In this document: positions 1 through 38,941 of the stretch, in pieces
How positions within the stretch are numbered: the first letter of the stretch is position 1
Layout: every line of letters begins with the position of its first letter
NCBI GenBank assembly: GCA_022448485.1
Contig: JAKUUI010000016.1
Coordinates: 1 to 38,941 of the forward strand
DNA length: 38,941 nt
Origin: SAR324 cluster bacterium
GTDB taxonomy: Bacteria; SAR324; NAC60-12
Direction of reading: 5' to 3'
The notes under the pieces: generated by a model
Databases searched by the model: none
Told to the model about the DNA's origin: nothing
What the model saw: the letters and a program-made list of their open reading frames with translations, nothing else
Position numbers and translations under genes: made by a program

Positions 1-67
1 AAGACTAGCTAGTAGACAAAACATTATTCAGGGAATCCCAATTGAACATAAGAGCAGAAACCATATT

Positions 68-1537
68 TCATGACCTGATCTCATATAGTCCAATGCTTCG
101 ATACTTTTTAACTTTTCTCCATACTTTACTTGATTTAATCTTCTTAATACATTCATCAAGGTGAACTTGGTTTCGATAGGTTTGATCAAAATAAACTATA
201 TATTCAGCGTTATTATTGAAACTACAGCGGGAATCATCAACAAATATTTCAAAATTTGCACGATCCATCAAAGGTGACATATTTGAACTTACAGCCAGAT
301 TTTGAGTGGGATGCTCTTCCAAAAATTTGTGCAGTTCAAAAAAAGCTGCCCTATCTTTCTCATCAGGATAATATCGAACAAATTTCTGCATTGGAGATTC
401 GGGAATGATTAAAACAATTAAGGCAATAGGGAATAAGGCTAACACCCTAAGTTCAGATATATAGTTTTTAATTCGTTCAAAATTTTCAGTTAAAGTCACT
501 AGAGAGGCAATTGCAATTAATGCAGTCAAAATATCAGCATAATGAAAGCTGCCGGAATACATTGGTGGTTTCCCAATCAAATTAATTCCAAGGGCTGGTA
601 GTGTAAATAATAGCCAGCGCCAGTTCAGAAATGGAAGAAAGAAAAATGGAGCATAAGCCATAAATATATACTTTATCTTTAGAGGAATTTCTCTAAACAG
701 ATTTATATCAGATGCAACATTATTTGTAGTTTGAGCAAAATATGGTATGACCACATACCACACAATAACCATGTAGAGAAGACCAATTCCAGCTAGGATC
801 GATCCAAACCCTATTTTTTTTTCAATAAAAACAAAATATAGACCATAGCAAATCCACACAACCCCTACATTTTCTTTTAATCCAAGAGAGAAAATCATAG
901 TTATCCAAAAAACTAACCAATCACGTTTAATGATTGAATAATATATAATCATCACCAATGCTGGCACCAAACTGGTTGTATCGAACTCCCAAAAAATGGC
1001 TGAAATATTCTGTGTAGAAAATAGTAAATATGACAATAACACTATTGGAGCTAGCTTTTTATTCAGTTGCAGAAAAAGAATAGTAAATATTATAACAGAG
1101 GCACATTTTAAAAAAACTAACCAAAAAGAAGTTGCATATATCATATAAAAAACATGTATAAAAGGCACAAAAGATGGGCTGAAATGATCACCAAACCCGC
1201 TAATACTATATACTTTATTAAAATATTCATTATTTAATAATAAATTTATGCTTAAATGATGGTCATACCCTAAATCGAGATAGTGATAACCGAATGACAT
1301 AAATTTCATAAATAATGTTGTTGTTATCAATGCTAATGAAATATATATTATTATTTCAATTGCCTTTATATCAATTAGTGGATTATTGATTAAAGTGGGC
1401 TTATTAAAAATAATTGATATAAAGTACAAAAAAACAAATACAATATAAAAATCATTGCCAGTGGGTCTAAATAACCACAACGCCAGTCCAGCTATTAGGA
1501 AATAATTCTTATATTTATTGATAATAGCTGATAGCAT
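68..1537 (-). CDS. DUF2079-type polytopic membrane protein
   Basis: A 489-residue integral membrane protein with roughly ten hydrophobic segments. It resembles the DUF2079 family, which is distantly related to membrane glycosyltransferases of the GT-C fold. Visible family-like features are DLGYDHHLS (residues 88-96), in the early luminal loop where GT-C enzymes carry acidic catalytic residues, then GDHFSPSF (116-123), and a KENVG motif after the central helices. The C-terminal ~110 residues are soluble and contain several Cys and Asp. Substrate and reaction are unknown. The gene is more AT-rich than the rest of the window and rich in Ile, Asn, Phe and Tyr, which may reflect acquisition or simply a membrane protein. 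It is transcribed away from the act operon and no partner gene is visible on its left. Family assignment is fairly confident; function is not known. Confidence 0.7.
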   Translation of the reverse strand: MLSAIINKYKNYFLIAGLALWLFRPTGNDFYIVFVFLYFISIIFNKPTLINNPLIDIKAIEIIIYISLALITTTLFMKFMSFGYHYLDLGYDHHLSINLLLNNEYFNKVYSISGFGDHFSPSFVPFIHVFYMIYATSFWLVFLKCASVIIFTILFLQLNKKLAPIVLLSYLLFSTQNISAIFWEFDTTSLVPALVMIIYYSIIKRDWLVFWITMIFSLGLKENVGVVWICYGLYFVFIEKKIGFGSILAGIGLLYMVIVWYVVIPYFAQTTNNVASDINLFREIPLKIKYIFMAYAPFFFLPFLNWRWLLFTLPALGINLIGKPPMYSGSFHYADILTALIAIASLVTLTENFERIKNYISELRVLALFPIALIVLIIPESPMQKFVRYYPDEKDRAAFFELHKFLEEHPTQNLAVSSNMSPLMDRANFEIFVDDSRCSFNNNAEYIVYFDQTYRNQVHLDECIKKIKSSKVWRKVKKYRSIGLYEIRS

Positions 1538-1844
1538 GTGAGAATTTAGTTCAGATTAAAAAAATATAATGAAATATTGCTTACCCAAGCATCAAATAGT
1601 GAGGAAATAATCAAGTTCAATTAGACCCTTTCAGATTTTCTCAAAAATAATTAGGTGGCTTTTAGTGTAGAACAGCTCACGTATTATGAGAATTAAATCC
1701 TACTTTTGTCAAGCAGGTCATTCACTTCATCTCCTGTGATTGACCACTGAAGAGAAAACGTACTGCTGCTTACAAAATATTATAAATAAAAAAGGAGTTG
1801 CACTTTCTTTGGTTACATGATCGTATGTACAGTTAAATTTGATT
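1538..1844. other. Divergent intergenic region, DUF2079 gene / act operon
   Basis: About 307 bases without a convincing gene. It should hold the promoters for both flanking transcripts. A TTGACC at 1740-1745 could be a -35 box for the act operon, but no good -10 lies at the right distance. An AT-rich stretch follows at about 1770-1790. A strong Shine-Dalgarno-like AAAGGAG at 1791-1797 is not placed for actA: the next ATG (1817) is in another frame, and the actA frame is closed by a TGA at 1818-1820. No repeat or RNA gene was recognised. Confidence 0.4.
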
Positions 1845-2618
1845 ATGAAAATTGTTTCTTATTCATTAATGTTACTAAACACTATATTTATTCTGTGGCG
1901 CACTTTTTCAGCCGGGTTGCTTGTATCGGCTTTATGTATGGCATTGAATTCTTCCACAGTATTTGCAGAAGAACAACCCATCGCCTTCAGCCACAAACTC
2001 CATGCAGTTCAAAACGGAATTGCCTGCCAATACTGCCACCTTTACGCCCGCCGTTCATTTTCTTCCGGAGTTCCACCTGTCAGCACCTGTGTCGGCTGTC
2101 ATGGTCCACATGAACAGAAATTAGTTCAGCCGGAAAGTAAAGAGGTGAACAAAATGCGGGATTTCTGGTCGAAAAAGGAACCAATTCCTTGGGTTAAGAT
2201 TCATGACGTACCGGATTTTGTTCGTTTCCCTCACAAAGAACACATAAATGCTGACAGCAACCGTCTGCTAGATGATGCCGGTGGAGGATGTGACACTGAA
2301 AACGCATCCAGAAGTTTGGAATGCAAGTTAGCACTTTTTCGCACCGGAGGTGACGAGCGTTGTCTGGCCTGCCACGGTGATATACGGCAAATGGATGTAA
2401 TCCAGCAGGTAGATGAAAATTTCGGCACTATGGGCTGGTGCATGGAATGTCACCTGCAGGTGAAGGGTGCCAAAGAACGTAAACGCACTGGCAACACGAT
2501 GGCCGGTTGGTACCACGCCAAAGAAATGAACGCGAAACGTGAAGCTACCATTGGACTGGTTAATGATAAAGGGTATCACAACCCAAACATGCTTGACTGT
2601 TACACCTGCCATTATTAA
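1845..2618 (+). CDS. actA: Alternative complex III subunit ActA, pentahaem cytochrome c
   Basis: Periplasmic multihaem cytochrome of alternative complex III, which accepts electrons from the iron-sulfur subunit ActB after quinol oxidation. Five CxxCH haem motifs are visible: CQYCH (C61), CVGCH (C82), CLACH (C173), CMECH (C199) and CYTCH (C252), the last ending one residue before the stop. Residues 1-42 form an N-terminal hydrophobic signal or anchor ending near VFA. I chose ATG 1845; a TTG at 1839 is the only in-frame alternative because a stop lies at 1818. Shine-Dalgarno support for ATG 1845 is weak. The stop codon overlaps an ATG by one base (TAATG at 2616-2620), but the next gene probably begins further on. 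First gene of a six-gene actABCDEF set. Confidence 0.9.
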   Translation: MKIVSYSLMLLNTIFILWRTFSAGLLVSALCMALNSSTVFAEEQPIAFSHKLHAVQNGIACQYCHLYARRSFSSGVPPVSTCVGCHGPHEQKLVQPESKEVNKMRDFWSKKEPIPWVKIHDVPDFVRFPHKEHINADSNRLLDDAGGGCDTENASRSLECKLALFRTGGDERCLACHGDIRQMDVIQQVDENFGTMGWCMECHLQVKGAKERKRTGNTMAGWYHAKEMNAKREATIGLVNDKGYHNPNMLDCYTCHY

Positions 2619-2641
2619 TGGAGCGAAGAGTGAAAAATGAA

Positions 2642-2647
2642 AAGGAG
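2642..2647 (+). promoter_or_regulatory. Ribosome binding site deciding the actB start
   Basis: AAGGAG at 2642-2647 lies six bases before ATG 2654. It supports that ATG over the upstream ATG at 2618, which would place twelve extra charged residues ahead of the twin-arginine signal. Confidence 0.75.
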
Positions 2648-2653
2648 ATCAGA

Positions 2654-5626
2654 ATGAAGAAGGGCCTCAACCGAAGAAATTTATTCAAATACATGGGAGC
2701 GGGCGGAGCAACCGCTGTCATTGCCGGCTGTGAAAAAAAGCCAGAAAAGTTGATCCCCATGTTGGTCCCGCCAACGGATTATGAATATACTCCTCATACT
2801 GCCTATCAATATATGACCACCTGCCGTGAGTGTGAAGCTGCCTGTGGAATGATGGTCACAACCCGGGATCATCGTGCCCAAAAAGCAGAAGGCAACCCTA
2901 ACCATCCCATTAATCAAGGTACACTCTGTGCTAGAGGGCAAGCCTCAATGCAATCTCTTTACAATCCCAATAGACAAGCCTATCCACTTGCGGATGGGAA
3001 ACAAATCCCATGGGAAGAAGGAATGCAACAATTTTCCGCTGTAATACAAGCAGCATCCGGCGCAATCACTTATCTCGGCAAACCCGCAGTGGGAAGTGAG
3101 GGTAGTTTTGTCGATGAATGGCTTCAAGCCGCAGGCGGTGGCAAGCGTATCAAATTCAACCTGCTTGCTCAAACAAGTCTGGCAGAAGCAAACAAAATTG
3201 CTTTTGGACGTGCCGATATTCCGGAATATGCTTTTGAAAAGGCTGGAGTTGTCCTCAATTTTAGCACTGATTTCCTGGAAACTTGGGGAAATACTGTTGA
3301 AAATGCGAGGCGTTTTGCAGATATGCACGCCTATAAAAACGGCAAGAAAAATAGGTTCATTCATATCTCTCCTCATGTTTCCCTAACTGGAGCAAAGGCA
3401 GATCGCTGGGTTGTGATTCACCCTGGGACAGAGGGTTTAGTTGCATTGGCAATTGCATCTGTCATACGGGAAGAAAATGGAAGTCACAAATTCCTAAAAA
3501 ATTACCTAAAAGAATACGTTCCGGAAAAAGTAGCTGATGCAACCGGTGTTTCTGCAGAAGTTTTGCGTGAACTAGCAAAAGAAGTGATTGAGCATGCCCC
3601 TCTGTTAGCACTTGGCGGGGGCAACGTTACTGCAACTGACCAGGGCGTTGAGACATTGGTTGCAGTAAATATTCTCAACGCTGTGTCTGGAGCACTGGAC
3701 AATACAATCCGTTTTTATGACCAAGCTGCCCCTGAGGGTTCAACACATCAAGATTTGACACAGCTGGTCAGCGATCTCAATGCCGGAAAAATTAAATTAC
3801 TCATCATCGATGATTCCAATCCGGTTTATGCTCTTCCGCACTCAATGGGCTTTTTGAAAGCTATGAAGAAAGCCTTTGTAGTCAGCCTTGCATCTCAAAA
3901 AAGTGAAACAACTCATGCGGCTAATTTAGTCTTGCCTACACTGACAGCTTACGAAAGTTGGGGAGATGCATTCCCGAGAGCTGGAGTACGTAGTATTCAA
4001 CAGCCTGTGATGTCGACAGTGAATACGTTTGACGCAAAAGCACGTGAAGATATTTTGCTGAGTGCAGCCCAAAGCGCTAATGAAAAAGCATTCCCTAGAA
4101 ATTCAAACTATCTGGATTACCTGCAGGATGTTTGGAGTAAAATTCAAAGAGAGGTTGGAGATGAAAGAAATTTTGACAGCTTTTGGATCAATGTTTTAGA
4201 AAACGGTGGCATTTTTGAACAACCAAAATATATCAGCACTTCTTTAAACAGAAAAGTCACTTCAGTCAAAGTCAATGATCCCGGCATGGCCGACAGAGAT
4301 GGCCTGACACTTCTTCCAACAACTTCTCTACTTCTTGGTGACGGAAGCGGGGCAAATAAACCATGGCTACAGGAAGTGCCAAATCCGATGAGCCAGATTG
4401 TTTGGGATTCATGGATGGAAATAAATCCGGAAACTGCTCAGAAGCTAGGAATTAATGACCGGGCTATTATTGAAGTAACTACACCACATGGTTCTGTACA
4501 TGTTACTGCTTACTATCATTTTGGAATTCACAGGAACGCAATATCAATCCCCATGGGACAGGGACATCGACATTCCGGAAACGTAGCAGACGGTTTCGGA
4601 ATCAACGTGATGGAACTCCTGCCCAACAAAATGGACAATGCAGGAAGCCTGGTTTTCGTTGGTACTCAGGCCAAACTGAAATTAATCAATGAAAAATCTT
4701 ACACTGTAAATACTGACGGAAACGCCCGACAGTTGGGTCGAGATATTGCTGCAGCAGCAACCGTTGAAGAGTTGGCTCATGGAGGGGGACATCAGGAAAA
4801 ACACAATCGTCCATATGAGTTTTATCCAGACCATTCAGAAACAGCTGGATATTACAAACCATACCGCTGGGGCATGACGATTGATTTGGATCGATGTAAC
4901 GGTTGCTCAGCATGCGTGGTTGCATGTTACGCTGAAAATAATTTGCCGGTCGTAGGTAAAGTCAGAACTGCGATTGGACGTGAGATGTCCTGGATTCGAC
5001 TGGAACGCTACATAGAGGGCTATGGAGACGACTTTGAAACACGATTTTCACCTATGCTTTGTCAACAATGTGGCAATGCTGGGTGTGAAACCGTTTGCCC
5101 TGTTTATGCGACATACCATAACCCGGAAGGTCTTAACGCGATGGTATACAACCGTTGTGTTGGAACGAGATACTGCTCAAACAACTGCGCATATAAGGTG
5201 AGACGATTCAACTGGTTCAATTACGAGTTCCCGGCTCCGCTGGATCAACAATTAAACACCACAATCACCACACGTGAAGTCGGAGTGATGGAAAAATGCA
5301 CATTCTGTGTGCAGAGAATCAAAGCTGCAAAATATGATGCAAAAAATCTAGGACGCGATTTAGAAGATGGTGAGGTGGTAACAGCTTGCCAGCAAACTTG
5401 TCCAACAAAAGCTATCACTTTTGGAAACCTGATGGATCCTGAAAGTAAAGTCTCCAAAAACGCTTTGCGGGATGATACAGAAAAAAGAGATCGGCAATAT
5501 GAAGTCCTCGCTGAACTCAATTACAAACCAGCCATCACGTATCTAAAAAAGGTTAATACCAGAGAGGTTGGCGGACATCATTCTGACAGCCAAGGTTCTC
5601 ATGAGCCGAAACAAACTCACGGATAA
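2654..5626 (+). CDS. actB: Alternative complex III subunit ActB, molybdopterin-oxidoreductase-like plus ferredoxin-like domains
   Basis: A 990-residue periplasmic electron-transfer subunit. The N-terminus carries a twin-arginine signal (RR at 7-8, RRNLFK) followed by a lipobox-like IAGC with C26, so Tat export and possible lipidation are inferred. Residues ~50-680 resemble the catalytic subunit of the DMSO-reductase family. Residues ~735-960 are an NrfC/PsrB-like ferredoxin domain with clusters of Cys: C748/751/754/758, C803/806/811/815, C835/841/845, then KCTFC and CQQTCP. This fits the four Fe-S clusters known for ActB. Unusually, the first domain keeps a full C57-x2-C60-x3-C64-x27-C92 set. 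It passes electrons from the quinol site in ActC to the haems of ActA/ActE. Start 2654 was chosen on its AAGGAG and the Tat motif position. Confidence 0.93.
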   Translation: MKKGLNRRNLFKYMGAGGATAVIAGCEKKPEKLIPMLVPPTDYEYTPHTAYQYMTTCRECEAACGMMVTTRDHRAQKAEGNPNHPINQGTLCARGQASMQSLYNPNRQAYPLADGKQIPWEEGMQQFSAVIQAASGAITYLGKPAVGSEGSFVDEWLQAAGGGKRIKFNLLAQTSLAEANKIAFGRADIPEYAFEKAGVVLNFSTDFLETWGNTVENARRFADMHAYKNGKKNRFIHISPHVSLTGAKADRWVVIHPGTEGLVALAIASVIREENGSHKFLKNYLKEYVPEKVADATGVSAEVLRELAKEVIEHAPLLALGGGNVTATDQGVETLVAVNILNAVSGALDNTIRFYDQAAPEGSTHQDLTQLVSDLNAGKIKLLIIDDSNPVYALPHSMGFLKAMKKAFVVSLASQKSETTHAANLVLPTLTAYESWGDAFPRAGVRSIQQPVMSTVNTFDAKAREDILLSAAQSANEKAFPRNSNYLDYLQDVWSKIQREVGDERNFDSFWINVLENGGIFEQPKYISTSLNRKVTSVKVNDPGMADRDGLTLLPTTSLLLGDGSGANKPWLQEVPNPMSQIVWDSWMEINPETAQKLGINDRAIIEVTTPHGSVHVTAYYHFGIHRNAISIPMGQGHRHSGNVADGFGINVMELLPNKMDNAGSLVFVGTQAKLKLINEKSYTVNTDGNARQLGRDIAAAATVEELAHGGGHQEKHNRPYEFYPDHSETAGYYKPYRWGMTIDLDRCNGCSACVVACYAENNLPVVGKVRTAIGREMSWIRLERYIEGYGDDFETRFSPMLCQQCGNAGCETVCPVYATYHNPEGLNAMVYNRCVGTRYCSNNCAYKVRRFNWFNYEFPAPLDQQLNTTITTREVGVMEKCTFCVQRIKAAKYDAKNLGRDLEDGEVVTACQQTCPTKAITFGNLMDPESKVSKNALRDDTEKRDRQYEVLAELNYKPAITYLKKVNTREVGGHHSDSQGSHEPKQTHG

Positions 5627-5656
5627 CCAATGAAGCAAGAAACATACGGAGAATAA

Positions 5657-7123
5657 ATGGGAACAACTGCGGAGTACAATGCATCCGCCGGGCGGGTTGT
5701 CATAGACGAGCACAGAGGTCATCCTGGGATCAAGGCAACTACCTTGGACTATGGACAAATAAATGATGAGATGCTGGCTATGCTGGACAAGCCGAATCCA
5801 TCTTACTATCTTTTGCTGCTTGGTTTTTTGATGGCTTTAGGGCTAGGTGTACTGAGCTTTGCTGTTCAGGTCGATGTTGGGATAGGATTCAGCGGAATCA
5901 GTCATCCTATTGCCTGGGGTTTTTATATTACAAACTTCGTTTTTTGGATTGGAATTGGACACGCAGGGACTCTGATTTCCGCAGTATTTTATCTGACCCG
6001 TGCTCCATGGAGAACTGCAATTTACAGGAGTGCAGAGGCCATGACCGTGTTTGCAGTGTTCACTGCAGGATTATTTCCTCTGGTACACATCGGACGGCCT
6101 TGGCTCGCTTTCTGGCTGATTCCTTATCCAAATGAAAGGATGCTCTGGGTCAACTTCAAGTCACCACTTCTTTGGGATGTGTTTGCAGTTACTACATATA
6201 TGTCTGTTTCTATCATGTTCTTCTTGTTGGGACTGATTCCGGACCTTGCTATTTTGCGGGATGAAGCGGCCCGTAGAGGGAAAAAACTGAAAGCTCTGAT
6301 TTACGCCCCTATGGCTTTAGCCTGGCGCGGTACAAACCATCAATGGGTGCATTATATGCGTGGCTACCTCATTTTTGCAGCTTGTGCAACTCCACTGGTT
6401 TTTTCAGTACATTCTATCGTTTCCTGGGACTTCGCTATGTCTTCAGTGCCCGGCTGGCACACCACTATTTTTGCTCCTTACTTTGTGGCTGGAGCAATTT
6501 TTTCTGGACTATCGATGGTGTTAACCGTTTTGATTCCAATACGGGCAGTATTTGGTTTGCAGGATTACATTACAAACCATGTGATCCAAAGTGTAGCAAA
6601 GATGATTATTTTTACTTCAATAATTGTCGGTTACGCTTATGCTACAGAATTTTTCATTGGTTATTACAGCGGCAGTCCTTTTGAACGGGCAATATTCTAC
6701 TATCGTCCGTTTGGTGAGATGCAAAGCTGGACATTACTGGGAGACAACCAAATCAGTTTTCCGCAGATTGCATTCTGGCTAATGGTCTTCTGTAACGTTA
6801 TTGCCCCCATACCTTTGTGGCGCTGGAAAATCAGGAACAACCCTTTAGCTGTTTGGATAATTGCTGCTTTGGTAAATGTTGGAATGTGGTTCGAACGTTT
6901 CAATATTATAGGCAGTTCCTTACAACACGAATACGATCCTGCATCCTGGGGAGAATACTGGCCCACCATTGTAGAAACTGGGGTCACCATTGGAAGTTTT
7001 GGATTCTTTTTTACACTATTTACTTTGTTTGCCAAGAGTTTACCGCCAATGGCAATCATGGAGTTGAAGGAAGGAGCTAATCCTCCCTTGAAACATGCTG
7101 AAAAAAAGGACACTAATGAGTAA
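5657..7123 (+). CDS. actC: Alternative complex III subunit ActC, NrfD-like membrane protein
   Basis: A 488-residue NrfD/PsrC-family membrane subunit that in ACIII carries the quinol-oxidation site on the periplasmic side next to ActB. After a soluble N-terminus of ~45 residues come about ten hydrophobic helices. The stretch FVFWIGIGHAGTLISA is the conserved helix motif with its buried His. PNERMLWVNFKSPLLWD is typical of ActC. Start ATG 5657 has a GGAG seven bases upstream. The 3' end overlaps the start of actD by eight bases, which suggests translational coupling. ActF further down is its paralogue. Confidence 0.93.
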   Translation: MGTTAEYNASAGRVVIDEHRGHPGIKATTLDYGQINDEMLAMLDKPNPSYYLLLLGFLMALGLGVLSFAVQVDVGIGFSGISHPIAWGFYITNFVFWIGIGHAGTLISAVFYLTRAPWRTAIYRSAEAMTVFAVFTAGLFPLVHIGRPWLAFWLIPYPNERMLWVNFKSPLLWDVFAVTTYMSVSIMFFLLGLIPDLAILRDEAARRGKKLKALIYAPMALAWRGTNHQWVHYMRGYLIFAACATPLVFSVHSIVSWDFAMSSVPGWHTTIFAPYFVAGAIFSGLSMVLTVLIPIRAVFGLQDYITNHVIQSVAKMIIFTSIIVGYAYATEFFIGYYSGSPFERAIFYYRPFGEMQSWTLLGDNQISFPQIAFWLMVFCNVIAPIPLWRWKIRNNPLAVWIIAALVNVGMWFERFNIIGSSLQHEYDPASWGEYWPTIVETGVTIGSFGFFFTLFTLFAKSLPPMAIMELKEGANPPLKHAEKKDTNE

Positions 7124-7637
7124 ATTCACTGGAGTTTGGGCGATTTTTGAATATCTGGATGAAACCACAGAAACCATCGAACAAATTCGGAAACAAGGAG
7201 TTCAGCCTACCGTAATTACCCCTTGCCCCAAGCATGAAATTGACCATGCGTTGGGTGAACCAACATCTCTTGTTCCCTGGATTGCTTTGGCATTTGGAGC
7301 TCTGGGTTGTTTCATTGGCTACAGTCTGCCAGCCTGGACCGCTTCAGATTGGGTTTTACCGGTAAGTGGAAAACCTATCGTTGCTATACCACCCTTCACA
7401 ATTATCGGTTTTGAGCTAACAATTCTGTTTACGACAATTTTCACATTGTTGGGACTGTTTCTTTTGGGATTCATCGATTCATTGCGCTTTCCGATTCCGA
7501 AGGGAGCTAAAAAATATCGACGTTTTCAGCGAGATCGTTTTGGTGTAGTAGTCCGCTGCGATGAAACCAAGCTTGAGGAGTTTGAATCAATCATGAAAAA
7601 GAATGGTGCAGAGGAGGTGCATGTTGAAAAAGAATGA
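7116..7637 (+). CDS. actD: Alternative complex III subunit ActD (DUF3341)
   Basis: A 173-residue membrane protein of the DUF3341/ActD family. It has a cytoplasmic N-terminal domain (FTGVWAIFEYLDE onward) resembling a small ferredoxin-like fold without cofactor ligands, then two transmembrane helices around residues 60-80 and 95-125, and a charged C-terminus. It is a structural subunit packing beside ActC/ActF. An upstream ATG at 7095 is in frame, but ATG 7116 has an AAGGAC ahead of it, overlaps the actC stop, and gives the usual MSKFTGVW-like beginning. The 3' end overlaps actE by 17 bases. Confidence 0.88.
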   Translation: MSKFTGVWAIFEYLDETTETIEQIRKQGVQPTVITPCPKHEIDHALGEPTSLVPWIALAFGALGCFIGYSLPAWTASDWVLPVSGKPIVAIPPFTIIGFELTILFTTIFTLLGLFLLGFIDSLRFPIPKGAKKYRRFQRDRFGVVVRCDETKLEEFESIMKKNGAEEVHVEKE

Positions 7638-8307
7638 GTGCGCCTCAAAAAGGTATTTGTACGTAAGCATATTAGCGTTATTTTTGTTGACGACTGCTAC
7701 TGTTGGAGCAATGGATCAGTATCCATATTTTGACCCACAAAAAGGTTATGGGATCGAAGATGATGCACGCCCCTGGTTTGACGGGAAAGATTATCCGTAC
7801 TTTCGTGAAATGTATAATGGGAAAAGCCTCAAACCACAGGAAGAAGGAAGCTATCAAAGGTTTCCTGAAAAATCTGTTCCTGTGAGAGTGGTACTAGGCA
7901 AAATTGTAAAGATTTATGATCCATTTATTCCTGCTGTTTTCGGAGATGGTGCTGGAACTAAGGGAAACCCAAGAGAATTTACTCCAAAAAATCCCACGCA
8001 GGCAACTGCAGATTCGATAAAGCGAGGACAAGCACTTTTTAACACTTATTGTGCCGCTTGTCATGGTGAGGATGGATTGTCACAAACTGTGGTAGTGGAG
8101 AAGGGTGTTCCTGCACCACCAATCACAGCTTTTTTTCAAATTCCAACCGCTGCTTCGCACCTTTACAACAAAATTAAATACGGAAGTTTTTTCCAGGAAC
8201 CGCGTGGTTTTATGCCTGCATACGGCGCACAGACTTCAGTCAGGGACCGATGGGATATGGTCAACTACATGATGAGTGAGTCGTTTGGTAAAGGAAGAAG
8301 TCAATGA
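7621..8307 (+). CDS. actE: Alternative complex III subunit ActE, monohaem cytochrome c
   Basis: A 228-residue exported monohaem cytochrome c. A hydrophobic signal spans residues ~11-30, with cleavage plausible after TVGA. The haem motif is CAACH (C144, C147, H148), and M198 in GFMPAYG is the likely axial Met ligand. There is no lipobox cysteine in the signal, unlike ActE proteins that are lipoproteins, so it may be held by the uncleaved helix or be soluble. ATG 7621 is preceded by a strong GAGGAGG, preferred over the in-frame ATG at 7603. It overlaps actF by four bases (ATGA). Confidence 0.9.
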   Translation: MLKKNECASKRYLYVSILALFLLTTATVGAMDQYPYFDPQKGYGIEDDARPWFDGKDYPYFREMYNGKSLKPQEEGSYQRFPEKSVPVRVVLGKIVKIYDPFIPAVFGDGAGTKGNPREFTPKNPTQATADSIKRGQALFNTYCAACHGEDGLSQTVVVEKGVPAPPITAFFQIPTAASHLYNKIKYGSFFQEPRGFMPAYGAQTSVRDRWDMVNYMMSESFGKGRSQ

Positions 8308-9581
8308 AAGATATAGCAGAAAAATCTCTTTTTATTATTCCAGAAAATATTAAGCGACTCCTTTGGGCCTTCGTTATTATAGGTACAGGTATGTTTGTCG
8401 CCGGCCTGATAACTGGAGGAGAAGATAATGTGATACGCACATGGCAGACATTTTTGATCAACACAGTTTTTTGGGCCGGTATTGCTCACGCCGGCATCTT
8501 TTTCAGTGTCATTTGGCAACTGACTGATGCTAAATGGGGACGCCCATTTAAGCGTCTAGCTGAGGCATGTGCGGGATTCCTCCCCATTTCTTTCCTGATG
8601 TTCGTCATCGTTTTTTTCGGCAGTAACGTTCTTTATGAATGGACGCACAGTCCATTTTTGCATCATGGAATTGCGGTGAAAGCAGGTTGGCTGAACTTGC
8701 CGTTCTTTGTCAGCCGTAATATAGCCTGGCTTGTCTTAATATATGCAGTTTCCTGGTGGTTTGTAAAAACATCGATCAAGCCGGACATTGCTCTTGCCCG
8801 TAAGTTATTAGGCTCAGACTGGGGTGGAAAATTTGCCGACAAAATGCTGAGTGGATATGGAGAACACGAAGTTGAAGTGATACGCCTAGAAAAATTATCC
8901 AGAAAAATTGCTCCTGGACTGGCTTTGCTTTATACCTTTGGCGGAACATTTTTGGCCTGGGATTTTGTTATGACTCTTGACCAAGAATGGTTTAGTACTT
9001 TGTTTGGAGTCTTTTTCATCATCGGCAACATGCATGCTTTCTTGGGCTTAATGCTTGCCATTAGTGTTACCGTAAGAAACAGGTTTGGAATTGAAGAGTA
9101 CATCACAATTAACCGTTTGCATGATTTGGCAAAGATGGTTTTTGCGTTTGCACTGCTTTGGGCCTATATGGGCTATTCGCAGTATCTGGTTATCTGGTAC
9201 GCAGATTTACCGGAAGAGACACCATATTTAGTGATTCGCTCCATGGAGCAACCATGGGCAACGATGTTTTTGCTGATAATTATTGGAGTATTTGCAATCC
9301 CTTTCCTCGGACTTTTGCCTAAAACTTTTTGCCGTATGCCAAATTACACCAGAGCAATGGGAATTTGGGTTGTAATAGGTCAATGGTTTGCTATTTACTT
9401 AATGGTGGTGCCTTCTTTGCAACACTTCGGACATTATCATGTAAATATGGGTTTGCACGAAATACTGATCACTCTTGGCTTTATTGGCATATTTTTTCTC
9501 AGCTACTTCACCTTTCTCGGAAAAGTACCAATCCTACCTATATCAGACAAGCACCTGTGCCGTTCCTGGCATGGCCATTGA
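8304..9581 (+). CDS. actF: Alternative complex III subunit ActF, NrfD-like membrane protein
   Basis: A 425-residue paralogue of ActC with about ten transmembrane helices. In ACIII it mirrors ActC in the membrane but is not thought to host the quinol site. Family features include NTVFWAGIAHAGIFFS near the second helix, a central TFGGTFLAWDFVMTLD stretch, and the C-terminal LGKVPILPISDKHL. The start is inside an ATGA overlap with actE. Its stop TGA (9579-9581) is overlapped by an in-frame TTG of the next reading frame. It completes the act set; no oxidase genes follow. Confidence 0.9.
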   Translation: MKDIAEKSLFIIPENIKRLLWAFVIIGTGMFVAGLITGGEDNVIRTWQTFLINTVFWAGIAHAGIFFSVIWQLTDAKWGRPFKRLAEACAGFLPISFLMFVIVFFGSNVLYEWTHSPFLHHGIAVKAGWLNLPFFVSRNIAWLVLIYAVSWWFVKTSIKPDIALARKLLGSDWGGKFADKMLSGYGEHEVEVIRLEKLSRKIAPGLALLYTFGGTFLAWDFVMTLDQEWFSTLFGVFFIIGNMHAFLGLMLAISVTVRNRFGIEEYITINRLHDLAKMVFAFALLWAYMGYSQYLVIWYADLPEETPYLVIRSMEQPWATMFLLIIIGVFAIPFLGLLPKTFCRMPNYTRAMGIWVVIGQWFAIYLMVVPSLQHFGHYHVNMGLHEILITLGFIGIFFLSYFTFLGKVPILPISDKHLCRSWHGH

Positions 9582-10441
9582 TCCGACACAAAGGCACACG
9601 TGGTTCTTCAGAGACGAAAGTAGTAAGCAGCATAAAGTCTCTGTTCTTCTATCTGTTTTCTCGTGAGTTCATTTTCCAAAGAGAAAACTCTTCCCGCTTT
9701 TTCCATATCCAGTTTATTAAGTTTCAGATTCTGGTTACAGGGTTACTCTGCTGCATCTTGGCTTCATCAGCAGCACGCGGCCAGGATGTTGGTAATTCTG
9801 AGGACGATGATCCGTTTATCGACCCGGATGCAGCAAGTGAAGTTCTTCAGCCTGCTGAACGAACAGAGTCTTCATGGGCCTACATGCTGGGAATCGGCTA
9901 TGGATTAAACCCAATTATTCTTCTTGCTCCTGCAGTAAGTGTTGGAATGTATTTGGATCCAGTTGTAATTGGTGTAGAAATTAGTGATTCCGAGCATCTT
10001 GGAATTTGGGAAAAGGAGCGTAGAGAAAATTTTGGAACCTCCAGGTTTAGTGGAGAAACACAGTTCGTGAAATGGTTTTTTGGAGACAACTTTTATCTGA
10101 CGACTGCAAGAGAGCACCGGACTTTAAAATTATGGAACCGTACCTATAATCGCACTGATCTAGGAAAAGCACTGTTTGATATGCATTATGACTTAACATT
10201 AGCCAGTTTGGGAGTGGGTTTGCTGCGTTTCAATAGTATTGGATTTTTAGCCATAGATATTATACGTTTTGGTTTTCCGCAGAAGCAGTCCGTTAAAATA
10301 GTTGAGCATTGGGAAACATGGAGCATTCTTTCCGGAACAAGAGAACCACTGGACAAAAATATCCGGGAACGGCAAGAAAATTGGGTAGACACATTGGATT
10401 CACCCACAGGCCTTTTTGCGACTTTTGGGTTCTATTTTTGA
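9578..10441 (+). CDS. Putative exported, outer-membrane barrel-like protein after actF (start uncertain)
   Basis: I do not recognise this family. The frame encodes a hydrophobic segment, FQILVTGLLCCILASSAARG, ending in a plausible signal-peptidase site before QDVGNSED. An acidic stretch follows, then alternating hydrophobic/aromatic strands and a C-terminal GLFATFGFYF ending in Phe, as in beta-barrel outer-membrane proteins. No ATG or GTG lies in frame between actF and the signal segment. The only standard start is TTG 9578-9580, whose last two bases are the first two of the actF TGA stop (TTGA). That gives 287 residues and a signal peptide with a long (~45-residue) n-region. A non-standard start nearer 9670-9710, or an assembly frameshift, is possible. 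Its last ten bases overlap the end of the convergent MFS gene. Confidence 0.6.
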   Translation: MIRHKGTRGSSETKVVSSIKSLFFYLFSREFIFQRENSSRFFHIQFIKFQILVTGLLCCILASSAARGQDVGNSEDDDPFIDPDAASEVLQPAERTESSWAYMLGIGYGLNPIILLAPAVSVGMYLDPVVIGVEISDSEHLGIWEKERRENFGTSRFSGETQFVKWFFGDNFYLTTAREHRTLKLWNRTYNRTDLGKALFDMHYDLTLASLGVGLLRFNSIGFLAIDIIRFGFPQKQSVKIVEHWETWSILSGTREPLDKNIRERQENWVDTLDSPTGLFATFGFYF

Positions 10442-11667
10442 AATGAAGAACGACTGTCTAGATCCACAGTTGAGAGTTCTTTTTTTTGAGCATAACCGAA
10501 GATATACCAGAGAAGAGCAATGGACGCCAGACCTAACAATGGAATCGAGCTTAAATTTACGGCCTCCCATCCCAGTGAGGTTTGCAATGTGCCTGCAAGC
10601 AATGATGAAATGGCAGCAACCCCAAAAACCAAAAAATCATTCACTCCCTGTACAATGGCTTTTTCTGCAGGATGATAGGTTTCTGTAACCATTGTTGTGC
10701 CGGCCACAAACATGAAATTCCAGCCCATTCCCAACAAGATCAATGCCGACCAATAATTAAGAACTTCTCTCCCAGAAATATTAATTCCAATACACAAAAT
10801 ATTTAGCAATATCCCCGTAAAAATAATGGGAACCGATCCAAAACGATGAATTAGAGAACCTGTAAAAACTGATGGAGCAAACATTCCTACTACATGCCAC
10901 TGAATAACGAAAGCCGCATCACTAAACGGATGCCCACTGCCTTCAGTCATAGCCAGCGGAGTAGCAGTCATTATCATCGCCATGACTCCATATCCCACCA
11001 TCGAAGACAGTGCAGCAACAATAAATTTTGGCTGGCTGAAAATTTCCTTCAAGGGACGTGTTTCTCCTTTTTGTTCTACAGCACTAGGCCGGGGAAGCCG
11101 CGTCCTCAGCAAAATTGAAAAAATCAAAAAATGGAATAAAATAACAAACAGATAACTTCCGGCAAACTGAGCATTCGGAATCAGATCTTTCGCCTTGGAT
11201 GCTACAGTCGGTCCAATAAAACCAGCAACGATTCCTCCGAACATAACTAAAGAAACAGCTTTTGTTCGAAACTCTTTAGTGGCTACATCTGCCGCAGCAA
11301 AGCGATAAAGTTGAGCAAAACCGCTCAAAATTCCCAGACAAAAAATACTCAGACAAAAGAAAGTAAAATTGAAGTAAATAATTGACAATGCAGCAGACAC
11401 TGCACCAATTGATCCGATTCCAGTACCAATCATGAAACCGTAGCGCCTTCCCACACGTTTCATCAGGAATGAAGCCGGAATCCCGGCCAGCATGGTGCCA
11501 ATCAAATGAAATGCAAGAGGTAATGTTGCCAAAGCTTTATTGTCGGCAATTTGAAAACCAACCAGTGGAGAAGCTGAAACCGTGAGGCTGCTGGTACTTC
11601 CTGTAAGTGCAAAACAAAGACTCAACAGCAAAATGGTTTTCAATAAATCAAATTCAGCTCTGGACAT
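10432..11667 (-). CDS. Major facilitator superfamily transporter
   Basis: A 411-residue protein with twelve predicted transmembrane helices in two six-helix halves. The loop between helices 2 and 3 carries the MFS signature-like LMKRVGRRYGFMIGTGIGS, and the central cytoplasmic loop is around residues 195-215. A second GSLIHRFGS loop marks the C-terminal half. The substrate cannot be told from sequence; it looks like an orphan drug/metabolite-type MFS permease. It is convergent with the exported protein after actF (10-base overlap) and divergent from the sohB-like gene. No good Shine-Dalgarno precedes ATG 11667. Confidence 0.85.
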   Translation of the reverse strand: MSRAEFDLLKTILLLSLCFALTGSTSSLTVSASPLVGFQIADNKALATLPLAFHLIGTMLAGIPASFLMKRVGRRYGFMIGTGIGSIGAVSAALSIIYFNFTFFCLSIFCLGILSGFAQLYRFAAADVATKEFRTKAVSLVMFGGIVAGFIGPTVASKAKDLIPNAQFAGSYLFVILFHFLIFSILLRTRLPRPSAVEQKGETRPLKEIFSQPKFIVAALSSMVGYGVMAMIMTATPLAMTEGSGHPFSDAAFVIQWHVVGMFAPSVFTGSLIHRFGSVPIIFTGILLNILCIGINISGREVLNYWSALILLGMGWNFMFVAGTTMVTETYHPAEKAIVQGVNDFLVFGVAAISSLLAGTLQTSLGWEAVNLSSIPLLGLASIALLWYIFGYAQKKELSTVDLDSRSSFQK

Positions 11668-11726
11668 GCATAAAAATAAAGAAATATGTTTAAATTAAAG
11701 AACGGTTATTCTAACATGATTCTATC

Positions 11727-11746
11727 CTTCCTCCAAGCTGGAGAAG
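11727..11746. promoter_or_regulatory. Inverted repeat between divergent MFS and sohB genes
   Basis: CTTCCTCCA / TGGAGAAG with a three-base centre forms a bulged inverted repeat in the 104-bp divergent intergenic region. It could be an operator or a chance hairpin; no regulator gene is adjacent. Confidence 0.25.
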
Positions 11747-11771
11747 ACTAACACTTCAAATAAAAAACAGC

Positions 11772-12908
11772 ATGAACGAATTTATTGAACAATACTGGTC
11801 GTTTTACAATGCAGGAGTAACTGTCTTTCTCTTTGCAGGTCTGGCATTGGTGGTCAAACTCCTTTTTTTTAAACGTAAGCGTCACAAAAAGGAGCCCCAC
11901 CTCGCATTTAAACATTGGAATCATCGCTTCGAAAATGATTTCGGACGCCTGGAAAAAGAGCTGCATGTTAAGCCATTTTTGCCTAAAGAAGCGACTAAGA
12001 TGTTAATGAAAGCCAGAAAAAAAGAAGACAAGGAAGAAAAAAGAAAAGACAAAGAAAAAAGTGCAGAAACCATAACTACAATCCGCGAAAAATTAAAAGG
12101 CGGCCTTAAAACTGAGGAAGTTTTAAAACAACATTCAAACTGCGTTTATGTGCTCACATTTATCGGCAGCATCATGGCTTCAGAAGTTGAGCAGCTTCGG
12201 GATCAAATTTCATTTCTCTTACAAGTAGCACAACCTGCGGACGAAATTGTTGTTCGCCTTACCAGTCCCGGAGGCGCAGTTCCTCAATACGGATTAGCGA
12301 GTTCTCAACTAGAGCGTCTTAAGCAGGCAGGATTGCGCTGCGTAGTCTGCGTGGACACTGTGGCGGCCAGCGGAGGATATATGATGGCGGCTGTTGCAGA
12401 CAAAATCATTGCTGCTCCATTTGCTATTATAGGATCCATTGGGGTTGTTGCCGGGATTCCCAACTTCCACCGTGTTTTGCAAAAGAATGAAGTGGACTAT
12501 CACCTCTTTACTGCAGGAAAATACAAACGCACTGTAACACCCTTTTCAGAAGTTACAGATGAAGGCAAACAAAAAATGCAGGACGACATTGTGGCCATTC
12601 ACGAGGCATTCAAGCGCCTGATTAAAGATGGACGGCCTGATGTTGACATAGAGAAAATTGCAACTGGTGAATATTGGCTTGCCTCACAGGCGAAAGAAAA
12701 GGGACTGGTCGATGAAATAATGACCAGCGACGACTATCTTTGCAGTAAACTTGATGATTGTGAAGTAATTGAAATCAAAACAGAATTTGAACAAAATCGC
12801 CTGGAAAAACTAATCGAAGGAGGGGTTTCCTTGTTCCGGCAATGGACCAGTTCCAGAATTCCTGGAGTTGGAGAAGAGCTGGATGATGTTCGTCAACGGT
12901 ACCAGTGA
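11772..12908 (+). CDS. sohB: SohB-like inner-membrane serine peptidase (family S49)
   Basis: A 378-residue member of the S49 signal-peptide-peptidase family, SohB type. It has one N-terminal transmembrane helix (residues ~12-33), then a highly charged Lys/Glu-rich linker (residues ~80-100), then the protease domain from about 120. The Ser/Lys dyad is visible: S200 in VAASGGYMM and K252 in GKYKRT, spaced 52 residues as in short SppA enzymes. LTSPGG and GSIGVVAG are family motifs. It probably degrades membrane peptides or damaged membrane proteins. The gene stands alone; the next gene is convergent. Shine-Dalgarno support is weak. Confidence 0.88.
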   Translation: MNEFIEQYWSFYNAGVTVFLFAGLALVVKLLFFKRKRHKKEPHLAFKHWNHRFENDFGRLEKELHVKPFLPKEATKMLMKARKKEDKEEKRKDKEKSAETITTIREKLKGGLKTEEVLKQHSNCVYVLTFIGSIMASEVEQLRDQISFLLQVAQPADEIVVRLTSPGGAVPQYGLASSQLERLKQAGLRCVVCVDTVAASGGYMMAAVADKIIAAPFAIIGSIGVVAGIPNFHRVLQKNEVDYHLFTAGKYKRTVTPFSEVTDEGKQKMQDDIVAIHEAFKRLIKDGRPDVDIEKIATGEYWLASQAKEKGLVDEIMTSDDYLCSKLDDCEVIEIKTEFEQNRLEKLIEGGVSLFRQWTSSRIPGVGEELDDVRQRYQ

Positions 12909-13000
12909 AAAGGCGAATATTAAAACTGGAAAAATGAAGACGGTCTGATCACTTGCCTTACTTTCACAATGTTTTAAAGCAAACAGCTTTCTGCCAAACA

Positions 13001-14671
13001 TTAAATTTCTCCAAGGAAATAACCGCATCCTGGTAATTTCATCTTATCATTTTTGATTGTACATCTGCGCATCAGAGCTTTGGGAGTGAGATCTTTCAAT
13101 GTTTTGTGCGGCAGGTTGATGTCATGATCTTCTGCAGAAAAATTGGCTGCAATCAGCAATGTTTCTTTTTCCAGTTTTCTTTCAAAAACATAACATTCAC
13201 CTTCAATCAGTACCTCTCGGAAATGCCCGCTATGTAGTGCAGGATGTGCTTTGCGAATTTTTAGCATTTCTCGCAGAACATTATAGCTGCTGTATGGATA
13301 AGCCAGTGCCTGATCAAGAGATAAATTATTTTTTGCCGGCAGCCAAGGTTTTGCCCCAGAATTGAAACCCTGGTTTGGTGCAGTGGAGTCCCAAGGAAAA
13401 GGAAGACGACATCCATCACGTCCCTTAATGTCAGGCCAGAAGCGAATACCCTGTGGATCCCTCACCTCGTCCTTTGAGATTGGATACTCCTCCATATCAA
13501 CTTCTTCACCATAATAAATAATCGGCGTGCCTCTTAAAGAGAGTAATAACAAGAGCATCATTTGCTGAAAGCCCTCACGCTCAGCAAAGCAATTGAAACG
13601 GGTTATCATGCGAGTACAGTCATGGTTGCTCAAAGACCAACACGGCCAACCATCTTCGATCATTTCCTCTGTAAAACGTACCACATGATCAAAGTACTCA
13701 GCATTCATCTCTTTACTTAACATCGCAAAGGTATATGCCATGTGCAATCCATCACCGTGCTTGACATAATCAGTCCCCAATTTAAGCGTAGTATCCAAGC
13801 CTGAGCCACTGCCGATTTCAGCAATCGAAGTTATGCTTGCTTTCTCATTAAAAATATTGCGCAGAAAGTGAATAAACTCCAGATTTTCAGGACGATCTTT
13901 AGAATATTTGGTAATGTACCCGCTTAGCGGATTTGCCTCTTGTCCGTCCTCCATAGGCAGAGAAACAGCAGGGCGTTTGGGATTATCGCGCAATTGTCGA
14001 TCATGGGCATAATAATTTGCTGTATCCAAACGAAACCCGTCTACACCGAGATTCATCCAGAATCGCACAACATCAGCCAGTGCTTCCCTTACCTCAGGAT
14101 TATACCAGTTCAAATCCGGTTGCTCAGGCAAAAAATTGTGTAAATAATATTGTTTTCTTTGCGGTTCATAAGTCCAGGCGGCACCGCCAAACACTGCGAG
14201 CCAGTTATTCGGCAGTGCTCCGTCTGGTTTGGGGTCAGCCCAAACGTACCAATCTGCTTTGGCGTTAATGCGATTTTTTCTGGATTCTTGAAACCATTTG
14301 TGTTGATCAGAAGAATGGTTCAAAACCAAATCCAAAATAATTTTGACTCCGCGCAGATGAGCCTCATTCACCAAACGATCAAAATCTTCCAATGTTCCGT
14401 AATCCGAATCAATATCGCAATATTCACTTACATCGTAGCCAAAATCCGCCTGTGGCGAAGGGAAAAAAGGTGATATCCAAATAGCATCAATTCCTAAACC
14501 TCCACCATTTCCGTCATTGAGATGATCTAATTTTTCGATAACGCCTTTCAAGTCTCCGATCCCATCGTTGTTTGAGTCGTAAAAGCTCCGTGGATAAATT
14601 TGGTAAATAACTGCAGATTTCCACCAGTCTTCATTGAGTGTCCCTTTAATGTAATTACCTGCATTACTCAT
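13001..14671 (-). CDS. aglA: Alpha-glucosidase, GH13 family (AglA-like)
   Basis: A 556-residue cytoplasmic GH13 enzyme of the oligo-1,6-glucosidase/alpha-glucosidase group. It lacks a signal peptide. It would hydrolyse alpha-glucosides such as maltose, sucrose or trehalose taken up by the neighbouring ABC transporter. Catalytic residues are recognisable: nucleophile D216 in DGFRLD, acid/base E285 in IAEIG, and D351 in SNHD. DLVLNHSS (residues 114-121) is conserved region I. Start ATG 14671 has an AAGAGA upstream and lies about 50 bases after the aglG stop, so it is the last gene of the aglEFGA operon. The substrate range is inferred from context and from the Sinorhizobium agl locus. Confidence 0.9.
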   Translation of the reverse strand: MSNAGNYIKGTLNEDWWKSAVIYQIYPRSFYDSNNDGIGDLKGVIEKLDHLNDGNGGGLGIDAIWISPFFPSPQADFGYDVSEYCDIDSDYGTLEDFDRLVNEAHLRGVKIILDLVLNHSSDQHKWFQESRKNRINAKADWYVWADPKPDGALPNNWLAVFGGAAWTYEPQRKQYYLHNFLPEQPDLNWYNPEVREALADVVRFWMNLGVDGFRLDTANYYAHDRQLRDNPKRPAVSLPMEDGQEANPLSGYITKYSKDRPENLEFIHFLRNIFNEKASITSIAEIGSGSGLDTTLKLGTDYVKHGDGLHMAYTFAMLSKEMNAEYFDHVVRFTEEMIEDGWPCWSLSNHDCTRMITRFNCFAEREGFQQMMLLLLLSLRGTPIIYYGEEVDMEEYPISKDEVRDPQGIRFWPDIKGRDGCRLPFPWDSTAPNQGFNSGAKPWLPAKNNLSLDQALAYPYSSYNVLREMLKIRKAHPALHSGHFREVLIEGECYVFERKLEKETLLIAANFSAEDHDINLPHKTLKDLTPKALMRRCTIKNDKMKLPGCGYFLGEI

Positions 14672-14722
14672 GTTTATCTCTTGAAAATGAAGTTATTAAT
14701 GACCAATTAGCATTTCATTGAA

Positions 14723-15874
14723 TCAGGCCTTCACAGAACCAGTTACCAGTCCACGGACGAAGTAACGCTGCAGAGTAAAGAACACAATCAGTGGTACAAT
14801 AATCGAAATGAAAGCACTGCTGGTTAAAATCTCCCAGTTATCACCGCGTGAACCCAACAGTTCCCTTAATTTTGAAGTCAGTACGATCTGGTTATCTTGT
14901 TTACCAAGGAAAACGAGTGCCACCAATAAATCGTTCCAAACCCACAAAAATTGAAAAATACAAAATGAAGCCAAGGCAGGAACTGATAACGGAAGAACCA
15001 GTCTGGTAAAAATCTGGAAATGCGTTGCCCCGTCAATACGGGCAGATTCTATGATCTCTCGGGGCAGACTTCCCATATAATTACGCAGAAGATAAATTGC
15101 CAGCGGCAAACCAAATCCGGTGTGTGCCAGCCAGATCCCTGGATACGATTTAGCCACTACGCCAAAATAGTTTCCAATTTCATTGTACATGCTCAACAGC
15201 GGAATCAAGGACATCTGTAGAGGTACAACCAGCAACCCAACAACACTAACAAAAAGAAACCGCCGCCAGGGAAACTCCATCCAGGCAAACGCGTAAGCAG
15301 CAAAAGAGGCTATCATTATAGGAATGACAGTAGCCGGAATCGTTACTCTCAGCGTATTGATGAATGATTGTCCAACACCCTCTGAAGATAATACTTCACG
15401 ATAATTGTCTAATGAAAAAGTGGGGGGAACTTTGGCAACATAAAAAATCCGTTTACCTCGTTTATGTTTGAAAGGAACATTAGAGACCCATTCGTAGTCA
15501 CCGCTTTCCTGCAGAGTAAAAAGACTGCTGTCTTTGAATTTTACGGTATCTCCAGCTTCATGGGCAGTCAGATTACGATAATTTGTACTGAAGGTTTGGA
15601 TTTTTTTACCTCCTGGTTCAAGCAAGTTTCCGGCAATGACATATTTTCCATTACGTTCGACCTGATCTTCCTGGATTCCAGTTCTCCTGAATTCGCTCCT
15701 TTCTGCAGTAGAAAGTGCGGTCCACCATCCTGTAAGTGCCAGCTGATCCTTGTCACGGAATGAACTCACAAACAGACCTATTGTTGGCAATATCCAAAGC
15801 AGCACCAAAATCAGCAGTCCCATTGAGTTAATTATCCGCCCAAAAGAAAATGATTTGCGTTTCATAGGACTCAT
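14723..15874 (-). CDS. aglG: Alpha-glucoside ABC transporter permease AglG
   Basis: A 383-residue MalG-type permease. One N-terminal helix (~15-35) is followed by a long periplasmic loop (~36-150), which is characteristic of AglG, and then five transmembrane helices. The EAA loop that contacts the ATPase is REIIESARIDGATHFQIF. Start ATG 15872-15874 overlaps the aglF stop (ATGA) and has GAGGAG just upstream. An in-frame ATG at 15913 would sit inside aglF and is less likely. It forms the channel with AglF and should be energised by the AglK-like ATPase encoded on the other strand. Confidence 0.9.
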   Translation of the reverse strand: MSPMKRKSFSFGRIINSMGLLILVLLWILPTIGLFVSSFRDKDQLALTGWWTALSTAERSEFRRTGIQEDQVERNGKYVIAGNLLEPGGKKIQTFSTNYRNLTAHEAGDTVKFKDSSLFTLQESGDYEWVSNVPFKHKRGKRIFYVAKVPPTFSLDNYREVLSSEGVGQSFINTLRVTIPATVIPIMIASFAAYAFAWMEFPWRRFLFVSVVGLLVVPLQMSLIPLLSMYNEIGNYFGVVAKSYPGIWLAHTGFGLPLAIYLLRNYMGSLPREIIESARIDGATHFQIFTRLVLPLSVPALASFCIFQFLWVWNDLLVALVFLGKQDNQIVLTSKLRELLGSRGDNWEILTSSAFISIIVPLIVFFTLQRYFVRGLVTGSVKA

Positions 15875-16875
15875 CGTGACTCCTCTTCTTTCCGGAAGTT
15901 CTCGATATTCCATATCATAATCGGAATTACCGCTATCATTATCATCAGTGCAATCACACTTCCCCGTCCGGAATCTCCACCGCCCCGGAACATCCAGTCA
16001 AACATCAGGTTTGCCAAAACTTCTGTGCCCCACTGCCCATTGGTCATGGCAAGCACAATGTCAAATATTTTAAGGACAATTATCGTTATTGTGGTCCAAA
16101 CAACCAAGATGGTTCCTATAATTTGGGGAATCATTATTTTGAAAAAAATTTGAATTTCGCTGGCTCCATCAATGCGTGCAGCTTCCAACGTTTCTTCCGG
16201 AATGCTGCGTAGCGCTGCACTGAAAATCACCATCGCAAAGCCAGTTTGAATCCAGACCAAGATCACCATCAAGAAAAAATTATTCCAGAAAGGAAGTGTT
16301 ATCCATGCTTGTGGTTCACCACCTAATAACATTACGAATGCATTCAAACTTCCGATTTGGTCGGCATCCGGACCTCGGAAATCATAAACAAACTTCCAAA
16401 TCACGCTGGCTCCAACAAATGAGATGGCCATCGGCATAAATATTAAGGACTTGGCAAGCGTACCCCATGAAACTTTATCTGCAAGTACTGCCACTACCAA
16501 CCCAAAAACTACACTCAAGGTTGGTACAAACACCAGCCACAGGAGATTGTTCAAAACCGCATGCAGGAATTCAGGATTTTCAAAGGCCCATATGTAATTT
16601 TTAAGACCTACAAAATCAAAGCCTCCAAAGTTAAAAAAACTCAAACGGATGGTTTCACAAACCGGATAAACAAGATAAACGCTGAGCAGGACCAAAGCCG
16701 GAGTCAAAAACAACCAGGGCTGAATTGCTCTTCTCCATCGATCTTTACTGTGGGAAAAACCATCTGTATCAGGGAAAATCTGCTCCAGCATAAAATTGGT
16801 GCCTGCGAAATAGAGCACGCAAACTCCAATACCTAAAACAACAGCATATAATGCATCCAAGAGTTGTTCTAACAT
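15871..16875 (-). CDS. aglF: Alpha-glucoside ABC transporter permease AglF
   Basis: A 334-residue MalF-type permease. An N-terminal helix (~8-28) and a hydrophilic stretch come first. Then come six core helices starting at WLFLTPALVLLSVYLVYPV, with the EAA loop EETLEAARIDGASEIQIF near residue 220. Translationally coupled to aglG. Its ATG at 16873-16875 lacks a Shine-Dalgarno; a pyrimidine-rich tract (sense strand, 16885-16906) lies ahead of it instead. A 112-nt structured element separates it from aglE upstream. Confidence 0.9.
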   Translation of the reverse strand: MLEQLLDALYAVVLGIGVCVLYFAGTNFMLEQIFPDTDGFSHSKDRWRRAIQPWLFLTPALVLLSVYLVYPVCETIRLSFFNFGGFDFVGLKNYIWAFENPEFLHAVLNNLLWLVFVPTLSVVFGLVVAVLADKVSWGTLAKSLIFMPMAISFVGASVIWKFVYDFRGPDADQIGSLNAFVMLLGGEPQAWITLPFWNNFFLMVILVWIQTGFAMVIFSAALRSIPEETLEAARIDGASEIQIFFKIMIPQIIGTILVVWTTITIIVLKIFDIVLAMTNGQWGTEVLANLMFDWMFRGGGDSGRGSVIALMIMIAVIPIMIWNIENFRKEEESR

Positions 16876-16921
16876 AACGGATTTTTTGGGAGAGGGAGGG
16901 GGGTGTTAACAAGGACTCGAA

Positions 16922-17033
16922 TCGGCAGGGCCGCCTTACATGGCGGAAACTAGGCTCTTTTCATGCTGCCTTTCACAAGGCTACACACAGGCATAATCCC
17001 ACTTTTGGCCGACACGTTGGTCAGCCCTACCGA
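16922..17033 (-). repeat. Hairpin-rich element with imperfect terminal inverted repeats, aglE-aglF intergenic (REP/MITE-like)
   Basis: In agl-sense orientation the ends TCGGTAGGGCTG and CGGCCCTGCCGA can pair over 12 contiguous positions, two of them G-U. Inside are a GCCTT-GTGA-AAGGC hairpin (16968-16981) with a GNRA-type loop, a GGCTGAC/GTCGGCC hairpin (17007-17026), and CCGCC/GGCGG (16931-16946). The outer helix and the two end hairpins compete. Only one copy is visible here, so whether it is a dispersed repeat, a MITE or a cis-acting RNA is open. Its position resembles the REP cluster between malE and malF in E. coli, which protects upstream binding-protein mRNA. Confidence 0.5.
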
Positions 17034-17047
17034 AAATTTTGGATCCC

Positions 17048-18364
17048 TTACTTAATGGAATCCCAACTGGACTGCACATTATCGGCGACTTTTTTGGCAG
17101 AAGCACCGCTCACAAAGTACACCATTTGACTCCAGAAAGAACCGGCACCAATAGAACCAGGCATCAGGTCGGAACCATCGAAACGGAAGGTGGTTGCGTT
17201 TTGCAGAATTTCACCTTGCTTACGCAAAATACCACTGGAGTATTTGCTCAGGTCTACGCCTTTATGTGGAGTCAGAAATCCAGCGCGTGCCATCCAAATT
17301 TCGTGAGATTTTGGATGCTGCAGATACTCCATAAAAGCACGGGTAGCACTGCTGTCTTTGGTTATTGCAAGCAAAGTTCCGCCACCCAGAACAGGGTTCC
17401 CCAATTTCTTCGTGGAATAAGAGGGGAAATAGAAGAAATCTGCGTCAACTCCAACTTTCACACTTTTTGGAAAGAAAGCCGGAATGAAGCTAGCCTGGCG
17501 GTGCATATAGCAGCGAGGCGGTACAGTGAACAAGCCTTTTGGACTGTCTCTGAAATCAGTCGATCCGACAGCAGCCATACCGCCGTCTACAAACTTGCTG
17601 TTTTTTGCAAACTGACCAAAAGTTTCAATTGCACTCACTACACGTGGGTCATTGAATTTAACTTCATTGGTCACCCATCCATCATAAACTGAAGGAGACT
17701 GTGTACGCAGCATCAAATCCTCGACCCAGTCAGTTGCCGGCCAGCCTGTGGCGTCTCCGGAACCAAGACCGATGCACCATGGAGTTCCTCCATCTTTAAC
17801 AATCTGATTGCTCAAAGCAATCAACTCTTCCATGGTCTTCGGCAAAGAATATCCTGCAGACTCGAAGTTCTCAGGAACATACCAGACCAACGACTTCACG
17901 TTCACGTTGAAGAAAAATCCGTAGAACTGGTCTTTTCCTCCCTTGTTTTTGTATGTACCAAGGTCAACCCAGGACTGTCCTGCTGCATAATTTCTCTTGA
18001 CCCAGTTCTCAGTTTTGCTGCCCAAAGGAACCAGCCCTCCGATTGCAGCCATGTTTGCCGCAAGTCCGGGTTGAGGAAAAGCAGCAATGTTTGGTGGACT
18101 ACCAGCCTTGATGTCTATCACGATTTGCTGCTCGAAACTGTCCGAACCAGCATATTCAATCTTGGCCCCGGTGGACTTTTCGAAATAGGCGGTAACAGCT
18201 TCAAAGCTTTCCTCATCCCCGGTCAACCAAGGACCTGAAATCGAAACTGTCTGTCCATTAAGATTCGGACCTTTGTACTTTCCCGCCAACGCAGGCAGGC
18301 ACATCAGCGTTGTGGAAACAACTGCCAGCAACGTTACTTTCATGGCATTCATAAAATATTTCAT
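17048..18364 (-). CDS. aglE: Alpha-glucoside ABC transporter periplasmic binding protein AglE
   Basis: A 438-residue extracellular solute-binding protein of family 1 (MalE-like). It has a Sec signal peptide: MKYFMNAMK, a hydrophobic core, and cleavage after LPALA (residue ~27). The mature part has the GPWLTGDEESF and GSPPNIAAF stretches typical of AglE-type binding proteins. It captures alpha-glucosides for AglF/AglG. ATG 18362-18364 is preceded by AAAGGAG at seven bases (18372-18378, complement), supporting this start over later in-frame ATGs. First gene of the agl operon; the divergent beta-glucosidase gene shares its upstream region. Confidence 0.92.
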   Translation of the reverse strand: MKYFMNAMKVTLLAVVSTTLMCLPALAGKYKGPNLNGQTVSISGPWLTGDEESFEAVTAYFEKSTGAKIEYAGSDSFEQQIVIDIKAGSPPNIAAFPQPGLAANMAAIGGLVPLGSKTENWVKRNYAAGQSWVDLGTYKNKGGKDQFYGFFFNVNVKSLVWYVPENFESAGYSLPKTMEELIALSNQIVKDGGTPWCIGLGSGDATGWPATDWVEDLMLRTQSPSVYDGWVTNEVKFNDPRVVSAIETFGQFAKNSKFVDGGMAAVGSTDFRDSPKGLFTVPPRCYMHRQASFIPAFFPKSVKVGVDADFFYFPSYSTKKLGNPVLGGGTLLAITKDSSATRAFMEYLQHPKSHEIWMARAGFLTPHKGVDLSKYSSGILRKQGEILQNATTFRFDGSDLMPGSIGAGSFWSQMVYFVSGASAKKVADNVQSSWDSIK

Positions 18365-18433
18365 ATCCCAACTCCTTTTCTTCGATTAGCAATTACGGTA
18401 TGGCAACTAACCAAACCGTAAAACAAGGTTTCA

Positions 18434-18463
18434 ATTACTTATCAAAACGTTTTGGATAGTAAT
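18434..18463. promoter_or_regulatory. LacI-type operator palindrome between aglE and the GH1 gene
   Basis: A perfect 12-bp core CAAAACGTTTTG (18443-18454) with a central CG, extended to a 30-bp imperfect palindrome with ATTACT/AGTAAT ends (12 of 15 positions per arm match). Central-CG A/T palindromes are the usual target of LacI-family sugar repressors such as AglR. It lies 70-100 bases ahead of aglE. No LacI-family gene is in the window. Confidence 0.55.
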
Positions 18464-18561
18464 TAAAACACAACTTAATGTAGAACGTATTCCAGAAAAA
18501 TTAATAAGTCAACTCATATTTGATATTTTGTTATTTTTTTCAGGAAAAACCTCGTCAGTGC

Positions 18562-18591
18562 TTGACATATAAACTGATTGAGTGCTAGATG
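18562..18591 (+). promoter_or_regulatory. Possible sigma-70 promoter for the GH1 gene
   Basis: TTGACA at 18562-18567 is a perfect -35. Eighteen bases on, TGCTAGATG gives a weak, extended -10-like TAGATG. It is about 40 bases ahead of ATG 18632. The weak -10 makes this tentative. Confidence 0.35.
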
Positions 18592-18631
18592 AAAGGACCA
18601 GCCAAATTTTAACTAGAGATAAGTAAACACC

Positions 18632-19945
18632 ATGAGTAAATTCCCAGAAAATTTCGTATGGGGAGTTTCTACTTCCAGCTATCAAATTGAAGGTGCTGTA
18701 AATACGGACGGACGGGGACCAACGATTTGGGACACCTTTTGTGAAGTCGCGGGAAACATTGTTGATCAAACCAACGGTGCAGTTGCCTGTGACCATTATC
18801 ACCGTTATCCGGAAGACATCCGTTTGATGATGGAACTTGGAGCAAAAGCCTATCGCTTTTCCACAGCGTGGTCTCGTATTCAGCCTGAAGGATTTGGTGC
18901 AGTTAACCAAGCTGGAATCGATTTTTACAAATCTCTCATCGATTTTCTGTTGAAGAATAACATTGAGCCGTGGCTATGCCTGAATCACTGGGATTTACCA
19001 CAAGGTTTAGAAAATCTCGGTGGCTGGCGTAACCGGGAAACCGCATTCCGTTTTGCCGAATATGCAGAAATCATGGCCCAGTTTTTCGGTGATTCAGTTC
19101 CAAATTTTATCACGCACAATGAGCCGAATGTGGTGGCGTTGTTGGGTCATGGATGGGGCTGGCATGCTCCTGGATTGCAAGATGCCGAAGCAGTGATGTC
19201 CACAACTCACCACCTGAATCTGGCACATGGTTTGGCGGTTTCCGCAATTCATAAAACAGTTCCGGATGCAAACATTGGAACGGTGATCGCAATGCAACCC
19301 GTAGTGGACTGGAACAAAGATTCAGAGGGCAGCGCACGGCTTGACGCTCTTTACAACCGGGCTTTTACAGACCCCGTCCTATTGGGAACTTATCCGGAAT
19401 TGCTTCGTGAAGAGCTTGCTCCCTTTGTGCATAAGGGTGATTTGGAGACGATCCACCAGCCGCTTGATTTTTTTGGTCTTAATCACTACACCACCATGCG
19501 TGCCCGCTCTGCGCCTGGAACTGCAGTTGGAGTGGAAATTCTTCCTCCTTCACGGGAAATACCGCAAACCATCAAAGGCTGGGAGATCAACCCGGCAATG
19601 CTCCACCAACAACTACTCGAATTTAAGAATCGCTACGGGAATCCGCCGATTTACATAACTGAAAACGGTTGTGCGTCTGCGGATGTATTGGATGCCGAGG
19701 GGAGGGTTTCCGATCCAGATCGAGCGGACTATTTTCGGGATTATTTGAGCGCCGCTTCCCTTGCAATTGAAGACGGTGTGAATTTAAAAGGCTATTTTGC
19801 CTGGTCGCTCCTTGATAATTTTGAATGGGCAGAAGGCTACACTCAACGTTTTGGAATCGTTTATGTGGACTATCCAACACAGAAACGTATTCCCAAAGAT
19901 TCATTTTATTTTTTGAAAAACATCTATCAAAATAATGAAGTTTAG
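18632..19945 (+). CDS. Beta-glucosidase, GH1 family
   Basis: A 437-residue cytoplasmic GH1 enzyme with no signal peptide, the usual length for bacterial BglA. The acid/base is E164 in THNEPN and the nucleophile is E344 in YITENG. SYQIEGA (residues 16-22) and LNHWDLP (118-124) are standard GH1 substrate-pocket motifs. It would split cellobiose-like or aryl beta-glucosides. It faces away from the alpha-glucoside operon and is followed by the AglK-type ATPase on the same strand, so the two are probably controlled together with aglE. An AGAGATAAG precedes the start. The true substrate is not determined by sequence. Confidence 0.92.
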   Translation: MSKFPENFVWGVSTSSYQIEGAVNTDGRGPTIWDTFCEVAGNIVDQTNGAVACDHYHRYPEDIRLMMELGAKAYRFSTAWSRIQPEGFGAVNQAGIDFYKSLIDFLLKNNIEPWLCLNHWDLPQGLENLGGWRNRETAFRFAEYAEIMAQFFGDSVPNFITHNEPNVVALLGHGWGWHAPGLQDAEAVMSTTHHLNLAHGLAVSAIHKTVPDANIGTVIAMQPVVDWNKDSEGSARLDALYNRAFTDPVLLGTYPELLREELAPFVHKGDLETIHQPLDFFGLNHYTTMRARSAPGTAVGVEILPPSREIPQTIKGWEINPAMLHQQLLEFKNRYGNPPIYITENGCASADVLDAEGRVSDPDRADYFRDYLSAASLAIEDGVNLKGYFAWSLLDNFEWAEGYTQRFGIVYVDYPTQKRIPKDSFYFLKNIYQNNEV

Positions 19946-20080
19946 TTTTTACCTTCATAAGCAATCTATAATCCTCTTGACAGCAAACCCGATTTGTGGA
20001 ATTCTGCACTGGAATAAAAGAAGAATTTAATTGTTCACATCTCTTTACATTTTTCAGATTCGCAAACACAGGAATAAGAA

Positions 20081-21178
20081 ATGGCAGATGTAAAAATGCA
20101 GTCCATTTACAAGCAATTCGGCAAGACCGAGGTTATACACGGAGTCGATCTAGAAATCAAAGATAACGAATTTGTTGTCTTTGTAGGACCTTCCGGTTGC
20201 GGCAAATCAACCCTTCTGCGTTTGATTGCAGGCTTAGAGGACGTGACCAGCGGTGAAATTGAAATCGATGGCGTCCGGGTCGATTACCTGCCGCCGGCCA
20301 AACGCGGAATTGCGATGGTTTTTCAGTCTTATGCCCTCTACCCGCACATGAATGTTTACCAAAACATGTCATTTGGTTTGAGACTGGCAAAGACCGACAA
20401 AAAGGTAACTGATCAAAAAGTCAGGGAAGCAGCAGAGATTTTGCAGATTACAGAATTGCTGGAACGAAAACCTAAAGAACTTTCAGGAGGACAAAGACAA
20501 AGAGTTGCCATCGGCCGTGCCATAGTCCGGGATCCAAAGGTTTTCCTTTTCGATGAACCACTTTCAAATCTGGATGCAAAACTTAGAGTACAAATGCGTA
20601 TTGAGTTGACAAAATTGCATCGTGAACTGAATGCCACCATGATTTATGTAACCCACGACCAAGTGGAAGCCATGACGATGGCTGACAAAATTGTGGTACT
20701 CCGGGAGGGCTACGTGGAGCAGATTGGAGCGCCCTTAGAGTTGTATCATAAACCTGTAAACTTGTTTGTAGCTGGGTTTATCGGATCTCCGGCAATGAAT
20801 TTTTTAGATGGAAAAATTTCAGGAATTTCAGAGCATGCTGTTGAGTTTGAATTAGAAAATTTGGAAAAGATTCAAATCCCATGTTCCCCCGGAGAAGATG
20901 CAACTACAGGTAACTATGTTAGAGCTGGAGTTCGTCCAGAACACCTGGAACTGACAGGAGAAGGAAACGCGAAATTACGCGGTGAGGTTTTTGCTGTCGA
21001 GCGGCTCGGCGGGGAAACATACCTTTATGTTCACACTGAAAAAGATAAAGCACTGACAGTTCACGCTCCTGGTGACAAAGTAGTCAGCGTGGGAGATTTG
21101 GTGTCAATCGAATTTTCTCCTCAAACCTGCCATCTATTTGACAGCAAGGGACAGGTTTTTGAAAAATTGGCAGCCTGA
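20081..21178 (+). CDS. aglK: Sugar ABC transporter ATP-binding protein (AglK/UgpC/MalK type)
   Basis: A 365-residue ATPase of the CUT1 MalK family. Walker A is GPSGCGKST (residues 36-44), the signature is LSGGQRQRVAIGRA, Walker B ends FLFDEPLSNLDAKLR, and the switch His is in YVTHDQVEAMTMAD. A C-terminal TOBE/regulatory region (~235-365) follows. It probably powers AglE/F/G, whose operon lacks its own ATPase gene, although MalK-type ATPases can serve several transporters. The start has an AGGAAT upstream. The 135-base gap after the GH1 gene holds a TTGACA at 19977-19982 without a good -10, so it may be co-transcribed with the GH1 gene. Confidence 0.9.
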   Translation: MADVKMQSIYKQFGKTEVIHGVDLEIKDNEFVVFVGPSGCGKSTLLRLIAGLEDVTSGEIEIDGVRVDYLPPAKRGIAMVFQSYALYPHMNVYQNMSFGLRLAKTDKKVTDQKVREAAEILQITELLERKPKELSGGQRQRVAIGRAIVRDPKVFLFDEPLSNLDAKLRVQMRIELTKLHRELNATMIYVTHDQVEAMTMADKIVVLREGYVEQIGAPLELYHKPVNLFVAGFIGSPAMNFLDGKISGISEHAVEFELENLEKIQIPCSPGEDATTGNYVRAGVRPEHLELTGEGNAKLRGEVFAVERLGGETYLYVHTEKDKALTVHAPGDKVVSVGDLVSIEFSPQTCHLFDSKGQVFEKLAA

Positions 21179-21189
21179 TTTTTCTGCAA

Positions 21190-22023
21190 CTACGAAATAA
21201 ATTCTGCTTCGGCGGTAACTGCCAATTGAGACTGATAATCCAACACACGCAGTTTCGCAGTATCTTTGCCGTTGAGGTCTCCGGTAAGAGTAAAATCATG
21301 CAGGTCAAAAACCGGGCGCTTCCCCCTGAACCGGAACCTCTTCAACTCACTTCCGGATTTACGAGCAGCAAACAACGAAAGCCATGTTGCCAGCAATGGT
21401 CCATGAACTACTAATCCTGGATAACCTTCAACTTCCGTTGCATAAGGCCGGTCATAGTGGATGCGGTGACCATTGAAGGTCAGTGCAGAAAAGCGGAACA
21501 GTTGTAATGGATCAGAATGCATCTCCTCTACCCATTCACCAGTCATTTCCGGATCATCAATAGGACGAACCTTTGGGTCTGAATCTGTATAAACGATCTT
21601 CCTGATTTCTGTAGCACAGAGAACTTCCATAGCATGGAAATCCCGGCGAATATTAACAAAAATCAACTCACCACTGCTGCCGTTTTTTCTGATGATATCG
21701 GTGATGCACCAAGTCACTCTCACTTCGTCTCCGACCCGCAACGGTTGATGGAATTCATATTCTCCTCCGGCGAACATCCGACGTTTTAACGAAATTGGTG
21801 GCATGAAACCCCCTCGTACAGGATGACCATCTTCCCCAATCTCTTCAGGCGAAACTGATGGTTCTCCTAAGATCAACAAGGCCAGCGGAAAGACTGATTC
21901 TCCAGAAGAAGGCGGGCTGTCTGTAATATTTAATGTATGGTAAAGGCGCGTAGTGTTGACTTCGGAAAGTTGCTCTTTAAAAACTTCCGTTTTACCGATC
22001 CATGCCTCGTATTCGGGAATCAT
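21190..22023 (-). CDS. MaoC/HTD2-like hydratase (mesaconyl- or itaconyl-CoA hydratase type)
   Basis: A 277-residue double-hotdog enzyme of the FAS1-like dehydratase/HTD2 group, to which mesaconyl-C4-CoA hydratase and itaconyl-CoA hydratase belong. The N-terminal hotdog covers ~1-140. The C-terminal half carries the active-site loop FNGHRIHYDRPYA (~residues 178-190) and the GLVVHGPLLA helix. It would add water to an unsaturated acyl-CoA made by its two upstream neighbours. It begins 16 bases after the CoA-transferase stop, with GAGAACGG ahead of ATG 22023. It converges with the aglK-like gene 11 bases away. The exact substrate is inferred only. Confidence 0.75.
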   Translation of the reverse strand: MIPEYEAWIGKTEVFKEQLSEVNTTRLYHTLNITDSPPSSGESVFPLALLILGEPSVSPEEIGEDGHPVRGGFMPPISLKRRMFAGGEYEFHQPLRVGDEVRVTWCITDIIRKNGSSGELIFVNIRRDFHAMEVLCATEIRKIVYTDSDPKVRPIDDPEMTGEWVEEMHSDPLQLFRFSALTFNGHRIHYDRPYATEVEGYPGLVVHGPLLATWLSLFAARKSGSELKRFRFRGKRPVFDLHDFTLTGDLNGKDTAKLRVLDYQSQLAVTAEAEFIS

Positions 22024-22039
22024 TAGCCGTTCTCAATAG

Positions 22040-23161
22040 TTAGTTTTTAGCAAATTCAGCACGAATTGCTTCACCGTGCTGATTCAGGGCTGGTACCTCT
22101 CTGAGTGAATTATCAGGAGAGTTGTCCAAAATTGCCGGCGGAGCCGGAAATCGAATATTGCCTTCCGGATTGGAAATGACTGTACGCCGCAGAACTGGAT
22201 GAGAGGAAAAACCATGCACATCGTTGAGCGTGCCGTAAGCAATCTCAGACTTTTTTAGTTTGTCAGAGGTCTCAGCATGATCCATTTTGCTGAGTACATC
22301 TGCAGCAAAACCATCCACAACAGAACGGTTTTTTATGCGAGAGGAATTGTCCGGATACTGCTCAGCGAAATCTGCATCCTCCAGAATATCTGTACAAAAA
22401 CTTCGCCATTCACGCTCGTTCTGTATTGACAGTAAAATCGTCTTACCGTCAGCTGTTTTGAATGCTCCGTAGGGACAGATCGACGGATGGGCCAGTCCGA
22501 TTCTTTCAGGTGCCTTGCCTCCATAATCGTGCCACAATAAAGGCACGGCCATCCAATCTGCCAAAGCATCAAAGAGAGAGACCTCGATGTGTCTGCCCTG
22601 GCCGCTTATGCTTCTGGCAATCAAAGATTCCAGAACTGCCGACCACGAATACATTCCTGCGGCAATATCAGCAACAGAAATTCCAACCCTACCAGGAGCA
22701 TCCACAGAACCAGTAATCGAAGAGAGTCCTGTTTCCGCCTGAATCAGCAGATCATATGCCTTCATTTTCGACCAATCTCCCTGACTCCCATAACCGCTGA
22801 TTGAACAGGTGATCAGTTTTTTGTTTTCTTTACGTAACCCAGTGAGGTTAATTCCAAGTTTTTTTAAAGCACCTGGCTTTAAATTTTCAATCAATATGTC
22901 AGCTTTTAGTAACATTGAATACAAAAGTCGATAATCTTCTGGCCGGTTCAAATCCATTGTAATCGACTCTTTACCTCGATTGAGCCAGACGAAGTAAGCC
23001 GAATGGCCATTTACGACATGGTCGTAATTGCGGGCAAAATCTCCTTCCGGACGCTCAACTTTAATTACCCTCGCACCGGCATCAGCCAGCCTAGAAGCAG
23101 CAAACGGTGCGGCAACAGCCTGCTCCAGACTCACCACCAGCAACCCATCCAACGTGCCCAT
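22040..23161 (-). CDS. CaiB/BaiF (class III) CoA-transferase
   Basis: A 373-residue class III CoA-transferase. These enzymes move CoA between carboxylic acids via an aspartyl-anhydride intermediate. The expected catalytic Asp is in VGISVADIAAGMY (~residue 170). The N-terminal LDGLLVVSLEQAVAAPFA and RLADAGARVIKVERPEGDFAR match the family Rossmann start, and HIEVSLFDALADWM is also typical. Its ATG shares one base with the stop of the upstream acyl-CoA dehydrogenase gene, so the two are coupled. It probably activates the acid that the dehydrogenase or hydratase then processes. Confidence 0.85.
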   Translation of the reverse strand: MGTLDGLLVVSLEQAVAAPFAASRLADAGARVIKVERPEGDFARNYDHVVNGHSAYFVWLNRGKESITMDLNRPEDYRLLYSMLLKADILIENLKPGALKKLGINLTGLRKENKKLITCSISGYGSQGDWSKMKAYDLLIQAETGLSSITGSVDAPGRVGISVADIAAGMYSWSAVLESLIARSISGQGRHIEVSLFDALADWMAVPLLWHDYGGKAPERIGLAHPSICPYGAFKTADGKTILLSIQNEREWRSFCTDILEDADFAEQYPDNSSRIKNRSVVDGFAADVLSKMDHAETSDKLKKSEIAYGTLNDVHGFSSHPVLRRTVISNPEGNIRFPAPPAILDNSPDNSLREVPALNQHGEAIRAEFAKN

Positions 23162-24321
23162 CAGTACGACCTCGGCAAGCCAAGCACATGCTCGGCAATG
23201 TAGGAAAGTATGAGATTGGTAGAAATCGGCGCTATCTGATACAACCGTGTTTCCCTGTACTTGCGTTCAACATCATACTCTTCGGCAAATCCGTAACCAC
23301 CATGAGTTTGCATACATGCTTCAGCCGCTTTCCAGCTCGCTGCGGAAGCAAGTAATTTTGCCACATTCGCCTCCGCTCCCAGTCGTTTTTCGTCTTCATA
23401 CAAAAGTGCTGCCTTCTCTGTCATCAATGCTGCGGCTTCTGTTTCTGCATATGCTTGTGCAATTGGGAACTGAATGCCTTGATTCATACCGATTGGACGA
23501 TCAAATACGATCCTTTCGTTGGCATAAGCTGTCGCTTTTTTGATGAACCAGCGGGAATCACCAATGCACTCTGACGCTATAAGTATCCGTTCCGCGTTCA
23601 TACCGTCAATGATATAACGGAATCCTTTCCCCTCCTCGCCAATTAAATTTTCTTGAGGAACCCGTAACTCGTCAAAAAAAACTTCCGTCGTCGCATGGTT
23701 AACCATTGTTCGGATAGGGCGGATTGTCAGCTCCTTACCAATGGTACCTCGCATATCAACAATGAAAACAGACAATCCATTGGTCCGTTTCTCTACCTTG
23801 TCACGATGTGTAGTTCTAGCCAACAATAACATCAGGTCTGAATGCTCTGCCCGCGAAGTCCAGACCTTTTGACCGTTTATGATGTATGAGTCGCCATCTT
23901 TTCGGGCAGTAGTTTTCAAGGCCAGCGTATCGGTACCACTGCCTGGTTCGGTTACACCAAATGCCTGCAGGCGTAAACTGCCTTCTGCAATTCCGGGGAG
24001 GTATCGTTTTTTCTGTTCGTCAGATCCGTGCCGCAGCAAGGTTCCCATGATGTACATTTGAGCATGACAGGCAGCACCGTTTCCTCCAGAATTGTGAATT
24101 TCCTCCAGGATCACAGCAGCTGCACTGAGTTTTAGCCCGCTGCCTCCATATTCTTCCGGGATCAAACATCCAAGGTACCCTTGATCTGACAGTGCCTTCA
24201 CAAACTCAGTGGGATATGTCCGTGTACGGTCTTTTTCCCTCCAGTACTCATTGGGAAACTTGAGACACAGGGCTTTTATTCCTTCTCTGATGGCCTTGAT
24301 ATTCTGATCATCGTCAAACAT
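23161..24321 (-). CDS. Acyl-CoA dehydrogenase with isovaleryl-CoA-dehydrogenase-type catalytic Glu
   Basis: A 386-residue flavoprotein of the acyl-CoA dehydrogenase family, giving an alpha,beta-unsaturated acyl-CoA and passing electrons to ETF. FGVTEPGSGTD (residues 121-131) is the flavin/substrate loop and MQTHGGYGFAEEY (338-350) is the C-terminal signature. At the place where MCAD has its base Glu (YEGT), this protein reads YQIAPIST (361-368) with no Glu. E244 in MNAER matches the helix-G base of isovaleryl-CoA dehydrogenase. That suggests a branched substrate, by inference. First gene of a three-gene cluster with a CoA-transferase and a hydratase. No strong Shine-Dalgarno. Confidence 0.87.
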   Translation of the reverse strand: MFDDDQNIKAIREGIKALCLKFPNEYWREKDRTRTYPTEFVKALSDQGYLGCLIPEEYGGSGLKLSAAAVILEEIHNSGGNGAACHAQMYIMGTLLRHGSDEQKKRYLPGIAEGSLRLQAFGVTEPGSGTDTLALKTTARKDGDSYIINGQKVWTSRAEHSDLMLLLARTTHRDKVEKRTNGLSVFIVDMRGTIGKELTIRPIRTMVNHATTEVFFDELRVPQENLIGEEGKGFRYIIDGMNAERILIASECIGDSRWFIKKATAYANERIVFDRPIGMNQGIQFPIAQAYAETEAAALMTEKAALLYEDEKRLGAEANVAKLLASAASWKAAEACMQTHGGYGFAEEYDVERKYRETRLYQIAPISTNLILSYIAEHVLGLPRSY

Positions 24322-24503
24322 GGAATTGTTCGCAAAATGTTGATGCTTGCCATGGCCGTTTTCAAGGCTGATATTATTCCGTCTTTATCTGCCTGTGTAT
24401 AAAACAGCATAACTTATTTCACATAAAGCAAACTGAGAAACTTTCAAAACAAAATATTATCAAAAAATTCCAATCTGATTCTAAATAAAACTTAAAAATA
24501 AAC

Positions 24504-24527
24504 CTGGACAACTCCCTATTTGTCCAG
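24504..24527. promoter_or_regulatory. Palindrome upstream of nagB, possible operator
   Basis: A perfect 8-bp inverted repeat, CTGGACAA and TTGTCCAG, with an 8-base centre, 59 bases ahead of nagB in the region shared with the divergent acyl-CoA dehydrogenase gene. A TTGTCC within it could double as a -35. The half-site recalls GntR- or ROK-type operators, but no regulator is adjacent. Confidence 0.4.
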
Positions 24528-24586
24528 TAAGGTTCGGTAATGTAATCAATAATAGAATCCTTGTCAACTAGAATTTATTAAGTTGG

Positions 24587-25378
24587 ATGTCATTTATGGA
24601 AATCCTCATCCGTGATACTCTGAAAGCAAGTGCACAAATGGCCGCAAGAGTTGTTCTGAAGATAATTCATTCCGAAGAAAAAACTGTGTTGGGCTTGGCT
24701 ACTGGTGGAACTCCTCTTCGTATGTACCAGGAATTGATCCGGATGAAACAGACCGGTGAATTGAGTTTCAAAAACTGCACGACTTTCAATCTCGATGAAT
24801 ATGCAGGCTTGCTTCCGGAAGACGAACGCTCTTACCATTATTACATGATGAGCAATTTCTTCGATCATGTTGACATAGACCGGAAACATGTACACCTTCC
24901 GGATGGAAACACTGAAAACCTCAGGGATGCGTGCAGAAAATATGAACAGCAAATAAAAAACGCCGGCGGGATTGATTTACAAGTACTCGGCATTGGAGCT
25001 AACGGACATATCGGTTTTAACGAACCCACCGGTTCTTTTGCTTCCCGGACTTGGGTCAAAATTCTCAGTGAGCAAACTATTCAGGATAACTCAGTGTACT
25101 TTGAAAAACAGGAGGAAGTGCCTCGTCATGTTGTCACCATGGGCATAGCTACCATCATGGAATCCCGACATTGTCTGTTGTTGGCAAACGGTGCCAAAAA
25201 GGCCGATGCCATCAGGAAAATGATCGAAGGACCAATTTCCGCCAGTTGTCCGGCCTCAATACTACAAATGCATCCACGTGTGACCGTTGTACTGGATGAA
25301 GAAGCGGCCTATTTGTTAACTTTCAAAGATCATTACAAGTGGGTGGAAAAAAACAAACTGGACTGGCAAAGCTACTAA
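24587..25378 (+). CDS. nagB: Glucosamine-6-phosphate deaminase
   Basis: A 263-residue cytoplasmic NagB, which converts GlcN-6-P to fructose-6-P and ammonia. Motifs are LATGGTPLRMY (phosphate loop), FNLDEYAGL with the catalytic Asp, and GIGANGHIGFNEP. Length matches the non-allosteric type, near 240-265 residues. Two in-frame ATGs compete: 24587 and 24596. The second gives MEILIRDTL and has a GGATG seven bases before it, so the true protein may be three residues shorter. It lies 24 bases ahead of nagA, forming a two-gene operon for GlcNAc-6-P use. No GlcNAc uptake or kinase gene is nearby. Confidence 0.92.
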   Translation: MSFMEILIRDTLKASAQMAARVVLKIIHSEEKTVLGLATGGTPLRMYQELIRMKQTGELSFKNCTTFNLDEYAGLLPEDERSYHYYMMSNFFDHVDIDRKHVHLPDGNTENLRDACRKYEQQIKNAGGIDLQVLGIGANGHIGFNEPTGSFASRTWVKILSEQTIQDNSVYFEKQEEVPRHVVTMGIATIMESRHCLLLANGAKKADAIRKMIEGPISASCPASILQMHPRVTVVLDEEAAYLLTFKDHYKWVEKNKLDWQSY

Positions 25379-25402
25379 ACATTTCATTATCAAATATCCA
25401 AA

Positions 25403-26539
25403 ATGTCCCTGATTGAACTGTCCTCTGCTAATGAACTTGCCGTTTTAGCGGAACTATCCGGCAACGTTTTCGAAAATGAAGCTACAAGAGATTTAGGTAA
25501 TAATTCAAATCTTCTTAAAACCTCAGGTCTGTTGGACCTGCAGGTAAATGGTTTCGCAGGAGTGGATTTCAATACGAGTGGGCTTAGTGCTGAAGTGTTT
25601 GATTATGTACTGGAATCGATGTTATCCACGGGTGTTACAACCTTTTTAGCAACTATCATCACTGGAACAGAAGCACATTTGAGTGCCTGTTTTGAGGCAT
25701 TGGAGGAGTCCAGAAACTATTCCCAATTGGCAAAATCGATGGTGGCCGGCTATCACCTTGAAGGACCATTTTTGTCTACACTTCCCGGTTATTCGGGTTG
25801 CCATCCAGTTGAGAAGATGAATGTAGTAGACTCGGAAATGTTTTTACGTTTACAGGAATCCGCAGGCGGAAATATCCAGCTGGTGACGCTGGCTCCGGAA
25901 GTCGAAGGAGCAATACCTTTTATTGAAAAATTAGTTCGTGATGGAATTGTTGTAGCTTTAGGACATACTGCTGCAGGAAGTGAAATAATAAGGCAAGCCG
26001 TTGATGCAGGCGCATTACTCTCAACACACCTGGGAAATGGAACAACAGCGGAACTGCGCAAAAACAATAATCCGATTATGGATCAACTCGCCGAGGATCA
26101 GCTGAGTGCCAGTTTTATTGCGGACGGCTACCATCTCTCTCCGGAAGTTCTGAAAGTTTATTTAAGGGCGAAAGAGTCGAAACGGACCATACTGATTACA
26201 GACGCTACAGCTGCAACATCAGCCTCTCCAGGACGTTATCGGCTTGGCGATATTGAATTATCACTTGGTTCTGAGCCAGTCATTTGCAGCCCGGAAACGA
26301 ACCGGCCTGTTGGTTCTGTTGTGACATTGGATCAGTGTGTGCGTAATGTAATGCGCTGGTACGATATGCCACTGAAAGAAGCCGTCAGCTGGGCAGCTGA
26401 AAATCCGATGCAATTACTCAAATCATCAAAAGCACAAACTCTTTTATCAGAGCAGGAGAAAGCTGTTTGGTGGGAAGAGCATTCAGAAGGGTGGCACGTA
26501 AAAGCTGCACGTAACGGGAAGTTTTTGTTTAAGGCTTGA
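25403..26539 (+). CDS. nagA: N-acetylglucosamine-6-phosphate deacetylase (divergent NagA)
   Basis: A 378-residue amidohydrolase of the NagA family, removing acetate from GlcNAc-6-P to give the NagB substrate. Visible motifs: LLDLQVNGFAGVDF (E. coli-like Q/N in place of a metal-binding HxH), YHLEGPFL with the metal-ligand Glu, LGHTAA, and ILITDATAA with the catalytic Asp. The usual THLFNAM is replaced by STHLGNGTTAELRKNNNP, which marks a divergent subgroup. The N-terminal ~35 residues are short compared with typical NagA. Convergent with the racemase-family gene 20 bases beyond. Role supported mainly by pairing with nagB. Confidence 0.82.
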   Translation: MSLIELSSANELAVLAELSGNVFENEATRDLGNNSNLLKTSGLLDLQVNGFAGVDFNTSGLSAEVFDYVLESMLSTGVTTFLATIITGTEAHLSACFEALEESRNYSQLAKSMVAGYHLEGPFLSTLPGYSGCHPVEKMNVVDSEMFLRLQESAGGNIQLVTLAPEVEGAIPFIEKLVRDGIVVALGHTAAGSEIIRQAVDAGALLSTHLGNGTTAELRKNNNPIMDQLAEDQLSASFIADGYHLSPEVLKVYLRAKESKRTILITDATAATSASPGRYRLGDIELSLGSEPVICSPETNRPVGSVVTLDQCVRNVMRWYDMPLKEAVSWAAENPMQLLKSSKAQTLLSEQEKAVWWEEHSEGWHVKAARNGKFLFKA

Positions 26540-26558
26540 ATAGTAGAAATTTTTATAC

Positions 26559-27599
26559 TTATTTTAGTTTTTTCTGCTTCGGCCAGGTATCAGTCAGACG
26601 ATATCCCGAAGGCCATGGATCATCCGGGTCACACATCAATTGATGAGTACCGGTTATCCATGCCCGCCCGCGAATAGTTGGAATAATTGCCTCTGTGTTA
26701 CTGATTCTTGTGCTTTCTTTAATTGTGCAGTCAAACCTTGAGCCAATAATCGAGGTTGCAGTAAAATGATCACCAGCCTTCATTTCTCCTCTGGCGTAAA
26801 GAACCGCCATTCTCGCGGAACATCCTGTGCCGCAAGGTGATCTGTCCAATTTTCCCGGATCAATGGCAACTGTGTTACGGCCGCTAAGAATTCCATCCTG
26901 AATCTTAATGGGGCGCGTAAACTGACAGAACGAAATTTTGTTCCATTCGTGATGAATTGGATGTTGAAATTTTATTTGCTCATTTGCTGCAGCAGTAATC
27001 ATGGATCCTGTTTCAGAAAGTTCGCGAGCCTCGTCAGGAGCTATTTCAAACCCTATAGACTTTGCATCTACAAGAACAAAACTGTCGCCACCATAGGCTG
27101 TATCAACCGTAAGAGTTCCTAATCCGGAAACCTCCAGTTGTACATCCAGTTTGTCTACAAACGAAGGTACATTTTGGATTTCAATACTGCAGGCCTTGCC
27201 ATTTTCACAATGAGCTTTGACATAAATCAATCCGGCTGGAGCTTCGAGAAAAAACGTTGTCTCAGGTTCCTGCATCTGAATCATTCCACTGTCCAGCAAA
27301 ACTGTCGCCACACAAATTGAGTTTGATCCGGACATTGGAGGCGTATGTTCGGGTTCCATGATAATAAAACCGAATTCCGCTTTTTCATTTTTTGAAGGCA
27401 CCAGCAAATTGGCATGCCGAAAAACTCCACCACGCGGTTCGTTCAAAATGAACTGACGCAAGACCTGATCCTGATCTATCCAGCGTGATTGCTCCCAAAT
27501 ACTGTTACCCGGCGGTGGTGTCACCCCACTGACAATGACATCGCCAACTTCCCCCTCAGCATGGCAGGATATGATATGTATTATTGTAGTTGATCTCAT
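26559..27599 (-). CDS. Proline racemase family enzyme (hydroxyproline epimerase / trans-3-hydroxyproline dehydratase type), Ser/Cys active site
   Basis: A 346-residue member of the proline racemase superfamily. In this family two residues on opposite sides of the substrate act as acid and base. Here they are S90 in [10 protein letters not shown] and C256 in DRSPCGTGC. Classical racemases and 4-hydroxyproline 2-epimerases have Cys/Cys, and trans-3-hydroxy-L-proline dehydratases have Cys/Thr. A Ser/Cys pair is a distinct subgroup for which epimerase and dehydratase activities have been reported. [10 protein letters not shown] at the N-terminus and D252 (substrate amine contact) are conserved. 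No other hydroxyproline pathway genes are nearby. It lies downstream of fadH on the same strand with a 56-base gap. Confidence 0.83.
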
Positions 27600-27655
27600 C
27601 TGATAATCTATAACTCGATCTCAAACTCAGCAAAATGAGATAATGCGCGTTAGAT

Positions 27656-29674
27656 TCAGAATTTTACCGCCAATTCTGCACCGTCTTTAATCGCTGTTTC
27701 TGCATCAAGTCCGGAGGCTTCTTTGGCTCCGCCAATCACATGAACTTCGAGACCTACCTTCCTCAATGAAGTTTCCATATCCCGTTTTGGTTCCTGTCCT
27801 GCGGCAACAATAACGTTATCCACTTCCAACACGATTTCCTGTGGCTCCCCGCCTTTTTTCAAAGCAACCCGTACATGCAAACCATAGTCGTCAATCTTAA
27901 GATAAGTAGCACCCGGAAGGAGTTGAACGCCATGTGATTTCAAAGTTTGGATGTGCGCCCAACCAGTAGTTTTTCCAAGCCGTTTGCCAATCTTTTCTAC
28001 AGAGCGCTGTAAAACTGTCACTTCCCGTTTTTTAGGTTTACGAAGAGCCAGAGCAGCCTCCGAATCAAGAATCCCATATCCCTGTAAATAATCTGGAACT
28101 TCTCCGGAAAAAGGAGTTTGTGCCGTTAGAAAATGTGCCACGTCAATGCCAATTCCTCCTGCTCCTATCACAGCAACTTTTTGGCCAACAATACGTTCCT
28201 TGTCTAAGACATCCAAATAAGTCAAGACTTTTGGATGATTGGAACCTTCCAATTCTATTTTGCGAGGCTGTACTCCGGTAGCTAACACAACAGCATCATA
28301 ATTTCCTGAAATAGTAGTTTCTGCGCTTACGACTTGCCCCAGTTTCAATTCTACACCATATTTTTCCAGCATCACGCGATAGAACCTCAGGACTTCATAA
28401 AATTCTTCTTTTCCCGGAATTTTCACTGCGTAATTGATTTGTCCACCTAGTTCAGGACGCTGGTCAAACAAAGTAACCTTGTGTCCGCGCATCGCGGAAA
28501 TGTATGCTGCAGTCATTCCTGCTGGCCCTGCTCCGATCACAGCAATCGATTTTGACTTTGCTGCTGCTTTGTAATTTAACTTGGTTTCATGTCCTGCACG
28601 AGGATTAACCAGACAACTTGCTATTTTCATTTGAAAAATATGATCTAAACAAGCTTGATTGCAGGCGATACAAGTGTTGATTTCCTCCGGACGCCCCTCT
28701 GCCGTTTTGTTGACAAAATTTTCATCAGCTAATAAAGGTCGTGCCATCGACACCATGTCCGCTATTCCATCCCTCAAAAGGCTTTCTGCTACATGCGGAT
28801 CGTTGATGCGGTTGGAAGTCACGATCGGAATATTAAGGTGAGGACGGAGTTTCCCTGTGACCCAGGCAAATGCTGCTCTAGGAACCATCATGGCAATTGT
28901 CGGTATCCTGGCTTCATGCCAGCCTATACCTGTATTTATGATAGACACTCCTGCCTTTTCTAAACACTTTCCAAGTTCGACAACTTCCTCAAAACTGCTT
29001 CCGTCTTCGACTAAATCAAGACAGGAAAGACGGAAAATCAGTAAAAAATCTTCTCCAACCTCCTCCCGAACCCGCTCCACAATACGGAGTGGAAACCTGA
29101 TCCGGTTTTCGTACGATCCTCCCCATTCATCGCTACGATGATTAGTACATTTGGCAATGAACTGGTTTATCAGATATCCCTCCGAGCCCATGATTTCTAC
29201 ACCATCATAACCAGCTTTTTTTGACAATTTTGCACAACGAGCATAATCTTCGATGGTCTGTAAAATTTCTCCATTTGTTAATTCTTTTGGACGGTAAAAA
29301 TTAATTGGTGCAGTAATAGGTGAAGGTGCAACGCAGGTTTCCAGAATGCCATAACGGCCTGTATGCAAAATTTGAAGTGCTATTTTCCCTCCGTTTTCGT
29401 GAACTGCCTTTACAATTGGGCGGTGAAAATCTAGCTGCTCTTCCGAAACCAGTTCCGCTCCTTCCTCGAAAACACGTCCTGCCGCATTTGGAGCAAAGCC
29501 GCCGGTAATGATCAAACCAACGCCTCCACGCGCCCGCTCTGCATAAAAAGCCGCTAGCCGCAATGAGCCGTCCGGATGTTCTTCCAGTCCGGTATGCATG
29601 GAACCCATTATGACTCTGTTTTTCAGAGTCGTTTTGCTAACTTTTAGTGGGCTAAGCAAGGTTTCAAATGACAT
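27656..29674 (-). CDS. fadH: 2,4-dienoyl-CoA reductase (NADPH), FadH type
   Basis: A 672-residue iron-sulfur flavoenzyme, the same length as E. coli FadH. Residues 1-~360 form the FMN TIM barrel of the old-yellow-enzyme type, with GYDGVEIMGSEGYLINQF holding the conserved catalytic-pocket region. The [4Fe-4S] motif CIACNQACLDH plus a later Cys (IASC) follows at about 337-356. Then come FAD (GAGPAGM) and NADPH (GAGGIGI) dinucleotide folds. It reduces 2,4-dienoyl-CoA during unsaturated fatty acid oxidation, although related enzymes act on other enoates. ATG 29674 has no Shine-Dalgarno; the 5' flank is a 7-nt-period AT-rich repeat. Downstream of prfA on the same strand. Confidence 0.88.
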   Translation of the reverse strand: MSFETLLSPLKVSKTTLKNRVIMGSMHTGLEEHPDGSLRLAAFYAERARGGVGLIITGGFAPNAAGRVFEEGAELVSEEQLDFHRPIVKAVHENGGKIALQILHTGRYGILETCVAPSPITAPINFYRPKELTNGEILQTIEDYARCAKLSKKAGYDGVEIMGSEGYLINQFIAKCTNHRSDEWGGSYENRIRFPLRIVERVREEVGEDFLLIFRLSCLDLVEDGSSFEEVVELGKCLEKAGVSIINTGIGWHEARIPTIAMMVPRAAFAWVTGKLRPHLNIPIVTSNRINDPHVAESLLRDGIADMVSMARPLLADENFVNKTAEGRPEEINTCIACNQACLDHIFQMKIASCLVNPRAGHETKLNYKAAAKSKSIAVIGAGPAGMTAAYISAMRGHKVTLFDQRPELGGQINYAVKIPGKEEFYEVLRFYRVMLEKYGVELKLGQVVSAETTISGNYDAVVLATGVQPRKIELEGSNHPKVLTYLDVLDKERIVGQKVAVIGAGGIGIDVAHFLTAQTPFSGEVPDYLQGYGILDSEAALALRKPKKREVTVLQRSVEKIGKRLGKTTGWAHIQTLKSHGVQLLPGATYLKIDDYGLHVRVALKKGGEPQEIVLEVDNVIVAAGQEPKRDMETSLRKVGLEVHVIGGAKEASGLDAETAIKDGAELAVKF

Positions 29675-29717
29675 TTTAAGATTTTAGGCTGTAAGGTTTT
29701 GAATTTTGAGTTTTGGG
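29674..29717. repeat. Degenerate heptamer repeat abutting fadH
   Basis: Reading the + strand, units TTTTAAG, ATTTTAG, a 9-base break, then TTTTGAA, TTTTGAG and TTTTGGG follow each other with 7-base spacing. A GC-rich palindrome (GGTTGGCCGGCAACC, 29716-29730) follows, and a TTTTAAGATTTT copy recurs inverted at 29732-29744. The array touches the fadH start codon. Confidence 0.5.
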
Positions 29718-29782
29718 TTGGCCGGCAACCAAAAAATCTTAAAAGAAGTGAAAATAACTTTATACGATAAACTGCAAAATGC

Positions 29783-30850
29783 TCAAGATGCTTTAAGCAA
29801 TTCTGCCTGATGGTGCGACAGCAAAGGTTCAATCACCTGCTCTAGTTTGCCAAGCATAATATCTTCAAGTTTGTAGAGAGTGAGATTGATGCGGTGGTCG
29901 GTAAGACGGCCCTGAGGGAAATTATAAGTCCGGATACGTTCACTCCTGTCTCCAGTTCCAACCATTCCACGGCGCCGTTCCGCAGTTGCAGATTGTTGGG
30001 CTTCAAGCTCCTTTTCATAGAGCCTTGCTCTGAGGACCTTTAGGGCCTGAGCTTTATTTTTTAATTGGGATTTTTCATTTTGACAAATGACAACCACTCC
30101 GGTTGGAATGTGAGTAATCCGGACTGCAGAATCAGTGGTGTTCACACTTTGCCCGCCGGGACCGGACGATCGATAAACATCAATCCTTAAATCTCCCGGA
30201 TTTATTTCTACCTCAACATCTTCAACCTCCGGCAAAACTGCTACCGTTGCTGCAGAAGTGTGGATACGTCCCTGTGTTTCAGTTTTGGGAACCCGCTGCA
30301 CACGATGCACGCCGCCCTCAAACTTTAACCGGCTGAAAACATCTTTGCCTTCTATTGAAAATGTGACTTCCTTGAAACCCCCAAGATCATTTTTGCTTTC
30401 GTTGAGCAGTTTCAAACGCCATTTCCGATCTTCTGCATAATGGGCGTACATTTGAAAAAGATCTCGAGCAAACAGTGCCGCTTCATCTCCGCCAGTGCCT
30501 GCACGAATTTCAATTATGATATTACGGGAATCATTTGGATCTTTTGGCAGGAGCAAAAGCTGGATTTGCTTTTCCAACTCTTCAAGCTGTTGGCTGAGTT
30601 CCGGAATTTCCTGAGTGGCCATTTCACGGATTTCTGGATCTTCATCTGATGCAGTTGCTAATTCGTGATTGTCCTCAAGTTCTTGCTGTGTTTCAAGATA
30701 GCGCTGATAACACTCAACAATTTCCTGCAGCCCGGAGTGTTCCAGGGTCAACTTCCGGTAACGTGCCTGATTCTGAGACACGTCTGGTTGAGCCAGTTCG
30801 CCTGTCAGTTTTTCGAAGCGTTTATTAATTTCCGCAAGTTTATCCAACAT
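29783..30850 (-). CDS. prfA: Peptide chain release factor 1
   Basis: A 355-residue class I release factor that reads UAA/UAG. The GGQ peptidyl-hydrolysis motif is at 232-234 ([11 protein letters not shown]). The stop-codon-reading tripeptide of the PxT type is P188-K-T190 in [13 protein letters not shown], so this is RF1, not RF2. The N-terminal coiled-coil domain (1-~105) is intact. It begins six bases after the rpmE stop, with a GGAG touching the ATG, which suggests coupled translation. The methyltransferase gene prmC that often follows prfA is absent; fadH follows instead. Confidence 0.96.
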
Positions 30851-30856
30851 CTCCGG

Positions 30857-31063
30857 TCAGGCCCGGTTGTAGCGACGTTTAAATTTCTCAATTCGTCCGG
30901 CTGAATCAACTAAATTTTGTGCTGAACCTGTAAAAAAAGGATGACAGTTTGAACAAATTTCGATTGTTGTTTCACCGCCCTTAGTTGACTGGGTTTCCCA
31001 AGTCGCACCGCAGGCACAGCGGAACGAAGTTTTTTCATACTTTGGATGAATATCTGCTTTCAT
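30857..31063 (-). CDS. rpmE: 50S ribosomal protein L31, zinc-binding form
   Basis: A 68-residue L31 with the zinc ligands C16, C18, C37 and C40 (CAC...CSNC), that is the C+ RpmE type rather than the zinc-independent paralogue. HPFFTG and the basic C-terminus FKRRYNRA are typical. It sits between rho and prfA, a common order in bacteria. Its ATG (31061-31063) has no Shine-Dalgarno; the 64 bases upstream are a degenerate 7-nt-period repeat. Confidence 0.95.
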
Positions 31064-31127
31064 TTTTCGATTTCAAATTTTAAGTTTTAATTTTCAAATT
31101 AAGTGGTATTAGGTTTAAGTCTCGAGG
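31064..31127. repeat. Degenerate heptamer repeat upstream of rpmE
   Basis: Reading the + strand, consecutive 7-mers are TTTTCGA, TTTCAAA, TTTTAAG, TTTTAAT, TTTCAAA, TTAAGTG, then after one base TATTAGG, TTTAAGT and CTCGAGG. The array starts at the base next to the rpmE start codon and occupies the place of a ribosome binding site. Confidence 0.5.
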
Positions 31128-31160
31128 TTATTACTGACTGCTGTCTCCTATTTCCTTATT

Positions 31161-32486
31161 TTATTTATCCATCATATTGAGGAAGTTCGCATTCTCTTTG
31201 AATTTTTCCATTTTATCAATGAGAAATTCCAGTGCCTCAACCACGTTAAATTGAGAGAGCACTTTGCGTAAGACCCAAATACGGTCAAGATCAGCTTTTT
31301 CTACAAGCAGCTCCTCTTTACGTGTTCCAGACTTGCTGAGATCAATTGCAGGAAAAATCCGTTTTTCAACAGGTTTTCGATCAAGCACAAGTTCCATGTT
31401 GCCGGTTCCTTTGAATTCCTCAAAAATCACTTCGTCCATACGACTGCCTGTATCAATCAGTGCAGTTGCAATGATGGTCAAAGAACCACCTTCTTCAATA
31501 TTTCTGGCTGCACCAAAAAATCTTTTCGGTTTAAAAAGCGCGTTAGAGTCCACACCTCCGGAAAGAATTTTTCCACTTGGAGGTATGACTGTGTTAAAGG
31601 CCCGTGCAAGCCTTGTGATCGAATCCAGCAAAATTACTACGTCCCTTTGATGCTCAACAAGCCGCTTGGCTTTTTCCAGCACCATTTCAGAAACTTGAAC
31701 GTGGCGCGTTGCCGGTTCATCAAAGGTTGAGGCAACCACTTCTCCTTTGACAGAACGGCGCATATCCGTCACTTCTTCCGGACGTTCGTCTATCAACAGA
31801 ACAATCAAATCCACTTCAGGATGATTTTCAGTGATACTGTTTGCAATAGACTGTAAAATCATTGTTTTACCAGTCCTTGGTGGAGCAACAATCACTCCGC
31901 GCTGACCTTTTCCAATCGGTGATACAAGGTCAATAACCCGCGTGGTCAAGTCATTGTCTTTTCGTTCAAGATTTAGGTGTTCGTTTGGATGGAGCGGGGT
32001 GAGGTTGTCAAAGAGAATTTTCTCAAAAGCTTTATTCGGATCTCGGAAGTTTATTTCTTCAACCTTGAGCAATGCGTAATAGCGCTCGCTCTCCTTGGGC
32101 GGTCGTATTTGGCCGGCAACTGTATCGCCAGTCCGCAAATTAAAACGCCTGATCTGTGATGGTGAAACATAAATATCGTCAGGTCCAGGCAGATAGTTGT
32201 AATCTGGCGCTCGAAGAAATCCGAAACCGTCCGGCAATGCTTCCAAAACTCCGGCTCCGTAAATGATCCCTTTGCGTTTAGTCTGAGCCTGCAACAGTGC
32301 AAAGAGCAACTCCTGCCCTCGCAAACTGTTTGCATTTTCAATATCATATTCGCGTGCAATCTTAATTAGTGAATTAATATCTTTTTTCTTCAACTCGATT
32401 AAATTGAGTGTTTCTGGCTTTGAAGAATTTTCTGAATTTATTTTTGAATTATTACTATTACCGTTTTCGGGCCGACTTTTAGGCAT
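31161..32486 (-). CDS. rho: Transcription termination factor Rho
   Basis: A 441-residue hexameric RNA/DNA helicase that ends transcription. A short Asn/Ser-rich head (residues 1-25) precedes the Rho N-domain. The primary RNA site is GFGFLR (87-92), the P-loop is APPRTGKT (201-208), the Walker B segment is VVILLD, and [10 protein letters not shown] is the R/Q-loop region. All catalytic parts look intact, and the length is near the family norm of about 420. It begins the rho-rpmE-prfA group. Its 5' flank (32487 onward) is 324 bases without a gene. Confidence 0.96.
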
Positions 32487-32810
32487 GTGAGGTTTCGTGG
32501 CAGGTTAATCAATGACAGGATCCCAAACGTGGAGATCATTCTCTGGAGTGTTTATTAACGGAAGGATGAAGTGATTTAATATGTTTGCAGCAAGTTCAGG
32601 TTACAAAAGCGAATTTAGTGTTTTCAAATAACAACGCAGGTAAGAAACTGTCTTGTGTGGAAATGCTTGATAAAGAATTGAACTTTCGAAAAGTAGGTGT
32701 TATTAAGTTCGCTAATATTTAAAACATTGTCAAGTGTTTTTATTGAAAAAAATATTTTTACTGAATCAGTTCTTTTTCCAAGCTGCAAAAAATAATACTG
32801 ACTCATGTAT
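32487..32810. other. Intergenic region between lpd and rho
   Basis: A 324-base gap with no supported gene. Just beyond the lpd stop, in sense orientation, GAGTCAGT (32797-32804) and ACTGATTC (32763-32770) can pair over 8 bp with a 26-base loop, followed by a T-rich run near 32750-32758; this could be a weak terminator. A TTGACA on the - strand at 32728-32733 could be a rho -35, but no good -10 follows at 16-18 bases. Nothing else was recognised. Confidence 0.35.
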
Positions 32811-34586
32811 TTATGATCTATTTTTTTTCTTTTTGGGAAGATAAAGATCCGTGATTGTTCCTTCAAAAGCCTCAGCTGCAAAGGTCACCGTTTCTGAAAG
32901 TGTAGGATGCGGATGAATAGTTGAACTCATGTCTTGTGCATCGCACCCCATCTCAATCGCCAGTACACCTTCTGCAATCAAATCTCCGGCATTGAGACCC
33001 ACAATTCCGATGCCGATAACACGATTCGTGACTTCCTCGAAAAGAACTTTGGTCATGCCCTCACTGCGTCCTAAAGTTAAACTGCGTCCACTTGCAGCCC
33101 ACGGGAAATTCCCTTTTCCATAAGCTATATCCTGTTTTTTGGCCTCCTCTTCTGTAATCCCTGCCCAGGCAACTTCCGGATCAGTATAAGCTACTGACGG
33201 AATGGCCCTGGCATCAAAATGACTTTTCATTCCGGAAATCACTTCAGCGGCAACCTTACCTTCGTGCGTCGCTTTGTGGGCCAGCATCGGTTGGCCAACA
33301 ATGTCTCCAATCGCAAAAATATGAGGAACATTGGTGCGCATTTGTGAATCTGTCGCAATGAAGCCTTCCTCATCAACTTCCACTCCAGCTTTTTCAGCAG
33401 CTACCAGGAAACCATTTGGGTTACGTCCCACAGAACTGAGAATGCAGTCAAAGATCTGAGGTTTTTCAGGCGCATTCTTGCCTTCAAAATGTACTTTCAA
33501 TCCTTTTTTTTGAGCTTCGACTTTTGTCACTCGCGTTTCCAGCAAGATATTTTCATACTGTTTGGAAATTCGTTTTTGAAGAGGGCGTACCATGTCACGA
33601 TCTGCACCGGCCATCAAGCTATCAAGCATTTCTACAATGGTTATTTTTGAGCCCAGAGCATGATATACTGCGGCCATTTCCAGACCAATAATGCCTCCGC
33701 CAAGCACCAGTAAATGGTCCGGAATTTCTCGAAGTTGTAATGCACCAGTCGAGTCGAGAATCCGCGGATCTTCTGGAAGAAAGGGCAGTCTAACCGGTTG
33801 AGAGCCAGCTGCAATAATCGCATTTTCAAAATGTATTATAATTTTTTTAGCTTCCGCATCAGTGACACAAAGATGATCCGGATCCACAAACTCACCGCTG
33901 CCTGCAATAATTTGAACTTTGCGCTGTTTGGCCAGGCTTTTCAGGCCAGCGGTCAATTGATTTACAATTCCGTCTTTCCAGGCACGCAGTTTATCAACAT
34001 TAATTTTTGGCTTCCCAAATGATACTCCATGCTCTTCCATCGATTCAGTTTCAACAATGACTTTTGCTGCATGAAGAAGAGCCTTGGAGGGAATACATCC
34101 CACATTCAGACATACTCCGCCAATTTGTTTGTAGCGTTCCACTAAAACCACATTAAGGCCCAAATCCGCTGCACGAAATGCTGCCGTGTAGCCGCCAGGT
34201 CCTGAACCCAATACCAATAAATCACATGTCAAGTCCGCTTTTCCGGAATAGGGTGCAGTAGTTTTGAGGTTTGAGCTTTGAGGTGCCAGGCCTGAGTCTT
34301 GGGATCGGCGAGTTGCACTCGGCTTTTGAGATTCGAGGTCTTTGTTTTCAGCAGCTTTCAACTTCAAAATCAAGCTACCTTCAGAAACCTTATCTCCAGC
34401 TTTAACTTTAATTTCACAAATTTCTCCGGCTACTGGTGAGGGTACATCCATAGTGGCCTTATCGCTTTCCATCGAAATCAGCGGGTCTTCTGCTGCTACA
34501 GTCTCACCTACTTTGCAAATTACCTCAATAACTTCAACATCCTGAAATTCACCAATATCCGGAACCTTTACGTCAATGAGACTCAT
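32811..34586 (-). CDS. lpdA: Dihydrolipoyl dehydrogenase (E3) with N-terminal lipoyl domain
   Basis: A 591-residue E3 of the pyruvate dehydrogenase complex that reoxidises dihydrolipoamide with FAD and NAD+. Residues 1-76 are a lipoyl domain with the lipoylation Lys K43 (SDKATM), and ~79-118 is a flexible linker. The FAD fold follows with GSGPGG (127-132) and redox pair C159/C164 (CLNVGC), then the NAD fold with GGGIIGLE, and the C-terminal HPHPTLSE with the active-site His-Glu. E3 with its own lipoyl domain is known in Neisseria and Ralstonia. The start at 34584-34586 overlaps the aceF stop (ATGA); an upstream ATG at 34622 is inside aceF. Linker-coding DNA contains a heptamer repeat. Confidence 0.93.
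   Translation of the reverse strand: MSLIDVKVPDIGEFQDVEVIEVICKVGETVAAEDPLISMESDKATMDVPSPVAGEICEIKVKAGDKVSEGSLILKLKAAENKDLESQKPSATRRSQDSGLAPQSSNLKTTAPYSGKADLTCDLLVLGSGPGGYTAAFRAADLGLNVVLVERYKQIGGVCLNVGCIPSKALLHAAKVIVETESMEEHGVSFGKPKINVDKLRAWKDGIVNQLTAGLKSLAKQRKVQIIAGSGEFVDPDHLCVTDAEAKKIIIHFENAIIAAGSQPVRLPFLPEDPRILDSTGALQLREIPDHLLVLGGGIIGLEMAAVYHALGSKITIVEMLDSLMAGADRDMVRPLQKRISKQYENILLETRVTKVEAQKKGLKVHFEGKNAPEKPQIFDCILSSVGRNPNGFLVAAEKAGVEVDEEGFIATDSQMRTNVPHIFAIGDIVGQPMLAHKATHEGKVAAEVISGMKSHFDARAIPSVAYTDPEVAWAGITEEEAKKQDIAYGKGNFPWAASGRSLTLGRSEGMTKVLFEEVTNRVIGIGIVGLNAGDLIAEGVLAIEMGCDAQDMSSTIHPHPTLSETVTFAAEAFEGTITDLYLPKKKKNRS
34263..34338. repeat. Heptamer repeat inside the lpd linker-coding region
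   Basis: On the + strand TTTGAGG, TTTGAGC and TTTGAGG are in perfect tandem at 34263-34283. TTTGAGA and TTCGAGG follow at 34325-34338. They encode part of residues ~83-108 of the linker between the lipoyl and FAD domains. The unit resembles the intergenic arrays next to fadH and rpmE. Confidence 0.5.
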
Positions 34587-35914
34587 AAAGACATCCTCTG
34601 TATATCTGCTAATATTCCGCACAAGTCCACCATAAAACGAGCCGCCTGCGCACCGTCAATCACGCGGTGATCATAGGTCAAATCCAAAGGCAGCAACAGC
34701 CGCGGGCTGAACTCTTTGCCGTTCCAAACAGGAGTCATACGGGAGCGCGTGACGCCGAGAATTGCAACTTCCGGAGCATTCACTAATGGCGTAAAAGCTG
34801 TCCCACCGATTCCTCCTAAACTGGAAATGCTGAAACAACCGCCCTGGATGTCGTTTGTTTTTAGTTTTTTTGTTCGAGCTCTTTCACTTACTTCACCCAA
34901 TTCTTTTGCCAGTTCAAGCAAACCTTTTTGTTCCACATCTCTGATCACCGGAACGATTAAGCCGTCTGGAGTATCAACCGCCACTCCAATGTGCAGATAT
35001 TTCTTTAGCACCAAATTTTCTTTGTCTGCAGTCAGCGATGCGTTGAAATTTGGATGCTTCTGTATTGTAGCGGCACATGCTTTGAGCAAAAAGGCAAGTG
35101 GGGTAACCTTGATATCCTGTTTTGCCGCTTCTTCTTTGAGTGATTTTCGATAATACTCGAGCTCGGTTATATCTGCCTCATCATGATGCGTAACGATGGG
35201 TACGTTTAACCATCCTCGGTGCAAATTTACTCCAGATTTTTTCTGTATCCGGGAAAGCGGTTGAATTTCAATTGGACCAAATTTGCTGAAATCAATCTCC
35301 GGCATTGCAGGAATTCCTGAACCAGCCGCTGCAGTAGTTGCGGAAACCGCGCCTCCCAAAACCTGCTTGACATAATCCTGTACATCTTGTTTTGTGATGC
35401 GATCTTTGCGTCCTGAACCCTGAAGCCGACTTAAGTCAACACCTAATTCGCGGGCAAATTTACGGACGGAGGGACTGGCATGTGCCCGCAAAAATTCCTT
35501 TTGTGCAACTGGCATAACCGTGGGCGGTGGACGCCGCGCCGAGTCCGAAGGAGCAGGTTCGTAGCTTGCTGAATCAGGTTTGCCTGCTGAAACAGAATCT
35601 TCAGTTTCTGGAGCAGTTGCTTCAGATAGAGCCGTTTTAGCAGCGGTTTCAGGAGCAACATTTTCTGACTCCTCCACCACCATCATTGTTAGAATCAGGT
35701 CATTTTGTGAAACCCTGTCTCCAGCCTTTATTTTCACAGCCTTGACTGTTCCTCCAAACGGCGAGGGGACATCCATTGATGCTTTATCACTTTCCATTGT
35801 GAGCAGAGGATCTTCTGCAGAAACTATGTCACCTGATTTGACAAGGACCTCAATGACTTCAACCGCATCAAATTCACCTATGTCTGGAACAAGTATATCT
35901 TCTATTCTAGCCAT
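34583..35914 (-). CDS. aceF: Dihydrolipoyllysine acetyltransferase (E2 of pyruvate dehydrogenase)
   Basis: A 443-residue E2. It has one lipoyl domain (1-~78, lipoyl Lys K44 in SDKASM), an Ala/Pro/Glu-rich linker, and a peripheral-subunit-binding domain (~150-187, ASPSVRKFARELGVDL). The catalytic acetyltransferase domain follows, with H416 and D420 in DHRVIDG. It transfers acetyl from E1 to CoA and forms the complex core. E. coli E2 has three lipoyl domains; this one has a single one, with another on E3. ATG 35914 has GAGGAG upstream and begins 11 bases after aceE. Confidence 0.95.
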   Translation of the reverse strand: MARIEDILVPDIGEFDAVEVIEVLVKSGDIVSAEDPLLTMESDKASMDVPSPFGGTVKAVKIKAGDRVSQNDLILTMMVVEESENVAPETAAKTALSEATAPETEDSVSAGKPDSASYEPAPSDSARRPPPTVMPVAQKEFLRAHASPSVRKFARELGVDLSRLQGSGRKDRITKQDVQDYVKQVLGGAVSATTAAAGSGIPAMPEIDFSKFGPIEIQPLSRIQKKSGVNLHRGWLNVPIVTHHDEADITELEYYRKSLKEEAAKQDIKVTPLAFLLKACAATIQKHPNFNASLTADKENLVLKKYLHIGVAVDTPDGLIVPVIRDVEQKGLLELAKELGEVSERARTKKLKTNDIQGGCFSISSLGGIGGTAFTPLVNAPEVAILGVTRSRMTPVWNGKEFSPRLLLPLDLTYDHRVIDGAQAARFMVDLCGILADIQRMSL

Positions 35915-35925
35915 CGAGTTTCTCC

Positions 35926-38586
35926 TCAGGACATCAATGGATTATTTTTTTCGGGGTCAATTCCGTATTTTTTTATGGCAGAATTGATAGTTTTGGCTGA
36001 AATACTACCTTCTTCCACAAGCGCACTCAGCGCTGCCACAGCGATGTAATAGCGGTCTACCTCAAAATGTTTACGCAATGCTTCGCGCGAATCGCTTCGT
36101 CCATAACCATCTGTTCCAAGAACGGTATATGATTGAGGTACATAAGCACGAATTTGGTCTGCAAAAAGTTTGACATAATCGGTTGCCGCAATTACTGGCC
36201 CGTCTGTTTTTTCGAGGCATTGTGCCACATGGCTCATTCGCGGTTTTTTATCCGGATGCAGCAAGTTCCAGCGTGAAACTTCATCACCGTCACGTTTCAA
36301 CTCGTTGAAACTAGGACAACTCCAAATATCAGCCTGTACCTTGAAGTCTGCAGAAAGCAAATCTGCTGCGGCAATCGCTTCCCTCAATATTGATCCGGAT
36401 CCTAATAATTGAACCCTCGTTTTCCCATTTTTACCCTTTCGAAGCAGGTACATGCCTTTGATAATATTTTTTTCCTGTCCTTTTCTTAAGCCGGGATGCG
36501 GATAATTTTCATTCATCGTGGTAATGTAATAAAAAACATTATCCTGTTTATTAAACATGCGTTCCATTCCATTCTGCATTATCACCATCAACTCATAGGA
36601 AAAAGTGGGATCATAAGAAATACAGTTGGGCACATTTCCTGCCATGATTTGGCTGTGTCCGTCTTCATGCTGCAAACCCTCACCGTTGAGTGTGGTGCGC
36701 CCCGAAGTTGCACCAATCAAAAATCCACGTGCCTGTATATCTCCTGCAGCCCAAACTAAATCTCCAATCCGCTGAAAACCGAACATTGAGTAAAAAATGT
36801 AAAACGGAATCATCTGCATTCCGGAATTGGTATAAGACGTTGCTGCTGCGATCCATGAAGACATGGCACCGTCTTCTGTGATGCCCTCCTGCAATAATTG
36901 ACCACTCTGATTCTCCTTGTAATACATGAGCTGATCCCGATCGACCGGTTCATATTTTTGTCCCTCATGTGCATATATACCAATTTGCCGAAACATCCCT
37001 TCCATGCCGAAAGTCCTTGCTTCATCTGGAACTATTGGTACCACTCGCTGGCCAATTTTTTTATCTTTGCACATTAAAGTCATTGCCTGCACAAGCGCCT
37101 GAGTTGTAGAAATCTCTCGCTCTCCAGTTTCTTGTAATAAACGATCGAAGATTTTCAAAGATGGAATGTCCAGAGAGTCTCCCTTTGTTCTGCGGGCCGG
37201 CAGAGGACCCCCAAGAGCAGCTCTGCATTCTTTCAGATATTTAATCTCAGGAGCATCATCAGGAGGCCTGTAAAACAACATTTGTTCCACTGATTCATCA
37301 GAAATTGGAACCCGAAAACGATCCCGAAAACTTTTCAGATCGTCCATTTTCATTTTCTTTTGTGAATGAGTGATGTTGATCGCCTCACCTGATCCACCCA
37401 TCCCGTAACCCTTGACTGTTTTGGCAAGAATCACTGTTGGTTGTCCTGTATGATTGACAGCAGAATGATATGCTGCGTATATTTTATGTGGATCATGCCC
37501 TCCGCGGTTCAGTCTCCAAATGTCCTCATCAGACATATTGGAAACCATGTCCAGGAGTTCTGGATATTTGCCAAAAAAGTGGGCTCGTGTATATGCTCCT
37601 CCTTTTGCTTTGAAAGCCTGATATTCTCCATCAATGGCTTCATCCATGCGTTTGCGCAGAAAACCTTCTGTATCTCTCGCCAGCAATGGATCCCAGTAGG
37701 AACCCCAAATCACTTTTATCACATTCCATCCTGCACCCCTGAAACCACCTTCAAGCTCTTGAATAATTTTTCCATTTCCACGCACTGGTCCGTCGAGTCT
37801 CTGCAGATTGCAGTTGATGACAAATATCAGATTGTCTAGTTTTTCACGGGCTGCCAGGCCGATTGCTCCGAGAGATTGCGGTTCATCAGTTTCACCGTCG
37901 CCCAGAAACATCCAGACTTTGCGGCCGGAGGTGTCTGCTAACCCACGGTTATGAAGGTATTTTAGGAAACGTGCCTGGTAAATTGCCATGATTGGCCCTA
38001 GGCCCATTGAAACAGTCGGAAACTGCCAAAAGTCTTTCATTAACCAGGGATGTGGATATGAAGGGACCCCTTTGCCTTCAGATTCACGACGAAAGTTGTC
38101 CATTTGCTCTTCCTTAAGCCTGCCCTCTAAAAAAGCACGTGCATAAATACCTGGTGCTGAATGTCCCTGAAAAAACACCAGATCACCGCCGTGTTCCTTA
38201 CATGGTGCACGCCAAAAGTGATTAAAACCAACATCGTACAAGGTCGCTGAAGATGCAAAACTGGCGATGTGACCACCCAAATCTGCTAAACCACGATTAG
38301 CTCGCATGACCATCACAGCTGCATTCCAACGAATAATTGAGCGAATCTTATGCTCTATTTCCTGAACTCCTTTGGAGCGAACTTCAAGTTCCGGTGGTAT
38401 TGTATTCAGATAAGGAGTATTGGCAGAATACGGACTGCCTGCTCCAGACAAAACTGCCTGGTCAGCCAATTGACGTAGGAGGTATTGTGCCCTTTCATGA
38501 CCATCCCTTTCGATGACTGCTTCCATTGCCTCTACCCATTCCTGGGTTTCCTGAGGATCTAAATCGTTTACTTTTTTTGAAGTCAT
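35926..38586 (-). CDS. aceE: Pyruvate dehydrogenase E1, homodimeric type
   Basis: An 886-residue thiamine-diphosphate enzyme that decarboxylates pyruvate and acetylates the lipoyl group of AceF. Length and sequence are those of the homodimeric E1 of gamma/beta-proteobacteria and actinobacteria. The ThDP/Mg motif begins GDGETDEP (229-236) and ends INCN (257-260). The N-terminal DPQETQEWVEAMEAVIERDG is the E2-binding and dimer segment. It is the first gene of aceE-aceF-lpd. No GntR-type PdhR gene is visible on its right. The upstream gap to the partial gene is 68 bases. Confidence 0.96.
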   Translation of the reverse strand: MTSKKVNDLDPQETQEWVEAMEAVIERDGHERAQYLLRQLADQAVLSGAGSPYSANTPYLNTIPPELEVRSKGVQEIEHKIRSIIRWNAAVMVMRANRGLADLGGHIASFASSATLYDVGFNHFWRAPCKEHGGDLVFFQGHSAPGIYARAFLEGRLKEEQMDNFRRESEGKGVPSYPHPWLMKDFWQFPTVSMGLGPIMAIYQARFLKYLHNRGLADTSGRKVWMFLGDGETDEPQSLGAIGLAAREKLDNLIFVINCNLQRLDGPVRGNGKIIQELEGGFRGAGWNVIKVIWGSYWDPLLARDTEGFLRKRMDEAIDGEYQAFKAKGGAYTRAHFFGKYPELLDMVSNMSDEDIWRLNRGGHDPHKIYAAYHSAVNHTGQPTVILAKTVKGYGMGGSGEAINITHSQKKMKMDDLKSFRDRFRVPISDESVEQMLFYRPPDDAPEIKYLKECRAALGGPLPARRTKGDSLDIPSLKIFDRLLQETGEREISTTQALVQAMTLMCKDKKIGQRVVPIVPDEARTFGMEGMFRQIGIYAHEGQKYEPVDRDQLMYYKENQSGQLLQEGITEDGAMSSWIAAATSYTNSGMQMIPFYIFYSMFGFQRIGDLVWAAGDIQARGFLIGATSGRTTLNGEGLQHEDGHSQIMAGNVPNCISYDPTFSYELMVIMQNGMERMFNKQDNVFYYITTMNENYPHPGLRKGQEKNIIKGMYLLRKGKNGKTRVQLLGSGSILREAIAAADLLSADFKVQADIWSCPSFNELKRDGDEVSRWNLLHPDKKPRMSHVAQCLEKTDGPVIAATDYVKLFADQIRAYVPQSYTVLGTDGYGRSDSREALRKHFEVDRYYIAVAALSALVEEGSISAKTINSAIKKYGIDPEKNNPLMS

Positions 38587-38654
38587 TGTTGTGTCTCAGT
38601 CAGATTGTGTTAGGAGCTCACAATATAATTTGATGGGGAACGGTCTTGGAAAGT

Positions 38655-38941
38655 TCAAGGAGATGAACTGTCGATGCTTTTCTCGGCATCTGTGTTTTTC
38701 TTCGCACCAGCTATTTCATCGTTAAATGGGGCATAATCAGTAACTGGTCTTTTGCTCATACTTTTCAATATTTTAGCAGTGAAGACGTTACCACCAGCGG
38801 ATACTTGTTTCCGCGTCCGCATGGAGGATGCACGTGTCCGAGTCCACTTGTATGTCATTCCCCTTGCCTCATTACTTACGCTTCTTGAGTATAAATCATC
38901 TGGCTTAACTCGTCCAGTTTTGCGTGCATGGGTTTTGGTAA
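38655..38941 (-). CDS. 3' end of an unrecognised gene running off the window
   Basis: The - strand frame is open from the window edge to a TGA at 38655-38657, giving 94 visible residues; an internal ATG lies at 38858. The peptide is rich in Lys, Arg, Ser and Thr, with TYKWTRTRASSMRTRKQ near the middle and an acidic/Ser C-terminus (DAEKSIDSSSP). It has no hydrophobic segment and I see no known motif. It may be the tail of a larger protein or a chance open frame. Its orientation matches aceE. Confidence 0.35.
   Translation of the reverse strand, partial: TKTHARKTGRVKPDDLYSRSVSNEARGMTYKWTRTRASSMRTRKQVSAGGNVFTAKILKSMSKRPVTDYAPFNDEIAGAKKNTDAEKSIDSSSP

Follow-up and report, generated by a model that had tools for sequence, protein, structure and literature searches.

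The 112-nt structured element located between the aglE-like and aglF-like genes of a SAR324 cluster bacterium (positions 16922–17033, agl-sense RNA from the minus strand) appears to be a degenerate REPIN, the relic of a tiny transposon, and its origin from a pair of REP units is well supported. This assignment was based on the presence of REP units at both ends of the element, on the similar REP pairs found in a relative (G026), on the REP-flanked RAYT genes detected in the genus and on the other REPs of the same genome (G000), which are single and lack a cognate RAYT. The REPIN probably acts now as a 3′ protective hairpin of the aglE mRNA, resulting in more aglE than aglF mRNA. The window, that is, the whole stretch of 38,941 nucleotides analyzed, is contig C68 of G000, a 2.7-Mb genome with a completeness of 87%. 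The element lies inside a gap of 172 nt, downstream of the ORF for the aglE-like sugar-binding protein (17048–18364, minus strand; SBP_bac_1, E 2e-18) and upstream of the ORF for the aglF-like permease (15871–16875, minus strand; BPD_transp_1, E 2.6e-14), which is followed by the genes for a second permease and an alpha-glucosidase-type protein. The aglF gene of G000 is 80% identical to that of SAR324-CTD7B (G001 in the comparison set).

The limits of the element given in a preliminary description of this DNA proved to be exact, and the pairings listed there were all recovered. The two ends form an outer helix of 12 bp (16922–16933 with 17022–17033, pairing probability about 1.0 in the sense RNA), two of whose pairs are G-U in the agl-sense strand and C-A on the opposite strand. 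The central GCCUU-GUGA-AAGGC hairpin with a GNRA loop (16968–16981, minus strand) belongs to the spacer that separates the two REP units and was present in both the MFE and the centroid folds, and the right-end hairpin (GGCUGAC/GUCGGCC) contains one G-U pair. The whole folds as a rod that begins about 15 nt past the aglE stop codon. The better fold claimed for the agl-sense RNA was also borne out by the proposed comparison with shuffled and antisense sequences: the sense RNA reached −49.2 kcal/mol (z −4.35, 0/200 shuffles), and the antisense RNA −36.5 kcal/mol (z −2.66, 1/200 shuffles). The idea of two competing folds held only in part. Either fold could form, yet their energies are far apart: as RNA, the rod (−49.2 kcal/mol) is about 20 kcal/mol more stable than the three separate hairpins (−27.7 kcal/mol), and the outer pairs have a probability of about 1; the separate hairpins could form in DNA or in RNA during synthesis. 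The G-U pairs had furthermore been read as a sign of selection on the sense RNA, a reading that was abandoned: all three asymmetric positions favor the sense strand, for which the two-sided chance is 0.25, and this asymmetry is not evidence of selection because it involves three positions only and GCAG/GTAG is ordinary REP variation. No intrinsic terminator was detected at the element in the terminator scan, and no T-run follows the hairpin.

To describe the ends of the element, a REP covariance model was built from 16 units of other SAR324 genomes, mostly G016, G026, and G048, with the window left out; the stems of these aligned units vary with compensation. The model ranked the two ends of the element first and second in the whole window, only the first being significant alone. 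The best match was unit 2, on the left (16922–16946, plus strand; 26.7 bits, E 8.6e-5), which has a GCAG tag, a 5-bp stem and a TTACAT-type loop (TCGG-CAG + GGCCGCC-TTACAT-GGCGG). The second-best was unit 1, on the right (17007–17033, minus strand; 13.2 bits), with a GTAG tag, a 7-bp stem and a CTACGT-type loop (TCGG-TAG + GGCTGAC-CAACGT-GTCGGCC). Both loops are of 6 nt, and the units are inverted head-to-head, with the GYAG tags at the outer ends and a spacer of about 60 nt. Unit 2 was identical at 25/27 positions to a unit of G026 (L003:1498–1529) and was also matched by BLAST (93%, E 3.9e-4). The match of unit 1 to the REP model is weak taken alone (E 0.16); it shares 21/27 positions with a CTACGT-loop unit of G026 (L190:359–390), and none of 20,000 random 27-mers of the window attained this value (best, 18 matching positions) or the 25/27 of unit 2. 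The GCAG variant of the tag was also found in REP units of loci L182 and L189. In G026, inverted REP pairs occur in which a CTACGT-loop unit faces a TTACAT-loop unit, as in the element, which at 112 nt is longer than the pairs of its relatives (57–75 nt). Another match, in G015 (C57), was discarded as it was not a good unit.

The homologue search proposed in the preliminary description, by BLAST and a covariance model, therefore recovered the REP units in relatives, but not the element as a whole, which is present as a single copy in G000 with no further copy detected by BLAST. When the whole element was compared with 98 genomes, the best foreign matches were multicopy SAR324 repeats, all of them to the left unit; the spacer gave only chance matches in these genomes and matched no known REPIN. 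Rfam gave no match within the element at E ≤ 10, a single chance match (E 0.72) falling outside it. Of the identities offered earlier, that of a REP family member is thus upheld, and that of a new regulatory RNA is not, as Rfam has no counterpart and the sequence is accounted for by the REP units.

At E ≤ 1, the REP model matched at least five sites in G000 (one pair), 31 in G026, 40 in G022, and 19 in G016, all these counts being lower bounds. Besides the element, G000 contains at least four further REPs, all single, of which at least two lie squarely in gene gaps. One of these two occupies the gap between convergent genes. The other, a near-consensus REP (L174:983–1014, contig C113), was found within an operon, directly after the stop codon of a fadE-like (acyl-CoA dehydrogenase-like) ORF; a fadJ-like (enoyl-CoA hydratase-like) ORF begins about 15 nt further on. 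In G048, which belongs to another family of the same class, REPINs of 70 nt from the same REP family were present in several copies (L130, L131, and L136), one of them being near-completely palindromic.

Among the 30 Y1-transposase loci of the order that were examined, two had REPs on both sides, one in G016 (C69; L128:2631–3499) and the other in G006 (C7; L207:1–1121). Both are flanked by REP arrays, score above the NCBI cut-off for REP-associated tyrosine transposases (NF047646), and are likely the autonomous source of the REP family. G001 carries a copy of the RAYT gene with two internal stops, and a partial match was detected in G026. No cognate RAYT was found in the 87% complete assembly of G000; the Y1_Tnp gene of its contig C181 was rejected as a candidate, because it is only distantly related (21% identity; 65 bits in NCBIfam, where the cut-off is 80) and has no flanking REPs. 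This makes a degenerate REPIN, with its mover absent from an incomplete assembly, the best classification of the element. As in the REPINs described by Bertels and Rainey (2011; PMC3116915), two GTAG-type units are inverted around a spacer, multicopy relatives exist and a REP-flanked RAYT is found in sister species; the element differs in its longer spacer and in that one REP pair was recognized in its genome, with no cognate RAYT in the assembly. It also resembles the GTAG-tagged REP superfamily, as surveyed previously, in the GYAG tag, the stem of 5–7 bp, the intergenic location downstream of ORFs and the head-to-head dimers of units with different loops. That survey, which comprises 24 families, does not mention SAR324 (PMC3733652).

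The orthologous gap was then compared in ten relatives (G001, G003, G009, G011, G012, G016, G017, G019, G028, and G030). A hairpin was predicted in all of them (10/10), with a sequence unrelated to the element, and the REP pair was found at this gap in one species only. A rod of about 135 nt is common to G003, G012, G011, G016, and G009 (gaps L115, L116, L117, L118, and L119, respectively); it consists of two helices, with 90% of cells paired, and shows eight doubly changed pairs, compared with 3.4 in shuffles (0/500 shuffles reached eight). These compensated changes are suggestive of a conserved fold, and not proof of it, because they come from no more than five sequences, which also served to predict the structure. 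This rod is single-copy and not REP-like, and may represent a structured RNA of the genus. A match to it in G006 (L240) was dismissed as a chance hit, since it falls where a clpX-like coding sequence begins. Short G+C-rich hairpins occupy the gap in G001, G019, and the G017/G028/G030 group. This comparison of predicted folds shows that the operon has durably kept a hairpin at the aglE-aglF junction. A tree of both genes did not resolve G000, G016, G009, and G001, and is compatible with either replacement or original absence of the rod.

The same trend was observed outside the cluster. In 72 aglE-aglF gaps from several phyla, the median sense z was −2.64, compared with −0.85 in the other same-strand gaps of the same loci (p 9e-10), and −0.62 inside aglF. 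Of the aglE-aglF gaps L034–L113, 74% had a z below −2, and in the 72 gaps the sense fold was slightly stronger than the antisense one (p 0.04). These 72 loci are not independent, because many belong to Rhizobiales and Vibrio relatives; the statistic suggests that operons of this type generally carry a junction hairpin.

The structure in the malE-malF gap of Escherichia coli is composed of REPs. It stabilizes malE by resisting 3′-to-5′ exonucleases after downstream cleavage, and the binding-protein gene is invariably the stable one in five E. coli ABC operons that show differential decay (PMC5927463). The parallel with malE-malF had already been drawn in the preliminary description, and it is supported by the structured aglE-aglF gaps of the relatives and of other phyla. 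In both cases a sugar ABC operon has the gap between its binding-protein gene and its first permease gene, and inverted REP units fold in the sense RNA into a stable hairpin that is not a terminator. The differences are that the REP family and the phylum are others, and that the element, known from sequence alone, occurs only once in its genome and in degenerate form. Protection of the aglE mRNA is thus inferred from a place and form like those of malE-malF, from the lack of a terminator and from the RNase E/G and PNPase genes encoded in G000, and it is the most likely role because the relatives keep unrelated hairpins at the same place.

The REP pair would once have owed its spread to a RAYT like those that still have flanking REPs in sister species. 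Transcribed along with the agl genes, the element would fold into the long rod and, following endonuclease cleavage in the aglFG part of the mRNA, the rod would block 3′-to-5′ exonucleases. The aglE mRNA would then outlive the aglF-aglG mRNA, so that more binding protein than permease would be made. The SRPS stem-loops, located 3′ of a gene in an operon and setting a subunit ratio, are comparable, although in the material cited they are described in Clostridium and are apparently not REP-derived (PMC8219983).

Protection of the aglE mRNA was weighed against four other readings. Some REPs of E. coli (BIMEs) are bound by topoisomerase or IHF-type proteins, and the element might likewise have a role of this type, or as a RAYT target, at the level of DNA and none in RNA; the stronger folding of the sense strand and a location on the 3′ side of the gene for the binding protein, which is also that of the RNA-level cases, make this highly improbable. 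A neutral REPIN relic in a permissive gap, whose fold does not affect expression, would agree with the degenerate units, with the lack of a cognate RAYT in the assembly, with the location of the other G000 REPs in unrelated gaps and with the frequency of REPs without shown function in such gaps, as reported (PMC3733652). This explanation is nevertheless rather unlikely, given the hairpins at the same junction in all ten relatives, the structured gaps found across phyla and the near-perfect outer helix of the element.

The rod might also work as an attenuator, a partial terminator between aglE and aglF perhaps aided by Rho. A strong hairpin lies where a step-down is wanted and a rho gene is encoded within the window (31161–32486), but the absence of a T-run and of any terminator-like site in the scan, together with relatives' rods that have no U-tract directly after the stem, leaves little in favor of this possibility. 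Finally, the element and the rod of G003, G012, G011, G016, and G009 could be homologues, members of one conserved regulatory RNA present in single copy, and the likeness of the element to REPs would then be only apparent. The place is the same, the size and overall rod shape are similar, and a weak local alignment to the G003 rod was obtained (z 3.3); however, the remaining four rods did not align with the element (z −0.6 to 1.9), BLAST gave no match between element and rod, and the ends of the element match REPs while the relatives' rods do not. Homology with that rod is accordingly disfavored and very unlikely.

If a REPIN protects the aglE mRNA, an uncultured marine lineage would join those with the malE-malF arrangement. 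The REP pair, the single-copy rod and the short hairpins form a natural series at one orthologous junction, and therefore the recruitment of mobile repeats as mRNA stabilizers can be addressed there. Tentatively, the junction of aglEFG-type operons may demand a 3′ hairpin of any sequence, which turns over and is rebuilt from the material at hand, in this case a REPIN; if so, mobile repeats would serve as replacement parts for the control of operon stoichiometry. As a separate observation, the leader of aglF (16876–16908) has a pyrimidine run (CACCCCCCTCCCTCTCCC) and no Shine-Dalgarno-like stretch, and the same style occurs in relatives (CCTTCCTTTTACTCTTCTC).
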